Part shown: positions 1-64,000 of the stretch, one piece after another
Numbering within the stretch: the stretch's first letter is position 1
Layout: each line of letters starts with the position of its first letter
Assembly (NCBI GenBank): GCA_003161615.1
Contig: PMOB01000010.1
Span: forward strand, 62,001-126,000
From: Actinomycetota bacterium
GTDB taxonomy: Bacteria; Actinomycetota; Thermoleophilia; Gaiellales; Gaiellaceae
Reading direction: 5' to 3'
DNA: 64,000 nucleotides
Notes under the pieces: generated by a model
What the model was told of the DNA's origin: nothing
What the model saw: only the letters and a program-made list of their open reading frames with translations
Databases searched by the model: none
Made by a program: the position numbers and the translations under genes

Positions 1-489
1 GCGTACGGGACGATGGGCGGCGCCGAGCGGCTGTGGTGGCTGCTCCGCCATTTCGGACACGACGACTGCGCCGTCGTGATCGGCGGCATCGCGGCGTGGG
101 GCGGCCAGCTGCGTGCCGGCGATGAGGAGATCGAGCCCGCCGAATTCGTCCCGCGCGAGCGCGAAGGCGACACGATCACGGCAGAGGAGATCGTCCGCCG
201 CCTGGCCGATCCGTCGCTCCTGCGCGTCGATGCGCGGACCGCCAACCGCTGGCGCGGCGAGCCGAACGAGATCGACGACCCGCCGGGCCGGATTCCGGGC
301 GCAGCCAACGCGCCGTGGAACGAGCCGCTGCCGGAGCTGCCCGCGGGAGAGCTCGCCGCCTACTGCGGCTCTGGCGTCAGCTCATGCGTCACCCTCCACC
401 GCGCCTGGCTCGCGGGCCGCGAAGGCCGGCTCTACCCCGGCTCGTGGAGCGAGTGGTCGAAGCGCGGCCTGCCGCTCGAGCGCGGCTAG
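1..489 (+). CDS. Sulfurtransferase (rhodanese family), C-terminal part, 5' end outside window
   Basis: The reading frame is open to the first base of the window, so the start lies upstream. The visible part has the end of one rhodanese domain and a complete second domain with the active-site loop YCGSGVSS, whose cysteine (about residue 123 of the visible portion) would carry the persulfide. Tandem rhodanese domains with the catalytic Cys in the second are typical of thiosulfate/3-mercaptopyruvate sulfurtransferases, which move sulfane sulfur to cyanide or thiols in the cytoplasm. The loop CGSGVSS is closer to thiosulfate sulfurtransferases than to the CGSGVTA of mercaptopyruvate enzymes, but I would not fix the substrate. 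Its stop overlaps the convergent aminotransferase gene by four bases. Confidence 0.88.
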   Translation, partial: AYGTMGGAERLWWLLRHFGHDDCAVVIGGIAAWGGQLRAGDEEIEPAEFVPREREGDTITAEEIVRRLADPSLLRVDARTANRWRGEPNEIDDPPGRIPGAANAPWNEPLPELPAGELAAYCGSGVSSCVTLHRAWLAGREGRLYPGSWSEWSKRGLPLERG

Positions 490-1850
490 CGGCGGACGCC
501 GGCGCTCGCGGCTGAGAGCGCGAACTTCGTCAGCGACTTCGGCATCCGCTGCGCGGACTTGACCGTGGCGTGGAGGGCTTCTGCGAACTCCTCGACGTCC
601 TCGTCCGAGAGGCAGAGCGGCGGCAGCACCTTGACGACGGCCATGTTGTGGCCGGCGACCTGGGTGAGGATCCGGTGCCGCGTGAAGAGCGGCACGACGA
701 CGAGCTGCGCGAAGAGTCCCTTCTGCATCCGCTCGATCAGCCGCCAGGACGTCCGCCCGGATTTCGGCTCGGTGAACTCGATTGCCCACATCAGCCCGAG
801 CCCGCGCACCTCGCTCGCGACCTCGAAGTCCTCGACGAGCGGCCGGGTCAGCTTGAGCAGCTTCTCGCCGAGGCGGGCGCTCTCCTCCACCAGCCGGCGG
901 TCGCGCAACTCCTGGAGCGTTGCGAGGCCGGCCGCCATGCCGAGCTCGTTCGGCGCGAACGTCGAGCCGTGGGAGACCGCGTGCTCCATCGAGTCGAACA
1001 CGGCCTCGTGCACCGCGCGCGACATGAGCAGCCCGCCGACGGGGACGTAGCCGCCGGAGAGCGACTTCGCGACCGGAACGAGATCCGGCTCGAGCCCCCA
1101 GTGCTCGAACGCGAACATCCGGCCCGTCCGGCCGAAGCCGGTCTGCACCTCGTCGACGGCGAACAGCGTCCCGTAGCGGCGGCACAACTCCTGCGCGCCC
1201 TGGAGATAACCGTCCGGCGGCAGATGGACGCCCTTCCCCTGGATCGGCTCGACGAGGAAGATCGCGACGTCCTCGCGCCGCAGCTCGGCCTCGAGCGCGC
1301 CGAGGTCGCCGAACGGCACCTGCGCGAAGCCGGGCAGGAGTGGCTGGAAGCGGTCGGTGAACTCGGGACAGCCGTTTGCCGAGAGGGCGCCGAGGGTCAA
1401 CCCGTGGAAGCCGTGCTCGCACGAGATCACGCGCTCGCGCTTCGTCGCGGCGCGGCCAAGCTTCAGCGCCGCCTCGACCGCCTCGGTGCCGGTGCTCGTG
1501 AAAAGACAGCGCTCGATCCGTCCGCCGGCGAGCTCGATGAGCTGCTCGGCCAGCAGGCCGGGGAGAAGAGTCGTCCCCATCGCGAGCATCCCGGGCGTCT
1601 CGAGCTCGAGCGCCTCGACGAGTGCCGCCCGCACGCGCGGGTTGTTGCGGCCGACGTTGTACATCCCGAAGCCGCCGAGCATGTCGAGGTAGCGCTTGCC
1701 GTCCTCATCGAAGAGATAGGCGCCTTCGGCGCGCGCCCACGTCCGGTCGAAGTCGATCGTTCGGAGAACGCGGACGAACTGCGGGTTGATCGAGCGCGCC
1801 CAGAGGTCGAGATCCTCGCCGCGCCGTGCGTCGAGCAGCTCCCGCAACAT
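486..1850 (-). CDS. Class III pyridoxal-phosphate aminotransferase
   Basis: A 454-residue protein with the whole class III aminotransferase fold. It shows the PLP phosphate-binding stretch STGTEAVEAALKLGR, the HGFHGLTLGALS segment, the VDEVQTGFGRTG motif holding the PLP-contacting Asp, and VAKSLSGGYVPVGG with the Schiff-base lysine. Family members transfer the terminal amino group of ornithine, putrescine, 4-aminobutyrate or similar diamines to 2-oxoglutarate or pyruvate. The sequence resembles putrescine/ornithine-type enzymes, but the substrate cannot be settled from motifs. The start ATG lies close to a tRNA-Arg gene that follows on the opposite strand. This is ordinary chromosome outside the island. 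Confidence 0.9.
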   Translation of the reverse strand: MLRELLDARRGEDLDLWARSINPQFVRVLRTIDFDRTWARAEGAYLFDEDGKRYLDMLGGFGMYNVGRNNPRVRAALVEALELETPGMLAMGTTLLPGLLAEQLIELAGGRIERCLFTSTGTEAVEAALKLGRAATKRERVISCEHGFHGLTLGALSANGCPEFTDRFQPLLPGFAQVPFGDLGALEAELRREDVAIFLVEPIQGKGVHLPPDGYLQGAQELCRRYGTLFAVDEVQTGFGRTGRMFAFEHWGLEPDLVPVAKSLSGGYVPVGGLLMSRAVHEAVFDSMEHAVSHGSTFAPNELGMAAGLATLQELRDRRLVEESARLGEKLLKLTRPLVEDFEVASEVRGLGLMWAIEFTEPKSGRTSWRLIERMQKGLFAQLVVVPLFTRHRILTQVAGHNMAVVKVLPPLCLSDEDVEEFAEALHATVKSAQRMPKSLTKFALSAASAGVRR

Positions 1851-1910
1851 GGATTGAGCCTAGCTCAGCCCGAACGGCCGGTCCGCGCGCCCCGGCACAA
1901 TGTCGCCGGC

Positions 1911-1982
1911 GCCCCCGTAGCTCAGTGGATAGAGCAGCGGTTTCCTAAACCGCGTGCGCAAGTTCGATTCTTGCCGGGGGCA
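1911..1982 (+). tRNA. tRNA-Arg (anticodon CCU)
   Basis: The sequence folds as a 72-nt cloverleaf. The acceptor pairs gcccccg with cgggggc, with discriminator A. There is a four-pair D stem, an anticodon stem gcggt/accgc with loop ttcctaa (anticodon CCT) and a T stem gcaag/cttgc with loop ttcgatt. CCA is not encoded. The gene is intact and is the integration target of the island to its right: its 3' part is repeated at 39717-39758. Confidence 0.96.
1941..1982 (+). other. attL: 3' half of tRNA-Arg, left island boundary
   Basis: These 42 bases, from the anticodon loop to the tRNA 3' end, recur at 39717-39758. The first 19 bases are identical (tttcctaaaccgcgtgcgc). The remaining differences fall mainly in the T stem, where they compensate: gcaag/cttgc here, gcgtg/cacgc there. 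Integration into the 3' half of tRNA genes by tyrosine recombinases, which restores the tRNA, is a well-known pattern. The assignment as attL is an inference from the repeat and from the integrase beside the other copy. Confidence 0.88.
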
Positions 1983-2012
1983 TCCGCCTAGTCGTCTCTC
2001 ACACCGGCGGAC

Positions 2013-3308
2013 CTATCGGCCGATTGGAAGCCCCACATCTTCTCGCTGCGGCGTTCGCCCCCGATGGCGGTCCAGCGTGAGCTTCTCCATCACTCCCAAC
2101 AGGTAGTGGGTGACTCTGACCGCATCGAGGTAGTCCTCGAGAAAGAGGAGGTAGTTGACCCGGTTGCCTTGGTCGTCGACAACAGCCTGCGCCCGAAAAT
2201 CGAAGCCGACGAGGCGGTGGCCGATCTCGTTTCGCGTACGGCGGTTAATCGCCTCGATGAAGGGTCTCGCGACGGGAAGCTCGTCCGCGATAAACGCACG
2301 CCTCGCCGCTGCTGTCTGATTAAGGATCCTCGCTGGCGATCGGACTTCTCCGTCAGCCCACTTCGCCGGATCTCCACGGTGGCGAAGGTTCAGGAGAATC
2401 CCAAGGTACGCCAGCGTGCGCGAGGCGAGTTCGAATACATCCTGATAGCGAGCCGCGACCTGAGCGAAGTCGTCGCGCATGACCTGGAACTCGTTGATCC
2501 GCTCGCGATGCGGGGCGTCCACGCACTCCCAGAGTATCGGGGCCAGCAACGCATCGTGGGCCGAGAGGCAGGCAGTGGCGGTCTCAACGACTCGCCGTCG
2601 GTGCTCGCCAAGGCCACGATCTGCGAACAATTCGTCGAGGAGCGACTGGTAGCGGTCTCCGTATGCCCGCTCACATTCCACGCCGAGGTCGATCACCTCG
2701 GCCACCGCAAGCGAACGAGGCTCAATCGGGCCGAGGGGGATATACATCATCGCCGCAAGTCGGCCAAGCCGGTATACGGGGTCGTAAGCCTGAAGCTCGG
2801 GCACGTCGCTGGCGGGCACCGCTCGGAGTGCATCGGGGAGGCGTTCCAAATCCCCTGCTCCGAAGAGCGAGAGGGCCCTCCGGAGGGAGGGGAAGAATCG
2901 CTCGCGCATCGTGCGGAGTTCCTCGATGCGGCCCCGTAGCTCGAGGGTCTCGTCTTGTCCGCAGAGCTCGGTTGACAGGAGGAACGGCGACATGAACGCC
3001 TCTTTCGCGGGGATCCCTTGTAAGGAGGTCGGCACAGGCAGATCTGTGTAGACCGTCACAGCGACGGCGTCGGCTTCCCGGTCGTCGCTGTAGGGCAGCT
3101 CGTGGAAATCCTCAGAGCGCAGCTCGAGTCGCGGGCCACGCGCCTCCGTGTCAGTCACTCCGCCGGCCTCCGCATAGAGCACGCCGCGCAGCTCGACTCC
3201 GCAGATGGGACACCCGAGGACGAAACCCTGCTCGCCCCCGGCGACTCCGATTCTGAGGACAAACGGGAATCCGCAGGTCTGACACTCGACGTGATGCCGC
3301 GAGATCAC
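2013..3308 (-). CDS. Zinc-ribbon and HEPN-like protein, candidate abortive-infection factor
   Basis: A 431-residue protein I do not recognise by name. The N-terminus carries a zinc ribbon (C9, C12, C33, C36). The C-terminal third is helical and contains RTRNEIGH, in which R359-x4-H364 fits the Rx4-6H signature of HEPN ribonuclease domains. The middle is helix-rich without a recognisable motif. HEPN proteins with this motif are commonly RNA-cleaving toxins in phage defence and toxin-antitoxin systems; that role here is inference. It sits alone between the tRNA-Arg gene and a second att-like copy at 3391, as if it were the whole cargo of a small insertion. No antitoxin gene is evident next to it. 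Confidence 0.7.
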   Translation of the reverse strand: MISRHHVECQTCGFPFVLRIGVAGGEQGFVLGCPICGVELRGVLYAEAGGVTDTEARGPRLELRSEDFHELPYSDDREADAVAVTVYTDLPVPTSLQGIPAKEAFMSPFLLSTELCGQDETLELRGRIEELRTMRERFFPSLRRALSLFGAGDLERLPDALRAVPASDVPELQAYDPVYRLGRLAAMMYIPLGPIEPRSLAVAEVIDLGVECERAYGDRYQSLLDELFADRGLGEHRRRVVETATACLSAHDALLAPILWECVDAPHRERINEFQVMRDDFAQVAARYQDVFELASRTLAYLGILLNLRHRGDPAKWADGEVRSPARILNQTAAARRAFIADELPVARPFIEAINRRTRNEIGHRLVGFDFRAQAVVDDQGNRVNYLLFLEDYLDAVRVTHYLLGVMEKLTLDRHRGRTPQREDVGLPIGR

Positions 3309-3390
3309 TAACCAACTCTGCCTGGTCCCTCGTGCGTGCGACTGCTCTGCGCACGACCTCAGATCGGCTTGGCTGGGCGGTTCTACGGCC

Positions 3391-3415
3391 TCCTAACCGC
3401 GTGCGCATGTTCGAT
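3391..3415 (+). other. Degenerate copy of the tRNA-Arg att core
   Basis: The sequence tcctaaccgcgtgcgcatgt plus five more bases matches the anticodon-loop-to-T-loop part of the tRNA-Arg at 1942-1969, with one A missing from the aaa run and one changed base. The acceptor end is not preserved well. It separates the HEPN gene from the restriction-like region, as expected for the junction between two islands inserted one after the other at the same tRNA. Confidence 0.7.
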
Positions 3416-3578
3416 CATGGCGTCGGCATGCTCGCCGCTGCTGTCCAGAGCGTCCTTGAGCGCGGGGCTTCACTGCTGCCGCATCATTGACTTTTCGTAT
3501 TGCGTACCGACCGGTCGTCTGCTCGAGTTCGAGCGGCGTGGCCTGGACCGCGAGCGGCAGGCGCGCTACGGTCCTGTG

Positions 3579-4313
3579 ATGCCGGTGGCCAAGACTGCGA
3601 TCGAGTGGACGGAGGCGACGTGGAATCCGGTGACGGGGTGCTCGAAGGTGAGCCCCGGCTGCGCGCACTGTTACGCGGAGACTCTGAGTCGTCGCTTCCG
3701 CTGGACGGATCGGCCCTGGACGCCTGCGAACGCGGCTGAGAACGTCCGCCTGCGTCCGGAGCGACTCGACCAGCCGCTGCGCTGGCGTCGGCCGCGGATG
3801 ATCTTCGTGAACTCGATGAGCGACCTCTTTCATGAGCTCGTGCCCGCCTCGTTCATCGAGGACGTGTTCGCGGTGATGGCGGAGGCACACTGGCACACGT
3901 TCCAGGTCTTGACGAAGCGCGCGGAGCGGCTGGCCGAGCTCGCGCCCTCGCTTGACTGGCCGGAGAACGTGTGGATGGGCGTCTCAGTCGAGAACAGCCG
4001 GTGGGCGCACCGTGCCGACTTCCTCCGCGATGTGCCGGCGGCCGTGCGCTTCATCAGCGCCGAGCCACTGCTCGGCCCCGTCGACGCGCTGGCGCTCGAC
4101 GGGATCGACTGGGTGATCGCGGGTGGCGAGTCCGGTCCGCACCACCGACCCGTCCGCGAGGCGTGGGTGCTCGATCTTCGAGACCGCTGCGTCGACGCCG
4201 GCGTCGCCTTCTTCTTCAAGCAGTGGGGTGGGAGGACGTCGAAGGTCGGCGGCCGAGAGCTCGACGGCCGCGAATGGTCGGAGATGCCCGAGACGCGTCT
4301 CGCTGTGGTCTAG
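3579..4313 (+). CDS. DUF5131 (Gp37/Gp68) family protein, radical-SAM-like
   Basis: A 244-residue protein starting at the ATG of MPVAKTAIEWTEATWNP, which matches the family's usual beginning; the open frame upstream is not needed. The three cysteines C21, C28 and C31 (GCSKVSPGCAHCYA) form the family's three-Cys motif, thought to bind an iron-sulfur cluster as in radical-SAM proteins. Further conserved stretches are NSMSDLFHE, LTKRAERL, ISAEPLLGP and VIAGGESGP. The family occurs in phages and islands, often beside a partner called TcmP. Here that partner is the convergent gene, with stops overlapping by four bases. The biochemical role is not established; a nucleic-acid or nucleotide modification role is a guess. 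Confidence 0.88.
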   Translation: MPVAKTAIEWTEATWNPVTGCSKVSPGCAHCYAETLSRRFRWTDRPWTPANAAENVRLRPERLDQPLRWRRPRMIFVNSMSDLFHELVPASFIEDVFAVMAEAHWHTFQVLTKRAERLAELAPSLDWPENVWMGVSVENSRWAHRADFLRDVPAAVRFISAEPLLGPVDALALDGIDWVIAGGESGPHHRPVREAWVLDLRDRCVDAGVAFFFKQWGGRTSKVGGRELDGREWSEMPETRLAVV

Positions 4314-5539
4314 GCGGCGCGTCGGATCGGCACGACCTTCGCGCCTTCGGTCGTCTCGGGCGTCGGGGCCTTCGGTAGCGAGATCATCTCGTGCGGGTCG
4401 GCGGCCGCGTTCTTCGTCTTCTCGCGCACGAGCCGATCGTCTTTGCAGAGGCCCTTGATCACGCGCCAGGGGACGTTCGACTTGACGCGGCCGAAGTACC
4501 GTGAGAGGAGCAACTCCTCGATTACACCCTCCGGCAACGTTCCGCCGGGCACAGTACCGAGGTAGTCGAGCACCTCCTCCGCCATCTCAGCCTCGGCGCG
4601 GGTGAGCTGGGCGGCGAGTTCGGCGTCGACGAACCCCTCGATCGTTCCCTCGGGGTACTCGCGTCGGAACAGGATCTCGTTGACCTTCACGACCTCGTCG
4701 TTCATCAGCTGGTACGGCTTGCGGTCGTCGCTTGCGTGCAGGAGCCAGTACTTGACGGGGCCTCCGTAGCGCGAGCGGACCGGGCAGTAGCACTTCCACC
4801 GGTGGCGCGAGCCGATGACGTTCTCGAAGAAGAGCTTCATGTACCGGCGCTCGCGCTCCTCGCGGTGGTCCTCGCCTGCGAGTTCGGGCTCGACTGCGAT
4901 CTCGCGCCAGTCGCGCCCGTTGAACACGCGGTCCATCGTCATGACGCCTCGCTGGGCCGGAGCGATCCTGGGATTCGGGACGCCGGCGGGAGTGAGCCAG
5001 CCTCCGGTCCGGTGGACCCCCGCCATGTGAAGGACGATAAGGAGGTCGGTCTTCCCCTTCCGCTCCAGGAGAGGTCGCCAGAGATCGGCCGGGATCGTCG
5101 CGACGCCGATCGGGTCGAGCAGGATCAGGGCCGGCGAGTCGCCGAGCGCTTCCACGATCTCCGGCACGTGGCGCGCGAAGTTCCCGTGGAGCGTCCTGAC
5201 GTGCGGCTCGAAGGACGCGACCGCCTGCACGAGTGACTCGTAATTCCTCCGATTCTTCTCGCAGCAGATGACGCGCATCGTCTTGTTGGGGCCCCGCTCG
5301 CTGGTGTAGAGCTGCGCGTGGCGGGCGAGGATGCGAGCCGAGCCCTCGGCGATCTCCTCCCCCGTATCGGGGTTCGTGTACGTCCCCGCGCCGGCGCACG
5401 CGTCGACGGCGACGAGGTGGCCGTACGCGGTGCCGAGGATGCGGGGCCAGAGGTAGGCGTAGTCGGTGAGGATCAGGTGCTTGATCCACTGCCAGTCGCG
5501 GTACTCGTCGAACTGCGCTTCGTCGCGATTGCGGCCCAT
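4310..5539 (-). CDS. tcmP: Three-Cys-motif partner protein TcmP
   Basis: A 409-residue protein beginning MGRNRDEAQFDEYRDWQW. The longer open frame upstream encodes low-complexity sequence and is rejected. The N-terminal half looks Rossmann-like: VDACAGAGTY resembles a methyltransferase glycine motif, CCEKN could hold the ribose-binding acidic residue, and ALILLDPIG sits where catalytic DPPY-like motifs do. The C-terminal half is winged-helix-like. TcmP proteins are named for co-occurrence with the three-Cys-motif protein, as here. It lies downstream of the cytosine methylase on the same strand, after a gap of about 220 bases, so it could be the last gene of the restriction-like operon. Activity is unknown. 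Confidence 0.82.
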   Translation of the reverse strand: MGRNRDEAQFDEYRDWQWIKHLILTDYAYLWPRILGTAYGHLVAVDACAGAGTYTNPDTGEEIAEGSARILARHAQLYTSERGPNKTMRVICCEKNRRNYESLVQAVASFEPHVRTLHGNFARHVPEIVEALGDSPALILLDPIGVATIPADLWRPLLERKGKTDLLIVLHMAGVHRTGGWLTPAGVPNPRIAPAQRGVMTMDRVFNGRDWREIAVEPELAGEDHREERERRYMKLFFENVIGSRHRWKCYCPVRSRYGGPVKYWLLHASDDRKPYQLMNDEVVKVNEILFRREYPEGTIEGFVDAELAAQLTRAEAEMAEEVLDYLGTVPGGTLPEGVIEELLLSRYFGRVKSNVPWRVIKGLCKDDRLVREKTKNAAADPHEMISLPKAPTPETTEGAKVVPIRRAA

Positions 5540-5762
5540 GATGGGTGGACCATCGTAGGAGCCGGTCCCGACGGCAACCAGGAAAGCTCGCGTTCTCACG
5601 GGTAGCGGTGCGTCTTGGGCGGCCGACGGGGGATGGTCATGGCCGCCGGACGCTCGAGGACACGCTTTCAGTCTTTGGGGGGCGTTGGAGGCGTCCGCGT
5701 CTGGCTGTGGCTTGTGCAGTCGCGGTCGCGTCGGTGGTCTTGGTTGGGGCGGGAGCAGCTGG

Positions 5763-6833
5763 TCAGGCAGCGCGCCTGCAGTCGCTCTGGTTTGCGACGT
5801 CGAGTGATTCTGCCAGCACATGCGCGACGGCCGTCGCAAGCACGGGTGGCACTGCGTTCCCGATCTGCTTGGCGACTTCCGTCCACTTCTGTCCATCGGG
5901 GAAAATGAAGTCGTCGGGGAAGCTCATGCAGCGGGCGGCCTCGCGGATCGTGATCGGCCGATCTTCTTCGGGGTGCAGGTAGCGGCCTTTCTCGGGTTTG
6001 TAGAACTCGGTTCGGATCGTGAACGCGGGGCGGTTCCAGTAGAGCCGTCCGAAGACATCGGTGGTGCCCTTCGGCTTGTTCCGCCAGCAGCGGGGTACGA
6101 GGTGGCCGAGTCCGTCGGCGTCAAGTGCGTCCTGCATCTGGAAGCGGTTTCCGCCGTTGGGCGGGACGTGTTGGTAGCGGATGATCGTTTCTGGGCGCGG
6201 GTTGCGGCCGATGTGCCAGTTCTTGCCGTTTGGCTTTCGCGGGAGCCCACGCGCGGCTTCGCGAAAGGTCACCCAAGGCTGGTCGCACGGCTGGATCTCC
6301 GTCGCTGGGTCGTGGTGCGTCCGGGTCGGCCAAGGCACTCCTCCTTGGCGGACCCCGATCACAATCGCGCGTCGGCGGCGTTGTGGAACGCCATAGTCCG
6401 CGGCGTTGAGGATCTCGCCTTCGACGGTGTAGCCGAGCTCCTGTTCGGCCGCGCGCTTGAAGGCTTGGTATTCGTCGGACCGGAGCAGCTCCGGGACGTT
6501 CTCCATCACGAAGGCGGCGGGCTCACCCTCGCGTAGGGCTCGGACGTACTCGCGCCATAGCGCCCGCCGCTCGAGGCCCACGCCACCGCGGTTGAGCGGC
6601 GAGAACCCCTGACAAGGCGGCCCGCCAATCACGACGTCGGCGCGCGGGAAGCGTGCGACGTTCTCGATCTTGTCGGCGACGACATGTTCGGCACCGAAGT
6701 TGGCGGCGTAGGTGGCGGCGGCGTACTCGTCGGCCTCGACCGCGAACAGGGGCTCGAAGCGACCCGTGTCGACGAAGCCGCGCGTCATTCCGCCACAGCC
6801 AGCGAACAGGTCCATCAGACGGAAGATCCTCAT
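5763..6833 (-). CDS. dcm: DNA (cytosine-5) methyltransferase
   Basis: 356 residues from the ATG of MRIFRLMDLF; a TTG four codons upstream is also possible. All the standard m5C methylase motifs are present in order: DLFAGCGGMTRGF (motif I, SAM binding), GGPPCQGFS with the catalytic Cys74 (motif IV), ENVPEL (motif VI), QRRRRAIVIG (motif VIII) and GNAVPPVLA (motif X). The protein would methylate cytosine in a short DNA target. The recognition region between motifs VIII and X gives no readable specificity. Vsr-type and HNH nucleases lie immediately upstream in the same operon, so it is probably the protective methylase of a restriction system. Confidence 0.95.
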   Translation of the reverse strand: MRIFRLMDLFAGCGGMTRGFVDTGRFEPLFAVEADEYAAATYAANFGAEHVVADKIENVARFPRADVVIGGPPCQGFSPLNRGGVGLERRALWREYVRALREGEPAAFVMENVPELLRSDEYQAFKRAAEQELGYTVEGEILNAADYGVPQRRRRAIVIGVRQGGVPWPTRTHHDPATEIQPCDQPWVTFREAARGLPRKPNGKNWHIGRNPRPETIIRYQHVPPNGGNRFQMQDALDADGLGHLVPRCWRNKPKGTTDVFGRLYWNRPAFTIRTEFYKPEKGRYLHPEEDRPITIREAARCMSFPDDFIFPDGQKWTEVAKQIGNAVPPVLATAVAHVLAESLDVANQSDCRRAA

Positions 6834-6846
6834 CGGACGGTCCAAC

Positions 6847-7272
6847 TTAGAGGCGTCCCCGGACGGATCCCGACGTCCCCATGACCGCCTGGATCCGCCC
6901 TACGCAGGTGGCAACGTCCTTCTCGATTTCGAAGTCCCAAATTCGTACAACAGTCCAGCCGAGAGCGGCAAGCTCACTGTCGACGCGCTGGTCGCGGGCC
7001 CGGTTCCCGGAGATTTTCTTGTCCCAGAACTCGCCCGACTGGCCGCGGTAGTAGTCGGGGTGGCCGTGCCAAAAGGCGCCGTCCACGAACACAGCCAGCC
7101 GTGCCCGGTTGAACACGAGGTCGGGTTTGCCTGGAAGAGGGCGGTGGAGACGCCACCCGCGCACTCCGGCGGCGTGTAAGGCTCTGCGCAGCGCGACCTC
7201 AGGTTGGGTGTTCCTCGTGCGGACACGCGCCATGAGCGCGCTCCTCTTCTCCGGCGTCAGCTTGTCCGGCAT
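6847..7272 (-). CDS. vsr: Very short patch repair (Vsr)-type endonuclease
   Basis: A 141-residue protein starting MPDKLTPEKRSALMARVR, the characteristic Vsr beginning. PGKPDLVF carries the catalytic Asp51, followed by VFVDGAFWHGHPDYY and VRIWDFEI. In the Escherichia coli enzyme the second motif is HGCFWH; here His-Gly-Cys is Asp-Gly-Ala, a variant seen in many restriction-associated Vsr homologues. Classical Vsr nicks 5' of T:G mismatches left by deamination of 5-methylcytosine. Paired with a methylase it may instead serve as the restriction nuclease. It lies 11 bases downstream of the HNH gene and 13 upstream of the methylase ATG, on the same strand. Confidence 0.92.
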   Translation of the reverse strand: MPDKLTPEKRSALMARVRTRNTQPEVALRRALHAAGVRGWRLHRPLPGKPDLVFNRARLAVFVDGAFWHGHPDYYRGQSGEFWDKKISGNRARDQRVDSELAALGWTVVRIWDFEIEKDVATCVGRIQAVMGTSGSVRGRL

Positions 7273-7283
7273 GCGCCGGGACG

Positions 7284-8201
7284 CTAACGCGCGCGCCGCT
7301 CCGCTTGAAGCCGCTTCTGGAGCTTCGCGGTCTCCTTCAGGTGGTCGGAGTGGCACAGCGTGATGAGGTTCTCCGGCTTGTTCAGCTCGGACGCTGGCAA
7401 TGCGTCGAGCTGCTCCGCTACCGCGCTCTTGTGGTGGATCTCCAGGTAGAACCGCGTGTCGCCCGCCTTTTGAGCGGTCTCACGGTTGCGTCCACAGACT
7501 TGGCACGTGTAGTTGTCGCGCTTGAACACCTTTTCGCGCACGCCCTCCTCGTACAACCGCTGGCGGATGTCGAGGCGATCGGCCAGGTCCATTGAGACGA
7601 GCCGGTACTCACCGATTCCGAGATCTTCCTCGTCAACCTTTGAGTTGACCGGCCAGCCGTGCTCGTCGCGGAGCTCGCGCACGCGGCGAGCGGCGGACGG
7701 GATCTTCGCTACATACTGGATTGTCTCGCCGTCGACAACCTCACCGACGAACTCCTCGAACATCATCTGAAGGCGCCTGAATCCGCTGGTCTTGGTGCGG
7801 CGGATCCGGTTCAATCGCTTCCAGCGCGCGGCGCGCTCGGCGTTCGGGGTCGCCGACTCCAGCCGGTACATGTCGCCGCTCTCCGTGATGTCGTACCCGT
7901 GTTCAACGCGCAGCTCGCGGATGCGCCGCGCCGATTCCTGAATGCCGCTCGCGAAGCGCAGCTCCTCACTTGACACTCCCTCCCCAACTCGAGCGAGCAA
8001 GTAGTCGCGCAGCTTGTGAAGCGCGCCCTCGCCCTTCTTCGCGCGTGGGCGCGGGCCATACAGCGCGCGTTGCGCTCCAACCGCGTCGGCGAGTGCAAGG
8101 TCGATCTCGTCGCGGTTCCCGTCGCCGCGCTTGGCCGCGTCAGCAGCGCCTTCGAGCCGGCGCGCGGCCTCGCGCAGACGCATGATCGGATCGTCTGCCA
8201 C
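7284..8201 (-). CDS. HNH endonuclease with N-terminal winged-helix-like repeats
   Basis: 305 residues. The C-terminus is a clear HNH nuclease: C233-x2-C236, the HH pair at 256-257, N278, then C283 and H287 (LCHSDH). The N-terminal 210 residues contain two related segments, one around SARRIRELRVEHGYDI and one around AARRVRELRDEHGWPV, which resemble winged-helix DNA-binding domains used for target recognition. This points to a modular restriction nuclease. The gene sits between the GHKL ATPase and the Vsr gene in one transcriptional direction. Presumably it acts on DNA not protected by the downstream methylase. Confidence 0.88.
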   Translation of the reverse strand: MADDPIMRLREAARRLEGAADAAKRGDGNRDEIDLALADAVGAQRALYGPRPRAKKGEGALHKLRDYLLARVGEGVSSEELRFASGIQESARRIRELRVEHGYDITESGDMYRLESATPNAERAARWKRLNRIRRTKTSGFRRLQMMFEEFVGEVVDGETIQYVAKIPSAARRVRELRDEHGWPVNSKVDEEDLGIGEYRLVSMDLADRLDIRQRLYEEGVREKVFKRDNYTCQVCGRNRETAQKAGDTRFYLEIHHKSAVAEQLDALPASELNKPENLITLCHSDHLKETAKLQKRLQAERRAR

Positions 8202-8356
8202 GCCCGAGGGTTCTCGGCGAGCGCCTCGATGCCTGCCCGACGCGACGGTCCCGAAGCGCCACCAGGGGCGAGGAGGTCGCGCGCCTGGCGTTGCGGGCGG
8301 GCCTCGAACCTGACGCCATTCGGACCGCCGCCCGGCGCCGCACCGCGGATCGTCGC

Positions 8357-10291
8357 TCAGTCTGGTTCGGAGACTCCCGGCTCGGTAAGGCCGCCGACCT
8401 CCGCTTCGTCGTCTTCGTCGTCCGCGGCATCGACCATGTCGGGATGCGGTGGAGCGTTCCCGTCCGGGACAAGGCGCTCGTAAAAGTCGCGATACCTGCC
8501 CCGGGCGCGCTGAAGGAGCTCAACGTACGAGAGCAGGTGATACCCGCTCATTGCGAGCGTGTCGCGGTCATAGGCCTTTCCGAACTTGGTCGCGAGGATC
8601 CAGACCTCGATGTCGTTCATCGAGAACTGCGGAAGCGATCCGAGGAAGACCTCCTTGTAACCCATGATCTGCGCCAGTTGTTCGTAGCTGATCTCGACTC
8701 CAGGTCGCTTGAATTCGATAACCACGAGTCGCTTCGCCTGACCGTCGTCGCCGCCGATCTTGTGGTCGTCGAGACAAACGAGATCGGCACGTTGCTTCTT
8801 GGCCCATTCGAAGTTGTCGGCGAGCGCATCACCGAGCTGTGTCGCGAACGCCTTGTTGTCGTACCAGTATTGGAGGCTGTCCCGAATTAGCCACACGTTG
8901 GTGGCGATGATGGTGTGGATCTCCGCTTCGAGGGCACCCGTCTCGACTTTTTCTTCAAGGGACGCTATGACAGCCAGCTGGAGCCAGAGGCTGTTCGCGA
9001 TGTCGAAGATCCGCTGCGACCCGAATTGGGCGAGCAGGGCAGCCACTCGCTCCACATCCGCATCGGAGTCACTCTTGATCGACTCGACGAGCGAGCGAAG
9101 GGCGCTCGACTCGTAGTACATGATCACGAGATCGATGATCTGGTCGATCGTCTCGTGCTTCTCATTTCGCACGAGGATCTCGACGAACTTGTCAATTGCC
9201 TCATCGAGCTTCGCGTAGACCTCCGGAGGGAGGCGCTGCATACGCTCTTCGAGCCCAGGGTTGCGGCGGTACGCCGCTTCCTTGCGGGTCTCCTGGCGTT
9301 TCTTGCTGATCCCGTCTGCGACGTTACTCAGCAGGTGGAGCGCGAATGCGTTGAGTGCTAAGACTTTCGGCGATTCGGGGTTGAGTGCTGTTCGGCTCGT
9401 GTTGATCGCAAAGGCGTCCTCCGGCATCCGATTTTCGAGGGGATCGATGAAGTCGGGCCAGAGCTCTCCGACGATCCGAGTTACCGCGAAGTAACCGTGC
9501 GTCTGCTGGTTGAGCCCGAACAGCGACCTCGGCTGAACGATCCGATCTCGAACACGCACTGCGAGCCCAGGTGCGACAGACTTCGAACGCTTGTTGACGA
9601 TCTTGTAGAAGCCGCTGACGTGGCCGTACCCGGGGATGTCTCCATCGATCGGGAACCGCTCCCCGGAGATGTCCTCCGCCGTCGCCTTCTTTCGATTGAC
9701 ATAGATATCGAAGCCCGGAACAGACGGCAACTCTGTTGCGAGATGCTCGCGCAGCGCGTTGACATCGATTGGCGGCATCCCGGGCAGCAGTCCCGCCAGC
9801 TGAACTTCCGTCCCATTGTTGGCCGTTCGAACGCGCGTTACCTTTGCATCGAGATCAACGTCCTGCAGACTGCTGCGAGAATCGAGTTCGTGACGGTCAA
9901 TTGTCAGGGTCGTCCGCTGCCCCTCGCGCGTCGTGACGAGCTTCATTGTCCCGGCAATGCCGAGCCCGGCGAGCTTTCCGATGCCCTTAGTGCCGATGAC
10001 CGCTCTTCCGAGGGGTGATGTCTCACCAAGATTGGTATCGGCCCTTCGGTCGCGTCCGATCCGAAGGTAATAGTCGCGAACCTGATCAGCTGACATACCG
10101 ACGCCGTCGTCCCGGACAACGATGTTTGTCTTGCTGACGGTCACGTTGACGCGTGTCGCGTCGGCGTCATAAGAGTTTGCGACGAGCTCCGCCAGCGCCT
10201 TCTCGACGGTGTTGTACATCCCAACACCGAAGTGATCGAGGAGCCGCGGCTCGACTACAAAGCGAAGATCGTCAGGAGTGTTGTCCGCCAC
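8357..10291 (-). CDS. GHKL ATPase (MutL/MORC-like) with C-terminal PD-(D/E)XK-like domain
   Basis: A 644-residue protein. The ATPase motifs are E35LVANSYDADA (N box), DDGVGM at 61-66 and GTKGIGK at 100-106, the Bergerat fold shared by MutL, Hsp90, gyrase B and MORC. The central part is helical. Near the C-terminus RADLVCLDD (Asp about 503) and VVIEFKRPG (E526, K528) have the spacing of a PD-(D/E)XK nuclease core; the tail is acidic. MutL/MORC-like ATPases linked to Dcm, Vsr and HNH genes have been described as unusual restriction systems (Iyer, Abhiman and Aravind). Here it is the first gene of that operon. ATP-driven DNA clamping with built-in cleavage is the likely role, inferred from the fold. 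Confidence 0.85.
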   Translation of the reverse strand: MADNTPDDLRFVVEPRLLDHFGVGMYNTVEKALAELVANSYDADATRVNVTVSKTNIVVRDDGVGMSADQVRDYYLRIGRDRRADTNLGETSPLGRAVIGTKGIGKLAGLGIAGTMKLVTTREGQRTTLTIDRHELDSRSSLQDVDLDAKVTRVRTANNGTEVQLAGLLPGMPPIDVNALREHLATELPSVPGFDIYVNRKKATAEDISGERFPIDGDIPGYGHVSGFYKIVNKRSKSVAPGLAVRVRDRIVQPRSLFGLNQQTHGYFAVTRIVGELWPDFIDPLENRMPEDAFAINTSRTALNPESPKVLALNAFALHLLSNVADGISKKRQETRKEAAYRRNPGLEERMQRLPPEVYAKLDEAIDKFVEILVRNEKHETIDQIIDLVIMYYESSALRSLVESIKSDSDADVERVAALLAQFGSQRIFDIANSLWLQLAVIASLEEKVETGALEAEIHTIIATNVWLIRDSLQYWYDNKAFATQLGDALADNFEWAKKQRADLVCLDDHKIGGDDGQAKRLVVIEFKRPGVEISYEQLAQIMGYKEVFLGSLPQFSMNDIEVWILATKFGKAYDRDTLAMSGYHLLSYVELLQRARGRYRDFYERLVPDGNAPPHPDMVDAADDEDDEAEVGGLTEPGVSEPD

Positions 10292-10792
10292 CGAACGATC
10301 TTAAGTCCAGATGCAGCGACGATCGAGACGTGGGCCCTCGGGACCGATTGATTGGGCGAAGGCGGTCTGGCCTCTGTCCGGCGATTCAGGCGCGAGATCG
10401 AGACCTCGTTGTGGATCGCCTCCCACGACAGGCCCGCATCGAGGAGGAAGCGGATGAAGGCGCCGACGCAGTCGCGCTCCGACAGGAGCGCCGGCGTTCG
10501 CTGACCGACGACGCTGCCGAGGTTCACGCGGGTCGGGAACGCCGGCAACGCAGCGAACCATCCCCAACGTTCGCGCAGGCCTGCTCGATTATGCGCTCGA
10601 ACCGATCCAGAAGTGGCCGCCTGCACGGCGCGAATCTACGCGGCGAGCACCAGAAGCGTGGCCGTGACCACGGGTCGTGACCTCGTAGGGCTCACCTGGC
10701 GCCCCGTACTACTAGAACCCGTTGCCCGAGGAGACGGCGTCGCAGGACGGTTACGGGCGACTAGGTTCCCGGGCGAGCCGTAGGCTCACCTA
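10292..10792. other. Intergenic stretch, no convincing gene
   Basis: About 500 bases upstream of the divergently placed GHKL and small nuclease-like genes. A minus-strand open frame at 10255-10626 (123 codons) has a possible helical segment (ERDCVGAFIRFLLDAGLSWE) but no family I know and an odd amino-acid mix elsewhere. It could be a decayed gene. The promoters of the restriction operon and of the 10793 gene should lie here. Confidence 0.4.
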
Positions 10793-11257
10793 ATGACCGA
10801 GGAGGTCGAGCCCGCCGAGCGCCTTGAGTCGCCGCCCGGCGACAGCCGCGAGCAGCAGGAGGCGGAGAGGGAGATGGTCGCCGCGCTCGCCTCGCAGCTT
10901 GGGGTTGCGCTTGCTCCGCGGCGAGTCGAGTTCGGTAGCGATGTGCGCGTCGAGCTCGACGCAGCTTCGGATGATCTTTCGGTGCTTGTCGAGGCTTGGG
11001 CACACCAAGGGCCTGTGAAGGGGGCTCAACGGTACAAGGTGCTGACCGACGCCTTCAAACTTGCCTTTGTCGGACGCGAGCTTGGCGGGACGAGACGGCT
11101 GATCCTGCTACTGAGCGACGATCAGGCTGCCCAGAAGTTCGCTGGTGGGTGGGCGGCCGCTGCACTTCGGCAGTCAGGCGTCGAGATTGTCGTCGTCGAT
11201 CTCGACCAAGAGACGCGACAGCGGGTTCGGGCTGCGCAAGCCCGTCAATACCGGTAG
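10793..11257 (+). CDS. Small conserved protein, nuclease-like core, function unknown
   Basis: 154 residues, ATG start preceded by a weak purine stretch. The first 35 residues are acidic and probably disordered. The core contains VEFGSDVRVELDA, then VLVEAWAHQGPVKGAQRYKVLTDAFKL, then RRLILLLSDDQAAQKF. The EAWAHxGxxK-type pattern with an upstream acidic strand recalls small PD-(D/E)XK-like proteins of unknown role found near restriction genes, but the match is by eye only. It is convergent with the Mrr pseudogene, whose 3' end overlaps it by about 85 bases. The island context suggests a defence or plasmid-maintenance role; I do not name one. Confidence 0.6.
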   Translation: MTEEVEPAERLESPPGDSREQQEAEREMVAALASQLGVALAPRRVEFGSDVRVELDAASDDLSVLVEAWAHQGPVKGAQRYKVLTDAFKLAFVGRELGGTRRLILLLSDDQAAQKFAGGWAAAALRQSGVEIVVVDLDQETRQRVRAAQARQYR

Positions 11258-11816
11258 TTCACGACCGACTGCGGGGCCGGAGAGAGGCCGTCGTCGGCAT
11301 TGGCGAGGAGCCGCCCGGACAAGTTCGTCGCGGTTCCAAAGTCGGACGCCGTTCGCCTTGGCTAGGCGCCTTGCCTGTTCCGTGAAGTAGCGGTTCGTGA
11401 CGACCATCGCGTGCTCGCAGCGATAGATCGGCTTTGCCGCGACCGCCTCCTGAATGGCCTTGACGCCGACATTCTTCGTCCAGCGCTTCGCCTGCACAAC
11501 GGTGCGCACGCCGTCCTTCTCCAGAACGAGATCGGCTCCATAGTCGCCGTGGGCGCGCGTCTTTTTCGACTCGATAGCCGCGGCTGGCGAAGAGGTGGTC
11601 AAGGCGCCGCTCGAAGGTGATCCCGTCCATCCTGTCGATCTCGCTGATCCCTGACCGCGCTAGCCGCCGCTCACGGAGGAGCCAAACGACTCCACGGGCG
11701 ACGAGGAGCGCCGCGACGATCAGGATCAGCCACCAGAAGTGGCTCACGAGGTTACCGAGGGCATGCGTTAGGACGGGGGCGACCTGGGGTGGCTTCGGCT
11801 GGGCCGCGGCGATCAC
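11174..11816 (-). pseudogene. Membrane-anchored Mrr-type restriction endonuclease, frameshifted
   Basis: The N-terminal part (from 11816) has a transmembrane helix around LVSHFWWLILIVAALLV and then DRMDGITFERRLDHLFASRGYRVE, the start of an Mrr-type nuclease domain. The coding frame then shifts at a run of five A (about 11562-11566). The remaining domain, with GDYGADL and VQAKRW (the catalytic D and QxK), ending LWNRDELV, continues in the next frame. Removing one A restores a normal protein. Mrr proteins cut methylated DNA. Whether this is a real mutation, a sequencing error or slippage cannot be told. It is convergent with the gene at 10793. Confidence 0.82.
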
Positions 11817-12091
11817 GACAGTGCTATCGGCAAATCAGCCGCGGAAATGGAGCACAACCCGACCACGCGCGGGGGCTCGCCAGCCTTCGCGCCGACTAGC
11901 GGACAGCTTCTCCATCGCCTACTCCGTCGACTGTGCCCCGTGCTCGTGCCCCGGCGTGACTGACGGGAGTCCTTCGGAAGCCTCTTCTCTCCGTCCAACC
12001 GGCGGCCGGGCCGCACCGGCGGCTCGTGACGCGACGGAAGCCACGGGAAAGCCTCGGAGATATATCCGGGGCGGGGGTGGAGCTAAAGGAG
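11817..12091. other. Intergenic stretch without a visible gene
   Basis: About 275 bases between the 5' end of the Mrr-like gene and the 3' end of the tRNA-Thr. The open frames here have implausible composition. I see no repeat or strong promoter beyond what the flanking genes need. Confidence 0.4.
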
Positions 12092-12163
12092 AGCCCGAGG
12101 AGGGGATTGAACCCTCGACCCCGTGCTTACCATGCACGTGCTCTACCACTGAGCTACTCGGGC
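12092..12163 (-). tRNA. tRNA-Thr (anticodon GGU)
   Basis: On the minus strand the sequence folds as a 72-nt cloverleaf. The acceptor is gcccgag/ctcgggc, the D arm gctc-agtggta-gagc, the anticodon stem cgtgc/gcacg with loop atggtaa (anticodon GGT), and the T arm gaggg-ttcaatc-ccctc. All stems pair. It lies inside the island next to an integrase remnant, so it may be carried cargo, a second insertion target, or a piece of chromosome enclosed by nested insertions. Confidence 0.93.
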
Positions 12164-12298
12164 CGGACGTGCCCATGCTATCGCCGATCCGGAGGCGCCC
12201 ATGGGACGCAGCGAGCGCGTCGTGTACATCCGCAGCGAACGCCCCCACGACGGAGCGATCCGGTTCGTACCCGGTCTGGGATCTCAACCGCAGAGATC

Positions 12299-12487
12299 CG
12301 AGACCGGGCACGGGCTCTCACGCTGCGGGTCTATACGGAGAAGTGGCTGGACACGCGGATCGCCTACCGCGATCGCACCTACGAGAGCTACGCGGCCCGT
12401 CTCGACCGGCACATCCTGCCGCGGCTCGGCGATCGACCGATCAGCGAGATCAGCGTAGGTGTGTCGCAGGTCGTCGATCACGGGCGA
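12299..12487 (+). pseudogene. Tyrosine recombinase remnant (N-terminal core-binding domain only)
   Basis: The frame encodes YTEKWLDTRIAYRDRTYESY followed by ARLDRHILPRLGDRPISEIS. This is the typical SAM-like core-binding domain of phage-type integrases (compare TYLGHWLSHIRGRVRLSTYE in the complete integrase at 38585). There is no catalytic domain downstream; the frame degenerates within 30 codons and the KAP gene begins at 12626. It lies 140 bp from the tRNA-Thr gene, which suggests a decayed second integration module. Confidence 0.72.
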
Positions 12488-12625
12488 CCGAAACGGCGGC
12501 TGCGTGTACGGGGCCGTCATCGCCAGCTATCCGTTGAAGGCGCAGCGATGCTCTCGCGCGCGTGATCTGAAGTTAGTTAAGTGACCAGGTATCTTTTGTC
12601 ACCACCGACAGCGTGAGGAGGAAGC

Positions 12626-15600
12626 GTGGCCCGCCGCGCACTCGCGGTCGCGCGAGGAGCCATCGCAAGGATCTACAACTCATCAGCAGCCCTCCTGGGT
12701 CGCCGACGGGCCGTTCCGAACGGGGCCGGCGAATACGCTCTTCTCACCGGTGCCGCTGTCGAGAGCTCTGCGCTCGATCAGCTCGATCACGCTGCGATTG
12801 CCTGTGGCCTCGCGGCCGCGATCCGCGACACGCCCGCTGAATCCTCGCTCGGCATCGCCCTGTACGGCCCGTGGGGTCAAGGCAAGAGCACAATCGGAGC
12901 TCTCCTACGGGAGCAGCTTGAGGAGGAGTGCTCCTCGGGCCGCTATGCCTTCATCCGCATCGACGCGTGGAAGTACGCGCACGAGCGGGAACGCCAGCCG
13001 CTTCGCCGCCATTTCCTCATCGCCGCCTATGAGGCGGCGGGGCTGAAGCGCAAGGCAGCTGCGCTTAAGCGCTTGTTCAATGCCGAGCTCACCGGGGCGA
13101 TCTCTCGATCGCGGACGCCGCTCGGGCAAGGCCGTCTGCGCGGCAGCTGGGAGGTCGCGCTTGCCCTTCTCATAGTCGCCGCCTTTGCGCGTTTCGGCTA
13201 CGTCGGTCATCGCCACGCCGTCAAACACTGGGCGCACATACTCGGCGCAGCTGGCGTCCTTGGCGCAGTTGTCACCGTCGTCTCTTCGTTGATCTGGGAC
13301 AGAGCTCGTATCGCCGCCCGGATCAATCCTTTCGGCTCGGTCGAGGAGTACGACGATCAACTCACGCGCCTGATCGAGAAGGATGCGCGCGACCGCGACC
13401 ACCGCCCGATCGAACGGCTCATCTTCTTCATCGACGACCTCGACCGCTGCCGAGACGAGCTCATCGTCGAGGCGATCGACACACTTCAGGCCTTTTTCGG
13501 TCGATCGCGCTGCGTCTACATCGTCGCCGCCGACCGCGAGCAGCTACGGCGAGCGGTACGCGAGCAGGCCGTTCCGCCGGCGTTGGGATCGGCAACGCGG
13601 GGCGCGACGGTCGCAGATGAATCGTTCCTGGAGAAGATCTTCCAAGTTGCGGTTGAAGTGCCGCCGCCGCTCGCCGGCACGATGAGCGTGTACGCGCATG
13701 CACTCACAACGAGCACCCACTCTGACGCCGATCCTTCGGTGTGGTCGGAGATGGAGCCGGATGAACGCGAGGGGATTGTTGACTTGCTCGTACATCCACA
13801 GGTCGCCTCGCCACGACAAGTACGCGTGGTCCTGAACGAATTCACCATGGCGCTGAACATCGCCCATCACCGAGAGGCGGCGGCGCGAGTACACCTCGGG
13901 CATCGCCCGCTCACGGTGAACAAGCGCTTCTTGGCGAAGCTGACCGTCTTGAGAGTGCACTTTCCATGGTTCTACGAGCTCCTACCCTCTCGGCCAGAGC
14001 TTCTTGTCCGAGCTGAGGACCGCGTCGAGATGTTGCAACTGAGGTCGGCTGTCGCGCCTGACGATGTGATCGCCTGGGGCGAGATCGACAAGGCGGCCGT
14101 GCTTGCTGCAGGTGAGCAGCTGGCCTACCTCAGCGCAGATGAATCGAGCGAAGAGAAAGGTGAATTCGCACCAAGGCGCCAGGCCTTCATTGACCAACTG
14201 CTGCGCGATCTCGAGGGGTACCTGTCCTATGCGAGCGACGTGGTAGCGCGCGACGTCTTGCAGGTCGAGGAGTTCATCTTCCTACGCGGGCGCAAGGAAT
14301 TCGAAGAGCTGCCGGGCGAAGATGGAGCTGCCTACCGACTGGCCATCCTGCAAGGCAACGTCGACCGCATCGATGAGCTCGCGAAAGCGGAACCAGCGCT
14401 GCTGCCGAATGCACTGCGAGCTGCGCGCGCGCAACTCCGCCAGGCCCGAGGCGCCGGTAGCGACAGAGTCCGTAGGGCGCTCCTCGGTCTGCTCGCATGT
14501 GCGCCTGCGGATGTCGTCGCAGTCGAAGCAGCCGATGCCGCGCGGGCGCTCTACCCCGATGACTTCACCGAGGAGGCGATGGAGCGTGACAGCGTTGCTG
14601 GCGTCCGACGCCTCATCCCAGTCATGGACCCGCGCACGCTGAAAGCGTTCGTCTCGGTATTCTCGCCGGACAACAGCGATGACCTCTTCGCCGTCGCGCA
14701 AAGGTCGCTCGTCGTCAACGAGCCGCAGGCGTGGCGACGCGCGCTCAATGCAGTGGCGGGCAACGTGGAGCTTCTCGACAGATTGGCCTCCGAGCTCCCG
14801 ACGAGACTCAGCGGCGAGGAGGCCAAGCCTTTGTTGCCGCCGTCACTGGCCGGGCTTCGTCCGGTGATCGAGTCGCCTGACGAGTTCCTCGATGAGAAGG
14901 TCTCCATCGGCGCTCTCGACCTCGCTCAAGATCAGCTAACGGTACTCCGGCCGAGCGGCGAAACGCTCCCCGTTGTAGTGCCGGATGAGCTTGTGGGAGC
15001 TGCGGCAGACCATACCTCCGGCGGCGCGATCGACCTAGTCGCGGCCCGGAGGGCGGACGGCACCTGGCAGGCCGTGAGCCTCACCGATATCAACGGAGAG
15101 CGGCTCACGGTGAGCAATCCCCCGACTCTGATCTCGCGGGAAGCGCGCGAGGCTGCGTTTGCATTCATCGGCGGACTGGCCGACCGAGGCGCCAGTACGC
15201 CATCGGCGCTGAGCTCGCTACTCGATTGGGACTACACCACTGCACTCGACCGCGTGGCGGCCTTCGACCTTCTCACCGCAGGGATTTCGCGGCATCCCGA
15301 TGCTCCAATCGAATTCGCGCAGACGTGCATCAGTCGCGCACAGATAGCGCGCGCGATGGTGGCGGGCACGGAGTCGAGCGATCTCGACCAGGAAATGATC
15401 GAAGCGCTTGCAAACGCGACAATACGATTGCTGGCTGCGCTGACCTCGCTTCCGGCGAACCTGGTACGTCAAGTCGCCGAAGGCATCGTCGGGGTCGCCA
15501 CCGGTCTCGTACTCCACGCCTCTCCGCAAGCGCGGGACGAGCTGGCTGCAGGCCTCCACTCGGCGCGGACGTCGATCCGTCGCCGCGCCGTCTTCAATCT

Positions 15601-16594
15601 CATTTCCGGCCTGCTCCCCGATGGCCGTCGCGAGCGCGTGGCCCTCATCAACGCGATCATTGAGCCAGTCGACCCCGTAGAAGCGTTGAAGCTCTATGTC
15701 GCAGACATGCGCAAGATTGACGTCGAGCGGCGCGAGACCGAGGATAATGCCGAAAGAAACGCCCTCGGTACTGAGCTCGAGGCGTATCTTCCCCGGATCG
15801 CGCCGCTCGCCCACAGCACGAGGGCCGCGCCCGTTCTCTCGCAACTCCCACTTGTACCGCGCAGACGCTACGCCGGACTGGTCATGCAACTCATCGAGAC
15901 GGAGGGCGCGTCCCTGCAGACGACTCAAGCGTTTCTAACAGCGGCTGCATCGCACGATTCGCAATCACTCGAAGCGACCGCACGGTTCCTCATCCGAACG
16001 AAGCGAACATCTGATGAAGATGTTGACGCTGTCCTCGCCGGCCACGGCACAGCAACGGCGCGAGGCGAGGACGTCGCCTCGCCAGTGCTCGACTATCAGC
16101 AGCTCGTGCAACGGCGTGTCCCCCGCCTGGAGCAGGACGCGCGCATCGCTGAGCTCGTCAACTGGAAGACGGCAGAGCAAGTTGGGGGCGACCAGTTGGT
16201 GCGCCGCTTGCTCGAGTCGGCGGCGAAGCTGATCCGAACCGACAAAGATCGCGCTCGTGTGCGCATGCGGCTCGCCGAGTCGTGGGGAGCTGCAACCACG
16301 ACGCGCAGACGCGAGGCTGCCGCCGGCTACGCCAAAATCCTCGACCGCACGAAGACGCAAGATCAGATTGTCGAGGTTCTCGACTCGCTACATCGCTTCT
16401 TCAGAGAGAAGGAGGCCGACGAGAAAGTCAAGCTGCGCAAGGCTGTCGGTGCTGCACTTCCGCGTATCCATGGTCGTGGACCGCTCGACGATGAGACCCG
16501 CAATCGTTATTACGACCTGCTCTCTGATCTTGATCTCCTAGGGACAGCCAGTCGGCCCCTGTCTGCGTCCGCTCGCCACCTTCTCGGACTCTAG
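12626..16594 (+). CDS. Large KAP-family P-loop NTPase
   Basis: 1322 residues from a GTG with the strong ribosome site gaggagga just upstream. The Walker A motif is GPWGQGKS (81-88). A hydrophobic insertion with two probable membrane helices follows (about residues 172-190 and 205-230), then Walker B LIFFIDDLDRC (about 265-275) and an arginine-containing sensor segment. This layout, with membrane helices between Walker A and B, is the hallmark of KAP NTPases, which are peripheral or integral inner-membrane ATPases. The 900-residue C-terminal region is helical and unrecognised. Bacterial KAP proteins are frequent in plasmids and defence islands; a phage-defence role here is inferred from position. 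It is not obviously in an operon. Confidence 0.87.
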   Translation: MARRALAVARGAIARIYNSSAALLGRRRAVPNGAGEYALLTGAAVESSALDQLDHAAIACGLAAAIRDTPAESSLGIALYGPWGQGKSTIGALLREQLEEECSSGRYAFIRIDAWKYAHERERQPLRRHFLIAAYEAAGLKRKAAALKRLFNAELTGAISRSRTPLGQGRLRGSWEVALALLIVAAFARFGYVGHRHAVKHWAHILGAAGVLGAVVTVVSSLIWDRARIAARINPFGSVEEYDDQLTRLIEKDARDRDHRPIERLIFFIDDLDRCRDELIVEAIDTLQAFFGRSRCVYIVAADREQLRRAVREQAVPPALGSATRGATVADESFLEKIFQVAVEVPPPLAGTMSVYAHALTTSTHSDADPSVWSEMEPDEREGIVDLLVHPQVASPRQVRVVLNEFTMALNIAHHREAAARVHLGHRPLTVNKRFLAKLTVLRVHFPWFYELLPSRPELLVRAEDRVEMLQLRSAVAPDDVIAWGEIDKAAVLAAGEQLAYLSADESSEEKGEFAPRRQAFIDQLLRDLEGYLSYASDVVARDVLQVEEFIFLRGRKEFEELPGEDGAAYRLAILQGNVDRIDELAKAEPALLPNALRAARAQLRQARGAGSDRVRRALLGLLACAPADVVAVEAADAARALYPDDFTEEAMERDSVAGVRRLIPVMDPRTLKAFVSVFSPDNSDDLFAVAQRSLVVNEPQAWRRALNAVAGNVELLDRLASELPTRLSGEEAKPLLPPSLAGLRPVIESPDEFLDEKVSIGALDLAQDQLTVLRPSGETLPVVVPDELVGAAADHTSGGAIDLVAARRADGTWQAVSLTDINGERLTVSNPPTLISREAREAAFAFIGGLADRGASTPSALSSLLDWDYTTALDRVAAFDLLTAGISRHPDAPIEFAQTCISRAQIARAMVAGTESSDLDQEMIEALANATIRLLAALTSLPANLVRQVAEGIVGVATGLVLHASPQARDELAAGLHSARTSIRRRAVFNLISGLLPDGRRERVALINAIIEPVDPVEALKLYVADMRKIDVERRETEDNAERNALGTELEAYLPRIAPLAHSTRAAPVLSQLPLVPRRRYAGLVMQLIETEGASLQTTQAFLTAAASHDSQSLEATARFLIRTKRTSDEDVDAVLAGHGTATARGEDVASPVLDYQQLVQRRVPRLEQDARIAELVNWKTAEQVGGDQLVRRLLESAAKLIRTDKDRARVRMRLAESWGAATTTRRREAAAGYAKILDRTKTQDQIVEVLDSLHRFFREKEADEKVKLRKAVGAALPRIHGRGPLDDETRNRYYDLLSDLDLLGTASRPLSASARHLLGL

Positions 16595-16803
16595 GGGTCG
16601 ACCGAGAAGGCCGGGAGTGGAAAGCTCAGCGAGGCCGAAAATCCGGCTCGCGTTTCGATCTTCTACGAGCCTTCTCTTGATCGGTCTCCGGCGACCACGC
16701 GCGTAGCCTGACGGTCTGGACGTTGTAGCTGTCCTTCACAAGCCAATAGAGACGGTCCAAAGACGAACGTCGCGGAGTTGACACCCATTGTAGACTTACG
16801 ACC

Positions 16804-17115
16804 ATGCCTAGAATTACACGCGAGACCGAGAAGGTGCTCGCCGCTCTCTTCGCCGACCTCGCGACCTGGCGTTACGGGCTTCAAGTCGCGAACGAGACGG
16901 GGCTGCGGAGCGGCACGCTCTATCCCATCCTCGCGCGGCTAGAAGATGCTGGCTGGGTCGAGAGCCAGTGGGAGAAGATCGACGAGTCTGCAGCGGGTCG
17001 TCGCGCCCGGAGGTACTACCGGCTTACCGCCGAGGGTGAGCAAGTCGCGCGCGCCACCCTGAACGAAACTCAGGCGCAGCTTGCTCCGCTCCGGCTCGGG
17101 TTGAGCAGCGCATGA
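16804..17115 (+). CDS. PadR-family transcriptional regulator
   Basis: A 103-residue winged-helix protein containing ETEKVLAALFAD, ANETGLRSGTLYPILARLEDAGWV and RRYYRLTAEGEQVA, the standard PadR signature in which recognition helix and wing precede a short dimerisation helix. PadR proteins repress nearby genes and respond to small molecules or membrane stress. The stop overlaps the start of the following membrane-protein gene by four bases (ATGA), so the two are translationally coupled. PadR plus a small membrane protein is a common actinobacterial pair. The target is probably its own operon. Confidence 0.93.
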   Translation: MPRITRETEKVLAALFADLATWRYGLQVANETGLRSGTLYPILARLEDAGWVESQWEKIDESAAGRRARRYYRLTAEGEQVARATLNETQAQLAPLRLGLSSA

Positions 17116-17657
17116 TCCATTACCTCATCGGTGCTGCAGGCCTGGGACTGGTCGCATGGGTCGTTGGCGAGGTGGCGGGCGCGTTCACCCGCCTTGCCGC
17201 GCTCGTCATCCGGACTGCAACCCGGCTCCTCCCCGACGCTAAGGCGGATCGATGGCAGAAGGAGTGGCTAGCGGAGCTCGACGCTGTGCCTGGTCTCGGC
17301 ATCGTCAAGCTCAGGTGGGCACTCAACGTCACGGCGGGCGCCGGCGTCATGGCGTACGAGGCCCGGGCGACCCGGCCGAAGACTCGACGCCGGTCCATAA
17401 CGGAGCGGCTCGCACCGCAGTCCGACGAGCTGTTCGCGATCGGCCTCATCCTCCTGCTCGTGGCGGCTTATCTCGCCCAGAAGGAACGAACCCGCGACGC
17501 GAGTGGGAAGCGTGCCGGGGCTGTCGGCCGCTCGACTCTTAGCGGGTCGGGGGTTCGGACCTCGCGACAGCCCGATCTGATCGTTAGCAATCCGCCTTTC
17601 GGGGCGGCGGTCGTCGAGTGCAAGACACAGCCGCGTCGGCCGGGGCGCAACCCGTAG
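17112..17657 (+). CDS. PadR-partner membrane protein, C-terminus probably replaced
   Basis: 181 residues. Membrane helices are predicted at about 5-30 (IGAAGLGLVAWVVGEVAGAF) and 110-128 (FAIGLILLLVAAYLA). The segment DRWQKEWLAELDAVPGLGIVKLRWAL is typical of the actinobacterial membrane proteins encoded after PadR genes. After about residue 130 the sequence becomes low-complexity and overlaps a tRNA-Lys-like fragment in the DNA (17534-17563). The last 45 residues are therefore probably not original but read-through into inserted DNA. Function is unknown; a sensor or signalling partner of PadR is plausible. Confidence 0.7.
   Translation: MIHYLIGAAGLGLVAWVVGEVAGAFTRLAALVIRTATRLLPDAKADRWQKEWLAELDAVPGLGIVKLRWALNVTAGAGVMAYEARATRPKTRRRSITERLAPQSDELFAIGLILLLVAAYLAQKERTRDASGKRAGAVGRSTLSGSGVRTSRQPDLIVSNPPFGAAVVECKTQPRRPGRNP
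17534..17563 (+). pseudogene. tRNA-Lys(CUU)-like 3' fragment
   Basis: The bases gactcttagcgggtcggggg followed by ttcg resemble the anticodon loop (ctctta, anticodon CTT), variable loop and T arm of a tRNA-Lys(CUU). There are a few missing bases in the anticodon 3' stem, and the acceptor end is not recognisable. It lies inside the tail of the preceding open frame. It is most simply read as a scar of integration at a tRNA-Lys. The match is by eye. Confidence 0.45.
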
Positions 17658-17847
17658 CCGCGCCCGGCCTTCATCACCCGCGCTCAGAAGATCCGTAGCC
17701 GACGGCTCATCGCCTCGGCAGATCGGCGGGTCGCCGGAGGATCCCCCCGGCTCAGTTCCTGGATTTGAACTCGGATCCGCGAGGTGGGGCCGCTGACTCG
17801 GTGGCTTGTCTAGACGCGCCGGGGCTGAGACGATTCGTCACATATTG

Positions 17848-18345
17848 ATGCGTTGGTTTCGGAAGAAGAAGACTCATGACCAAACCGAAGCCGCGGCTGG
17901 CGGCTCTCGAATCAGGTCGGTGTCCAGAGCGATCAACGGCTGGTCAGTCTTCAAGGTTCTGGCTTATGGCGGCGGAGCGGCGGCGGGCGCAACCGCGGTC
18001 GCATTGACTGCGCCCGCCTCAGTACCGGTCCTTGCGCTTGTTGCTGGCGGGGCCGTTGCGCCGGGGGTCCCGGACGCCGTGAGGTCCGTCCGGGAATGGT
18101 GGAAAGACCGGCGGAAGGCGAAATTGAAGCCAGACGACGGTTCGCTAAGGGGCGAGCTCCGAGGAAGCCTGCAGGCAGCGATCACTGCGGCGCTTTTCGT
18201 GACCCTTGTGACGCTTACGAGGACGCGCATCAATGTCGAAATCTCGGCGTCCTCAGCCGTCGCCGCGGTCTCCATCGCCTACGCACTTCACTGCACCGTC
18301 GACTACTTGCTGCCGAAACCGAAGGGGCCGTTTCGGGGGAAGTAG
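17848..18345 (+). CDS. Hypothetical membrane protein
   Basis: 165 residues from ATG at 17848; an upstream TTG at 17806 would add 14. It has a basic N-terminus (MRWFRKKKTHDQ), then three hydrophobic stretches: around residues 40-60 (VLAYGGGAAAGATAVALTAP), 60-75, and 120-150 (AAITAALFVTLVTLTRTRINVEISASSAVAAVSIAYALH). A charged helical linker (REWWKDRRKAKLKPDDG) separates the pairs. I do not recognise the family. It lies alone between two tRNA fragments in the island, so it may be cargo of a small insertion. Coding character looks reasonable but not certain. Confidence 0.55.
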   Translation: MRWFRKKKTHDQTEAAAGGSRIRSVSRAINGWSVFKVLAYGGGAAAGATAVALTAPASVPVLALVAGGAVAPGVPDAVRSVREWWKDRRKAKLKPDDGSLRGELRGSLQAAITAALFVTLVTLTRTRINVEISASSAVAAVSIAYALHCTVDYLLPKPKGPFRGK

Positions 18346-18446
18346 CGCTCCGGAACGTCGGGTTTTCCCCGACGAGCCCAAGCGAGGCGGGCTTCGCATC
18401 TCGCCTGAACCGGTCGGCGTCTCGAGCGATGCGTACCGGTGCCACA

Positions 18447-18489
18447 TGGGCCGTAGCTCAGTGGATAGGGCAGCGGTTACCGTAACCGC
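18447..18489 (+). pseudogene. 5' half of a tRNA-Arg(CCG), truncated
   Basis: The acceptor 5' strand, a D arm (gctc-agtggata-gggc) and a complete anticodon arm gcggt-taccgta-accgc (anticodon CCG) are present. The following bases form no T arm and no matching acceptor strand. The break falls at the anticodon arm, where tRNA-directed integrases cross over. It therefore looks like a tRNA cut by an integration or excision event, with its 3' half lost. Confidence 0.72.
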
Positions 18490-18582
18490 TGGCACGACCG
18501 AGGCAGGTCTTCCACGGGGTCTCTGGTGAGAGGCGCGCTCGCGCACGCGAGCACAGAACCTCGGCGAAGGCGGCGGCGGCGT

Positions 18583-19119
18583 CTAGAGCGGCGGCGCTGT
18601 CGTAACGAACGGCTTCTTAGCGAGCTTGTCGTAGAAGCGGATCGTCAGACGGTGATTAGCGTCGACCTGGCTCGGGATGGAGACGACCATCGGGGTGCTT
18701 GTGAGATCGGCAAGACAGACTCCGTTTGCCGGCGGGTGAGCCACTAGCTGCATTCGCGGTATCCGGCGGCCGCGGACGCGGTGGTGGAGCCAGCTTCCTG
18801 TTGGACGCCAGCTGCCCGGGACGAGGTCAATACGGATCGTGTGCTGATCTAGAACGACGAGCTTGTCCGGGACTGTCGGGCAGGAACTGCTCCCCCTGGT
18901 CTCGATCGCCAGGCGCGTCGGCGACAAGAAGATCGGTAGGCGTTTGCGGAGATTGGCAGCCCCGATCGTGTCTCTGTTGCCGGCGACCACGCGCAGCGAG
19001 TAGTGAGTGTTTTGGGCGTGAGACTTGCCCGAGGCCGCGGGCTTCCCGCCGGTGCCAGCGCAACCTGCGAGGGCAAGCCCTAGCGCAGCGAGCAACACAG
19101 TCAGTGCTTGGCTTTTCAT
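18583..19119 (-). CDS. Putative secreted lipoprotein, function unknown
   Basis: 178 residues with a lipoprotein signal peptide: MKSQALTVLLAALGLALAGC ends in the lipobox LAGC, so Cys20 would be lipidated and the protein anchored outside the membrane. The mature part has two further cysteines (C81 region SSCPTVPD and C137 region NGVCLADL) that could pair. The pattern of beta-rich sequence ending IRFYDKLAKKPFVTTAPPL matches nothing I can name. It is transcribed away from the ABC-transporter operon that begins at 19498. Confidence 0.78.
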   Translation of the reverse strand: MKSQALTVLLAALGLALAGCAGTGGKPAASGKSHAQNTHYSLRVVAGNRDTIGAANLRKRLPIFLSPTRLAIETRGSSSCPTVPDKLVVLDQHTIRIDLVPGSWRPTGSWLHHRVRGRRIPRMQLVAHPPANGVCLADLTSTPMVVSIPSQVDANHRLTIRFYDKLAKKPFVTTAPPL

Positions 19120-19497
19120 CTCTTCAATCTTTATACGGCACGGGCCGCCTCGTTGTCACGCTTCTCAGATGGACGCTGGATCGGGTGACATTCCCGAGCA
19201 CTGGCGCAGTCGAGCTGGTCTAGCCGGGATGGGTTGATCCTGCCCAGCGGTGGACGACGTGCCAGGTGCGTCCGGCACGCTTTCTGACTTGCATAGCGCA
19301 ATTGGGGGGCGGCGAAGCTAGGCCATGCGCTCTCATTCAGTAGGAGTGACTTGCATTTGGTAGGAGTACCCGCGTATCATCGGAGCTCGGTAGAGCGTGG
19401 TCACCGCATTGCGACAAGGGGTCTTCGGCTCCGAGACGTTTCCCCTCCGAGGCGTCTTCCCCTCACCGGGCGGCCGTCGTAAGACGCGCGTGAGTCG
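19120..19497. other. Divergent intergenic region upstream of the ABC operon
   Basis: About 380 bases between the lipoprotein gene and the ABC operon, holding promoters for both. The only clear structure is the pair of 14-base direct repeats at 19334-19367. No gene or RNA was recognised. Confidence 0.5.
19334..19367 (+). promoter_or_regulatory. Two direct repeats 20 bp apart, operator candidate
   Basis: cattcagtaggagt (19334-19347) and catttggtaggagt (19354-19367) share 12 of 14 bases. They are spaced 20 bp start to start, close to two helical turns, as for a dimer pair of a regulator such as the IclR or GntR encoded downstream. They lie 130 bp upstream of the first transporter gene. Confidence 0.45.
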
Positions 19498-20388
19498 ATG
19501 ACCCCTTATGCGGCTGTCATCGTCGGCGGGCTCGTCGACGCGGCCGTCCTCGCGGTGGCAGCCGTGGGCTTCTCGCTCCAGTTCAGTGTCACCAACTACG
19601 TGAACTTTGCTTATGGCCAGCTGATCACGCTCGGCGCCTTTATGGCGTTTGTAGTTGACGCCCACCTCAAGGTCGGCATCTGGGTTTCCTTTCTCGTTGC
19701 CGGCGTGGCGGTAGCGCTATTGGCCTACGTAATGGGCCAATGGGTGTACGCCCCGTTCTATCGCCGGAGACCCCAGGTCCTCTACATCCTCGTGGTTAGC
19801 TTCGCAGTCGCTCTCGTATTGAGCAGCGTCTACCTCATCATCTGGCAATCGAATACCTACGAACTGCAGTACTTCAGCAACACGGCGGTGTATAGGACCG
19901 GGCCGTTCATTTGGGCTGCCGACGAACTTGTCGATATCGGCGGCGCCGCTCTCATACTCGTGCTTCTCTACCTAGGGCTGCGATTCACAAAGCTCGGCAA
20001 GAGCATGCGTGCCGTGGCTGACAATCAATCGCTCGCAGCAGTGGCTGGTCTCAACAGCCGACGGATTGTCGGTTACGCATGGCTGATCAGCGGCTTCCTC
20101 GCCGGCTTGGCAGGCGTCGTCGAAGCAGACCTTCTGCATGCCTTCGATGTGACGCTCGGCAGCACTTTTCTGTTCTTGATGATCACTGCCGTGTTGGTCG
20201 CCGGGATCGGTCGTCCTTACGCCGCGGTTATCGGAGCGCTGCTCATCGCATTTGCGGGTCAAATATCGGTGTATGTGATCGGAGCGGCGTATGCGCCGGT
20301 GGGCGCTTTCGCAACGCTGCTCGTGATTCTGCTCGTCAGGCCCCAGGGCATCCTTGGTGGAGGGCGGACGACGCTTCACAATGCCTAG
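19498..20388 (+). CDS. Branched-chain amino-acid-type ABC transporter permease (LivH-like)
   Basis: A 296-residue integral membrane protein with about eight helices, starting at ATG 19498. It has the family segments FSLQFSVTNYVNFAYGQLITLGAF, KLGKSMRAVADNQSLAAVAGLNSRRI (the cytoplasmic EAA-like loop that contacts the ATPase) and a C-terminal VLLVRPQGILGG. LivH-type permeases form the inner-membrane channel with LivM. It is the first gene of a four-gene importer operon. In this catabolic context the solute is more likely an organic acid or amide than a branched-chain amino acid. Confidence 0.93.
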   Translation: MTPYAAVIVGGLVDAAVLAVAAVGFSLQFSVTNYVNFAYGQLITLGAFMAFVVDAHLKVGIWVSFLVAGVAVALLAYVMGQWVYAPFYRRRPQVLYILVVSFAVALVLSSVYLIIWQSNTYELQYFSNTAVYRTGPFIWAADELVDIGGAALILVLLYLGLRFTKLGKSMRAVADNQSLAAVAGLNSRRIVGYAWLISGFLAGLAGVVEADLLHAFDVTLGSTFLFLMITAVLVAGIGRPYAAVIGALLIAFAGQISVYVIGAAYAPVGAFATLLVILLVRPQGILGGGRTTLHNA

Positions 20389-20412
20389 TCAGCAAGTCAG
20401 AGCGGAGCGCCT

Positions 20413-22269
20413 GTGACGCCGACCGAGCTATACCTGGTCACGCTAGGCGTGTTCGCTGCGGTTACCGCTATCCAAGCACTCGGATTCAATCTGCAGTTCG
20501 GATATGCGGGGGTCGTGAACATAGCGTTCGTCGTATTCGTCGCTATCGGCGCGTACACGACTGGAATCGCCGAGCTCCATCGGCCTTCGCGAGGGACAGT
20601 GACCACCTACATTGGGGGCTTCGGCTGGAGCTTCTTCCCGTCGCTGGCCTTCGGCGTCGTAACCACGATGGCATGTGGCGGAGTAATTGGTCTCGTGCTG
20701 TTTCGACGATTGCGCCACGACTACCTAGCGCTTGGGCTACTCGCTATTTCACAAGGCTTGGTGATCCTGGTCACTGATGATGTGGGGCTATTTAACGGCC
20801 AGTCGGGCGTGGCGAGCGTGCCGGGGCCGTCGGGCGGTCTAGTCATCACCGGTCGAGAACAGCTCGGGTTCCTCGGCATTTCAGCTGCGGCGCTCGTGAT
20901 CGTCTATGCCTTTCTATCCAGGCTGACGAATTCGCCTTTCGGACGGACAGTGCGCGCAGCCCGCGAGGATGCGGATGCACTGACGGCCATCGGAAAGAAC
21001 GCAGACCATTTCCGATTGATCGCCTTCGTCATCGGATGTGGAATAGCCGGTCTTTCTGGCGGCTTGTTCGTGACGTATGTCGGAGGCTGGAATCCGAGTT
21101 CCTGGCAACTTACTGAGACTCTGATCCTCTTCTGCGCAGTGATCGTGGGTGGACGCGCGCGGCACATAGGTGCTGTGACCGGCGCCATCGTGCTCGTCGT
21201 GATTACGCAGGCTACGACCTTTATTCCGGGGTTCGTCTCGCCGCAGTACTTGCCGAACGTTGAAACGATGTGTACGGGACTTCTAATCTTGGTATTCCTT
21301 TGGTGGCGCCCCGAAGGTATTTTCCCCGAGAAGAGGCAGAGCATCCGGCTCGACTCCACGGCCGGCGCCGTGCTCGGACTGCTGTCCACCCGTCCGAGTG
21401 TGCAGCGAGAAGGAGCGGCCACTCCCAGGCCGGAACTGAGCCTTAGCTCAACCCGTACCGGCCGGCCGGATGCGGCCCGGCGCAGCCACGCAGACGTCGC
21501 GCTTGAAGTCGAAGACCTGTCGTGTTCATACGGCGGAGTACAGGCTGTCCGTGGAGTTAGCCTGCAGATCCCTCATGGGCGATTCGTCGGACTGATCGGC
21601 CCCAACGGCGCGGGAAAGAGCACTGTGATCGAATGCCTTTCCGGATTCAATGCGTCATATAGAGGCACGGTCAAACTGTTCGGGACCGATATCTCGCGCA
21701 AAGCGCCGCACAAGATCGCCGGGCTGGGGCTCGTGAGAGGGTTCCAACAGGCCAGGGTGTTCGGCCAGATGACCAGCCTTGACAACATCAGCGTCGCCGA
21801 GAGAAGACAAAACGGCGAATCCGCTCTGAAGGCCCTCATCGGTGGATGGCGAGGCGCTGAGGCGCTGCGATATGAACGGAGCGAGGAATTCCTCTCGCTC
21901 TTCGAGATGACAGACGTAAAAGACAACTACGGCCGCGAGCTCTCGGGCGGGCAGCAAAGGCTTCTGGAGCTCGCGCGCTTGTTGAGTTCTGACCCGGATG
22001 TTCTTCTCCTTGACGAGCCGTTCGTGGGCGTCAGCCCCGCGAACCGCGAGAAGTTGTGCCAAATGCTCATGCATATTTGCCATGAGCGGAACGTCACCAT
22101 TCTTATGGTTGAGCACCGGCTCGAGCTCGTTGAGCGGCTTTGTGAGGTCGTGGTCGTAATGGCGGAGGGAAAGGTCATTGCGCAAGGACCGATGAGCGAG
22201 GTGCGTACAGACTCGATGGTCTTGGACGCTTACCTTGGGAGAGCCCCAGTGGAGGCGCTCCATGACTAG
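20413..22269 (+). CDS. Fused ABC permease and ATPase (LivM-LivG type)
   Basis: 618 residues from GTG. Residues 1-310 are a LivM-type permease (FNLQFGYAGVVNIAFVVFVAIGAY; VRAAREDADALTAIGKNADHFRL; WWRPEGIFPEKR). A linker of about 50 residues follows, then a complete LivG-type ATPase: Walker A GPNGAGKST (about 398), LSGGQQRLLELARLL (signature), Walker B VLLLDEPFVGVSP and the switch His in VEHRLELV. LivM and LivG are usually separate; this natural fusion fixes their stoichiometry. The 3' end overlaps the LivF gene by eight bases. Together with the neighbours it makes a complete high-affinity importer. Confidence 0.94.
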   Translation: MTPTELYLVTLGVFAAVTAIQALGFNLQFGYAGVVNIAFVVFVAIGAYTTGIAELHRPSRGTVTTYIGGFGWSFFPSLAFGVVTTMACGGVIGLVLFRRLRHDYLALGLLAISQGLVILVTDDVGLFNGQSGVASVPGPSGGLVITGREQLGFLGISAAALVIVYAFLSRLTNSPFGRTVRAAREDADALTAIGKNADHFRLIAFVIGCGIAGLSGGLFVTYVGGWNPSSWQLTETLILFCAVIVGGRARHIGAVTGAIVLVVITQATTFIPGFVSPQYLPNVETMCTGLLILVFLWWRPEGIFPEKRQSIRLDSTAGAVLGLLSTRPSVQREGAATPRPELSLSSTRTGRPDAARRSHADVALEVEDLSCSYGGVQAVRGVSLQIPHGRFVGLIGPNGAGKSTVIECLSGFNASYRGTVKLFGTDISRKAPHKIAGLGLVRGFQQARVFGQMTSLDNISVAERRQNGESALKALIGGWRGAEALRYERSEEFLSLFEMTDVKDNYGRELSGGQQRLLELARLLSSDPDVLLLDEPFVGVSPANREKLCQMLMHICHERNVTILMVEHRLELVERLCEVVVVMAEGKVIAQGPMSEVRTDSMVLDAYLGRAPVEALHD

Positions 22270-23104
22270 TAGCTCCATGAGCAGCGCGGTTCCTGCGGCG
22301 GCTGCTGAGCGCGAGTTGTCACTCGTGAACATCACCGCTGGCTACGGGACGCATGCCGTCGTCTTTGACGTCAACTTGAACTTCGCGCCGGGCACGATTT
22401 CGTGTCTTATCGGCCCGAACGGAGCCGGCAAATCGACCGTGCTCAAGGCGATGTTTGGCGACGCTCGCATGTTTGCCGGCGAGGTCTTTCTTGGCGACGA
22501 GGAAGTCCGGCCGACCGGCAGAGACCTCGTTCCTCGTGGCGTGAGCTATGTGCCACAGCAAGCGAACGTGTTCCCTTCGCTAACCGTCGCAGAGAACTTG
22601 GAGATCGGAGCTTATGTCCGGCAAGGCCATGGCGGCGTCGACCACGTTTTGGCGCTCTTCCCGGAGTTGCGCGATCTCCTTCGTCGGCACGCCAGCAAGC
22701 TCAGTGGTGGGCAGCAGCGAATGGTGGCCATCGGTCGTGCACTTATGTCCGGCCCCGACTTCCTACTGCTGGACGAAGCGACGAGCGGATTGGCTCCAGC
22801 CGTCGCTCAAACTCTCTGGCGGCGTCTGAGTCAACTCGCGGCAACTGGGGTCGGGGTCATAGCTGTGGAGCAGAACGTTGACACGGCGCTTGAGCTCGCG
22901 TCTGAGGTCAGCATCCTGGTGAGCGGGAGTATCGCCTTTTCAGGCGGCGTCGCCGACGTGACCCCGGAACTCCTAGAAGACGCGTTCCTCGGTAGCGCCC
23001 CCCGCGTGGAGCCTGAAGCGGAGAGCTCTGACGCGGATGCCGCGAGGAACGGCGAACTCGGCGTCCCCGAGAACACCAATGACGGAGGTGACCGTCCTGC
23101 CTGA
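22262..23104 (+). CDS. ABC transporter ATP-binding protein (LivF-like)
   Basis: 280 residues from ATG 22262, inside the end of the preceding gene; a TTG at 22235 is less likely. Walker A is GPNGAGKST, the signature KLSGGQQRMVAIGRALM, Walker B FLLLDEATSGLAP and the D-loop/switch region VEQNVDTALELA. The C-terminal 40 residues are acidic and extra to the usual LivF. It pairs with the fused LivM-LivG ATPase to drive import. The gene overlap indicates translational coupling. Confidence 0.94.
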   Translation: MTSSSMSSAVPAAAAERELSLVNITAGYGTHAVVFDVNLNFAPGTISCLIGPNGAGKSTVLKAMFGDARMFAGEVFLGDEEVRPTGRDLVPRGVSYVPQQANVFPSLTVAENLEIGAYVRQGHGGVDHVLALFPELRDLLRRHASKLSGGQQRMVAIGRALMSGPDFLLLDEATSGLAPAVAQTLWRRLSQLAATGVGVIAVEQNVDTALELASEVSILVSGSIAFSGGVADVTPELLEDAFLGSAPRVEPEAESSDADAARNGELGVPENTNDGGDRPA

Positions 23105-23160
23105 CGTGGCTCGCACCATTACACGAATCGAATGGAAGCTAGGAGGAGGTGTAGGAACAC

Positions 23161-24459
23161 GTGAGTCCAGTGGCTAACAACCATAGGCACAAGCACGGAC
23201 GTGGCGTTTTCAGCATGTGCGTCGCGGCGATCGCATGTATAGGCGTATTCCTAGTCGTCGGTAACGCTGCAGGGTCGACGACCAGTGCGAAGCACGCTGC
23301 TGCTAAGGGGGCGATCAACGTCGGATTCTTCGGGCCTCTCTCGGGCGCATACGTGGGAGCCGGCGATCAGCTCTTGTCGGGCGCCCGATTGGCGGCCGAT
23401 CTCATCGACGCGAGCGGCGGGGTAATGGGTCACGGCGTAAACGTCATCCCTGGCGACGACGGGGGAGACGCGACAGACGCCGTGCCTCTCCTTCGCAAGA
23501 TGCTTGCCGTCGACCACCTATCGGCGATGATGGGTGGAATCACCTTCGATTATGGAACGGCATTGCCGATTCTGAACCGGGCGAAGATGGTCGACTTCAT
23601 GCACGTCGGCGATCCGGCGCTCGATCACAAACTGCTCAAGTACGTCTTCAGCACCGCTCCATCGGACTCCTTGACGGGTGCTGCGATGGCGTACTGGGCG
23701 AACGTCAAGCATTACAAGAAGATCGCCCTGGTCTTCGACACAGGGCAGGGCTCTCAGACGCTGTTGCCGGAATTGAAGCATGCGGCAAAAGTGCTCGGAA
23801 TGAAGATCGTAGTTAGTGTGACTCTGCCGTTGGGAACGGTTTCATATGAGTCTGAGGCGCAACAGGTCGTTAGCGCAAAGCCGCAGGCGATTCTGACACA
23901 GGTCGAAACCCCACAAGCAGCCGGTCCCTTCTTCACCCAGCTGCAGAGGGACGGCGGGGGTTCAATTCCCCTGGTCGGGAGCGACGCCATGAGTAACCCG
24001 AGCATCGTGAGTGCGATGGGCGCAAGTGAAGCCGCGAAACTCGAGTCCGTTACCGCCGCTGTCGGTTCGGGGAAGAGCTTCCAGACCTACAAGAAGGCGT
24101 ACGAGAAATACATCGGCGGTACGCTCAGTTACCTCGCCGGCTACTACTACGATGGCACTAACGTCGCTGCCCTAGCAATGCTCGCGGCGCATTCCACGAA
24201 GCCGTCGGTATACGTCAAATACATCTCGAAAGTGACTACACCTGGTAAAGGCGTGACCGTCGTGCACAGTTTTGCTCGCGGCGCTGCGCTTCTCAGGAAA
24301 GGTAAGAGGATCAAGTACTTTGGAGTAGGCACTCCGATGACGTTCAACAAGTACAACCGCGTCACGGGATCGTACGACGTTGTCCAGCTGTCAACTAGCG
24401 GCACGACGACAACGGTCGGAACTATCAGCGGTACAAGCCTGCAGCCTTTGCTCGGCTGA
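23161..24459 (+). CDS. ABC transporter substrate-binding protein (LivK / Peripla_BP_6 type)
   Basis: 432 residues from GTG with the ribosome site ggaggtg. The N-terminal signal segment (SMCVAAIACIGVFLVVGNAAG) has no lipobox. The mature part starts INVGFFGPLSGAYVGAGDQ, the family's first strand, and continues with GDDGGDATDAVPLLRKML and later GYYYDGTNVAALAML. This family binds amino acids, amides, or aromatic and aliphatic acids outside the membrane. The solute is unknown. It is the last gene of the importer and is followed by a strong terminator. Confidence 0.93.
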   Translation: MSPVANNHRHKHGRGVFSMCVAAIACIGVFLVVGNAAGSTTSAKHAAAKGAINVGFFGPLSGAYVGAGDQLLSGARLAADLIDASGGVMGHGVNVIPGDDGGDATDAVPLLRKMLAVDHLSAMMGGITFDYGTALPILNRAKMVDFMHVGDPALDHKLLKYVFSTAPSDSLTGAAMAYWANVKHYKKIALVFDTGQGSQTLLPELKHAAKVLGMKIVVSVTLPLGTVSYESEAQQVVSAKPQAILTQVETPQAAGPFFTQLQRDGGGSIPLVGSDAMSNPSIVSAMGASEAAKLESVTAAVGSGKSFQTYKKAYEKYIGGTLSYLAGYYYDGTNVAALAMLAAHSTKPSVYVKYISKVTTPGKGVTVVHSFARGAALLRKGKRIKYFGVGTPMTFNKYNRVTGSYDVVQLSTSGTTTTVGTISGTSLQPLLG

Positions 24460-24469
24460 GAAGACAACG

Positions 24470-24500
24470 GCGGGGCCATCGCTATTTGGGATGGCCCCGC
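24470..24500 (+). terminator. Stem-loop terminator after the importer operon
   Basis: Perfect 11-bp inverted repeat (gcggggccatc / gatggccccgc) with a nine-base loop, starting 11 bases after the stop of the binding-protein gene. There is no long T run, as is usual in high-GC actinobacteria. Confidence 0.82.
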
Positions 24501-24600
24501 AGCATCTTGTTCGGGGCGGCTGCGCGAGGCTAAGCGCGGCCGCCCCGCGTCGAAGGTGCTCGGATGCTTCGAGTGTCCGTAAGCGTGGTGGCGTTCTTGC

Positions 24601-25170
24601 TTACCGGTCGCGAGGGGCTACGCCAGCATTCTCGTCGAGCTGAATGCGGACCGCGCGTACGAACGTCGCAAGCGTCCGATAGAAGCAGACGAGAAAGATG
24701 AGCTCCATCAACTCTGCCGGCGCAAACCGATCCTCGAGCATGCGCCAGGTTTGGTCTGAGACGTCTTCCAGTGAGTAGAGCTCGTCGACGAACGCAAGAA
24801 GTTGAAGGTCAGTGTCGCCCCACGCATGGCGATCTAGCGGTTGTGACAGAGCGACGACCTCGCTGGCGGTCAATCCGACCATCCTTGCCAGGGACGAATG
24901 GTGCGCAAGCTCGTACTGCGATCGCATCTGAGCTGCTATCCGGAGAATCACAAGCTCACGCTCGCGCGGCGCGAGCGTCCCTTGCGTCATGAATAGGCCC
25001 CCTAGCGCATTGACCCGGCGGCAAAGGAGCGGATGCTGCGCCAGCGTTGCGAAGATGTTGGGCGGCCCGCCTCCGTGTGGCGGGATGGTCTTGGCCAGGA
25101 GGGCTTCCTGCTCGGGTGTAGCATCCTCGACCGGGGAGATGCGCGGTTGTTGTGCCTCGGGCTTAATCAC
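24601..25170 (-). CDS. Carboxymuconolactone decarboxylase (AhpD-like) family protein
   Basis: A 189-residue helical protein containing RERELVILRIAAQMRSQYELAHHSSLARMVGLTASEV, the core of this superfamily. AhpD-type members have a CxxC pair at this point; here the residues are RSQYELAHH, so there is no redox cysteine and an AhpD-type peroxidase-reductase role is unlikely. Such Cys-less members accompany many catabolic clusters; some act as lactone decarboxylases or related lyases. It faces the importer operon tail to tail and lies beside the isopropylmalate-dehydrogenase-like gene. Confidence 0.87.
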   Translation of the reverse strand: MIKPEAQQPRISPVEDATPEQEALLAKTIPPHGGGPPNIFATLAQHPLLCRRVNALGGLFMTQGTLAPRERELVILRIAAQMRSQYELAHHSSLARMVGLTASEVVALSQPLDRHAWGDTDLQLLAFVDELYSLEDVSDQTWRMLEDRFAPAELMELIFLVCFYRTLATFVRAVRIQLDENAGVAPRDR

Positions 25171-25396
25171 GACCTGGCTCTCAGGTCAGCGAGGGCAAGA
25201 TCTCGGGGGCTGGAGCGTCGGCTCGAGACCGCCGAGGACAAGTACTCGCCGCTCCCATAGAATGAGCGTTACTTGCACCACGCGAGATGTGAGCATATCA
25301 TCACTGCATCTTGTTCGAGACCTTTGGCGCATCCACTCCTGGCGACGGTCCGAGCGGGTCGCCGCCGTCTTCGCCGGCGCATGAACAGGGCTTAGC

Positions 25397-26509
25397 GTGA
25401 GCGTCACCGAAGAAAGCCCGAGTCAGATTCCTGGGCCGGACAAGCGCGAGAGGCGGTCTCACAGGATCGCCGTGATGGGTGGGGAGGGCGTAGGCCCGGA
25501 GTTGGTCGCACATGGGATGCGTGTACTCGAGCGGGCGGCCGACCTCTTTGAATTCGACTATGAGGTCGTGGACTATCCACACAGATCGTCCCATTATGAG
25601 GCCACCGGAGAACTGCTGACCCCCGAGTCGATTGAGGCGTTCCGGCAACTCGATGCAGTCTTCTACGGCGCTCACGGAGACCCGCTACCGCCGGGACGCG
25701 GAACGTCGCTCATTGTTCGGCTAGGTCAGGCTCTCGATCTTGGAGTAGGTGTCCGGCCCGCCACGCTGTACTCGGGGCATTTAAGTCCGTTGAAAGGCCG
25801 AGCCGATGGCGACATCGACATGGTGATTGTTCGTGACACTACCGAGGACTGCTTTGCCATTCCGGGTGGCCTAATGTCCGCCGATACCCCGCACGAGGTC
25901 GCGGTGGGACTGTTGATGTACACGCGCCGCTCCGTCGAGCGCGTTGTGCGCTACGCATTCGAGCTGTCACAGACTCGCGGGAAGAGACTGACCGTAGTGT
26001 CGCAGGCCAATTCACTATTGAGCCACACCATTTGGCCAAGAGTCGTGCACGAGCTAAGCGTCGAGTACCCGGATGTCGCCGTGGATGAGATGTACCCGGA
26101 CAACGCCGCTGGGACGTTGGTGCTGCGACCGGAGCACTTCGATGTGATCGTGACCACCTTCTGGTTGGGCGGGATTCTCACCAACGCAATGGCCGCAGTG
26201 GTTGGTGGCATCGGCGTATGCGCCGATGTACGAATCAGCCCCGACGCCCGCGTCGGCATCTTCCAATCGGCCCACGGCGCTGCGCAGAAGTACGAAGGGC
26301 TAGATCGAGTGTCGCCCATGGCCACCCTCCGAGCGCTCGCTCTGATGCTCACGCACATTGGGCAGCCGGAAGCCGGACACCAACTCGAGCAGGCGATTCA
26401 CACGGCAATCAGCAGCGGGCGGGTGCCTGACGTCAGCACGCGCAGTCCGGTTGGCACGAAGGAGGCGACCGACATCGTCATCGATGAGCTACAGCGGGGC
26501 AAGGTCTAG
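25397..26509 (+). CDS. Isocitrate/isopropylmalate dehydrogenase family protein lacking catalytic residues
   Basis: 370 residues from GTG. The fold is unmistakable: IAVMGGEGVGPELVAHGMRVL at the N-terminus, VGVRPA, YPDNAAG with D235, and a C-terminal GIFQSAHGAAQKYEG. However, the usual catalytic Lys (KxN segment) is Gln203 in VVSQANSLL. The two metal-binding aspartates of the GDILSD motif are Gly259 and Asn263 (LGGILTN). Members with Lys and three Asp oxidise and decarboxylate 2-hydroxyacids with NAD and Mg. Losing three of them argues against that reaction. It heads the cluster with the selenoprotein, 40 bases upstream, and may act on the same substrate in another way. Confidence 0.88.
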   Translation: MSVTEESPSQIPGPDKRERRSHRIAVMGGEGVGPELVAHGMRVLERAADLFEFDYEVVDYPHRSSHYEATGELLTPESIEAFRQLDAVFYGAHGDPLPPGRGTSLIVRLGQALDLGVGVRPATLYSGHLSPLKGRADGDIDMVIVRDTTEDCFAIPGGLMSADTPHEVAVGLLMYTRRSVERVVRYAFELSQTRGKRLTVVSQANSLLSHTIWPRVVHELSVEYPDVAVDEMYPDNAAGTLVLRPEHFDVIVTTFWLGGILTNAMAAVVGGIGVCADVRISPDARVGIFQSAHGAAQKYEGLDRVSPMATLRALALMLTHIGQPEAGHQLEQAIHTAISSGRVPDVSTRSPVGTKEATDIVIDELQRGKV

Positions 26510-26550
26510 GCAGACGAAGCGCAAGGCGTCAACAAGGAAGGAGAGCATCA

Positions 26551-27105
26551 GTGCGTGTCTACGAGCCCACGGTCGAATTCGAGCGCGAACCGACCTCTGA
26601 GAGGGCCCATCAAGCTATCGAGGGCGGCTCGCTGGGCATTTTGAGCAATGGCTGGAGAAGCTTCCACTTCCTTGCCGACAGATGGGAAGAACTCGCCACC
26701 GGTCCAGCCTTCGGCGTGGCGGAGGTCATCAACCGTAAGCATCACGATCCGGCGGGGCCTGCTCCCGAGGAGCACATCGCTGATGTGATCGTGACTGGAG
26801 GCGTCCTTTCGGGCGTCGGCAACTGAGGGGGTTGCACGGCGTGGAGTTGCCACGCCACGTTGCAAGTGGCCGATGCGGGCCTGCCCGTCGTCTTGATCGT
26901 GACCGAACGCTTCGAAAGCCTCGGCAGGTCGATTCTCAAGAGCAAGGGGAGAGGCGATGTCCCGGTCTACGTGCTTCCGTCAGACATCGAGACGCGCTCG
27001 GAAGATGAGCTCCGTGAACTGGCGGCGGAGACGCTGCCGGAGCTAATCGAATTGCTCGGAAGTGCCCAGCTCGATCTACCAATAGGAGAGGCGCTGAGTG
27101 ACTGA
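26551..27105 (+). CDS. UGSC-family selenoprotein (Sec92 encoded by in-frame TGA)
   Basis: 184 residues if the TGA at 26824-26826 is read as selenocysteine. The two apparent reading frames on either side are in the same frame and together give one protein: GTG start at 26551 behind aaggaaggag, then residues up to GVGN, Sec92-Gly-Gly-Cys95, then TAWSCHATLQVADAGLPVVL. This matches the UGSC family, whose members carry U/C-G-S/G-C in the context GVGD(U/C)GSCT. A GC-rich hairpin follows the TGA at the distance bacterial SECIS elements need. The reaction of the family is unknown; the U-x-x-C motif suggests redox or nucleophilic chemistry. The stop overlaps the next gene. Confidence 0.87.
26832..26865 (+). 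promoter_or_regulatory. Bacterial SECIS-like hairpin in the selenoprotein mRNA
   Basis: Seven GC-rich pairs, ggcgtgg (26838-26844) with ccacgcc (26850-26856), enclose the loop agttg. Five further pairs, ttgca (26832-26836) with tgcaa (26861-26865), lie below an internal loop. Eighteen bases separate the TGA from the apical loop, and a G is the second loop base; both fit published bacterial SECIS rules for SelB binding. The hairpin also codes for protein, as bacterial SECIS elements do. Confidence 0.85.
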
Positions 27106-28144
27106 AATGCTAACTGCGCGACCGATTGAGATTGATGGCTCCGCGTCCGATGTAAACGACTACTTCGAAGCGCAAGAGTGGACAGACGGCCTTCCGATCA
27201 TTCCTCCGACGGAGGATCTGGTTTCGGCCTTTATCGAAGCGGCGGGGCTTCCGGGCGAGCATCAGGTCGCGCTCGTTCCTCCGCTCGATGGGCGCGCGAC
27301 AGTCGAGAAGATCGCGATCAACGCGGTGATGGCTGGATGCCGCGCGGAGTACATGCCAGTCCTCATCGCAGCCGTCGAAGCAATGTGCGACGAGCGGTTC
27401 AACCTCGGACCCGTGCAAGCCACAACCAATGGAGCCGGCGTCGCCGTAATCATCAATGGACCGGTCCGTCACAGAATCAAACTGAACTGCAGTAGAAACT
27501 GCCTAGGACCCGGCACTCGCGCCAACGCGACGATCGGACGCGCCGTACGCCTGATCATGTTGAACCTCGGAGGCGGACGACCCGAGGTAGTCGACAAGGC
27601 CGTGCTCGGGTTTCCGGGGAAATACACACTCTGCTTCGGTGAGATCGAAGAGGAGAGCCCGTGGGACCCCCTTCACGTCGACCGTGGGTTTGCTCGCGAA
27701 GACAGCGTTGTAACGGTCGTGTCGGTTAACAGCGCTCTGAACATCTTGACGGCCAACCTGTCGGATGCAGAGGACAAGCTCGCATTCCTCGGCGACCCGT
27801 TCAACGTCCGCGGAACTAACAATGTGTGCGTCGGTTCAGGCGAGGTCGTCGTGGTTCTAACTTCGGGAGACGCCCAGGTGCTTGCCGATGCCGGTTTCAG
27901 CAGGGCCGATGTTCAGCGGCATCTCTACATGAACTCGGGCATTCCGGAGGACGAGATACCAGCGAAGCTCGAGCGCCGGGCGCGCATCGCAGCTGTCACG
28001 ACAAACGGGATCGTGCGGCAGGTACGACGGCCGGAGGACATCATGGTCGTCGTTGCAGGTGGCCCGGAGCCGTATCACGCCATGGTCATGCCGACGTTCG
28101 GCCATTCTTGGTCGGCGTCGGCGAAAGTCCGCTCAGGCACCTGA
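27098..28144 (+). CDS. Conserved protein commonly linked to UGSC proteins, function unknown
   Basis: 348 residues from GTG 27098, which overlaps the selenoprotein stop (ATG 27107 is an alternative). Conserved-looking stretches are WTDGLPIIPPTEDLVSAFIEA, ATVEKIAINAVMAGCRAEYMPV, NCSRNCLGPGTRANATIGRA and GFPGKYTLCFGE(I)EEESPWDPLHV. I know this family only as an actinobacterial and chloroflexal protein of unknown function that travels with UGSC-type proteins. Eight-base overlap and same direction imply co-expression, and possibly a complex. Several cysteines (C85, C101, C131, C135) could matter for redox exchange with the selenoprotein. Confidence 0.85.
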   Translation: MTEMLTARPIEIDGSASDVNDYFEAQEWTDGLPIIPPTEDLVSAFIEAAGLPGEHQVALVPPLDGRATVEKIAINAVMAGCRAEYMPVLIAAVEAMCDERFNLGPVQATTNGAGVAVIINGPVRHRIKLNCSRNCLGPGTRANATIGRAVRLIMLNLGGGRPEVVDKAVLGFPGKYTLCFGEIEEESPWDPLHVDRGFAREDSVVTVVSVNSALNILTANLSDAEDKLAFLGDPFNVRGTNNVCVGSGEVVVVLTSGDAQVLADAGFSRADVQRHLYMNSGIPEDEIPAKLERRARIAAVTTNGIVRQVRRPEDIMVVVAGGPEPYHAMVMPTFGHSWSASAKVRSGT

Positions 28145-28204
28145 ACCGAAAATTCGGGCTCTTGCTCTATAGGAGCTCCACGCTAAAGAGACGAGGAAAA
28201 ATAT

Positions 28205-29029
28205 ATGGCTATTCACATCAAGGAAAAGCTGAGCAAGGGAGATGTGATCACCGGGGTCGTGACCTTTTCGCCGTGTGTCGAGATGGTGCAGACGATTGCC
28301 CACGCAGGCTTCGACTTCATCATGATCGACCAGATGTACGGCAGCATCACATGGGAACACGCTGCGAATATGGCGAGGGCGGCACGGCTATCCGGTATTA
28401 CGCCGATCGTTCGCCTTCAGGCAGAGCCGTGGGCAGTGAAGGACAACCAACAGCTCGCCGTTGATACCGGCAAGGCGTTGAGTGTCGGGTTCCAGGGAAT
28501 CAACTTCTCGGTTAGCTCAGCGGATGAGGTACGCCGAGTCGTGGATGTCGCGCTCGGGCACGGTGGCTGGCACAGAGAACTTCAAGTCATCCCGTGGACG
28601 CGTGAGACTTTCCCGCAGTATCTCGAGCAGATCAGAGAGGACACCTTCATCGGCGTAAGCGTCGAGGGGCAGTCGGCCCTTGACGAAATTGAGGAGATCG
28701 CTGCCGTACCGGGTCTCGACTCGATCTCGTGTTCGACTACGGATCTATCGATCACGCTCGGGCACGGCGTCGTCAGTGACAATCCCGACACTTGGGCGCT
28801 TTTCGACAAGCTGCGCGATATCGCCGACAAGAATGGTCTCGTGCTTCGCTCCAACACGGGAATGGGTTACTCGACCTTCCCCGAGATGAAGAGTCGAGCA
28901 AAGGACCTGATCGAGCGAGGCGCCCGTATGATCGTCTTCCAGCACTCCGAACTCCTCCTGCAAATGGCAGGCAAGTACGTCCTTGAGGACTTGCCTGTTG
29001 GGCGCCGTCCAGAGCTGCAGACTGCTTGA
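28205..29029 (+). CDS. HpcH/HpaI-family aldolase
   Basis: 274 residues from ATG. The family features are GVVTFSPCVEMVQTIAHAGFDFIMIDQMYGSITWE, TPIVRLQ, VGFQGINFSV and IGVSVEGQSALDEIEEIAAVPGLDSI, in which acidic residues bind a divalent metal in a TIM barrel. The enzymes split 4-hydroxy-2-oxoacids into pyruvate (or a relative) and an aldehyde. Typical members are 250-270 residues, as here. It follows the selenoprotein pair on the same strand and overlaps the next gene, so a carbon-carbon cleavage step belongs to this pathway. The substrate cannot be read. Confidence 0.9.
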   Translation: MAIHIKEKLSKGDVITGVVTFSPCVEMVQTIAHAGFDFIMIDQMYGSITWEHAANMARAARLSGITPIVRLQAEPWAVKDNQQLAVDTGKALSVGFQGINFSVSSADEVRRVVDVALGHGGWHRELQVIPWTRETFPQYLEQIREDTFIGVSVEGQSALDEIEEIAAVPGLDSISCSTTDLSITLGHGVVSDNPDTWALFDKLRDIADKNGLVLRSNTGMGYSTFPEMKSRAKDLIERGARMIVFQHSELLLQMAGKYVLEDLPVGRRPELQTA

Positions 29030-29064
29030 ACGCATCCGACACGCCGCAGTCGAGCGCCAACGGC

Positions 29065-29985
29065 ATGACCGAAGCCACAACTGTTGACGTCATCGTTGTC
29101 GGTGGCGGCCCAGCCGGCATTCAAGCCGCAATCGAATGCGCTAACCGGGATGCCAGTGTCGTTCTCGTCGAACGCTTCGCTCTCGGAGGCGAGCTGATCA
29201 ACATCGATGCCATGACTGGGGTTCCCGGCCAAGCTGGGATCGCCGGAGCCGAGTACGCCGCGATCCTCTCGGACGCATTGTTCCAGACACCAGTTCGAAT
29301 GGAGCTCGAAGACGTCACAGAAATTGCGCGTGCCGGCACAGGCTGGAAGGTCGGGACCCGCGGTAGCGCCTTCAACGGGAACGCTCTGATCGTGTGTTCG
29401 GGGGCACGGCCTGAGAATCTTCCGGCTCGCGGTGAGGCGGGCATCGACCCCTTCCGTGGTAACGGGATCTCTACATGTGCACCGTGCGATGCGCCTCTCT
29501 ATCGCGCCAAGACGGTCGCCGTAGCCGGCGGTGGAGATACAGGTGTTGAGGCGGCGCTCGCCCTGACTGCCGCCGGCGCACGGGTCGTGCTCTTTGAGAG
29601 AAGCAGTCAGCTCACGGCGCAAGGACCTTTGCTGCGGACTCTTGCGTCAGTCGCAGGAGTCGAAGTGCGCTGTAACACTGCAGTCATCGATGTTGGCGGC
29701 GAAGGGAGTGTCTCTGAGGTGCTCGTTCAAACAATCGATGGCACTCATACCGCTGCCGTGGGCGGTGTAGTTTTGGCCGTGGGCCTCCGGCCGAACTCGG
29801 ATCTGCTCAAAGGTGTCGTTGACCTCGATCAACGAGGTGCGGTGCTGGTCAATGCCTCACTTGCTGCCTCGGAAGCGAACCTCTACGCCGCGGGCGATGT
29901 AAGGAGTGGCTCCAGCTTCCGCTGCGTCGGCGCGCTCGGGGATGGAACGGTCGCAGGCGCCGCTGCTCTTGTCGCCATCTCCTAG
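29065..29985 (+). CDS. FAD-dependent pyridine-nucleotide oxidoreductase, thioredoxin-reductase-like
   Basis: 306 residues from ATG 29065; a TTG at 29026 overlapping the aldolase stop would give 319. The FAD-binding motif VVGGGPAGIQAAIECANR is N-terminal, and GGGDTGVEAALAL is the second dinucleotide fold. STCAPCDAPLY holds C138 and C141, the redox pair of thioredoxin-reductase-type enzymes. LYAAGDV closes the FAD site. In the thioredoxin reductase family NADPH reduces FAD, then the disulfide, then a partner protein. The adjacent selenoprotein with a U-x-x-C motif is an attractive partner, but this is inference. Confidence 0.9.
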   Translation: MTEATTVDVIVVGGGPAGIQAAIECANRDASVVLVERFALGGELINIDAMTGVPGQAGIAGAEYAAILSDALFQTPVRMELEDVTEIARAGTGWKVGTRGSAFNGNALIVCSGARPENLPARGEAGIDPFRGNGISTCAPCDAPLYRAKTVAVAGGGDTGVEAALALTAAGARVVLFERSSQLTAQGPLLRTLASVAGVEVRCNTAVIDVGGEGSVSEVLVQTIDGTHTAAVGGVVLAVGLRPNSDLLKGVVDLDQRGAVLVNASLAASEANLYAAGDVRSGSSFRCVGALGDGTVAGAAALVAIS

Positions 29986-30081
29986 AGAAGGTAGATTAGC
30001 TCCCATGCCATGCAACTCACTCTCAAGGTGTGGGAGGGAGTGTAGACGTCGTCTGACTGCCCCTTCAGCCGGGGCGAACGC

Positions 30082-31347
30082 ATGACGAACTCCTCTAGCG
30101 CGACAACGCCATCGACGGGGCGGCTCGCGGGCCTAACGGTCATCGATCTAACGCAAGTGGTTAGCGGCGCCGTCACAACGATGTTTCTCGCGGACTTCGG
30201 TGCGAACGTAATCAAGATCGAGCCGCCCCAGGGTGACGCTTACCGGATTTCGGGCTATCCGATCGCTGGCGAGGCGGATACGACGAACTTGAACATCTTG
30301 CGCTTCTCCCGTAACAAGCGAAGCGTCGTTCTCGACCTTAAGAACGAAGCCGGTCGCGCTGTGCTGGCCGAGCTCATTTGCCGTGCAGATGTCCTGGTCG
30401 AGAACTTTCGCCCCGGCGTTCTAGGCCGATTCGGATTCGCTCCGGAGGCTCTGAGGAAGCTGAACCCAGCACTCATCTACACGAGCGTAAGCGGGTTTGG
30501 GCACGACGACATCTTTGAGAGTCCCTACCGGGACCGCCCGGCGTACGCGATCATCGTTGAGGCGATGGCAGGGCTTACGCACCTTGCCGGGGACGGAGAC
30601 GGGCCTCCAGTCTGGATGGGGTTTGCGATGGCCGACATCTTCGCTGGTGTTCTCGCCTTCTCCGGAACACTCCTCGAGCTTCTGAATCAGGATCGCCCCG
30701 GCGGCCGCGTCGACATTTCAATGTACGACGGAGCGATCTTCATGAACGAGCTCGCGGTGATCTGCCGAACGGTTCTGGGAGAAGTGATGGGGCGCGGCCA
30801 CTACACCCTGCAGTCGCCCTGGGGGCCATACCCGACATCCGACGGTCACGTCGCAATCGCGCTCATCAACGAGAAGCAGTGGCAGGCGCTGTGCGCCCTC
30901 ATTGGGCGCACCGATCTAGCTGCCGACGAAAGGCTCGCATCCGGTCAGGGGCGATCCGTTCATCATCATGAGCTCGTAGAGCCGGCGATCGGAGAGTGGA
31001 CGAGTGCACGCACCACTGCGGACTGCATGGCGCTCCTGCTTGAGAGCGACATTCCGGCCGGGCCAGTCAATACGGCCGAGGATGTTGTCAACTGTCCGCA
31101 GGTGGCCGCACGGAAGATGCTGATCGATGTCGAGGACGACGTTGTTGGCTCTTTTAAGGTCGTTGGAAATCCGATCGTATTGGGCGAGAGCGCTTCGATT
31201 GGCGGGAGGGTTCCGCGGCTCGGAGAGCACACCTCCGCTGTGCTAGAGGAACTGCTCAGCCTTGATGGTGCGGCGCTTCAATCCTTGCGAGAGCGCGGTG
31301 CTTTCGGTTCCGAGAGCGGCAGGGTCGAGGAACTCACGACGCGTTAG
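30082..31347 (+). CDS. CaiB/BaiF family CoA-transferase
   Basis: 421 residues from ATG. Class III CoA-transferase features are VIDLTQVVSGAVTTMFLADFGANVIKIE, RNKRSVVLDLKNEAGR, ADVLVENFRPGVLGRFG (Asp for the acyl-CoA intermediate lies in the following region) and SGFGHDDIFESPYRDRPAYAIIVEAMAGL. These enzymes move CoA between organic acids, activating a catabolic substrate. It ends the plus-strand catabolic gene series that begins with the isopropylmalate-dehydrogenase-like gene. An IclR regulator is convergent with it. Confidence 0.93.
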   Translation: MTNSSSATTPSTGRLAGLTVIDLTQVVSGAVTTMFLADFGANVIKIEPPQGDAYRISGYPIAGEADTTNLNILRFSRNKRSVVLDLKNEAGRAVLAELICRADVLVENFRPGVLGRFGFAPEALRKLNPALIYTSVSGFGHDDIFESPYRDRPAYAIIVEAMAGLTHLAGDGDGPPVWMGFAMADIFAGVLAFSGTLLELLNQDRPGGRVDISMYDGAIFMNELAVICRTVLGEVMGRGHYTLQSPWGPYPTSDGHVAIALINEKQWQALCALIGRTDLAADERLASGQGRSVHHHELVEPAIGEWTSARTTADCMALLLESDIPAGPVNTAEDVVNCPQVAARKMLIDVEDDVVGSFKVVGNPIVLGESASIGGRVPRLGEHTSAVLEELLSLDGAALQSLRERGAFGSESGRVEELTTR

Positions 31348-31413
31348 TCGGTGCGAAGCGGGTGGCTCTAGCCCATCGCCGCGCCACCTTCCCGTGTGTC
31401 GCGAACGTGGTCT

Positions 31414-32196
31414 CTATTGAGCGCTCGCGGCACGGGTCGAAGTCTCTCCGCGCAGGCCCTCGTCTCCGACCTCGAAGCCACCGAGTTGCGCAGCCAAGCT
31501 TGAAGCAGCGTCCCAGAGTGCCGTTAGATGGCTTAGGGCGACCTGTCGAGTAAAGCGATCGCTCGGGCCCGAAACGCTGACCGCAGCAATGGTGATGCCT
31601 CCGACGCAGACGGGCGCGGACAAGCCGGATACCCCTCCTACCCAGTCGTTGACGACGAGGGCATAGCCGTCTTTGCGGATGCGTTCAAGGCGATGGTCAA
31701 GATCGCGACGCTCTGGAACACGCAACTTCGCAGCGTCGATCGCTTCGGCTCGATCGGCTGGGGATACCCCTGCAAGGAGAACCTCCCCGGTCGCTGTTCC
31801 GGGCGCCGGCTGAATCAAGCCGACCGGCACGACTCTTCGCACAGGATGCTGGCTCTCGACGACTGCAATGCACACTCGTGAGACCCCGCGAAGCACGTGT
31901 AGTGAAGACGTCTCGCCCGTGCGATCCCGGAGCGCCGTCAGCAACGGGTGGGCTGCTTCGGCCAGTTTCGGCTGCGCTGCGCCAAACTGCGTGAGCGCGA
32001 ACAGGCGGGGGCCAATGCTGTAGTGCCCAGAGGACGCTGAGCGATGGAGGAGTCCCTCGTCGGCTAGTTGGTGCATGAGCCTGGACACTGTCGACAGCGG
32101 AAGCTCCAACTCCCGTGCAACTTTCACGGCACTCGTCGGGGCTCCATTCGCGGCGACGCTTTCGAGAATCGAAGTCAGTCTCTTGAGTGATTGCAT
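31414..32196 (-). CDS. IclR-family transcriptional regulator
   Basis: 260 residues. The N-terminal winged helix is ILESVAANGAPTSAVKVARELELPLSTVSRLMHQLADEGLL. The C-terminal effector-binding domain runs from about residue 80 to 240 (TGETSSLHVLRG, GVSPADRAEAIDAAK, VNDWVGGVSGLSAPVCVGGITIAAVSVSGPSDRF). IclR proteins control catabolic operons for aromatic or aliphatic acids in response to a metabolite. Its place between the two catabolic gene sets suggests it controls one or both. It is followed downstream by nothing on its strand. Confidence 0.93.
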   Translation of the reverse strand: MQSLKRLTSILESVAANGAPTSAVKVARELELPLSTVSRLMHQLADEGLLHRSASSGHYSIGPRLFALTQFGAAQPKLAEAAHPLLTALRDRTGETSSLHVLRGVSRVCIAVVESQHPVRRVVPVGLIQPAPGTATGEVLLAGVSPADRAEAIDAAKLRVPERRDLDHRLERIRKDGYALVVNDWVGGVSGLSAPVCVGGITIAAVSVSGPSDRFTRQVALSHLTALWDAASSLAAQLGGFEVGDEGLRGETSTRAASAQ

Positions 32197-32301
32197 CCTG
32201 CTCCCGCCGAGTTATCGCATTTTTTGGCGACGCCCTTCAGGGCGACCTTTGACGACCAGGCTGTCGAACACAGCCGTCGACGTCGGGCGACCTTAGCTGG
32301 G

Positions 32302-32811
32302 CTACACCGACCATTCGGTCTCGGTGATCGGAAAGACATTCACAACTTCAGGCGCGTCGCGCTTGAAAACCATGAAGCTGCGAGCAAACTCGATCACGAC
32401 TTCGCGGCGTTGGTTGATTCCTCGCGTCCGGATGGTGACAATCCCGCTAGAGGGCCTGCTCGCTGATTCGCGGACGGCCGTGACTTCGCTCTCCGCCCAG
32501 ATCGTGTCACCGACGAAAACGGGGCGCGGGAGCTTGATATCGCTCCAACCGAGGTTTGCGGCAGCGTTCTCGGAGGTGTCGCGGACAGACAGTCCGACCA
32601 CGAGGCCGAGCGTGAGCGTGGAAACGACGAGCGGCTGTCCGAATTCAGTGCGCCCCGCCCACTCGCGGTTGAAGTGCATCTGGTTGGTGTTCATCGTCAG
32701 CGTCGTGAACCAGACGTTGTCCGCCTCGGTGACGGTGCGACCGATCGCGCTGCGGTACACATCGCCGACAGCGAAGTTCTCGTAGAACCTGCCGCGGTAC
32801 TCGTTGCTCAT
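32302..32811 (-). CDS. MaoC-like acyl-CoA hydratase, candidate itaconyl/mesaconyl-CoA hydratase
   Basis: A 169-residue single hot-dog domain: YRGRFYENFAVGDVYRSAIGRTVTEADNVWFTTLTMNTNQMHFNREWAGRTEFGQPLVVSTLTLGLVVGLS. This contains the MaoC catalytic Asp/His signature (the His in NQMHFN). It adds water across an enoyl-CoA double bond. Its ATG overlaps the CoA-transferase stop by one base. Together with CoA-transferase and CitE-type lyase it matches the itaconate pathway described in Pseudomonas and Yersinia (Ich step), which converts itaconyl-CoA to citramalyl-CoA. Mesaconyl-CoA hydratase is the nearest alternative. Confidence 0.88.
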   Translation of the reverse strand: MSNEYRGRFYENFAVGDVYRSAIGRTVTEADNVWFTTLTMNTNQMHFNREWAGRTEFGQPLVVSTLTLGLVVGLSVRDTSENAAANLGWSDIKLPRPVFVGDTIWAESEVTAVRESASRPSSGIVTIRTRGINQRREVVIEFARSFMVFKRDAPEVVNVFPITETEWSV

Positions 32812-33941
32812 CAGTCCTCCCCGTCGTTGTGCTCGCCGAGCAACGGCGCCCGGACCGGGTCGCGCGTTAATTCGTGACCGAACGGGCTCGCAACCGTGCG
32901 GACGTTGCCGAGCACTGGCTGCATGTACTCGATCAATGACTCGCGGGCGGCGACCTGTTCGTCGTTGAGTGCCGTCTCTATGTCGTTAACCGGTGCGCAG
33001 GGCACTCCCGCTGTATTGAGGGTGCTCACCCAGTCGGCGACGCGGCGCTTGGCGAATGCCCTCTTGAGAAGGGCGACCAACTCGTCGCGGTTTCGGCGTC
33101 GGGCCTCGAAGTTGGAGAAGCGTTCGTCATTGGCCAACCGAGCCTGTCCGAGCGCGTCGCAGAGCTTCGCCCACAACGTCTCCTTGGCGCAGGCGACGAC
33201 GATATGGCCGTCTGCGGCGGCGAACATTTGGAATGGGACAACCGTCTGGTGCGAGGAGTCGGGTACCCGTTGAGCGACCCAGTCGCGCGAAGCGGTCCAG
33301 GTCGCCATGTAAGTGAGCAGGGAGAGCGCCGTTTCGTAAAGCGAAAGGTCGACGTCGCAGCCGACACCGTCTCGCCGGGCACGCCAGACCGCAGCCATTA
33401 GCCCGAGCGCGGCTACGTAGCCGCTAGCGAAGTCAACCAGTGAGAGCCCACTCTTGGTGGGCGGCTGGTCAGGACCGCCGGTGACGCTCATCCATCCGGC
33501 GAGCGCCTGGATCGTCGCGTCGTAAGCGCCCTCGTGCGCACGCGGACCCGTCATACCGAACCCCGAGAGCGAGACACAGACGATCGCGGGATTCACCGGG
33601 GCGAGGTCGGCGTACCGGAGACGCAGCTTGGCTGGCTGGTCACCGCGCAGATTTGAGAAGACTGCGTCAGCGTCGCGGACGAGCTCCTCAAAGACCCGCC
33701 GTCCTGCAGGCACACGGAGGTCAAGGGCAACGCTGCGCTTGCCGCGGTTGAAGCTTTCGAAGAAAAGCGAGCTGCCGTCTTCAGCGTAGGGCGGCACTGA
33801 GCGGCCGACGTCTCCACCCACTGCTGGGTCTTCGATCTTGATCACCTCGGCGCCGAGGTCAGCGAGCTGCATCGTCCCGAACGGGCCGGCGCCGAACTGC
33901 TCAAGCGCAATGATGCGCAAATCGGCGAGCGGCAGCATCAT
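32811..33941 (-). CDS. CaiB/BaiF family CoA-transferase, candidate itaconate/mesaconate CoA-transferase
   Basis: 376 residues. Features are DLRIIALEQFGAGPFGTMQLADLGAEVIKIEDPAVGGDVGR, FFESFNRGKRSVALDLRVPAG, DAVFSNLRGDQPAKLRLRYADL and SGFGMTGPRAHEGAYDATIQALAGWMSVTG, the complete class III fold. It would attach CoA to a dicarboxylate using succinyl-CoA or acetyl-CoA. Gene overlaps with the lyase (four bases) and the hydratase (one base) show one operon. It differs clearly from the other CaiB protein at 30082, so the two probably use different acids. Confidence 0.92.
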   Translation of the reverse strand: MMLPLADLRIIALEQFGAGPFGTMQLADLGAEVIKIEDPAVGGDVGRSVPPYAEDGSSLFFESFNRGKRSVALDLRVPAGRRVFEELVRDADAVFSNLRGDQPAKLRLRYADLAPVNPAIVCVSLSGFGMTGPRAHEGAYDATIQALAGWMSVTGGPDQPPTKSGLSLVDFASGYVAALGLMAAVWRARRDGVGCDVDLSLYETALSLLTYMATWTASRDWVAQRVPDSSHQTVVPFQMFAAADGHIVVACAKETLWAKLCDALGQARLANDERFSNFEARRRNRDELVALLKRAFAKRRVADWVSTLNTAGVPCAPVNDIETALNDEQVAARESLIEYMQPVLGNVRTVASPFGHELTRDPVRAPLLGEHNDGED

Positions 33942-34822
33942 CCTTCTTGCCTTCGGGCCAATAGCGCCTCGGCCAGCTTCCGCGAAGCCTCGTCGATCAT
34001 CATCCCATCGAGGCTGGCCGCACCTGCGCCTCTCGTGTTCGCCTCCTGAAGCGCATCAAGTACCCGCGCGGCTCTTGCCACCTCCTCGGGCGATGGCGCA
34101 AAGACCTCGTTACAGACCCCGACTTGGTCCGGGTGGATGACCCACTTGCCGCCAAAACCGAGCAACTGTGCACGCAAGGCCGACTCGCGGAGTCCGTCGG
34201 CATCCTGCAGCGCGGCGAAGGGTCCGTCGATCGCGTCTAAGCCGTATGCGTGTGCGGCCACGGCGATCCGCGACCGGGCATAGTGCCACTGGTCGCCGGG
34301 ATAGGCAGGATTGATCGCGCCGATGTCCGGCTGCGGAATCCCCAGGGAGGCCGCGTAGTCCGCGGGACCAAAAACGAGCGCTTCGACCCGAGGCGAAGCA
34401 CCAGCGATCCGCTCTACCTCGACCATGCCGCGAGCCGACTCGATCTGTACCTCGAGTCCGATCGACGGGCCGCGGCTATCAAGCAACTCTGCGACCATCG
34501 CGACGTCATCGACGGACTCCACCTTGGGAACCACGATGCAGTCGATCGCTTCTCCCGCAGCCTGAACGACTTGATCGAGGTCGTCCATGAACCACTGAGA
34601 GCGGGGCGCGTTAACTCGGACAGCGATTGTTGGTGCACGCCATTCCCCGGCGAGAACGGCCGTGGCGACGCGCTGCCTTGTCGCATCCGTCTTGTCTGCG
34701 GGGGCGACGGCATCCTCGAGGTCGATCACGATCTCGTCGGCGGGGATTGACCGTGCCTTCTCGAGCATCCGTTCCGACGTTGCCGGCACCGTGAGGCAAG
34801 ATCTGCGTGAGCGTGCAGGCAT
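33938..34822 (-). CDS. CitE-like CoA-ester lyase, candidate citramalyl-CoA lyase
   Basis: 294 residues starting MPARSRRSCLTVPATSERML. CitE-family features are RSCLTVPATSERMLEKARSIPADEIVIDLEDAVAPADK (acidic metal site), VRVNAP, VVPKVESVDDV, GLEVQIESARGMVEVERI and a C-terminal GFGGKWVIHPDQV. Such enzymes split (3S)-citramalyl-CoA, malyl-CoA or beta-methylmalyl-CoA into acetyl-CoA plus an oxoacid. With the upstream and downstream partners it fits the final step of itaconate/mesaconate degradation (pyruvate plus acetyl-CoA). One-base gap to the GntR gene upstream. Confidence 0.91.
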   Translation of the reverse strand: MPARSRRSCLTVPATSERMLEKARSIPADEIVIDLEDAVAPADKTDATRQRVATAVLAGEWRAPTIAVRVNAPRSQWFMDDLDQVVQAAGEAIDCIVVPKVESVDDVAMVAELLDSRGPSIGLEVQIESARGMVEVERIAGASPRVEALVFGPADYAASLGIPQPDIGAINPAYPGDQWHYARSRIAVAAHAYGLDAIDGPFAALQDADGLRESALRAQLLGFGGKWVIHPDQVGVCNEVFAPSPEEVARAARVLDALQEANTRGAGAASLDGMMIDEASRKLAEALLARRQEG

Positions 34823-34823
34823 C

Positions 34824-35573
34824 TCAGCGAGTGCTCCGGCGCAGCTCGAGCCGGTAGGAGTAGCGGCGGATGTTGAAGCTGCTTACGGCGAGTTCGACAA
34901 ATCGCCCCTGCCGGTCGAAGTAGATCCGGTCGACAGTGAGGATGGGCTCACCTGGGTCGCACTCGATCAGCTCCGCGGTGTCCTTGTCGGCCAGAGATGC
35001 GCTGATGCTCTGGTGCGCACCCGCTAATGGGCCCCCGTCGACTGCTTCGAGCAGACCGATGATCGTTGTGCTGCTCCGTGTTCCTGGCTCGGCGATTCGC
35101 GGATCGCCGGCGATCCGCTCCGCCCGCTCGGGTGGAAGGTACATAGTCGTTAGCGCGAATGGCTCGCCCCGGTGCAGCCGCCGAAACGCTCCAACGGCGA
35201 CCTCATCACTCGCTAGTTGGAGCCGTCCGGCAGCCGCGACGTCGATCGTTGACGCGAAAGGATGGACGACCTCAAGCTCGGTGTCGACCGCGAGGGCAAG
35301 TAGATCTTCGACGGACCCGAGAGACCGCAGGTACTTATCGCCGCGGGGAGACGTGACAGCGAAGCTGCCGCGACCGGGCACCCGATACACGAGGCCTTCC
35401 GCCACTAGCTCCGAAAAGGCTTGGCGGACCGTCTGTCGACTCACCCGGAAGTCGCGGCCCAGTTCAGCGTCCGTGGGCAAGCGCCGACCCACCGGAAACG
35501 CCCCTGCGTGAATCTGCTCGCGGAGCGACTCTGCGAGCGCCTTGTAGGTGACGCCTCCCATTTGTCCGTTCAT
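34824..35573 (-). CDS. GntR-family regulator with UTRA domain
   Basis: 249 residues. The N-terminal winged helix is YKALAESLREQIHAGAFPVGRRLPTDAELGRDFRVSRQTVRQAFSELVAEGLVYRVPGRGSFAV. A UTRA effector domain follows (residues 90-245, ending RQGRFVELAVSSFNIRRYSYRLEL). It is the first gene of the lyase-transferase-hydratase operon and faces the divergent acyl-CoA dehydrogenase gene, with direct repeats between them. It therefore very likely represses both transcription units and is relieved by a pathway intermediate. Confidence 0.93.
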   Translation of the reverse strand: MNGQMGGVTYKALAESLREQIHAGAFPVGRRLPTDAELGRDFRVSRQTVRQAFSELVAEGLVYRVPGRGSFAVTSPRGDKYLRSLGSVEDLLALAVDTELEVVHPFASTIDVAAAGRLQLASDEVAVGAFRRLHRGEPFALTTMYLPPERAERIAGDPRIAEPGTRSSTTIIGLLEAVDGGPLAGAHQSISASLADKDTAELIECDPGEPILTVDRIYFDRQGRFVELAVSSFNIRRYSYRLELRRSTR

Positions 35574-35577
35574 TGAT

Positions 35578-35638
35578 CGTACAACGTTGACGACCAGATG
35601 CCCAATCTGACACTCTACGACCAGATTTGGCCGTACAA
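35578..35638. promoter_or_regulatory. Operator candidate between GntR and acyl-CoA dehydrogenase genes
   Basis: Two copies of acgaccagat (35590-35599 and 35617-35626) are 27 bp apart. They are flanked outside by two copies of cgtacaa (35578-35584 and 35632-35638). Paired repeats in the 112-bp divergent promoter region are what an autoregulated GntR dimer would bind. Confidence 0.6.
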
Positions 35639-35685
35639 ACTACCCAAGGCACGTCGAGGACCCTTTCCGCGGAGGAGGTCCGGCA

Positions 35686-36843
35686 GTGAGGTTCGACGTT
35701 CCAGCCGACTTTGTCGAGATTCATGCAGCGGTGGGCGAGTTATGCGCCCGATTCCCGGCTGAGTACTGGCGTGCGCTCGAACCCGATGGCTACCCGGAGG
35801 AGTTTGTTGCGGCGCTGACAGAGAATGGCTGGCTGGCCGCGCTGATCCCGGAGGAGTTCGGAGGTGCTGGATTGGGTGTTGCGGCCGCGTCGATGATCCT
35901 CGAGACGATCAACGCAAGCGGGTGCAACTCGGGGGCGTGTCATGCCCAGATGTACACCATGGGAAGCGTGCTCCGGCACGGCAGCGCGGAGCAGAAGGCT
36001 GAGTACCTGCCGAAGATTGCCTCCGGGGAACTCAGATTGCAGGCGTTTGGAGTCACGGAGCCGACTGCTGGTTCCGACACGACCAGTATTCAGACGACTG
36101 CCAAACGGGTCGGAGACGGATACGTCATACGCGGCCAGAAGATCTGGACGTCGCGGGCCCTCCACTCTGACCTCATGCTCTTGCTCGCGCGCACGACGCC
36201 GACTGATCAGGTTGAGAAGAAGACTGACGGTCTCTCAATGTTCCTGCTCGACATGCGCACCGCGGGCGATCGTCTTGAGATCCGCCCTATTCAAACGATG
36301 ATGAACCACGCCACAACGGAGGTGTTCTTTGACGACGTGGAGGTCCCCGCCACCGCACTCGTCGGAGAAGAAGGAAAGGGGTTCCGCTACATCCTCGATG
36401 GCATGAACGTCGAGCGCATCCTGATCGCGGCGGAATGCATCGGCGATGGCCGGTGGTTCGTGGAGAAAGCGGCACGCTATGCGTCGGAGCGCGTTGTGTT
36501 CGGGAGACCGATCGGCATGAATCAGGGTGTTCAGTTTCCGCTCGCGCGCGCACACGCTGCAATCGAGGCCGCCGACCTTGTCCGCCACAAGGCAGCCTGG
36601 CTCTTCGATGAAGGGAAGCCGTGCGGCGCGGAGGCGAATATGGCCAAGTTTCTAGCTTCGGAGGCATCGTGGGCGGCAGCGAACGCCTGCCTCGACGCGC
36701 ACGGCGGGTACGGCTTCGCTGCTGAGTACGACGTTGAGCGGAAGTTCCGCGAAACGCGGCTCTATTCAATAGCACCTGTTTCGAACAATCTCGTGCTCGC
36801 CTACATTGGGCAACACGTGCTCGGCATGCCGCGGTCATACTGA
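35686..36843 (+). CDS. Acyl-CoA dehydrogenase family protein
   Basis: 385 residues from GTG with ggaggaggtccgg just upstream. Family features are QAFGVTEPTAGSDTTSIQTTAKR, GQKIWTSRA, NHATTEVFFDDVEVPA and LDAHGGYGFAAEYDVERKFRETRLYSIAPVSNNLV. The usual catalytic Glu lies in an EGTSE stretch after the arginine segment; here the sequence is APVSNN, so the base, if any, sits elsewhere, as in some subgroups. An acyl-CoA dehydrogenase also occurs in the Pseudomonas itaconate gene cluster. It is divergent from the GntR operon and shares its operator region. A substrate such as methylsuccinyl-CoA is possible but unproven. Confidence 0.9.
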   Translation: MRFDVPADFVEIHAAVGELCARFPAEYWRALEPDGYPEEFVAALTENGWLAALIPEEFGGAGLGVAAASMILETINASGCNSGACHAQMYTMGSVLRHGSAEQKAEYLPKIASGELRLQAFGVTEPTAGSDTTSIQTTAKRVGDGYVIRGQKIWTSRALHSDLMLLLARTTPTDQVEKKTDGLSMFLLDMRTAGDRLEIRPIQTMMNHATTEVFFDDVEVPATALVGEEGKGFRYILDGMNVERILIAAECIGDGRWFVEKAARYASERVVFGRPIGMNQGVQFPLARAHAAIEAADLVRHKAAWLFDEGKPCGAEANMAKFLASEASWAAANACLDAHGGYGFAAEYDVERKFRETRLYSIAPVSNNLVLAYIGQHVLGMPRSY

Positions 36844-37273
36844 CCCGCCGCCAGGTTGCCGTCGGCGCTCTGCGTATTCGAGTTGCGCGTCGTCGATCCT
36901 CGGGCCGCCCGTCGCTATGGCGACAAGGAGCGCTGCCTTTGCTGGATGACTGCCGCGAGCCCACCCGGGTCCCTCTGGTCTCGGATCATCGCTGATGCCC
37001 AGCGTCCCCTTGGGCTGGCACCCCTGCTCAAGCAGCAGCCGGAGGAACCCGAGTCGGGGCTCGGGTGTGGGCGTCCAGCCCCTTTCGTCCTGACGGACAA
37101 TTCCGACTGTCCGGCCCCCCTGTATCTGGTCCAGGGCGTCTGAGGGTCCGTGCGGCGAGGCGCCCCGGCCGGGGGCGTGTCGGTTGCTGGCGCAAGTTGG
37201 CTCTGCGACCTCTCGATGGCCAGACGAGGGATAAAGTCCGGACGGCCTGTTCGAGGATTGCCGCTTGTGCCGC
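36844..37273. other. Intergenic stretch without a visible gene
   Basis: About 430 bases between the acyl-CoA dehydrogenase stop and the 3' end of the helix-turn-helix gene. Open frames on both strands look like antisense noise. I see no clear terminator or repeat. Confidence 0.4.
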
Positions 37274-38386
37274 CTATCGAGGCAGAACTTCGCAGACTTC
37301 CTGCCTGTCCGCGGGCGCATTGGGCAGGAGTGACATGAGTGACGTGAGTTGTCGTAGGTGTTGGCGCGCGCTAGGGCGGGTCGGCTGTTCGTGGCTGACG
37401 GCCCTGAAGAAGGGGTCAAGTAGGGCGAGCATGTCCTTGAGCGCTTGAGGTTGTTTGAGGATTCCGGCAGCGAACTGGGCTCCGGCCATCGCGAGTCGGA
37501 GAAGGAGTCCGCGTGCGGCTTCCTCCTCACGATCGGAGAGCGGCATCCGGCTCGAGCGGGTTATGTCTTCGAGCGCGTCGAGGTGCTCGGTGACCTCGTC
37601 GTGCCAGAGGGGCTCGTCCGTTTCGCATAGCGCAACGATTGGTTTGAGGAATGCGACGGCTTCTCGCGTCGTCGTAGCTAGGGAGAGCTCATCGACTTCG
37701 CCGGCTTCCAGTAAGGCCCGCCAGGGGACGAGCGAATCGTTGAGGTAGGGGGCAAGAATTGGCCTGAGCGCCTCGCTGAGTCGATGGTCCAGCTCATCGT
37801 GGGCTGATCGAGACTTGTGCAGCAACTGGGCTGTGAGCAAGTCGGCCTCTGCCGTCCCAGGTTGACGTGTTCCTAGCCGCGCGTGGTTTGGCGGTGAACC
37901 ACTTGAACGCTTCTCGCCGGGTTGCATGGTCCGCGGCTCGACGTCGCGGATCCGGTCCTGCCAGTGGTGCTTTGCTCCCCACCGCGCGATCAGAGACTTC
38001 GATTTCGCTAGGGCGGTCGCGACTGCTGCATAGCTGCGGTTCTCACCTTGGGCGAGGTAGAGGAACCAGGCCTCCAACGCCTCTGGCGACTCTGGTCGCC
38101 CGTGCCTCCCGACCATCGCCGGCGGCCAAAGATGACGGCCACTGGCGGCAGCGAACCGCTCTTCAAAGTCGGCTGGGTCGATCGCCCACAAGCGCAGCCT
38201 CTCTCTCCACTGATACCGCACCGACCACGCCTCCACCCTGGACTTCGACTTGTAGCTGAGCTCATCGGCGACCTTGGCGAGGGACCGATCCGCACCTTGG
38301 CGGAGGTAGAGCAGGCAGGCTGCGCGTGCCTGCTCCGACTCGCGCCGCCGCCGCCGCCGGGTACGTCTACTCGCGGAAATCGCCAC
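37274..38386 (-). CDS. Protein with tandem helix-turn-helix segments, mobile-element associated
   Basis: 370 residues if started at GTG 38386; the open frame extends to 38557 but that part has poor composition. Two similar segments, SLAKVADELSYKSKSRVEAW with WSVRYQWRERLRLWA, and SYAAVATALAKSKSLIARW with WGAKHHWQDRIRDV, look like DNA-binding helix-turn-helix units. They resemble the N-terminal domains of phage terminase small subunits and related element proteins. The C-terminal 200 residues are helical and unrecognised. It is divergent from the integrase, so it may be an element-encoded regulator or excision factor. Confidence 0.65.
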   Translation of the reverse strand: MAISASRRTRRRRRRESEQARAACLLYLRQGADRSLAKVADELSYKSKSRVEAWSVRYQWRERLRLWAIDPADFEERFAAASGRHLWPPAMVGRHGRPESPEALEAWFLYLAQGENRSYAAVATALAKSKSLIARWGAKHHWQDRIRDVEPRTMQPGEKRSSGSPPNHARLGTRQPGTAEADLLTAQLLHKSRSAHDELDHRLSEALRPILAPYLNDSLVPWRALLEAGEVDELSLATTTREAVAFLKPIVALCETDEPLWHDEVTEHLDALEDITRSSRMPLSDREEEAARGLLLRLAMAGAQFAAGILKQPQALKDMLALLDPFFRAVSHEQPTRPSARQHLRQLTSLMSLLPNAPADRQEVCEVLPR

Positions 38387-38584
38387 CTCGAAACGGTGGC
38401 AAACGGCTCGGATGTGGGCCTGGGCGAAAGCCAGGACACAGCGCGGCCGTCGCGCCCGCGCTTGGTGAGCGGACTGACAGGACTGGAACAACGCGGCCGC
38501 GCAAGCTACAGCTACACGACCGTGACGACTGTCGACTTCGCACCACGGTCCCTCCACTCGGATCGTGCTGTCTTAAGAGATGAG

Positions 38585-39538
38585 ATGCCCTTCACTACCT
38601 ATCTGGGGCACTGGCTCTCGCACATTCGCGGCCGTGTCCGTCTCAGCACCTACGAGGGCTATCGCATGCTGCTCCAGTGCCACGCCATCCCAGCCTTGGG
38701 CGAAATCGAACTCGGCCGCCTCCACCCACTGGACATCCAAAGCCTCTACGGCCAACTCCTCAGTCCCGAGCGTCAACCGCGCCCCCTCTCTGCCGGCAGC
38801 GTTCGCAACCTCCACCTCGTCCTCGCCCAAGCACTCAAACAGGCCGTCTCCTGGCAGCTGATCGATCGCTCACCCGCGAGCGGCGCCCAACCACCGCGGC
38901 CCCGACCTCACCAGTACACGGTCGCTGACCCCGTCCTCCTCCGGATGCTTCTCGACCAGCTCGTCGGCCACCCGCTCGAGCTACCCGCAGCCTTCGCGAT
39001 CGCCACCGGCATGCGGCGCGGCGAGCTGCTCGCCCTGCGCTGGAGCGACCTCTCGCCGGACCATTCCATCGCCTACATCAGGCGCAGCCTGCAAATCACC
39101 CGCCAAGGGCTGTGCTTCGAAGAGCCAAAAACCCGCCGATCTCGCAGAGCAATCATCCTTCCAGCCCTCATCCACCCCTATCTCGAGCGACAAGAGGCTG
39201 CCCAGCAGAGCCGCCGTTCCGGCTCGAGCACCGCGCCGCGAGATGCCCTGATCATTGACCGCGGCGATGGCCAGCCGATCAACCCCGACAGTCTCTCGTC
39301 GGCCTGGCGGCGCTTCATTCGCGGCAACGAGTTGCCAGCGATCCGGTTCCACGACCTCCGCCACAGCCACGCCACTGCGCTTCTTCTCCAAGGCGTGCAC
39401 CCCAAGATCGTCTCCGAACGACTCGGCCACGCAAGCATCGGCATCACCCTCGACACCTACTCCCACGTACTCCCAACCATGCAAAGCGACGCCGTCACCG
39501 CCTTCGACGAACTCTTCGCCACGGCGCAGACAAGTTAG
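38585..39538 (+). CDS. int: Tyrosine recombinase (site-specific integrase) of the island
   Basis: 317 residues from ATG 38585 (GTG 38522 is possible). The core-binding domain starts MPFTTYLGHWLSHIRGRVRL. The catalytic domain has the active-site residues: Arg in ATGMRRGELLALRW (about 144), HDLRHSHATALLLQG (His/Arg about 256), GHASIGITLDTYSHV with the Tyr nucleophile (about 292). It is complete, unlike the remnant at 12.3 kb. The tRNA-Arg copy lies 180 bp downstream, so this is very probably the enzyme that inserted the island. Confidence 0.94.
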   Translation: MPFTTYLGHWLSHIRGRVRLSTYEGYRMLLQCHAIPALGEIELGRLHPLDIQSLYGQLLSPERQPRPLSAGSVRNLHLVLAQALKQAVSWQLIDRSPASGAQPPRPRPHQYTVADPVLLRMLLDQLVGHPLELPAAFAIATGMRRGELLALRWSDLSPDHSIAYIRRSLQITRQGLCFEEPKTRRSRRAIILPALIHPYLERQEAAQQSRRSGSSTAPRDALIIDRGDGQPINPDSLSSAWRRFIRGNELPAIRFHDLRHSHATALLLQGVHPKIVSERLGHASIGITLDTYSHVLPTMQSDAVTAFDELFATAQTS

Positions 39539-39631
39539 CTCGAGAGCACCTAAACGCCGTATCGCGCACGCGCCGGACAGGATCGCCAGGGCACGTCGCA
39601 TACCACCGAAACCCCACACTTAAGGGCGATT

Positions 39632-39670
39632 CGGATGAAAATCACCGTCCCTTTGCCGTCCTTTCATCCG
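39632..39670. repeat. Inverted repeat between integrase and attR
   Basis: cggatgaaa (39632-39640) and tttcatccg (39662-39670) form a perfect nine-base inverted repeat around 21 bases. It could end integrase transcription or be an arm-type binding site for the recombinase or an excision factor near attR. Confidence 0.5.
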
Positions 39671-39716
39671 CCCGTGTCGGGGCGTGCGGTTCCTAAGTTC
39701 CAGCCAAGACACGCCT

Positions 39717-39758
39717 TTTCCTAAACCGCGTGCGCGTGTTCGACTCACGCCGGGGGCA
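39717..39758 (+). other. attR: copy of the tRNA-Arg 3' half, right island boundary
   Basis: 42 bases matching 1941-1982, identical over the first 19 and over the acceptor cgggggca, with a compensated T stem (gcgtg/cacgc). No tRNA 5' half precedes it, so it is the displaced remnant. It abuts the stop codon of the large surface-protein gene. The integrase lies just inside. Confidence 0.88.
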
Positions 39759-42700
39759 CTAGCGGTGGTGGGCGCTGCCCGCGACGATCGTGAACGTCGT
39801 CGTGGCTGCGACGAGGCCGCTCGACGTCGCTCGGATCGTGATCGATCCGCTTGCGGCTCCGGTGACGCTCTTCGAGGCGATTCCCGAAGCCGAGGTGACC
39901 GTGGCGGGGAGACCGGTCACCGTTCCCGCGCCGCTCATCTTCTTGAACAGCACGGAATGGCTCGAGGAGCTGACGACATTGCCGGCCGCGTCCTCGATCC
40001 TCGCGATCAGCGTGCGCGGCGATCCCGAGGTGAGGTTCGCGGTGGAGCTCGAGAAGACGAGCTTCTTCGCGGCGCCCGGGACGACCGTGAACGACGTCGT
40101 GGCGGAGGTGAGCCCGCTCGCCGTCGCCCGGATCGTGATCGAGCCGGCCACGGCTCCGACGATGTGCTCGAAGGCGCTCTGCGACGAGGACGTCACCGTG
40201 CCGAGCCCCGTCACCGATCCGATGCCGGCGGTCTTCGCGAACGTCACCGAGTGGCTGCCTCCGGAGGTGACGAGGTTGCCGGCCGCATCCTCGATCGTCA
40301 CCTTCAGTTGCCGCGACGTGGCCGAGGCGAGGGCGGCGGTGGAGCTCGTGAACACGAGCTGCGCCGGGGCGCCCGGCTTGACGGTGAAGGACGTCCCCCC
40401 GGAGCTCGGCCCGCTGGCCGATGACGCGCTCACCGTCACCGACCCGGCAATGTTGCCGGTCACGACCCTCGTCGCAACTCCATGCGCCGCCAAGACCGTG
40501 CCGAGCCCGGTCACGCTTCCCGTCCCGCCGGTCTGGGAGAACGTCACGCTCGCGCTCGAGTCCACGACGTTGTTGTAGGAGTCGCGGATCTCGGCGGTGA
40601 GCGTCTTCGTCGCACCGGAGTTGACCGAGGTCGTCGGCGAGGAGAACGCGACGTGGAAGGCGTCCCCGGCGCCGACGGTCTGGTCGACGCTGCCCGTCAG
40701 GCCCGCCACGCCAGTGTCCGTCGCCGTGACCGTCTGGCTGCCGGACTTCGTCAGCGTCGCGCCGCCGCTGAACGTGTGGACGCCGTTGTCGTTGCCGCCG
40801 CCCGAGCCCGTGAAGGTGTAGTTCGCGGGACGCGTCGCGCCCGCGCCGCCTCCACTGAAGTGAACGGTGCCCGTGTACGAGGTCGCGGTCGTCCCGTCGG
40901 AGTCCTTCGCCGTGACCGTCAGGTCCTGGACGTTCCCGGCGGTCGTCGACGCGCCGTCGCTGAGCGTGAGGTCGAAGTGGTTCGGGATGAGGAGGAACGC
41001 CGCCGACGTTCCGGTCTTCGAGCCGTCGGAGTGGTCCGCGACCGAGATCGTGTTCCCTGTTCCAGAGCGCTCGAGTGCGACGGCCTGGGTCAGGACGCCG
41101 CTCGAGAAGCCGGAGACGTCGCTGTCGCAGCCGCTGTCGCAGAAGGCGTTGTTGGTCGAGAAATCGACCGAGCCCGCGTAGTCGGTCTTGACGTTCTCGT
41201 ACGTATCGAGCGCGGTCGTCTTGACCGTGAAAGAGATGCCGGAGCGCTGGACGCCGATCGCGCCGCCCGTGCTCTTCCCGACCAAGAAGCCTGCAAGGTC
41301 ACCGGGCGAGACGTCGACGCTGGTACCCGCCGAGCTCGCGGTCCCGTCGGTGACCTGGATGCTCGCGTTCTCGGCGGCATAAAGGGTCATCTCGAGCTGC
41401 GAGTTGATGGGGGCCGCAGTCCCGTTCTGGAAGTGCACCTCCGTCGTGAGGCCGAACGGTTGCGTTTCGCCGAACGCGTCGCTCATGGTCGGCGCGGAGA
41501 CGCCGTCCGGAGCGTCGCTCGCGCCGCTGAAGGTGAGCGCGATGTCGCCTCCGACAAGGTTCGGGCCGAAGGACTCGAGATTGCCGTACGGATCTTCGGC
41601 TTGGATCGTGATGCCCTGCGCCGTCCCGGCCGTCTGAGTCGAAGAACCGCTGATGACGTACTGGCTCAGAGCCGCCGGATCGACCACGACCTGCTGGATC
41701 GAGCCGAGGTCGGACAGGGTGCCGCCGGCGCTGCTCGCCTCCTGCGTCGCGAACGTGTACGCGGCGGCGGTCGTCGGGGCGGCGGTCGTGTACCCGATCG
41801 CCAGCGTCTGGCCACCGTCGAGAGAAACGCCGTCCAGTTCGAGGTTGCCGCTCGGGTAGCTGACGGCGCAGCCGGTGCAGGCGCTCGTGTCCGTCGACTC
41901 GGCGGAGAAGTCCGTCCAGCCGGCCGGGTGCGCAATCGTGATCGTTCCGTCGTCGAGGCCGCCCGTCGCCGCGGTGTACGTGAAAGTCATGGCGCTCCCG
42001 GTCGAGCCGGCGATGACGCTCCCCGGCGAGACGTCCAGTGCGCCGGAGCCGTCCGCCGAGAGGACGTCGACCGTTGGCGACTCGCTCAGCGGCTGTGGGC
42101 TGCCCGATTCGCTGTCGGACTCGGAGGCAGCCGTCCACGTCTCCGCGCCCGGTGTCGAGGGTGCAGTCGCGCCCGGCCCGCCGCCGTCCGGGGCGCCGTA
42201 CCGGATGAAGATCGTCTGGTTCGTCTGGATGTTCGAGGCCGTGATCGTCTGGCCGCTCACGGAGATGTCGCCCGCGTGACCGCACGACGAGCAGCCCGTC
42301 TTCGTGTAGCCCGGGTCGTTCGAGTTGGTCGACGGAGCGGGCCAGTCGTTCGGGACGACGACGGTCACGACGCCGCTGGACATGTTGCTGTCCGGGGTGA
42401 AGGCGAAGTCGATCTCGTTGCCGGACGAGCCGGGCACGACGTGACTCGGGTTGGCGGTCATCGTCCCCGAGCCGTCCGGCGAGATCACGTTGATCCCGGC
42501 CGACGTTGCCGATGTGGCCAGGTCGCCGGCCGCCTGGAGATGGACGAACTCCTGCGTGTCGTAGGTGACGCTGCTCAGCGTGTCGCTCGAGTGGCCGGAG
42601 AGGATCGTCCCCGTCGCTCCTCCCAGCGCGCCGGTTCCGTCGGTCGTCGAGAGCGTGTAGTTCTCGTCCTGTGTCGTAGTGGCGATGTTGCCGTAGCCGT

Positions 42701-45557
42701 CAAGTGCGCTCGTGGCCACGCTGAACGGGCTGTTCTGGCCGACGGTGGAGGGAACGCTCGTGATGCTGAACCGCGTGGCCGAGCTCGCGCCGACGTTCAC
42801 GGCGAGCGCGTAGCCATCCGGCGTGTCGTGCGTCCCGTCCGTGATCTTGAGGTACGCCGTCTCGGCGTCGTAGAGCGTGACGCTGGTGTCCTCGACGCCG
42901 CCCGGCCCGAACGGCGGCCCCGCGAACCGGTAGCTCGCCGGGCCTCCCAGCGGCTGCGGCCCGGTGCCATTGGAACCGCACCCTCCCGCCGTCGGTACGT
43001 CGCCGCTCGTCGCCGCATCGGCGCCGTACATCGTCAGGTCGGTGCAGCCGTCCCCGTCGTTGTTGTAGCTCTGGACGATGTTGTTGTACGCGTCGTACGC
43101 GGTGATCTCCGCGGTGAACGGCACGCCGGCGGTGGCGGTCGAAGGACCGGTGATCCCGAAGTGGTCGAGGGAGGGATTGACCGTCACGCCGAGGCTGCCC
43201 GAGTACGTCCCGTCGGTGACCGAGACGTTCGCGGTCTCCGCGTCGTAGAGGGACATATGCAGCTGACCGGCTCCCGTTCCTGCGCCGGCGGAGGCGACGC
43301 CGGTGTCGAAGCTCACGGCCACGGGATTGCTCGAGAAGGCGTCGATCGCGGTGCCGCTGTCGTCCGTGACGGTCGGCTGTGTTGCGTCGGGCGCGTTGTC
43401 GGCGCCGCTGAATGTGAGGTCGTGCTCTCCGCTGTAGCCGGGTTCCTGGTTGCCGTAGAGGTCGGCTGCGGTGATGGTGAGATCCTGGCTCGCACCTGTC
43501 GCCTGCGACGTCGAGCCGCCGATCACGAAGTGGTCCGTCGCCGCTGGGTCGACGCCGATGTGTAGCGGTGTGGAAGTCGAGATCGTGCCGTCGGTGACCG
43601 CAAGATTCGCGAACTGCCAGTCGTAGAGGCTGACGTTCACTGAGGCAACGCCGCTCGAGAAGTGCGAGTACGCGTCTTCGCCGAAGGCGACCTGGCTCGT
43701 CCCGTTGCTCGCACAACCGCCGGCCAGCGGCGCGTAGCCGCCGGGCGACGTGCCCGCGCCCGACCAGGTCAGGTCGGCGCAGCCTCCGTCGGTGTCGTAG
43801 CTCGTCGCCTGGTTGCCGTACGGGTCGAGCGCGGTGATCGTGATCGCGTTCGTGTCGCCCGCCGTCCAGCTCGACGGGCCGCTGAGGAAGAAGTGGTCGG
43901 CAGCGAGCGGCGTGACGGTGACCGGCAGGAGGTCCGACCCGGCGCTCGAGATCGTCCCGTCGGTCGCGGTGATGTCATTGGTGACCGCGGCGGGGAGGAA
44001 GATCTTCAGCTCCTGCGGGGAGGTACCGCCGAGGCCTCCCGTCGCGACACCGGCGGAGAAGGCGACAAACATCGAAGTGCCGAGGCTCTGCGAATCCCCG
44101 AACCCGTCGTTGACGTACGGCTGCGCGCCACTCCCGGAGCCGGCCCCTCCGCTGATGCTGATCGCCTTGTTGCCGTCGTAGCTCGTGTCCGTGTTCCCGT
44201 AAGGATCGAGCGCGGTCAGCGTCAACTGGTCGAGCGAGCCTGCGGGCTCGGTCGTGGCGCCGGTGACCTTGAGCCGCGTCGCCGCGAGCGGGTCGACGGT
44301 GACGCTGTCCGTGCCGCTGACGGAGTGGTAGGTGTCGTCAAAGGCGCTGACCGTCTGCGCGCCGGCGGTTACGAGCGTGACGCCGTTCGAGAATGTGTGC
44401 GCCCCGTTGTCTCCGCCGCTGAAGGAGTAGGAGAGCGGCAGCTGGACCGAGGCCTGGCTGTCGCTGGAGCTGAAGTCGACTGTTCCGGTGTAGCTCGTCA
44501 GCGTCGCGCCGTTCGCATCCTTCGCCGTCACCGTGACGTCGAATGACGAGCCGGCCGTCGCGTGGCCGCCGCCGAGACTGTCGGTGACCTGGAAGGAGGC
44601 GGGATTGACGAAGACGCTCGGCGAGGAGCCGATCGCCGTGAGCGAGCCGCTGGCCGACGACCGCTCGGTCACCGGGAACGAATTGCTCCCGTACGTGGTG
44701 CCTGCCGTGACCGCCGAGTACGTGATGGTGCAGGAGGCGCCTCCGCCGAGGTTGATGCCGCTGACCGAGACGTTCTGCCCGGCAGTCCCGACGTTCCCCT
44801 GGCTGCTGCAGGTGCTCGTGACGTAGCCAGCGCTCCCGCTGCTCGTCGACTGCGGCGTCGTGAAGTCGTCCGGCGCGGTGAAGAAGAGAATGCCGTTGGA
44901 CAGCCCGCCGGCGGCGGCCGTGTAGGTCAGCGTGTACGTGTTGCCCGTCGACGCCGCGCCCGAGCTCGTCGGCGAGATGCCCGTCGTCCCCGAGCCGTTG
45001 GCGGAGAGGACGTCGATCTGCGGCGACGTGCCGAGCGATGTCAGCCCGCTCCCGACGTTCGCCTGCGTCGTCCAGGTCTGCGTGCCAACGTTCGTGCTCG
45101 GCGCAACTGCGTTGCTACCGCTTCCGTACGTGACGGTGCAGGAGGTGTTCGACGCGAGCGAGACCGAGAAGGTCACGTCGATCTTCGAGCCGCCCGTGAT
45201 GCCGACGCTGCCGTTCGCGCATGTGCCGAGCACTACATAGCCGGGAGTGCCGCTACTGCCGGTCTGCGGCGCCGACCAGCCCGACGGAACGACGATCGTG
45301 AACTCCGACGTTGTGCTTATTGCCGGAGCCGTATAGACGAACTGGATCTGGTTCCCGGTCGAGCCGTTCACCACTGAGCTCGTGTTGAGCCCCGACTGCG
45401 CGCCGCTGCCGTTCACGTTCGCCGTGATCGTCCCGTTGCCGGCGCTCGCCGAGGCCAGCACGCTGAAGTAGAGCGCGACAGCGCCTACGGCAACGAGCAC
45501 CGCAACGAGCACCGCAACTTGAGCCGCTGTCCGCCGCACGTAAGCGGACAAAGCCAC
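39759..45557 (-). CDS. Very large repeat-rich surface protein with Ig-like domains
   Basis: 1932 residues. An N-terminal hydrophobic segment (VAVLVAVLVAVGAVALYFSV, about residues 13-32) is a signal/anchor. The rest is beta-rich and repetitive, with at least three repeat types: blocks around NGSGTTGISPTSSGAASTGN with TYTLTYTA; blocks around DHFFLSGPSSWTAGDTNAIT with ALDPYGNQATSYD, near-identical in about eight places; and C-terminal 80-residue blocks with IEDAAGNLVTSG and SVTGLGTVT. The latter two resemble invasin-like or filamin-like Ig repeats. No sorting signal was seen at the C-terminus (SAHHR). Probably a long extracellular fibre or adhesin. Confidence 0.88.
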   Translation of the reverse strand: MALSAYVRRTAAQVAVLVAVLVAVGAVALYFSVLASASAGNGTITANVNGSGAQSGLNTSSVVNGSTGNQIQFVYTAPAISTTSEFTIVVPSGWSAPQTGSSGTPGYVVLGTCANGSVGITGGSKIDVTFSVSLASNTSCTVTYGSGSNAVAPSTNVGTQTWTTQANVGSGLTSLGTSPQIDVLSANGSGTTGISPTSSGAASTGNTYTLTYTAAAGGLSNGILFFTAPDDFTTPQSTSSGSAGYVTSTCSSQGNVGTAGQNVSVSGINLGGGASCTITYSAVTAGTTYGSNSFPVTERSSASGSLTAIGSSPSVFVNPASFQVTDSLGGGHATAGSSFDVTVTAKDANGATLTSYTGTVDFSSSDSQASVQLPLSYSFSGGDNGAHTFSNGVTLVTAGAQTVSAFDDTYHSVSGTDSVTVDPLAATRLKVTGATTEPAGSLDQLTLTALDPYGNTDTSYDGNKAISISGGAGSGSGAQPYVNDGFGDSQSLGTSMFVAFSAGVATGGLGGTSPQELKIFLPAAVTNDITATDGTISSAGSDLLPVTVTPLAADHFFLSGPSSWTAGDTNAITITALDPYGNQATSYDTDGGCADLTWSGAGTSPGGYAPLAGGCASNGTSQVAFGEDAYSHFSSGVASVNVSLYDWQFANLAVTDGTISTSTPLHIGVDPAATDHFVIGGSTSQATGASQDLTITAADLYGNQEPGYSGEHDLTFSGADNAPDATQPTVTDDSGTAIDAFSSNPVAVSFDTGVASAGAGTGAGQLHMSLYDAETANVSVTDGTYSGSLGVTVNPSLDHFGITGPSTATAGVPFTAEITAYDAYNNIVQSYNNDGDGCTDLTMYGADAATSGDVPTAGGCGSNGTGPQPLGGPASYRFAGPPFGPGGVEDTSVTLYDAETAYLKITDGTHDTPDGYALAVNVGASSATRFSITSVPSTVGQNSPFSVATSALDGYGNIATTTQDENYTLSTTDGTGALGGATGTILSGHSSDTLSSVTYDTQEFVHLQAAGDLATSATSAGINVISPDGSGTMTANPSHVVPGSSGNEIDFAFTPDSNMSSGVVTVVVPNDWPAPSTNSNDPGYTKTGCSSCGHAGDISVSGQTITASNIQTNQTIFIRYGAPDGGGPGATAPSTPGAETWTAASESDSESGSPQPLSESPTVDVLSADGSGALDVSPGSVIAGSTGSAMTFTYTAATGGLDDGTITIAHPAGWTDFSAESTDTSACTGCAVSYPSGNLELDGVSLDGGQTLAIGYTTAAPTTAAAYTFATQEASSAGGTLSDLGSIQQVVVDPAALSQYVISGSSTQTAGTAQGITIQAEDPYGNLESFGPNLVGGDIALTFSGASDAPDGVSAPTMSDAFGETQPFGLTTEVHFQNGTAAPINSQLEMTLYAAENASIQVTDGTASSAGTSVDVSPGDLAGFLVGKSTGGAIGVQRSGISFTVKTTALDTYENVKTDYAGSVDFSTNNAFCDSGCDSDVSGFSSGVLTQAVALERSGTGNTISVADHSDGSKTGTSAAFLLIPNHFDLTLSDGASTTAGNVQDLTVTAKDSDGTTATSYTGTVHFSGGGAGATRPANYTFTGSGGGNDNGVHTFSGGATLTKSGSQTVTATDTGVAGLTGSVDQTVGAGDAFHVAFSSPTTSVNSGATKTLTAEIRDSYNNVVDSSASVTFSQTGGTGSVTGLGTVLAAHGVATRVVTGNIAGSVTVSASSASGPSSGGTSFTVKPGAPAQLVFTSSTAALASATSRQLKVTIEDAAGNLVTSGGSHSVTFAKTAGIGSVTGLGTVTSSSQSAFEHIVGAVAGSITIRATASGLTSATTSFTVVPGAAKKLVFSSSTANLTSGSPRTLIARIEDAAGNVVSSSSHSVLFKKMSGAGTVTGLPATVTSASGIASKSVTGAASGSITIRATSSGLVAATTTFTIVAGSAHHR

Positions 45558-45571
45558 ACTCCCTCTGAAAA

Positions 45572-45614
45572 GTCAACCCTCGCCCTGCGATGGGTTCGGC
45601 GGGCGAGGGTTGAC
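45572..45614 (-). terminator. Strong stem-loop between peroxiredoxin and surface-protein genes
   Basis: A perfect 14-bp inverted repeat, gtcaaccctcgccc (45572-45585) with gggcgagggttgac (45601-45614), lies seven bases after the peroxiredoxin stop (minus strand). No poly-T follows. Confidence 0.85.
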
Positions 45615-45620
45615 GTCAGC

Positions 45621-46295
45621 TCAGGCTTCGACCGGGTCGCCGCTCGGGTCGGGGACGATCCGGATGTACGGCTTCGGCTCTTCCCACTCCCCGAAGATCT
45701 CCCTCGCCTCGTCGTTCGAGACGGAGCCGGCGATGATCACGCTCTCGCCGCGCTGCCAGTTGACCGGTGTCGAGACCTTGTGCTTGGCCGTCAGCTGCAG
45801 CGAGTCGATCACCCGCAGCACCTCGTCGAAATTGCGGCCCGTCGTCATCGGATAGATGAGGATCAGCTTGATCTTCTTGTCCGGCCCGATCACGAAGACG
45901 TTCCGGACGGTCTGGTTGTCGGCCGGCGTGCGCGCCTTCGGGTCGCCTTCGACGTCCGCCGCCAGCATCCCGTAGAGCTTCGAGACCTGGAAGTCGGCGT
46001 CGCCGATGATCGGATAGTTCGGAGCCGTTCCCTGCGTCTCCTCGATGTCGCGCGCCCATGCTTCGTGGTCGCCGGTCGGATCGACGGAGAGCCCGATGAT
46101 CTTGACGTTGCGCCGGTCGAACTCCGGCTTGATCTGCGCCATGTAGCCCAGCTCGGTCGTGCAGACCGGCGTGAAGTCCTTCGGGTGCGAGAAGAGCACC
46201 GCCCACGAGTCGCCGATCCAGTCGTGGAAGCTGATCGGCCCTTCTGTCGTCTGCGCCTCGAAATCGGGCGCCGTGTCGCCTAGCTTCAGTCCCAT
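45621..46295 (-). CDS. 1-Cys peroxiredoxin (AhpC/TSA family)
   Basis: 224 residues. The peroxidatic Cys is in HPKDFTPVCTTELGYMAQ; no other cysteine occurs in the protein, so it is a 1-Cys (Prx6-type) enzyme. The C-terminal domain has the family's IRIVPDPSGD-like ending and WEEPKPYIRIVP. Such enzymes reduce H2O2 and organic hydroperoxides in the cytoplasm using an external thiol. Monocistronic by the terminator downstream and a free 5' side. Confidence 0.95.
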   Translation of the reverse strand: MGLKLGDTAPDFEAQTTEGPISFHDWIGDSWAVLFSHPKDFTPVCTTELGYMAQIKPEFDRRNVKIIGLSVDPTGDHEAWARDIEETQGTAPNYPIIGDADFQVSKLYGMLAADVEGDPKARTPADNQTVRNVFVIGPDKKIKLILIYPMTTGRNFDEVLRVIDSLQLTAKHKVSTPVNWQRGESVIIAGSVSNDEAREIFGEWEEPKPYIRIVPDPSGDPVEA

Positions 46296-46421
46296 TCGTT
46301 TCCTCCCTTTCGCGCGACCCTAGATGCTGACGAGAGGGCTACGCAAAAGCTGCGTAAAAGGTCGGTAAGCCGGGAGCCTCCACCCTTCCAATCCGGGGTG
46401 CCGGAGAGGCAAGGTCTCGCC

Positions 46422-46685
46422 ATGGATGTCGGGCGGCGAGCGATGCTCTTTCGCGAGGTCAACGACCGGATCTTCGAGCTCCTGAACTCGGCGGAGCCCG
46501 ACCTGCCGGGCGAGTTCCTCTGCGAGTGCGGGAAGGAGTGCGGTCACCGCGTCGAGCTCGTCCCCGCTGCGTTCACAGCGCTCCGGGATCGGGGCCGGGA
46601 TGTGCGCTCCGACGACTGCCGCCGCCGGGGCATCTTCCAGCGGTCGCGGCGCGAGACCGCGTCCGGCATTCCCGCGCTGAGCTAG
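46422..46685 (+). CDS. Small conserved actinobacterial protein, cysteine-rich, function unknown
   Basis: 87 residues from ATG 46422. FREVNDRIFELLNSAEPDLPGEFLCECGKECGHRVELVPAAF recalls a small actinobacterial family (EVN-R-I-E-L, CECG-x3-C). The cysteine cluster (CECGKEC) probably binds zinc. Function is unknown. The 3' end overlaps the convergent ABC ATPase gene by four bases. Translation start by similarity of the MDVGRRAMLFREVNDRI beginning. Confidence 0.7.
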   Translation: MDVGRRAMLFREVNDRIFELLNSAEPDLPGEFLCECGKECGHRVELVPAAFTALRDRGRDVRSDDCRRRGIFQRSRRETASGIPALS

Positions 46686-47851
46686 GCCACTACCGCCGCA
46701 GCGGCGGGCCGAGGCTCGAGCCGTAGCCCGCTCTCGGGGTCGAAGTAGTGCACGCGTGACGGATCGACCGCGAGGTGGAGCGGCTCGCCCGGGCGCGCGG
46801 CGGTTCCCGGATCGACGCGAGCCGTGAAGAGCGAGCCCTCGACGGCGGTAACCACGTCTTCGTCGCCGGTCGCCTCCCGCACGTCGCTCACATCCACCCG
46901 CGGCGCCGCGACGGCGAAGAGGACGTGCGTGTCGGCGCCGAGCTCCTCGACGACCTCGACGCGGACGTCCAAGCGCGGCAGGGACGAGTCGGCGAAGGCG
47001 CCGTCCTGGAAGCTCTCCGGTCGAAGCCCGGCGATGATGCGGCCCACCGGCGGAACGGCGTCTGCGGGAAGCGGGATCGCGTACCCGCCGAAGCGCAGCT
47101 CGCCGTCGACGACCTCCGCCTCCACGAGATTCATCGCGGGCGAGCCGATGAACGCTGCGACGAAGAGGTTGCTCGGTCGCGAGTAGAGCTCCTGCGGCGT
47201 GTCGACCTGCTGGATCCGTCCGTCGCGCATGACCGCGACACGCTGGCCGAGAGTCATCGCCTCGATCTGATCGTGCGTGACGTAGATCGTCGTCGTGCCG
47301 AGCCGTGCGTGGAGGGCGCCCAGCTGGGCGCGCATGCTGACGCGGAGCTTCGCGTCGAGGTTGGAGAGCGGCTCGTCCATGAGGAACGCGGCCGGATGGC
47401 GCACGATCGCGCGACCCATCGCCACGCGCTGCCGCTGTCCGCCCGAGAGGGCCGCGGGCCGCCGCTCGAGCAGCTTCTCGAGACCGAGCAGCTCGGCGAC
47501 GGTGGCGACGCGCTCCTCGATCTCGTGCTTCGGCGTCTTCCGGACCTTCAGCCCGTAGCCGAGGTTGGCCCGCACAGTCATGTGCGGGTAGAGCGCGTAG
47601 CTCTGGAAGACCATTGCGATGTCGCGCTCACGGGGAGGCAGTTCCGTGACATCACGGCCGCCGATCGAGACGGTGCCGTTTGTCGTCTCCTCGAGCCCGG
47701 CGACCATTCGCAGGAGGGTCGACTTCCCGCAGCCGGACGGGCCCACGAGAACGAGGAACTCGCCGCTGCCGATCGTCAAGGAGACCTCGTCGACAGCGGT
47801 GACGCCGCCGGCGAAGACTTTCGTGACGTTGTCGAGGACGATTTCCGCCAT
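46682..47851 (-). CDS. ABC transporter ATP-binding protein, MsiK/UgpC/MalK type
   Basis: 389 residues from ATG 47851. Walker A is GPSGCGKST (about 37-45), LSGGQRQRVAMGRAIVRHPAAFLMDEPLSNLDAKLR carries signature, Walker B and D-loop, and the C-terminal TOBE-like regulatory domain covers residues 235-380. In actinobacteria this ATPase typically energises several carbohydrate permeases encoded elsewhere (MsiK). Here it is divergent from the GntR regulator of the amino-sugar locus and probably serves its permeases at 50120 and 51070, which lack an ATPase of their own. Confidence 0.95.
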   Translation of the reverse strand: MAEIVLDNVTKVFAGGVTAVDEVSLTIGSGEFLVLVGPSGCGKSTLLRMVAGLEETTNGTVSIGGRDVTELPPRERDIAMVFQSYALYPHMTVRANLGYGLKVRKTPKHEIEERVATVAELLGLEKLLERRPAALSGGQRQRVAMGRAIVRHPAAFLMDEPLSNLDAKLRVSMRAQLGALHARLGTTTIYVTHDQIEAMTLGQRVAVMRDGRIQQVDTPQELYSRPSNLFVAAFIGSPAMNLVEAEVVDGELRFGGYAIPLPADAVPPVGRIIAGLRPESFQDGAFADSSLPRLDVRVEVVEELGADTHVLFAVAAPRVDVSDVREATGDEDVVTAVEGSLFTARVDPGTAARPGEPLHLAVDPSRVHYFDPESGLRLEPRPAAAAVVA

Positions 47852-47867
47852 CCGAAGCCTCAGGGAG

Positions 47868-47896
47868 TCTATACCGCATGAGGTCCAGAAAATCAA
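47868..47896 (-). promoter_or_regulatory. Promoter of the ABC ATPase gene (minus strand)
   Basis: TTGATT (47896-47891) and TATAGA (47873-47868) on the minus strand are 17 bases apart, matching vegetative-sigma boxes; start expected near 47861, ten bases before the ATG. It lies 5 bp from the -35 box of the divergent promoter. Confidence 0.7.
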
Positions 47897-47901
47897 TGGC
47901 A

Positions 47902-47930
47902 TTGACCACTTGTCCGTCTGGCTCTATAGT
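47902..47930 (+). promoter_or_regulatory. Promoter of the GntR regulator gene
   Basis: TTGACC (47902-47907) and TATAGT (47925-47930) are 17 bases apart. The start site would be near 47937, leaving an mRNA leader of about six bases before ATG 47943, so translation is nearly leaderless, common in actinobacteria. Confidence 0.72.
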
Positions 47931-47942
47931 CGAACGCGACCC

Positions 47943-48665
47943 ATGGAAACCATCGGAACCCCGCCGAAGATGACGAAGCAGAGCGCGGCGCGGCAGCAGG
48001 TGCTCGAGCTGATCCGGTCGATGGGAGTCGGAAACGCAATCCCGTCGGAGCGGCAACTCAGCATCGATCTCGGCGTCTCGCGGCTCACGGTTCGGGCTGC
48101 TCTCGACGAGCTCGCGCGCGAGGGCTATCTCGTTCGAAGACGCGGCAGCGGCACATACGTCCAGCAGCCGAAGATCTCGCAGCAGCTGACGATGACCTCG
48201 TTCAGCGAGGACATGCGGCGGCGCGGCATGGCGGCCGGCAGCCTGACGCTTTCGCTGACGCGCCAGCTCGCCGGCGCGCGGCTCGGTCGCCTCCTCAACG
48301 TCTCTCCTGGTGAGGAAATCGTCGTAGTCAAGCGGCTCAGGCTTGCCGACGGCGTGTCGATGGCGATCGAGACTCTCCACATCCCTGCGAGTGTCGTTCC
48401 CGGCGTCAAGCCGGGCGATCTCGAGGGCTCGTTCTACGAGCTGCTTCGCTCGCGCTACGGCGTCGAGATTGCCACCGCGACGCAGACGATCGAGCCCACG
48501 GTGACGAACGAGGAGGAGTCGGCCGCGCTCGGTGTGCCGCTCCATTCTCCTGCGTTCCTCTTCGAGCGCACAAGTCGCGACGGAGACGAGCGGACGCTGG
48601 AGTTCGTGCACTCGATTTATCGCGGCGATCGCTACCGGATCGTCTCCGAGCTCGCTCCGCAATAG
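47943..48665 (+). CDS. GntR-family (UTRA) regulator, DasR/NagR-like
   Basis: 240 residues from ATG 47943. The winged helix is QQVLELIRSMGVGNAIPSERQLSIDLGVSRLTVRAALDELAREGYLVRRRGSGTYV. The UTRA domain follows (LLNVSPGEEIVVVKRLRLADGVSMAIETLHIPASVVPG). DasR/NagR-type proteins bind the dre operator TGGTCTAGACCA and are released by glucosamine-6-phosphate or related sugar phosphates. Two near-dre sites (TGGTACAGACCA) occur in this locus, downstream of it. The gene is the first of the amino-sugar operon region and presumably its repressor. Confidence 0.92.
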   Translation: METIGTPPKMTKQSAARQQVLELIRSMGVGNAIPSERQLSIDLGVSRLTVRAALDELAREGYLVRRRGSGTYVQQPKISQQLTMTSFSEDMRRRGMAAGSLTLSLTRQLAGARLGRLLNVSPGEEIVVVKRLRLADGVSMAIETLHIPASVVPGVKPGDLEGSFYELLRSRYGVEIATATQTIEPTVTNEEESAALGVPLHSPAFLFERTSRDGDERTLEFVHSIYRGDRYRIVSELAPQ

Positions 48666-48692
48666 CCCGCAGTTACCGACGGTCACCGCCCC

Positions 48693-48721
48693 TTGACAAG
48701 AGTGGTCCGGTGTGGGACAGT
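48693..48721 (+). promoter_or_regulatory. Promoter candidate for the sugar-importer operon
   Basis: TTGACA (48693-48698) is followed 17 bases later by gacagt (48716-48721), a weak -10. The dre-like operator at 48735-48750 lies just downstream of the predicted start, consistent with repression. Confidence 0.5.
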
Positions 48722-48734
48722 CCGGCCGTGGCCA

Positions 48735-48750
48735 ACTGGTACAGACCAAT
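48735..48750 (+). promoter_or_regulatory. dre-like operator upstream of the sugar importer
   Basis: actggtacagaccaat contains TGGT-acag-ACCA, the half-sites of the DasR operator, in a 16-base frame. It sits between the importer promoter and the binding-protein gene. The same 12-mer recurs at 51903-51914. Confidence 0.75.
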
Positions 48751-48837
48751 CGGCGCACCGACGGGCGTTATGCGTCCTCAGGCCACGGGCGTTTCCTGCG
48801 CTCCGCTCGCGCGTCGACGGCTCGAGGGAGATTTGGC

Positions 48838-50091
48838 ATGAGATACCGGGTTCTCGCGGTGATTGCCACCGCGCTCACGCTCGGGGTCGTCGCCGCCGCT
48901 ACCGCAAGCGCGAGTAGCCACCGGACGGCCTCGCACACGCTCACCGTGTGGTTGCAGGTCGACGCCCAGAACGGCTGGCCGAGCGTCGTGGCTGCCGCTA
49001 ACACCGCGTTCCAGAACAGCCATCCGGGCTGGACGGTGGACGTGCAGTACCAGAGTTGGGGCGATCATCTTCAGAAGTTCGACGCGACGATCGCCGGCAA
49101 CGACACGCCTGACGTCATCGAGATGGGCAACACGGAGATGACGAAGTACATGGCAGCGGGCGCCTTCGCGAATCTGTCGAGCTACAAGAGCTCGTTCGAC
49201 AACTCCGCGAAGTGGCTCGCAGGACTGACGAAGTCCTCGATGTTCAACGGCAAGCTCTTCGGCGTTCCGTACTACGCCGGCTCTCGGCTGGTCACGTATC
49301 GCAGCGACTTGTTCAAGAAGGCCGGGATCAAGAAGGCGCCGAAGAGTCTCGCGCAGTTCGTCGGCGACCTCACGAAGGTCAAGGCCAAGGAGTCGAAGGT
49401 CAAGGGCTTCTCGCCGTTCTACATGGCCGGCACCGATTGGTACAGCGCGCTGAGCTTCGTCTACGACTACGGCGGAGCGATCGCGAAGCAGAGCGGCAGC
49501 AAGTGGGTTGGCACGCTCAACTCGAAGAAGTCGATCGCGGGCCTGACCGCCTACAAGAAGTTCTTCAAGGCCACGGCGGCTAAGTCGGCCGCGACCTTGA
49601 ACGAGGCCAACCCGGCTCCGTACACCGTCTTCTCGCAGAACCGGACCTCGGCCATCTTCGGCCCCGGCTGGTTCAGCTGCTGCACCGGGAAGAAGTACAC
49701 CAAGGTGACGGGCCAGTTCGTGATGCCGAGCCACACCGCCGGCAAGTCGATGCCGGGGTTCCTCGGCGGCTCCGACCTCGCGGTGCCCGGGCAGAGCAGC
49801 GCCCAGACCGAGGCTCGCGCCTGGATCGCGGACTTCACGAACACCGCCAACGAGAAGGCTCTCCAGACGGTCGGGAACATCCCGAACGCCACGAACCTCC
49901 TCAACAACAGCGTCAACGACAGAGCGGCCCAGCAGAGTTGGTTCGTCCCGACGGCGAAGCACTGGGTCGACGTCGAGAACGGGAATATCCTGCGCACGAT
50001 GCTCGCGCAGATCTTGACCGGGAAGTTGACGGTGAAGCAGGCGGCGACTACCGCCAGCGCGAACATCGCCTACACCCTCAACCAGCCGTAG
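48838..50091 (+). CDS. Sugar ABC transporter substrate-binding protein (DasA-like)
   Basis: 417 residues from ATG 48838. A signal peptide (YRVLAVIATALTLGVVAAAT...ASA) precedes a family 1 solute-binding fold: LTVWLQVDAQNGWPSVVAAA, NDTPDVIEMGNTEMTKYMAAGAFANLS, MFNGKLFGVPYYAGSRLVTYRSDLF and NPAPYTVFSQNRTSAIFGPGWFSC. No lipobox cysteine, so it may be released or tethered otherwise. The operon context (MurQ, NagA, SIS deaminase) points to an amino sugar or a cell-wall disaccharide as ligand. Confidence 0.92.
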   Translation: MRYRVLAVIATALTLGVVAAATASASSHRTASHTLTVWLQVDAQNGWPSVVAAANTAFQNSHPGWTVDVQYQSWGDHLQKFDATIAGNDTPDVIEMGNTEMTKYMAAGAFANLSSYKSSFDNSAKWLAGLTKSSMFNGKLFGVPYYAGSRLVTYRSDLFKKAGIKKAPKSLAQFVGDLTKVKAKESKVKGFSPFYMAGTDWYSALSFVYDYGGAIAKQSGSKWVGTLNSKKSIAGLTAYKKFFKATAAKSAATLNEANPAPYTVFSQNRTSAIFGPGWFSCCTGKKYTKVTGQFVMPSHTAGKSMPGFLGGSDLAVPGQSSAQTEARAWIADFTNTANEKALQTVGNIPNATNLLNNSVNDRAAQQSWFVPTAKHWVDVENGNILRTMLAQILTGKLTVKQAATTASANIAYTLNQP

Positions 50092-50119
50092 CACCCTGAG
50101 CGGGAGGGCCCCAACCACG

Positions 50120-51073
50120 TTGGGAGCCGCTGCCGGGGCCGTCACTCCGAGGCCCCGGCAGCGCCCGCTCAACTGGAGGCGGACCCGCCGCGGTTCCGTC
50201 CCGTATCTCCTCGTAGCTCCGGTCGTCGCCGTCCTCGGCGTCGTCCTCGCGTATCCGGTCTACAGCCTCGTCCGGATCGCGCTCGAGCGCTATGGGCTCT
50301 TCGAGCTCATCCGGCACCACGGCGTCTACATCGGGCTCGCCAACTTCGCCACCGTCCTCCACGACTCCGTCTTCTGGCACACGATGCTGCGGACGATCCT
50401 TTTCGCGGCCGCATGCGTCTCGCTCTCGATCGTCGGGGGGATGCTGATCGCGCTCCTCCTCGTCCGCGTCAGCGGCTTCATCCGGATCCTGATCACGTCC
50501 GGCCTCGTGCTCGTCTGGGCGATGCCGCCCGTAGTGGCCGTCCAGGTTTGGAACTGGATGACGAATGTCCAGAATGGCGTCCTCAACTACGTCCTCACCG
50601 AGCTTCACGTCGGGAACTACTTCCAGCACAACTGGTTCGCCAGCCCCTTCTCGCAGCTGGCGATGTGCGCGATGCTGATCGTCTGGGGCGCGCTCCCCTT
50701 CGTCTCGATCACGCTCTACGCAGCCTTGTCGCAGGTACCGCACGAGCTCGTCGAGGCGGCGCAGATCGACGGCGCGCCGTTCTGGCGCGTCTTCAAGGAC
50801 GTGACGCTGCCCGTGATCGCGCCGGTGGTCTACATCCTCACGACGCTTTCGATCCTCTGGGACTTCGGCGTCTTCACGCAGGTCTACCTGCTGATCGGCC
50901 AGGCCGCGCTCACGCCGGCCAACTACCTGATGTCCGTCTACGTCTTCGAGAAGGGTTTCGTCATCTCGGACTACGGAATCGGGTCCGCGATCTCGATTCT
51001 CATGCTCGTGACCGTCGCAATCATGAGCGTCGTCTACGTCCGCAAGATGCTGCGGGTCGGTGAGGTCACATGA
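50120..51073 (+). CDS. Sugar ABC transporter permease (MalF/DasB-like)
   Basis: 317 residues from TTG. Six membrane helices. The EAA loop EAAQIDGAPFWRVFKDVTLPVIAP is the contact with the MsiK ATPase. First helix: YLLVAPVVAVLGVVLAYPVY. It forms the importer channel with the next gene, with which it overlaps by four bases. An internal inframe start is not obvious, so TTG is preferred. Confidence 0.92.
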   Translation: MGAAAGAVTPRPRQRPLNWRRTRRGSVPYLLVAPVVAVLGVVLAYPVYSLVRIALERYGLFELIRHHGVYIGLANFATVLHDSVFWHTMLRTILFAAACVSLSIVGGMLIALLLVRVSGFIRILITSGLVLVWAMPPVVAVQVWNWMTNVQNGVLNYVLTELHVGNYFQHNWFASPFSQLAMCAMLIVWGALPFVSITLYAALSQVPHELVEAAQIDGAPFWRVFKDVTLPVIAPVVYILTTLSILWDFGVFTQVYLLIGQAALTPANYLMSVYVFEKGFVISDYGIGSAISILMLVTVAIMSVVYVRKMLRVGEVT

Positions 51074-51900
51074 GGATCCGGCTGCGCGGGCGCCTCGGCT
51101 GGAACGCCGTCGGCCTTCTCCTCTTCGCCGTGATGGTCTTCCCGGTCTTCTGGATGATCTCGACGGCGTTCAAGCCGGCCGACGAGATCAACAGCTTCAC
51201 GCCGACCTGGCTCCCGGGCAGCCCGACCCTCCGGCACTTTCGCGATGCGCTCGCGCTACCCAATTTCTGGGCCGACGTGAAGAACACGGTGATCGTCGTG
51301 CTCGTCGCCGTCTCGATCGCGATGGTGCTCGCCTTCCTCGCGGCCGTCGCGCTCGCGAAGTACCGCTTCACGGGCCGCAAGCTGTTCATCGTGCTGATGA
51401 TCGGCGTGCAGATGATTCCCGGCGCCGGTCTGATCATCCCGCTCTACGTCCTGCTCGGCCGCTTCGGGCTCGTGAATCTCACCGGCGTGATCGTCGTCTA
51501 CATCAGCGCCGTTTTGCCGTTCTCCGTCTGGACGTTGCGCGGCTTCCTGATCGGGATCCCGAAGGAGCTCGAGGAGGCGGCGATGGTGGACGGCTCGACG
51601 CGGCTCGGCGCCTTCGTCCGCATCCTGCTCCCGCTCGTCGCGCCGGGGCTCGTGGCGACCTCGGTGTTCGCCTTCATCACGAGCTGGAACGAGTACATCT
51701 TCGCGCGCATCATTCTCAACGGCGGATCGAGCCAGACGATCACCGTCTGGTTGTCGTACATCTTCGGCTCGCAGCGGGCGACCGACTGGGGCGAGCTCAT
51801 GGCTGCCTCGACGCTCATCGCGATCCCCGTCGTGATCTTCTTCCTCATCGTCCAGCGCCGGATCGCCTTCGGGTTGACGGCCGGCGCCGTGAGGGGCTGA
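51070..51900 (+). CDS. Sugar ABC transporter permease (MalG/DasC-like)
   Basis: 276 residues from ATG. Six membrane helices; EAA loop EEAAMVDGSTRLGAFVRILLPLVAPGL. Typical MalG start (VGLLLFAVMVFPVFWMISTAFKPADE). It pairs with the MalF-like permease. No ATPase in the operon, so the divergent MsiK-like ATPase is the probable motor. A dre-like site lies immediately after its stop. Confidence 0.93.
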   Translation: MRIRLRGRLGWNAVGLLLFAVMVFPVFWMISTAFKPADEINSFTPTWLPGSPTLRHFRDALALPNFWADVKNTVIVVLVAVSIAMVLAFLAAVALAKYRFTGRKLFIVLMIGVQMIPGAGLIIPLYVLLGRFGLVNLTGVIVVYISAVLPFSVWTLRGFLIGIPKELEEAAMVDGSTRLGAFVRILLPLVAPGLVATSVFAFITSWNEYIFARIILNGGSSQTITVWLSYIFGSQRATDWGELMAASTLIAIPVVIFFLIVQRRIAFGLTAGAVRG

Positions 51901-51902
51901 GG

Positions 51903-51914
51903 TGGTACAGACCA
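51903..51914 (+). promoter_or_regulatory. Second dre-like site, between permease and glycosidase-MurQ gene
   Basis: TGGTACAGACCA is identical to the core at 48737-48748. It starts two bases after the permease stop and ends five bases before the ATG at 51920, thus covering the expected ribosome-binding region. Confidence 0.72.
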
Positions 51915-51919
51915 ACAGC

Positions 51920-53764
51920 ATGAAACGGGCGGGAACCTCCTACTTCGGCGTGCGGATCGCGCGGCACGCGCGGCGCGACATGGCCGACCTGGCGGTGCGC
52001 GGCTACACGGGCGTGCTCCACACGTTCTCGGAGAACGACTTCGCCTACTACCGCAGCATGATGGCGGAGATCGTCGCCGGTTCCCACGCCGAGGGGCTCT
52101 ACGTCCAGGCGAGCCCGTGGGGGCTCGGTCGGACGTTCGGCGGCGAGGCCGAGAGCCGCTGGGTCGCATTCCATCCCGAGGAGTGCCAGGTGCTCGACGA
52201 CGGCCGGCGCGTCGCGGCCGCGTGCCTGAACAGCTCCGCCTACCGTGACTTCTGCAAGGAGTGGGCCGACTGGGTGCTCGAGTGCGGCGTCGACGCCGTC
52301 TTCTGGGACGAGCCGGCTTGGGTCGTCCCGATCCACGTCGGTGTCGATGACTCCTCCCGCTGGACATGCCGCTGCGACCACTGCGCGGAGCGATTCGGCG
52401 GCCCGGTCCCGGCCGAGCTCACGCCGGAGGTGCAGGCGTTCCGCGAGGCGTCGGTCGTCGACTTCCTGCGCGAGGTCGTCGCGCACGTCGCCACGCGGGG
52501 CGGCACGAACAGCGTCTGCCTCCTTCCCGCCACCGACGGGCTGCATGGGCTGTCGAGCTGGGACGATGTCGCCGCCCTGCCGGGACTGACGACGCTCGTG
52601 ACGGACCCGTACTGGAAGCACTGGAACGAATCCGCCGGGCCGTTCGTCCGCCGCTTCGCGCGCCTCCTGCGTGAGACGGCCGAGCGCCACGGCGTCGCCG
52701 CGCAGCTCTGGGTACCGAGCTTCGGGCTTGGAGCCGAGGACATCCCGGAGCTCGAGGCCGCGATCGTGGCTGCGCGGGAGGAGGGCGTCGACGACCTCTG
52801 GACGTGGGGCTACGAGGCGTGCCGGCACATGAGCCATCTCGCGACGCCCGACGCGCCGCAGGTCTGGGAGGCGGTGAGCGCCGCGCTCACGGGCCGGCCG
52901 CAGACCGCGGTCACCGAGGCGGCTCGCCGTGAGCTCGCCGATCTCGATCTTCGCTCGGCACGGGAGCTCGTCCGGCTCCTCAACGACGAGGACGCGACCG
53001 TCCCAGCCGCCGTGGCCGAAGTGGGCGACGAGCTCGCCGCAGCCATCGAGGCGATCGCAGAGCGGCTGGCTCGCGGTGGCAGGCTGATCTATGCGGGCGC
53101 GGGAACCTCCGGCGCGCTCGCCGCGCTCGACGCCGCCGAGTGCGGACCCACCTTCGGCTCGCCTCCGGGCGAGGTCCTCGCCGTCGTCGCCCACGGCGAG
53201 GCGGCCGAGGACGACGCTGCGGCGGCGACGAACGCTTTGCTCGAGCACACCCTCCGCTCCGAGGATTGCGTCGTCGCCGTCAGCGCGTCCGGTTCCACGC
53301 CCTTCGCGCTCGCTGCTCTCGCGGCTGGTCGCGAGGCGGGCGCGCTCACCGTCGCCGTCGCCTGCGCACGCGACAGTGCTGCGGCGAAGATCGCCGACCA
53401 CGAGGTCGCGGCGGTGGTCGGGCCGGAGGTGATCGCCGGCTCGACGCGCCTCAAGGCGGGCACGGCGCAGAAGCTCATCCTCAACACGATCTCGACGGTG
53501 ACGATGGTCCGGCTAGGCCGCACGTACGGCGGCCTGATGGTCGGCGTCGTGCCCGACAACGCGAAGCTCCGCGACCGGGCACGCCGCAACGTCGTCATCG
53601 CGAGCGGGGCACCGGAGGAGCAGGTGGACGAGGCACTCGACGCCGCGGCGGGAGACGCGCGGGTCGCGCTCGTCTCCCTCCTCGCCGGGGTCGATGCGGA
53701 CGCAGCGCGGGCTCGACTCGATGCTGCGGGAGGCTCTGTACGAAAGGCGGCTGAGACGTCATGA
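51920..53764 (+). CDS. Fusion of a putative TIM-barrel glycosidase with N-acetylmuramate-6-phosphate etherase
   Basis: 614 residues from ATG 51920. Residues 1-330 look like a hydrolase barrel (AVRGYTGVLHTFSENDFAYY, AVFWDEPAW with an Asp-Glu pair, CRCDHCAERFG metal-like site, WTWGYEACRHMSHL). Residues 335-614 are a full MurQ: ARELVRLLNDEDATV, GAGTSGALAALDAAECGPTFG with the catalytic Glu, HGEAAEDDAAA with the second Glu. MurQ removes lactate from MurNAc-6-phosphate, giving GlcNAc-6-phosphate, the NagA substrate encoded next. I know MurQ only as a stand-alone enzyme; this fusion is unusual. A MurNAc kinase is not in the window. Confidence 0.87.
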   Translation: MKRAGTSYFGVRIARHARRDMADLAVRGYTGVLHTFSENDFAYYRSMMAEIVAGSHAEGLYVQASPWGLGRTFGGEAESRWVAFHPEECQVLDDGRRVAAACLNSSAYRDFCKEWADWVLECGVDAVFWDEPAWVVPIHVGVDDSSRWTCRCDHCAERFGGPVPAELTPEVQAFREASVVDFLREVVAHVATRGGTNSVCLLPATDGLHGLSSWDDVAALPGLTTLVTDPYWKHWNESAGPFVRRFARLLRETAERHGVAAQLWVPSFGLGAEDIPELEAAIVAAREEGVDDLWTWGYEACRHMSHLATPDAPQVWEAVSAALTGRPQTAVTEAARRELADLDLRSARELVRLLNDEDATVPAAVAEVGDELAAAIEAIAERLARGGRLIYAGAGTSGALAALDAAECGPTFGSPPGEVLAVVAHGEAAEDDAAAATNALLEHTLRSEDCVVAVSASGSTPFALAALAAGREAGALTVAVACARDSAAAKIADHEVAAVVGPEVIAGSTRLKAGTAQKLILNTISTVTMVRLGRTYGGLMVGVVPDNAKLRDRARRNVVIASGAPEEQVDEALDAAAGDARVALVSLLAGVDADAARARLDAAGGSVRKAAETS

Positions 53765-54864
53765 GACTCGGAGTGGAAGCGGCGCTGGTTCACGGCGAGC
53801 TCGTCCCGGGCGACGTGGAGATCGACGACGGACGGGTGGCGGCTGTCGGCCTCGCACCCGGAACGCGCGGCCACATCGCCGTGCCGGGCTTCGTCGACCT
53901 GCAGGTCAACGGCTACGGCGGAGTCGACTTCCTCTCTGCCTCCGACGACGACTACTGCCGCGCGGGCGAGGCGCTTCTCCTCGCGGGCGTGACCGCCTAC
54001 CAGCCGACCTTCATCACGTCGGCGGAGGCGGTGACTCTGGAGGCGCTGCGGACGATGCCGACCTCGGCCCCCGGGCCGCGCGTGCTCGGCGCCCATCTCG
54101 AAGGACCGTTCCTCTCGCCCGACCGGCCCGGCACCCATCCGCTCGAACATCTCCGGGCGCCGGACGTCGAGCTCCTCGACCGGCTGCTCGACGCGGGCTC
54201 GGTCACCCAGATGACGCTCGCTCCCGAGCTGCCCGGTGCGGACGAGCTCATCGAGCGGCTGCGCGAGCGCGGTGTGGCGGTCTCGGCCGGCCACACGAAT
54301 GCGACCGCGGAAGAGGCCCACAACGCCTTCGATCTCGGCGTCGGCGGCATCACGCATGTCTTCAATGCGATGCGTCCTTTCCGCTCGCGCGATCCCGGTA
54401 TCGCCGGCGCCGCCCTCACGCGCCCTGGAGTCGTGGTCTCGATCGTGGTGGACGGCCATCACCTCGCAGACGAGACCGTTCGCCTCGTCTGGGCCTGTGC
54501 GGGAGGCCGGGTCGCGCTCGTCACCGACGCGATCGCCCCCGCGGGCACGACCGGCGACGGCACCTTCCATCTCGGCGACGTCGCCGTCGAGGTCGGCGTC
54601 GGTGCCGCGCCGATGCGGGAGGACGGGACGCTCGCCGGAACCGTGCTGACGATGATCGACGCCGTCCGCAACCTCCACGCGCTCGGTGTTCCGTTCGAGC
54701 AGGCGATTGGAGCGGCGACCGAGGTGCCGGCGCGATTCCTCGCGCGCGGCGATGTCGGCTTCCTCGAACCGGGAGCGCTCGCCGACGTCGTCGTCCTCGA
54801 CGACCGGCTCGAAATCCAGTCGGTCCTGTGCTCGGGTCGCAGCGATGTCGTGGCTCGAGACTGA
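53761..54864 (+). CDS. nagA: N-acetylglucosamine-6-phosphate deacetylase
   Basis: 367 residues from ATG overlapping the preceding stop by four bases. NagA features are VPGFVDLQVNGYGGVDF, AHLEGPFLSPDRPGTHP (metal Glu), SAGHTNATAEEA and THVFNAMRPFRSRDPGIAGAAL, then VVDGHHL and VTDAIAPAG with the catalytic Asp. It deacetylates GlcNAc-6-phosphate to glucosamine-6-phosphate, the next step after MurQ. Usual length about 380, so complete. Confidence 0.95.
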   Translation: MRLGVEAALVHGELVPGDVEIDDGRVAAVGLAPGTRGHIAVPGFVDLQVNGYGGVDFLSASDDDYCRAGEALLLAGVTAYQPTFITSAEAVTLEALRTMPTSAPGPRVLGAHLEGPFLSPDRPGTHPLEHLRAPDVELLDRLLDAGSVTQMTLAPELPGADELIERLRERGVAVSAGHTNATAEEAHNAFDLGVGGITHVFNAMRPFRSRDPGIAGAALTRPGVVVSIVVDGHHLADETVRLVWACAGGRVALVTDAIAPAGTTGDGTFHLGDVAVEVGVGAAPMREDGTLAGTVLTMIDAVRNLHALGVPFEQAIGAATEVPARFLARGDVGFLEPGALADVVVLDDRLEIQSVLCSGRSDVVARD

Positions 54865-55882
54865 GCTGCGGGAGCAGCCGGAGGCGCTGGCGCGCCTGCT
54901 CGACCGGCAGGCGGACGCGGCCCGGGACGCGGCGAAGCTCTTCCGCGGCCGTGACATCCGCTACGTCCTGATCGCGTCGCGTGGGAGCTCGTCGAACGTC
55001 GCGCGGTACGCGCAGTACCTGCTCGGCCGCGCGCACCGCGTGCCGGTGATGTTCGCGACGCCGTCCCTCTACACGATCTACGGCCAGCCGCCGCGGCTCG
55101 ACGGCGGTCTCGTGATCGGGATCTCGCAGTCCGGCGCGTCGCCTGACGTCGTCGCGGTACTCGCCGAGGCACGCGAGCAGGGACGCCCGACGCTCGCACT
55201 CACGAACGATCCCGATTCGCCGCTCGCGCGCGCCGCAGAGGCCGTCCTGCCGATCGAGGCCGGCGAGGAGCATGCAGTCGCCGCGACGAAGACGTACACG
55301 AACTCGCTCGGCGCAGTTGCCCTCCTCTTCGCGGAGGCGGGCAAGGATGCCGTGGCGCGCGAGGAGCTTCTGCGGATGCCGGAGGCGCTTGCCTCCCAGA
55401 TCGAGCTCTCGCTTGGCGATCGGGTCTCGCTCGACGAGTACCGCGACGCCGTTGGGCTGACGGTCGTTGCGCGCGGCGTCAACTACGGCACCGGCTTCGA
55501 GATCGCGCTCAAGATCCGGGAGCTGTCGGGTCTGATGACCGAGGCCTATTCGCCCGCCGACCTGATGCACGGGCCGATCGCCGCCATCCAGCCCGGCTGG
55601 CCCGTCGTCGTGGTGGCGCCGAGCGGGCCGGCGCGGCCGAGCGTCGAGGAGATCGTTCCGCCGCTGCGCGCTCGGGGCGCGCGGCTGATCGCGGTGTCGG
55701 ACGTCAAGGCAGTCCTCCGCCGCGCACAGACGCGGCTACCTCTCGCTCCGGGCGTGCCCGAGTGGCTCAGCCCCCTCACGGCGGTCGTGCCCGGTCAGGT
55801 GACCGCGCTCCGCCTCACTCTTCTCCGCGAGCTCGACCTCGACCGGCCGCGCGGGTTGAAGAAGGTGACCCTGACGAGATAG
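54845..55882 (+). CDS. SIS-domain sugar isomerase/deaminase, likely glucosamine-6-phosphate deaminase (NagB-II/AgaS-like)
   Basis: 345 residues from ATG 54845, inside the end of nagA. Two SIS domains: ASRGSSSNVARYAQYLL and SQSGASPDVVAVL with EEHAVAATKTYTNSLGAVALL, and later GRGVNYGTGFEIALKIRELSGLMTEAYSPADLMHGPIAAI. This layout is the isomerase half of GlmS without the glutaminase domain, which acts as a deaminase in NagB-II enzymes: glucosamine-6-phosphate to fructose-6-phosphate plus ammonia. It completes the amino-sugar route into glycolysis. Confidence 0.92.
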   Translation: MSWLETELREQPEALARLLDRQADAARDAAKLFRGRDIRYVLIASRGSSSNVARYAQYLLGRAHRVPVMFATPSLYTIYGQPPRLDGGLVIGISQSGASPDVVAVLAEAREQGRPTLALTNDPDSPLARAAEAVLPIEAGEEHAVAATKTYTNSLGAVALLFAEAGKDAVAREELLRMPEALASQIELSLGDRVSLDEYRDAVGLTVVARGVNYGTGFEIALKIRELSGLMTEAYSPADLMHGPIAAIQPGWPVVVVAPSGPARPSVEEIVPPLRARGARLIAVSDVKAVLRRAQTRLPLAPGVPEWLSPLTAVVPGQVTALRLTLLRELDLDRPRGLKKVTLTR

Positions 55883-55885
55883 AAC

Positions 55886-55919
55886 GAAGCGGCCGCGCCC
55901 CTGGTGTGGCGGCCGCCTC
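55886..55919 (+). terminator. Stem-loop terminator of the amino-sugar operon
   Basis: gaagcggccgc and gcggccgcctc pair in ten of eleven positions around a 12-base loop, four bases after the deaminase stop, followed by gttta. A second small hairpin (tccccc / ggggga, 55960-55976) follows and may serve the convergent gene. Confidence 0.75.
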
Positions 55920-55985
55920 GTTTACCGCGGTTTGCGCCGTCAGTCCTGGCGCACCGCCGTCCCCCGAAGTGGGGGAACTTGTTGG

Positions 55986-56417
55986 CTAGCCGGACGTCCC
56001 CTGGTCGACGACCTGCTTAGCGCTGTACGTCTGGAGGGTCGATGCGAGATCCGCAGCGGCGATCTTCTTCGGGGCGCGGATCTTCACGATGCCCTTGTCG
56101 CCGTCCGTGATGGTCGTGACGCCGTTCTCGAGCGAGATCTTCGTCTTCGAGTCCGTCGGGAACGTGAGCGTCTGTCCCTTCAGCGCCTTGCCGTGGTAGT
56201 TAGCCCGGCTGACGACGATCGTGATCGAGCCGTTGGTGCTCGTCGACGAGTCGTACGCGCTGTAGCCGGAGAGTGTCCCCTTGAGGACGTAGAGAACTTT
56301 CGGGGCGGACTTGCTGTGCGACCTCGAGCCATCACCGTGGCCGGGGTTGCCGCCCTTGGCGAACGCGACGCCCGGAATCATCAGGGCGGCGAACGCGATT
56401 AGGAGTGTTTTCTTCAT
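55986..56417 (-). CDS. Secreted protein of unknown function
   Basis: 143 residues from ATG 56417 (a GTG two codons earlier is possible). Signal peptide MKKTLLIAFAALMIPGVAFA with a cleavage AFA-K. The mature part is basic and beta-rich (VLYVLKGTLSGYSAYDSSTS, ITIVVSRANYHGKALKGQTL, GIVKIRAPK), resembling small actinobacterial secreted proteins with one OB-like repeat. No partner genes; function unknown. Confidence 0.82.
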   Translation of the reverse strand: MKKTLLIAFAALMIPGVAFAKGGNPGHGDGSRSHSKSAPKVLYVLKGTLSGYSAYDSSTSTNGSITIVVSRANYHGKALKGQTLTFPTDSKTKISLENGVTTITDGDKGIVKIRAPKKIAAADLASTLQTYSAKQVVDQGTSG

Positions 56418-56531
56418 TGACACGACTCTGCCGGGCTCACGTCAGCGCGACGACAGCCCGCTGTAAGCCCTCGGTAAAGCCCATGCGTCGATTCACATGC
56501 TCCTCTTGATCTCCACCCGTAGGGTCCTCGC

Positions 56532-57311
56532 GTGAATCTGCCCGGATTGGGTCGGCGCGGCGCCGACCGGCATCGCTCCGACGACGTGCGGTCGCTCTTC
56601 GTCGTTTCTCTGCCGCGCTCGCTCTCGAGCCTTCTCTATGTGGCGGCCGCGCAGGCGGTCGGGCTCGTCGAACCGACCTGGACGAGCGACGGGGAGATCC
56701 TCAACCGCGACCGCGTTCCGAAGCGGCTGCAGAACCTCGCGCCGGCCGACGAGCGGTTCACGCTCCTCGGCTCCTCCCCCGACAGCTTCGCGAGCATGAC
56801 TTCGTATCTCGACAGCACGACCGTCCGCCGGGGCCATGCGTACAAGGACGTGGTGCAGCCGTTCGTCATCGGCGGCTGGGACGGGCTGAGCGAGTTCCGC
56901 GTCCTGAAGGTGCGACGGAACGTCGCCGAGGTCGCCTACGCGATGCTCAAGCGCCAGTGGTGGTATCCCACGCGGGCGGCGAGCGTCTTCGAGGTGCGGC
57001 CGTGGTCGCTCGTGGAAGGGCTCGTCCGCGCCGAAGCGGTGCTCGAAGCGCTGCCCGGCGAGTCAGTGGAGTACGCCGACGCGATCATCGACCCCGACCC
57101 GCTGCACGCAGCCCTGCGGGGCCTCTATCCCGACGTGTGCCTCGGGGAGCCTCACTACATCGACCGCCGCTTCATCCGCACCCGGCAGCGGCTCGAAGCC
57201 GACCGCCGCGACTCGCTCCTCTACCGCCGCATCGAATGGATCGTCTCGGCGGTACGCGAACGGCTGCGCTACGACGACCCGCGCGAAGAGGTCGTCGAGG
57301 CGCTTCGGTAA
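56532..57311 (+). CDS. Sulfotransferase-like protein
   Basis: 259 residues from GTG. SLFVVSLPRSLSSLLYVAAA resembles the PAPS 5'-phosphosulfate loop (a P-loop variant) of sulfotransferases. VLKVRRNVAEVAYAMLKRQWW resembles the 3'-phosphate-binding strand and helix. It would transfer sulfate from PAPS to a sugar, lipid or small molecule, but the acceptor is not readable. The last 43 bases overlap the convergent flippase-like gene. Confidence 0.65.
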   Translation: MNLPGLGRRGADRHRSDDVRSLFVVSLPRSLSSLLYVAAAQAVGLVEPTWTSDGEILNRDRVPKRLQNLAPADERFTLLGSSPDSFASMTSYLDSTTVRRGHAYKDVVQPFVIGGWDGLSEFRVLKVRRNVAEVAYAMLKRQWWYPTRAASVFEVRPWSLVEGLVRAEAVLEALPGESVEYADAIIDPDPLHAALRGLYPDVCLGEPHYIDRRFIRTRQRLEADRRDSLLYRRIEWIVSAVRERLRYDDPREEVVEALR

Positions 57312-58225
57312 CGCAGGGCCAGGAGCGAGCCGAAGCCGACGACGAGCGTCGGCACGACGATGAGCCCGCGGTAGAGGAGAACCGCCGCGACGACGAGCGC
57401 GTGGGGGCCGCCGAAGCCGACGAGCGTCCCGATCAGTCCGAGCTCGACGACGCCGATCCCCGCAGGCGTCAGCGGCAGCGAGCTGATCACCCTGCCGATC
57501 GACCAAGCGAGGAACGTCTCGCTCGGCGGCAGCTGGTGGAACGGGATCCCGACCGCGCGGATCGACAGCTCGAGCAGGAGATAGCCGCTCAGGTGGTTGA
57601 CGACGGTCGCCGCGGTGAGCGCCGGCCAGCGCCGGCGGAGCCTGCCGAGCCGCTCGTCGCGGAGGACGACGAAGCGCTCGCCGAACCTCCGCGCGACGGC
57701 CACACTGCGCAGCGCCGCGACCGCGACGAGCACGATCACGCCCGCCACACCGCCGCTGCCGAGCGCGATCGCGAGCGTCGTTCCCGACAGGTGGCCCGTG
57801 CCGAGGACGAGCACCGCGCCGGCGAGCGGGTAGACGAGGATCATCACCTGGCTCCAGAGCCCGGCCAGGCCGACCGCGAACGCCGCTTCTCCTGCACCGA
57901 CGCGCAGGCGCCGCAGCAGTCCGAACGAGATCGCCATCCCGAGCGGAGCGCCGCCCGGAACTACTGCCGTCACGGCCGTCGACGCCTGCGTGAAGCCGAG
58001 CGCGGCCGGCCATGAGAGCTGCGGCAGGAGCACGCGCCACGGCAGCGCCGTGACGAGGATGTCGAGAATGGCGCCGGCGGCCAGCGCGGCCGCCCATCCC
58101 GCCGAGACCGCGGACAACCGGTTCCCGACGCTGCCATAGCTCGCGATCCGCGGCAGGACGACGAAGAACACGACCGCGGCAAGCGCCAGTCCCACTCCGA
58201 ACCGCAGGGCGAGGCGCGTCGACAT
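57269..58225 (-). CDS. Lysylphosphatidylglycerol synthase-type transmembrane protein (flippase-like)
   Basis: 318 residues from ATG 58225, one base overlapping the stop of the gene upstream. Seven to eight helices, with the UPF0104/LPG_synthase_TM pattern: ALGFTQASTAVTAVVPGGAPLGMAISFGLLRRL and SSLPLTPAGIGVVELGLIGTLVGFG. The family includes MprF-like flippase domains and glycan-related membrane proteins. The neighbouring sugar genes suggest a cell-envelope glycan role. Confidence 0.87.
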   Translation of the reverse strand: MSTRLALRFGVGLALAAVVFFVVLPRIASYGSVGNRLSAVSAGWAAALAAGAILDILVTALPWRVLLPQLSWPAALGFTQASTAVTAVVPGGAPLGMAISFGLLRRLRVGAGEAAFAVGLAGLWSQVMILVYPLAGAVLVLGTGHLSGTTLAIALGSGGVAGVIVLVAVAALRSVAVARRFGERFVVLRDERLGRLRRRWPALTAATVVNHLSGYLLLELSIRAVGIPFHQLPPSETFLAWSIGRVISSLPLTPAGIGVVELGLIGTLVGFGGPHALVVAAVLLYRGLIVVPTLVVGFGSLLALRYRSASTTSSRGSS

Positions 58226-59025
58226 CAGCAGTGCGGCGGCTGGGCCGGAATGCGCGTCAGCTCGAGGTTGGAGACGAACGGCAGCGCGCCCGCGCGACAC
58301 GCGATCCGGACATCGCGACGGGTCGCGCGCGAGCTCCCGGCCGCGGTGTAGCCGGTCGCGAGTGTCAGAAGGCCGCGAGCGCGCATCAGGCGCAGCTCGC
58401 GACCGGCCGCCGAATCGGAGCCGATGTCCTCGCGGTTCCAGCCATCGAGGTAGCGGAGGATGGGACCGTCCACATCCGCGCCGTTCTGGGCGAAGAGGTG
58501 GCCGCCGCCGCGGTGCGCGAGCGCCGCCAGCCGGGCGACGAGCTTCACCATCCCGCTCGCCTGGTCCCGATGCGTCTCGACCATGTCGGTGTTGTCGAGG
58601 AAGAGGCCGTCGAGCCCCTTGCGCAGCATCCCCGCGGCGACCGAGCCGAGGAGCTTCCGGTAGCCGGCCGCGTCGACGTTCGCGTACCACTCGCCCCACT
58701 GCTTCCAGTAGTCGAGCCGGTACGGCTTCGCGCTGCGATACCAGGGGCGGTACGGCTCGATCGTCCCCGTGTCGAGGTAGCCGAGCACGAGTGCTCCGTC
58801 GCGGTGGAGGGCCGTCACCTGCGCCGCGGTCACTTCCTGGCCGTCGACGACCACGAGGTCGTAGCGCGCGTACCGCTGCGCGACGTCGCCGGAGAGCGTC
58901 CCGTTCCCGATCCCGAAAGCCCATGTGTGGACGGCGGCGAGGCGCGGCGGGACCGCAGCAGCCGTGCCGGAGAGAGCGAGCGCGGCGACTGCAAGCCCGA
59001 CGCCGAGAAGGCGTCTCCGTCCCAT
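58225..59025 (-). CDS. Secreted GH114-like glycosidase (endo-alpha-1,4-polygalactosaminidase family)
   Basis: 266 residues with a signal peptide (RRRLLGVGLAVAALALSGTAAAV). GH114-like features are YDLVVVDGQEVTAAQVTALH, VLGYLDTGTIEPYRPWY, GLDGLFLDNTDMVE (catalytic Asp region) and the late WNREDIGSD. The family cuts galactosaminogalactan-like or Pel-like amino-glycans, or acts in their export. It is translationally coupled to the flippase-like gene (TGATG overlap), so the pair may handle one exopolysaccharide. Confidence 0.83.
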   Translation of the reverse strand: MGRRRLLGVGLAVAALALSGTAAAVPPRLAAVHTWAFGIGNGTLSGDVAQRYARYDLVVVDGQEVTAAQVTALHRDGALVLGYLDTGTIEPYRPWYRSAKPYRLDYWKQWGEWYANVDAAGYRKLLGSVAAGMLRKGLDGLFLDNTDMVETHRDQASGMVKLVARLAALAHRGGGHLFAQNGADVDGPILRYLDGWNREDIGSDSAAGRELRLMRARGLLTLATGYTAAGSSRATRRDVRIACRAGALPFVSNLELTRIPAQPPHC

Positions 59026-59076
59026 GCGGGCAAGGATAGGTGGGGGACGCGAACGCCCCCCACCTGGACTACGGAC

Positions 59077-60126
59077 TTACGGGCCGGAGACGACGCAACC
59101 GTTGCCGGTCGAGTCGTAGGCCGCGTTACTCCACAGCGGCTGCACTGCGAACTTCTTGCCGCCGAGAGGGATGTTCTGCGTGTTCAACCACGCGCACTTG
59201 TCGCCGTTCTCGGACGTCTGGTCGTCGTTCCAGCCATCCTGGATCGACGCGAAGTTGTCCGGGTCCGTGACGGCTTCGCCGTACTCGTGGCCGGTCACGA
59301 TCGACCAGGCGTCGAAGACCCCGTTGCCGAAGGCGTTGCTCGTAGCGTTGACGTTGTGCATGCCGCAGTCCTCGGGACCGAGGCCCGGCCAGTTCGTGTT
59401 CAGCCACGGGATGAACGCGTACTGGAGACGCTCGGTGTTGCCCAGCCCGTCGACCGTGCTCGTCTGGGTGTGGTAGCCGCAGTAGTAAGGCTCGCCCGTT
59501 CCGATCGAGGTCGGCGGAGTGAGGATGATGTACGTCGCGTCCCGGTTGTAACCGAAGTGCTGCACGGCCCGGACGGCCTCGCTCGCGATCGGGTCGTCGA
59601 CGAGGTTCTCCGCGAGCCCGAGCGTGACGATGTCGTTCGGCACCGGAGACGGATCCGTCCAGACGCCCTTCAGCTGGCCCTTCGGATTCTGGACGAAGCC
59701 ACCGCCGCCGACGCAGTTCGTCGAGCCGGCAAGCGCATACGCGCAGTACTGCGTCTGAATGTTGGCCCAGGGGCTGCCGCCGACGTTCTGGAAGAAGGAC
59801 TGGAGGTAGTTCTGGAGCGCCTTGCTCGTGTACATCGAGCCGTTCGTGTCCATCGTGTTGAAGCCCTGCGCCCACGGCGCGCCCCACCAGACGAGGTACA
59901 CGGCCGGCTTCTGCTCGACGCCGATCGCTCCCGTTCCGACGTTGCCGCCGTGGTAGATCAGGTCGTTCTGGAGCTGGTCGCTCGTGCTCGCAGTGAGGCC
60001 CTGTCCGGGCGCCCAGAAGAATGTCTTCGGGTTCGTGAGCGGTGCCGTATCGGCTCCTGCCGTGGCTCCGACCATCCCGAAGAGGGCCCCCGCGAGCGCG
60101 AGGCCCAAGAGCAGACGAATCTTCAA
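59077..60126 (-). CDS. Secreted protein with HEYGEAVTDP zinc-protease-like motif
   Basis: 349 residues from TTG 60126, chosen because gggggag lies just upstream and a signal peptide follows at once (KIRLLLGLALAGALFGMVGATAGA). The motif HEYGEAVTDP near residue 270 (WSIVTGHEYGEAVTDPDNF) looks like an HExxE-type metal site. Six cysteines (three pairs likely) mark an extracellular protein. I know similar secreted actinobacterial proteins only as hypothetical; a peptidase is suggested but unproven. Confidence 0.83.
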   Translation of the reverse strand: MKIRLLLGLALAGALFGMVGATAGADTAPLTNPKTFFWAPGQGLTASTSDQLQNDLIYHGGNVGTGAIGVEQKPAVYLVWWGAPWAQGFNTMDTNGSMYTSKALQNYLQSFFQNVGGSPWANIQTQYCAYALAGSTNCVGGGGFVQNPKGQLKGVWTDPSPVPNDIVTLGLAENLVDDPIASEAVRAVQHFGYNRDATYIILTPPTSIGTGEPYYCGYHTQTSTVDGLGNTERLQYAFIPWLNTNWPGLGPEDCGMHNVNATSNAFGNGVFDAWSIVTGHEYGEAVTDPDNFASIQDGWNDDQTSENGDKCAWLNTQNIPLGGKKFAVQPLWSNAAYDSTGNGCVVSGP

Positions 60127-60210
60127 GAAACTCCCCCTTGGTTGAAGGAGATCCTGCTGTACCCCGAGCGGATCTGATCGAAACGGCCATGTTGCTAGCC
60201 TCAGCCGGCG

Positions 60211-61224
60211 ATGAAGGTTCTCGTCACCGGCGGCGCCGGCTTCATCGGCGCTCACGTCGCCAGGCACCTCGTGGAGGCGGGTCGCGAGGTCGTAGTCCTC
60301 GACGATCTGAGCGGCGGATACTCCGAGAACGTTCCGGCCGGCGCGAACTTCGTCCTCGGTTCTTCCGCCGATCCCGAGCTCGTCGACGAGCTGTTCCGGG
60401 AGCACGGCTTCCAGCACGTCTTCCACCTCGCCGCCTATGCGGCCGAGGGGCTCTCGCACTTCATCCGCCGCTTCAACTACACGAACAACGTCCTCGGCTC
60501 AGTCAACGTCGTCAACGCCGCTGTGCGCGCCGAGACCGTCGAGCGCTTCGTCTTCGCGAGCTCGATCGCGGTCTACGGCCCGGCCCAGGCGCCGATGTCG
60601 GAGGACGTCGTGCCGGAGCCGGAAGACCCGTACGGGATCGCGAAGTACGCGGTCGAGCTCGACCTCGCCGCAGCGCAGCGGATGTTCGGCCTCGACTACA
60701 CCGTCTTCCGGCCGCACAACGTCTACGGGGAGCTGCAGAACCTCGCCGACCCATACCGGAACGTGATTGGGATCTTCATGAACCAGGTGATGAGCGGCAA
60801 GCCGATGACGGTCTTCGGCGACGGCCTCCAGACCCGGGCGTTCACGCACATCGACGACGTCGCACCCGTCATCGCGCGCTCGATCGACGTGCCGGCAGCG
60901 GCGAACGAGGTCTTCAACGTCGGCGCCGAGACGCCGCACACCGTCCTCGACCTCGCCAATTCTGTCGCGCATGCGTTTGGCGTCGACGAGCCGGAGATCG
61001 ACTTCCTCCCCGCTCGGAAGGAGGTCGTTCATGCCTTCTCCGACCACGCGAAGCTGCACGGCGTCTTCGGTGAGGAGCAGGCCGTGCCGCTCGAGGACGG
61101 GCTCCGCCGGATGGCCGAGTGGGCGCAGGAGATGGGCGTCCAGGAGCCGGTCCGCTTCGAGAGCGTCGAGGTCTTGCGGAACCTGCCGCCGTCGTGGGCA
61201 GCCGGTCTGACGCAGACCGTCTAG
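60211..61224 (+). CDS. NAD-dependent sugar-nucleotide epimerase (extended SDR)
   Basis: 337 residues from ATG. VTGGAGFIGAHVARHL is the NAD motif, SSIAVYGPAQ precedes YGIAKYAVELD with the catalytic Tyr and Lys. RPHNVYGELQN and the C-terminal domain are as in UDP-glucose 4-epimerases and related dehydratases. Acts on nucleotide sugars for glycan synthesis. Four bases before the glycosyltransferase start, hence one operon. Confidence 0.93.
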   Translation: MKVLVTGGAGFIGAHVARHLVEAGREVVVLDDLSGGYSENVPAGANFVLGSSADPELVDELFREHGFQHVFHLAAYAAEGLSHFIRRFNYTNNVLGSVNVVNAAVRAETVERFVFASSIAVYGPAQAPMSEDVVPEPEDPYGIAKYAVELDLAAAQRMFGLDYTVFRPHNVYGELQNLADPYRNVIGIFMNQVMSGKPMTVFGDGLQTRAFTHIDDVAPVIARSIDVPAAANEVFNVGAETPHTVLDLANSVAHAFGVDEPEIDFLPARKEVVHAFSDHAKLHGVFGEEQAVPLEDGLRRMAEWAQEMGVQEPVRFESVEVLRNLPPSWAAGLTQTV

Positions 61225-61228
61225 TTCG

Positions 61229-62206
61229 TTGCCCGACGTCTCGATCTCGCTCGTCAACACGAACTCGCGCGAGCTTCTCCTGGCCTGCCTCGAGTCGCTC
61301 GAGGGCGCCCGGTCTTCCGGCCGGGCGTCGGCGGCTTCGCCGCCGACGCTTCCAGCCCAAAGCGCCGAGATCGTCGTCCTCGACAACGCGTCGGAGGACG
61401 GGTCTGCGGACGCGGTGCGCGAGCGCTTCCCCAATGTGCGCCTGATCGAGCAGCGGCACCGCGCCGGCTTCGGCGCCAACCACAACACCGTCATCCGCGC
61501 CACCACCGGCCGCTACGTCTTCGTCCTCAACGAGGACACGACGAGCGATGACTGGGGCTTCGAGCGCATGGTGGCCCATCTCGATGCGAATCCCCGCGTC
61601 GCCGCTCTCGCGCCGCGGCTCGTCTACCCGGACGGCCGCGTGCAGTCGTCCGCCTGGCGCTTCCCGACCCCGGCCACGGCGGCGCTCGGGCTCCTCACGC
61701 TCGGCCGCGCCGGGATCCTCCAATCCGGCGGAAGCGAGACACGCGACGTCGACTGGGCGATGGCCGCCGCCCTGCTATTGCGACGCGACGCGCTCGAAGG
61801 TGCTGGTTCGGACGGGGTCGGGCTCTTCGACGAGGACTTCTTCATCTACTCGGAGGAGACGGATCTGTGCCGGCGGCTGCGCGGCGCCGGCTGGCGGACG
61901 CAGTTCTTCCCGGCGGTGACGGTCGTCCACCACGAGTCCCAGTTCAGCGCTGGCATCCCCGAGCAGCGGATCAACGAGATGTGGCGCGGCCGGCACCGCT
62001 ACTGGGCAAAGCATCACTCCGGAGTGGGCGCCCGCGTCGCCGCGCTCTTCACGGGAGCGCAGTACGCGCTGCGGGGGCTGCTTCGTGCGCGCGACCGCGA
62101 CTTCGCCGCGCGGATGCGCCTTCACGCGCGCGACGCGATTCGGGTCAGCGGTCCGGGACTGCGCGAGCTCGCGGAGGACTGGAACCGCGCGCATCCCGCG
62201 GCCTAG
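61229..62206 (+). CDS. Family 2 glycosyltransferase (rhamnosyltransferase-like)
   Basis: 325 residues from TTG. SISLVNTNSRELLLACLESLEG begins the GT-A fold, EIVVLDNASEDGSADAVRERFPNVRL follows, then FVLNEDTTSDDWGF (metal-binding acidic motif) and DVDWAMAAALLLRRDALEGAG...DEDFFIYSEETDLCRRLRGAGWR. Usual N-acetylglucosaminyl/rhamnosyl transferase length. Residues 30-48 are an insertion between strand one and two, encoded by a palindromic DNA segment. Acts on a membrane-bound glycan acceptor. Confidence 0.93.
   Translation: MPDVSISLVNTNSRELLLACLESLEGARSSGRASAASPPTLPAQSAEIVVLDNASEDGSADAVRERFPNVRLIEQRHRAGFGANHNTVIRATTGRYVFVLNEDTTSDDWGFERMVAHLDANPRVAALAPRLVYPDGRVQSSAWRFPTPATAALGLLTLGRAGILQSGGSETRDVDWAMAAALLLRRDALEGAGSDGVGLFDEDFFIYSEETDLCRRLRGAGWRTQFFPAVTVVHHESQFSAGIPEQRINEMWRGRHRYWAKHHSGVGARVAALFTGAQYALRGLLRARDRDFAARMRLHARDAIRVSGPGLRELAEDWNRAHPAA
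61325..61349 (+). repeat. Palindromic hairpin inserted in-frame in the glycosyltransferase gene
   Basis: gcgtcggcggc (61325-61335) and gccgccgacgc (61339-61349) pair perfectly around ttc; a smaller palindrome (cccgg...ccggg) precedes it. It encodes the extra residues ASAASPPT, so a mobile palindrome appears to have landed in frame. Confidence 0.65.
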
Positions 62207-62263
62207 CGCACTGTTCTCCCCTGAGGCACAATCCTGGCCTCTGTCATCGGCTCGGAGGCGCGC

Positions 62264-62839
62264 GTGGCGACCATTGAACGGAGCAGGTCGAAGAGATCGC
62301 AGGTCCTGATCGCTGCGCGGGCGCACCGGCCGCCGCACCTTGCACACGGAACCTGGCGCAGCCGCGTCCGGCATCGTCCGGATCCGGGCGGCGGAGGTGC
62401 CGGCGGCGGGCGCACCGAGGCGGCGCCGCTCGTCCTCCTCGTCGATGACGAGGGCGCGATTCGCGCGATCTGCCGCGTCAACCTCGAGAGCGATGGCCTG
62501 TCGGTCACCGAGGCCGCGGACGGCCGGGAGGCGCTCGAGTCCGTGCGGGAGCAGCAGCCCGAGCTCGTGCTTCTCGACGTGATGATGCCGGGCGTCGACG
62601 GGTGGGAGGTCGCCGAGCGGCTCGCTTCCGATTCGGCGACGCGCGACATCCCGGTCGTTTTTCTCTCCGCCCGGGCTGCCCGGGAGGACCGCCAGCGTGC
62701 GCAGGAGCTCGGCGCCGTCGGCTACATCGTCAAGCCCTTCGACCCGATCGCGCTGGGCGGCATCGTCCGCGAGGTGCTCGCGCGTGTGCGCCGCGGCGAG
62801 CGCGACGAGCTCAACAAGGAGCTGGTGGAGCTCGAGTGA
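62264..62839 (+). CDS. Response regulator with single receiver domain
   Basis: 191 residues from GTG. Residues 1-53 are a basic, low-complexity leader. The receiver domain starts APLVLLVDDEGAIRAICRVNL with the acidic pair, phospho-acceptor Asp in ELVLLDVMMPGVDGWE, conserved Ser/Thr in FLSARA and Lys in YIVKPFD. No output domain; a short basic tail (RRGERDELNKELVELE). Such proteins relay signals by protein contact. The stop overlaps the sensor gene by four bases (GTGA). Confidence 0.92.
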   Translation: MATIERSRSKRSQVLIAARAHRPPHLAHGTWRSRVRHRPDPGGGGAGGGRTEAAPLVLLVDDEGAIRAICRVNLESDGLSVTEAADGREALESVREQQPELVLLDVMMPGVDGWEVAERLASDSATRDIPVVFLSARAAREDRQRAQELGAVGYIVKPFDPIALGGIVREVLARVRRGERDELNKELVELE

Positions 62840-64000
62840 CGCTGGTGGGGGTGTCCGGGGGGAATCGAACGCGGGCGCACTGGACCCGCTTCACGTGGCG
62901 AGTCGTCGGCGCCGCGGCCGTGGCGCTCGGCGCACCGGGTCTCGTCACGCTGCTCGCGTTCACCAGCGTCCGGACGGTCGTTCCCGGACTTCTCTACACC
63001 GTCGCGATCATCCTCGCCACGGCCGCCGGAGGCAGGCTCGGCGGTCTCGCCGCGGTCGCTGCGTCCGCCTATCCCTTCTTCCACTTCTTCGCGTCCCGCT
63101 ACGACCGCAACCAGATCAACGGGGAGGGAGCGACCGCCCTCGCGGTCTTCGTTCTCGCAGCGGTGTTCGGGAGTGAGGTGCTGCGTCGCCAGCGCGTCGC
63201 GCGCGAGCGCGCCGAGCGTGCGGTGTCGGAGAGTCGGACGGCCCTCGACGCTGCGACGCGGCTGCAGCGCGCGGCCGACGCACTCGCGACGACGCAGACC
63301 CCGGAGGACGTGCTCGACGCGGTGCTGGGCGAGGGCGTCCGAGCCGCCGAGGCGCGCGGCGGACTGATCGCGCTTCTGAGTGAGGACGGCGAGTGGCTCG
63401 AGGTGGTCGCCTTTCGCGGTTACGAAGAGCGGTTCATCGAGCCGTTCGACCGCTTCCCGCTGGCGGGCGACTTCCCGCTCTCGGAGGCCGTCCGTACGGG
63501 TGAGGGCGTCTTTCTCCGCTCGGAAGCCGAGCGCGACTCCCGCTATCCGGAGCTCGTCGGCCGCTCGCAGCCCGGCCACGCGCTCGTCTGCCTCCCTCTG
63601 CTCGGCCAGGCGGGGACGATCGGTGGCCTCGTCTTCTCCTTCGGCAGCGACCAGAACTTCCCGCCGGAGCGCCGCGCCCTCAAGCTCGCCCTCGCGCGCC
63701 AGGTTGGGCTCGCTCTCGAGCGGTCCAAGATCTCCGAGGCTCAGCAGGCTCTCCGCGAGCGGCTCGCCTTCGTCGATGAGGCAACGGCTCTCCTCGTCTC
63801 CTCGCTCGATCTCGAGGAGACGCTCGGCCGGCTCACGTTCCTCGCCGTGCCGCAGCTCGCGGACTGGTGCTCGATCTCGGTGCTCGTGGAGGAGACCGGC
63901 GAGATCGAGCCGTTCGTCGTCGCGCACCAGGATCCCGATCGGAAGCGCTGGGCCGAGGAGCTGCAGACGCGTACTCGTCCAGCGCACATCGACGACGAGT
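62836..64000 (+). CDS. Sensor protein with membrane region and GAF domain, 3' end outside window
   Basis: The frame from GTG 62836 stays open to the end of the window (388 codons). The first 105 residues have three or four membrane helices (AAAVALGAPGLVTLLAF, GLLYTVAIILATAAGGRLGG, LAVFVLAAVFGSEVL), like DUF4118/KdpD-type sensors. A coiled linker (ERAERAVSESRTALDAATRL) and a GAF domain follow (EDVLDAVLGEGVRAAEARGGLIAL to QVGLALERSK), then a second GAF begins (EATALLVSSLDLEETLGRLT). A histidine kinase or SpoIIE-type phosphatase domain would follow. It is coupled to the response regulator. Confidence 0.87.
   Translation, partial: MTLVGVSGGNRTRAHWTRFTWRVVGAAAVALGAPGLVTLLAFTSVRTVVPGLLYTVAIILATAAGGRLGGLAAVAASAYPFFHFFASRYDRNQINGEGATALAVFVLAAVFGSEVLRRQRVARERAERAVSESRTALDAATRLQRAADALATTQTPEDVLDAVLGEGVRAAEARGGLIALLSEDGEWLEVVAFRGYEERFIEPFDRFPLAGDFPLSEAVRTGEGVFLRSEAERDSRYPELVGRSQPGHALVCLPLLGQAGTIGGLVFSFGSDQNFPPERRALKLALARQVGLALERSKISEAQQALRERLAFVDEATALLVSSLDLEETLGRLTFLAVPQLADWCSISVLVEETGEIEPFVVAHQDPDRKRWAEELQTRTRPAHIDDE

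Follow-up and report, generated by a model that had tools for sequence, protein, structure and literature searches.

Organization of the gene cluster

The window, by which we mean the whole 64,000-nucleotide stretch of Actinomycetota DNA analysed here, carries six closely packed genes between positions 25397 and 31347, all on the forward strand and preceded by an ABC importer of the LIV type (Table 1). The UGSC and companion genes overlap by 8 bp, and the HpcH and TrxB-like flavoprotein genes by 4 bp. Within the importer, a permease and an ABC ATPase are joined in a single protein of 618 aa, and the binding protein is encoded at 23161-24459. Open reading frames and family matches bear out the gene set and importer described in the earlier sequence-only reading, which knew of no characterised pathway with this set; we found none either. 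Beside the cluster lies a divergent operon that encodes an IclR regulator, a MaoC hydratase, a class III CoA-transferase and a CitE/RipC-like lyase.

Table 1. Positions of the cluster genes and neighbouring features in the window.
Feature	Position	Strand	Basis or remark
LIV-type ABC importer: permease, permease-ATPase fusion, ATPase, binding protein	19498-24459	+	5' of the six-gene cluster
Permease-ATPase fusion of the importer	20413-22269	+	
IPMDH-like gene	25397-26509	+	PF00180 match, alignments
UGSC selenoprotein gene, GTG start, Sec motif U-G-G-C	26551-27105	+	PF24696, read-through translation, GrdB/PrdB profile homology
In-frame TGA, read as selenocysteine	26824-26826	+	Sec kept at the site in 87/91 relatives (matches listed)
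SECIS-like hairpin, GGCGTGG-AGTTG-CCACGCC	26838-26856	+	not significant alone
Companion gene, partner subunit	27098-28144	+	pairing, fusions; no family match
HpcH/HpaI-type lyase gene	28205-29029	+	PF03328 match, alignment
TrxB-like flavoprotein gene, CAPC; proposed Se-S bridge reductant	29026-29985	+	alignment, recurrent partner
Class III CoA-transferase gene	30082-31347	+	PF02515 match
Divergent operon: IclR regulator, MaoC hydratase, class III CoA-transferase, CitE/RipC-like lyase	31414-34822	-	

Selenocysteine decoding of the UGSC gene

The second gene product had been called a UGSC selenoprotein. It is a member of PF24696 (E 2.1e-28; 100 bits against a gathering cut-off of 25) with an in-frame TGA, and to this extent the name holds; its motif, however, is U-G-G-C and not U-G-S-C, and against NF041046 it scores 59.6 bits, under the equivalog cut-off of 125. 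The genome of the window encodes SelA and SelD (325 bits, cut-off 125), a tRNA-Sec gene was detected, and visual inspection of L001 showed the start of SelB at its end; with this machinery present, recoding of the TGA as Sec is plausible. A perfect 7-bp hairpin begins 11 nt 3' of the UGA, and the single-sequence fold around this codon is not significant (z -0.70). Significance comes only from the comparison of 97 UGSC genes: the mean folding energy of the 45 nt that follow the UGA is -18.4 kcal/mol, against -12.0 for other segments of the same genes, and these folds share a repeated apical GTG/GTA loop. The window gene thus combines an in-frame UGA and a downstream hairpin with a genome that encodes Sec machinery.

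Among the matches listed, 87 of 91 full UGSC proteins have Sec at this position, the others being three Cys forms and a degenerate one; the near-absence of Cys versions fits a reaction step that needs Sec. UGSC proteins are among the commonest selenoproteins of aquatic metagenomes, with 255 Sec sequences in GOS (PMC2398784).

The UGSC protein and its companion as a conserved unit

The companion, which has no match in Pfam, NCBIfam or the PDB, was used to scan a genome collection; at least 575 relatives were found, and the best 80 loci were analysed. These span Chloroflexota, Pseudomonadota, Myxococcota, Rokubacteria, Acidobacteria, Nitrospinota and haloarchaea, among others, and viral contigs yielded no relatives. 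A UGSC gene lies on the same strand within 1.2 kb of 97 of the 104 near-full companions among the matches listed; of the seven listed companions with no UGSC neighbour detected, at least two are at contig ends. In 28 pairs among these matches the two proteins are fused in a single ORF, each with one UGA, placed at the Sec site; natural fusions include L031:9434-11035 and a plasmid-encoded protein of Acidovorax sp. T1. Conserved residues of the companion include DGLP, AGC, NGP and GR. The companion is therefore a true conserved partner of the UGSC protein, as the earlier reading had held. Some genomes contain several divergent pairs, one Chloroflexi MAG accounting for seven of the listed loci. 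A fusion of UGSC with a domain named Unknown_1 was reported in 2008 (PMC2398784), and Unknown_1 is probably the companion.

Several neighbours of the pair or of its relatives deserve record. Both bacteria and haloarchaea encode a DUF6282 protein immediately next to the pair and in the same orientation (L032, L045, L078, L192 and L198); genes for aconitase X and DUF126 adjoin distant UGSC-companion fusion homologues in Vibrio europaeus (L204) and Sporomusa termitida (L197); and one companion with 48% identity to that of the window, at a locus with no UGSC gene detected, adjoins a glycyl-radical enzyme and its activase (L015:10001-14627).

Relationship of the UGSC domain to GrdB and PrdB

The UGSC family was compared with GrdB and with short PrdB-like selenoproteins drawn from the same genomes and their relatives. 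A plain Pfam scan is blind to a relation between UGSC and GrdB, as the model PF07355 ends just before Sec; the window UGSC protein has no PF07355 match. In profile-profile alignment, UGSC scores 95.6% with GrdB (P 4.5e-9) and 88.7% with the PrdB-like proteins (P 2.9e-7), in both cases with the Sec positions aligned. By comparison, 23 unrelated families used as decoys against UGSC reach at most 0.67%, reversed-alignment controls at most 0.24% and 80 block shuffles at most 36.6%. The score stays at 63-82% when the motif is masked, and the stretch after Sec gives 86.7% and 85.1% by itself. The half before Sec gives no homology on its own, so we claim homology for the part from Sec to the C-terminus only; identity between UGSC and GrdB is only about 13%. 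On these profile comparisons, the UGSC domain is distantly homologous to the C-terminal domain that bears Sec in GrdB/PrdB. No solved structure of GrdB or of a PrdB-like protein was found for comparison.

The companion was also considered as a homologue of GrdE, GrdB or PrdB, and this was rejected at about 0.1% or less in profile-profile alignment. GrdB has no match in the window genome, nor has GrdA, for which control genomes likewise gave no match; with neither protein matched in its genome, the window enzyme is not taken for a glycine reductase. The short PrdB-like selenoproteins, with a U-P-x-C motif, form a widespread family of their own (L099-L119, L123 and L166-L177). PF07355 has matches in 26 of 35 genomes that carry UGSC and in 76 of 396 genomes sampled from the phylum of the window, many of these matches being of the short PrdB-like type.

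The 2008 study judged UGSC likely to be thioredoxin-like (PMC2398784). This judgement, together with the UxxC motif and the thioredoxin and redoxin partners encoded nearby, would suit a thiol oxidoreductase active in repair or peroxide defence that has come to lie in a catabolic operon by chance. At the level of sequence profiles a thioredoxin homology was rejected (0.06% against a nine-row thioredoxin profile), and the fixed pairing with a large companion and a context of importers and CoA enzymes speak against a protein of that kind; we consider it rather improbable.

The sequence-only reading had also entertained a dehalogenation-like route. The homology points instead to reductive cleavage of the glycine/proline-reductase type, subject to the distance of the relationship. 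Dehalogenation, or a non-redox lyase or isomerase reaction, would be chemically possible for a Sec nucleophile, and one homologue is carried on a plasmid from linuron-contaminated soil; but no dehalogenation gene occurs in the annotated neighbourhoods examined, the hosts range from haloarchaea to termite-gut Sporomusa, and the recurrent TrxB partner described below points to a redox cycle. Enzymes of these other types seem to us improbable.

A proposed thioredoxin reductase-like redox partner

The flavoprotein of the cluster has FAD and NAD(P) domains and, as the earlier reading had noticed, a CxxC motif; this motif, CAPC, aligns with the CAIC of thioredoxin reductase. The protein's score of 189.8 against TIGR01292 is under the cut-off of 343. 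Of 108 loci among the matches listed, 10 encode a TrxB-like flavoprotein on the same strand and no more than 3 kb away, and at least seven of these proteins have CxxC. The gene order is trxB-trxA-companion-UGSC on an Arthrobacter plasmid, where trxA and the companion gene overlap by 4 bp, companion-UGSC-trxB in Roseovarius and UGSC-companion-flavoprotein in Haloterrigena; a TrxB-like protein is also a neighbour of the pair in Variovorax, and the companion of an actinobacterial relative carries a fused redoxin domain. The suggestion that the flavoprotein recycles the U-x-x-C motif gains support from this recurrence, on the same strand, in bacteria and archaea, and the path of the electrons can be put forward as a putative one.

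The remaining enzymes and the origin of the cluster

The first protein of the cluster aligns well along its length with solved isopropylmalate dehydrogenases (IPMDHs). The alignment agrees with the earlier claim that it is without catalytic residues: the catalytic Lys is replaced by Gln, neither metal Asp residue is kept (GD to GG and TD to TN), nor is the Tyr. Here and in the lyase, the roles of catalytic and metal residues are those presumed for the families in general. An IPMDH-like protein is found near the pair in two of about 108 loci among the matches listed. Among the listed matches, the only such locus besides the window belongs to a betaproteobacterium (L073); there too the gene lies directly upstream of the pair on the same strand, and the Lys and Asp residues are missing from its product at the same positions. 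Two such cases in distant lineages suggest that the dead IPMDH-like protein has a real non-catalytic role. IPMDH relatives in a same-family and a same-order genome (L146 and L147) were set aside as ordinary dehydrogenases with catalytic residues kept. In the HpcH/HpaI-type lyase the metal Glu and Asp are kept and the His is Tyr by alignment. This type of HpcH protein occurs near the pair in the window only, among about 108 listed loci, while a class III CoA-transferase is near the pair in 14 and a CitE-type lyase in four of these.

The sequence-only reading suggested that the six genes may form one route. Comparison of gene order across about 108 UGSC-companion loci does not uphold this as a conserved pathway: among the matches listed, only the window combines all the parts, and the full set is repeated nowhere else. 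The pair could then be a real enzyme within a horizontally gained island, with the IPMDH-like protein, the HpcH lyase and the CoA-transferase belonging to other pathways. The companion is absent from 15 genomes of the same genus, most of them incomplete, and in a quick tree it groups with Chloroflexota and Betaproteobacteria, away from the copies of its own order; horizontal gain of the pair is likely, though not proved. The overlapping genes on one strand, the dead IPMDH at the same position in the betaproteobacterium, and the haloarchaea, which too have a CoA-transferase and a lyase beside the pair or the companion, speak against unrelated neighbours, and we hold such an assembly to be unlikely, if deserving of real weight.

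On plasmid pFER4 of Paracoccus ferrooxidans (L205), a segment of about 15 kb holds selA, a UGSC-companion pair and selB; the annotation apparently breaks the UGSC gene of this plasmid, probably at the Sec UGA, into two short hypothetical ORFs. The UGSC pair may help to explain the presence of Sec machinery on some mobile elements. Companions from public MAGs titled Bordetella parapertussis (L030, L037, L058 and L063) group with environmental betaproteobacterial MAGs, and the species label looks doubtful.

Importers and the nature of the substrate

No neighbours of the pair are commoner than importer binding proteins: among the matches listed, 39 of 108 loci encode a TctC protein no more than 3 kb away. 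The enrichment relative to genes farther off is modest (67/224 against 23/125, matches listed), since the host genomes are rich in TctC. At one locus a complete LIV-type importer sits between two pairs (L078). In Halorientalis and Haladaptatus, genes for a CoA-transferase, a CoA ester lyase, the companion and a TRAP binding protein follow one another, Halorientalis having UGSC as well. In the closest relative among the matches listed (L014) a methylaspartate mutase pair is placed divergently. The divergent operon of the window looks like one for itaconate/mesaconate-type degradation, although its MaoC hydratase, close to RipB, scores 174 bits against NF038241, under the cut-off of 340. Given this neighbouring gene context, a branched dicarboxylic acid is no more than a reasonable guess for the substrate.

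Model for the activity of the UGSC-companion enzyme

Taken together, these data suggest a model in which UGSC and its companion would form one two-domain selenoenzyme, with Sec carried by the UGSC domain and the companion standing in for GrdE/PrdA and probably forming the substrate site. An organic acid would enter the cell, in the case of the window through the LIV-type ABC system, and would be attacked by Sec, leading to reductive cleavage of a carbon-heteroatom bond. The Cys of the U-x-x-C motif would then resolve the adduct to give a Se-S bridge, which NADPH may re-reduce by way of the TrxB-like flavoprotein, alone or together with thioredoxin, while the product could be processed by the CoA-transferase and the HpcH lyase. 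The dead IPMDH-like protein may serve as a non-catalytic ligand-binding or scaffold subunit.

Reductive cleavage is supported by the profile homology with GrdB/PrdB, the near-obligate pairing, the operons with TrxB, the importer neighbours and the dead IPMDH of L073; it is weakened by the identity of about 13%, the lack of homology before Sec, the absence of a GrdA- or GrdE-like partner and the lack of conservation of the six-gene set. We put at about even the chances that UGSC and its companion form an enzyme that depends on Sec for the reductive cleavage of an imported organic acid and is recycled by thioredoxin. Slightly more tentatively, the pair may represent a third branch of the glycine/proline-reductase superfamily, combining Sec-dependent reductive cleavage and thioredoxin recycling with a new substrate domain, and serving the catabolism of imported organic acids of many types in many bacterial phyla and haloarchaea.

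Placement of UGSC in this superfamily, with a fixed partner and thioredoxin-type recycling, makes a testable enzyme class of what had been an orphan. It would also suggest a part in general organic-acid catabolism for Sec-based reductive cleavage, which is known mainly from anaerobes that ferment amino acids.

Comparison with known systems

The divergent operon shares with the RipA-RipB-RipC system of itaconate degradation the same three enzyme classes (32302-34822); it differs in that its hydratase is under the NCBIfam cut-off and that it includes no selenoenzyme, so that any connection with the UGSC operon is conjectural. The first gene of the cluster shares the fold family of the isopropylmalate/tartrate dehydrogenases (PF00180), whereas its product, without the catalytic Lys and metal Asp residues, would not be a working dehydrogenase of that type. 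With the UGSC family (PF24696, NF041046; PMC2398784) the window protein has in common the sequence family, the place of Sec and the partner domain, but it carries UGGC, is split from its partner into two overlapping genes and is under the NF041046 cut-off; the literature we found gives the family neither a function nor homology to GrdB/PrdB. With respect to GrdB/PrdB (PF07355, TIGR04483), UGSC has no PF07355 match, the companion replaces GrdE/PrdA and the genome has no GrdA match, as was also the case in the controls, while the Sec-bearing C-terminal domain is homologous by profile and recycling of the thioredoxin type is likely common to both.

Follow-up and report, generated by a model that had tools for sequence, protein, structure and literature searches.

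The window analysed here, a stretch of 64,000 nucleotides, lies in a 2.32 Mb genome assembly that is 95% complete. It contains a short gene with an in-frame TGA, set among other genes on the same strand, with the following features.

19498–24459, + strand: branched-chain-amino-acid-type ABC importer (permease 19498–20388, permease-ATPase 20413–22269, ATPase 22235–23104, binding protein 23161–24459)
25397–26509, + strand: beta-decarboxylating dehydrogenase of the isocitrate/isopropylmalate/tartrate type, directly upstream of the UGSC gene
26551–27105, + strand: UGSC-family selenoprotein gene, GTG start, in-frame TGA as Sec92, TGA stop, 184 aa
26824–26826, + strand: the in-frame TGA, read as selenocysteine (U92)
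26833–26864, + strand: bacterial SECIS hairpin (core stem 26838–26844/26850–26856, loop 26845–26849)
27098–28144, + strand: partner protein of 348 aa, without a Pfam or NCBIfam family, its first 8 bases shared with the 3' end of the UGSC gene
28205–29029, + strand: HpcH/HpaI-type aldolase
29026–29985, + strand: thioredoxin-reductase-like flavoprotein (CAPC motif), which may donate electrons to the Sec/Cys pair
30082–31347, + strand: CoA-transferase family III

The cluster also holds CoA-transferases and, further on, an acyl-CoA dehydrogenase. Elsewhere in the window, a carboxymuconolactone-decarboxylase-like protein (24601–25170, minus strand) weakly matches the model of a YciW-related (seleno)protein, NF053654, and a 1322-aa protein with a KAP NTPase domain (12626–16594), possibly a defence or mobile-element gene, adjoins a tRNA-Thr (12091–12163).

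Two open reading frames of 91 aa (26551–26826) and 81 aa (26860–27105) share one frame, with the TGA at 26824–26826 plus 33 bases between them, and a Shine-Dalgarno-like AAGGAAGGAGA lies directly 5' of the GTG start. Reading through the TGA yields 184 residues with U92-G-G-C95 within GVGNUGGCT; the initial annotation, made from the sequence, had proposed just such a split selenoprotein of the UGSC family, and the positions, motif and context it gave are correct. The joined protein scores 100.3 bits against the Pfam UGSC family (PF24696, curated cut-off 25 bits), far above its separate halves (19.7 and 43.0 bits), both of which align to the family, and U92-G-G-C95 is aligned with the Sec/Cys of the relatives. 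Among 152 relatives this column holds TGA in 136 and a Cys codon in 13, the Cys-containing homologues carrying their Cys at position 92 as had been anticipated, with Ala, Gly, Gln or Met in a few.

The gene adds a divergent new member to this known selenoprotein family; it scores 93 bits compared with about 125–190 for most relatives. Its novelty had been overrated: UGSC-containing selenoproteins were published in 2008 as a major family of the Global Ocean Sampling data, being some of the most frequent selenoproteins of aquatic samples (255 sequences, 37 samples; PMC2398784). A 2026 review lists UGSC, and such families are largely uncharacterised (PMC13188914). The expectation that automated annotation would call two broken genes holds in a softer form: the protein reaches 59.8 bits on the NCBIfam equivalog NF041046, below the cut-off of 125, so the gene could well be split, and it therefore exemplifies how such a selenoprotein escapes annotation.

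The TGA is followed by a spacer of 11 nt (26827–26837) and a 7-bp stem (GGCGTGG/CCACGCC) closed by the loop AGTTG, with G second, which lies 18 nt 3' of the TGA. The in-frame TGA is hence accompanied by a SECIS hairpin at a distance permitted in bacterial selenoproteins, and stem, loop, spacer and apical-loop position are exactly those first proposed; the hairpin is conserved in the family. The 25-nt piece has a folding energy of −13.8 kcal/mol (z −3.1). Additional lower pairs, which had been offered in its support, do form when the flank is included (−16.1 kcal/mol), but an alternative fold competes in the wider 56-nt context and these pairs are not conserved, being paired in 37–40% across the family. 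Over the 8 pairs scored for the core stem, of which the outermost is weak, Sec rows show pairing in 82% of cells and Cys rows in 56%, compared with 17–52% once one arm is slid; most Sec rows have the loop AGTNT. Where codon 100 encodes Val, its silent third base pairs with the third base of codon 98 in all 70 informative Sec rows, with both GC and CG pairs observed, a count of the kind that kinship inflates. As the covarying position is silent, protein constraint is an unlikely cause. The stem in the window carries G-C where most relatives have T-A, a compensated change. An Rfam scan of 26700–27000 gave no match, as expected, since bacterial SECIS elements do not form one curated Rfam family.

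The same genome encodes the selenocysteine machinery, at the following positions.

C8:108619-108709: tRNA-Sec, anticodon TCA
C8:105606: SelB
C8:102959: SelA
C24:25024: SelD

The search for selA, selB, selD and tRNA-Sec that the initial annotation had called for was therefore positive throughout. Of the 16 genomes in the genus, 15 have matches over the tRNA-Sec cut-off, though a few of these matches may be tRNA-Ser (one tRNA-Ser of the home genome also exceeds this cut-off). UGSC itself was found in the home genome and is absent from its 15 congeners, hence the machinery is a native trait of the genus, with the UGSC cluster as an accessory. GC content is 0.60–0.62 at 20–32 kb of the window compared with 0.63–0.69 on both sides, which fits an acquired segment; the genomic island previously suggested is consistent with this dip and with the 15 congeners, but neither proves it. 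A formate-dehydrogenase-like gene of the home genome (G000:C17:64074-64625, minus strand, L181) has an in-frame TGA at the classical position (CNRTUHAPS), followed by a strong hairpin, and is likely a second selenoprotein.

Could this instead be an old, decayed UGSC gene in which the TGA arose by nonsense mutation or by a sequencing error, so that only fragments are made? The divergence of the protein and the lack of UGSC in any congeneric genome would suit such decay. Against it stand the 136 relatives with TGA in the same column, the intact hairpin with a compensated pair of its own, GC by codon position that is coding-like in both halves, and the Sec machinery in the same genome. Decay is close to refuted and barely credible to us, and the UGA at codon 92 is almost certainly decoded as selenocysteine.

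The 348-aa protein encoded next has no match in Pfam even at E 10 and none in NCBIfam at 0.001. Relatives are present in 36 of 399 genomes of the host's class, and a UGSC gene lies close by at all 30 partner loci fetched from that class. Across named genomes the family includes at least 570 relatives, in Chloroflexi, Proteobacteria, Binatia, Rokubacteria, Mycobacterium and others, and with no Pfam or NCBIfam match it merits a database entry. One carrier of the pair, in its Sec form, is the culturable Xenophilus azovorans DSM 13620 (L121). A same-strand UGSC gene occurs within 600 nt, in either order, for 149 of 167 partner domains; conversely, the partner was found at each of 26 independently found UGSC loci. 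One clear fusion, without an intervening stop, was checked by eye (L045), whereas a count of 43 pairs in the "same open frame" was kept out of the fusion evidence because the TGA is read through there. Within the partner family Cys81 is near-invariant (96%) and Cys179 mostly conserved (88%), alongside the motifs WTDGLP and NAVMAGC.

Structure prediction gave confident models of both proteins. In the AlphaFold2 model of UGSC (pLDDT 88.5, pTM 0.82), strands and helices alternate through five units, and Sec opens the helix that follows strand 3. The best structural matches (Z about 10) are to receivers, flavodoxins and further Rossmann-like proteins; this arrangement is widespread and tells little about function. 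As modelled, UGSC does not resemble the thioredoxin fold put forward in 2008, in which the redox motif comes after strand 1, with the caveat that the absence of that fold from the match list excludes nothing. The partner model (pLDDT 93) has no clear match among PDB structures, the best being an encapsulin with Z 6.3 over 83 residues, ahead of cyclic amide hydrolases and class I fumarase at Z about 5; all of these were taken as background. Searches of PDB sequences with single proteins and with profiles returned no believable match for UGSC or partner.

Profile comparison points to a distant relative of UGSC. In hhalign, 157 UGSC sequences matched the Sec domain of GrdB/PrdB at 96.5% (E 7.7e-10), Sec on Sec, and 24 sequences did so at 94.4% (E 8.5e-8), or 81.5% with the motif masked, compared with 0.1–4% for controls with reversed or shuffled columns (E-values being those of single comparisons). 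In GrdB/PrdB-type proteins the Pfam domain ends just before the Sec and the next segment reads UGTGTRCGSTLAKELERAGIPT, which the UGSC segment UGSCTSCSxHDxxxLExxGVP resembles; Cys95 is invariant in 24 aligned UGSC members. PrdB is homologous to GrdB (PMC13188914). By sequence profile, UGSC is remotely related to the GrdB/PrdB Sec domain over a short region. A direct match to PF07355 was found neither for the window protein by Pfam scan nor in the home genome, which also has no match to PF09338 of the pyruvoyl-forming partner GrdE/PrdA, and no relation between the 348-aa partner and GrdE could be detected (hhalign 0.2%). Many genomes of the phylum also encode, apart from glycine reductase genes, short GrdB/PrdB-like proteins whose Sec motif is of the PxUPxC type (L171–L180).

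UGSC-partner pairs elsewhere lie near TctC solute receptors, CoA-transferases, TPP enzymes and acyl-CoA dehydrogenases. The TrxB-like and HpaI genes were considered as fixed members of the module and rejected, as they are rarely found at other loci; the TrxB-like gene is beside the pair at 3 of 110 loci, the window locus included. No relatives turned up in a search of viral contigs. One Chloroflexi genome (JACPQD) has many UGSC-partner copies in different clusters (L081, L082, L083, L087, L097, L104, L106), and looks as if the pair had multiplied for different substrates.

To our knowledge, no member of the UGSC family has been assayed. On balance, we think that UGSC and its 348-aa partner probably form a two-subunit Sec/Cys reductase, remote kin of GrdB/PrdB, that acts on a small organic acid. 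We infer complex formation, chemistry, electron donor and substrate class along the following lines. SelB would bind the hairpin that lies 11 nt past the UGA and decode codon 92 as Sec, and the UGSC protein and the directly following 348-aa protein would assemble into an enzyme in which the catalytic Sec92/Cys95 pair sits on the Rossmann-like alpha/beta domain of the UGSC subunit and the partner supplies the substrate site. The adjoining importer would take up the small organic acid. Modelled on glycine and D-proline reductase, the reaction would begin with an attack of Sec on the bound substrate, a bond of which would be cleaved reductively. Cys95 would then resolve the intermediate to a selenenylsulfide, to be restored by a thioredoxin-reductase-like protein such as that at 29026–29985. 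The role of this last protein is suggested only by its presence in the window cluster. It is no regular neighbour of the pair, and its scarcity at other loci counts against the reductase model, as do the lack of a detected relation between partner and GrdE and the few relatives with another residue in place of Sec/Cys. The most economical reading would nevertheless be that the pair catabolises a small acid through reductive cleavage of a bond by Sec.

Two other functions were weighed against this reductase. The Sec/Cys could serve as a non-redox nucleophile, as in an isomerase, lyase or hydrolase-like enzyme, attacking an organic acid in an active site whose other half comes from the partner. 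Neighbours that are catabolic and CoA-related, not redox, would accord with this, as would the faint resemblance of the partner fold to cyclic amide hydrolases and class I fumarase, which however falls within background. Members lacking Sec/Cys also exist, and since they have Ala, Gly, Gln or Met in its place they cannot use Sec/Cys chemistry; yet the resolving Cys95 is invariant in aligned members and Sec is kept in most, and retention of Sec usually goes with redox chemistry. We regard this alternative as rather unlikely. Less likely still is the 2008 suggestion, a general thiol/disulfide oxidoreductase of thioredoxin-like fold whose substrates would be proteins or peroxides. The UxxC motif speaks for it, whereas the confident model alternates strands and helices in a flavodoxin- or receiver-like manner with Sec after strand 3, the profile matches GrdB/PrdB, and a constant partner from outside the known redox families together with catabolic neighbours better fits a metabolic enzyme.

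UGSC-like proteins near a partner gene with Ala, Gln, Gly or Met at the active position were seen at L075:883-1443, L082:4140-4658, L114:7023-7481 and L046, and are perhaps non-redox versions.

The partner gene and the tie to GrdB/PrdB, both missed by the initial annotation, are the part worth following, as a constant partner and a remote link to Stickland-type reductases give a concrete hypothesis on UGSC chemistry. More broadly, and tentatively, UGSC and its unnamed partner may be a widespread two-subunit selenoenzyme, distantly related to glycine and proline reductase and re-used in many catabolic clusters of Chloroflexi, Proteobacteria, Actinobacteria and others, with a partner fold not yet among solved structures.

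Compared with the described UGSC family (PF24696, NF041046), the window protein is alike in sequence family, UxxC motif, in-frame TGA and a SECIS element directly downstream, and differs in having UGGC in place of UGSC and in its low NF041046 score. Glycine reductase protein B and D-proline reductase PrdB (PF07355, TIGR04483) share with UGSC a remote profile similarity over about 70–90 residues, Sec on Sec, and the gene of their Sec subunit likewise adjoins that of a second subunit. UGSC differs from them in lacking PF07355, in a partner unrelated to GrdE, in a home genome without GrdB or GrdE matches, and in its place within catabolic clusters that extend to Proteobacteria and Mycobacterium. 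The 2008 survey also mentions a UGSC/Unknown_1 fusion (PMC2398784), which resembles the pair described here in that a UGSC protein is fused to an unnamed conserved domain. Unknown_1 was reported as limited in distribution (PMC2398784), whereas the partner is nearly universal beside UGSC; Unknown_1 may be the partner family found here.
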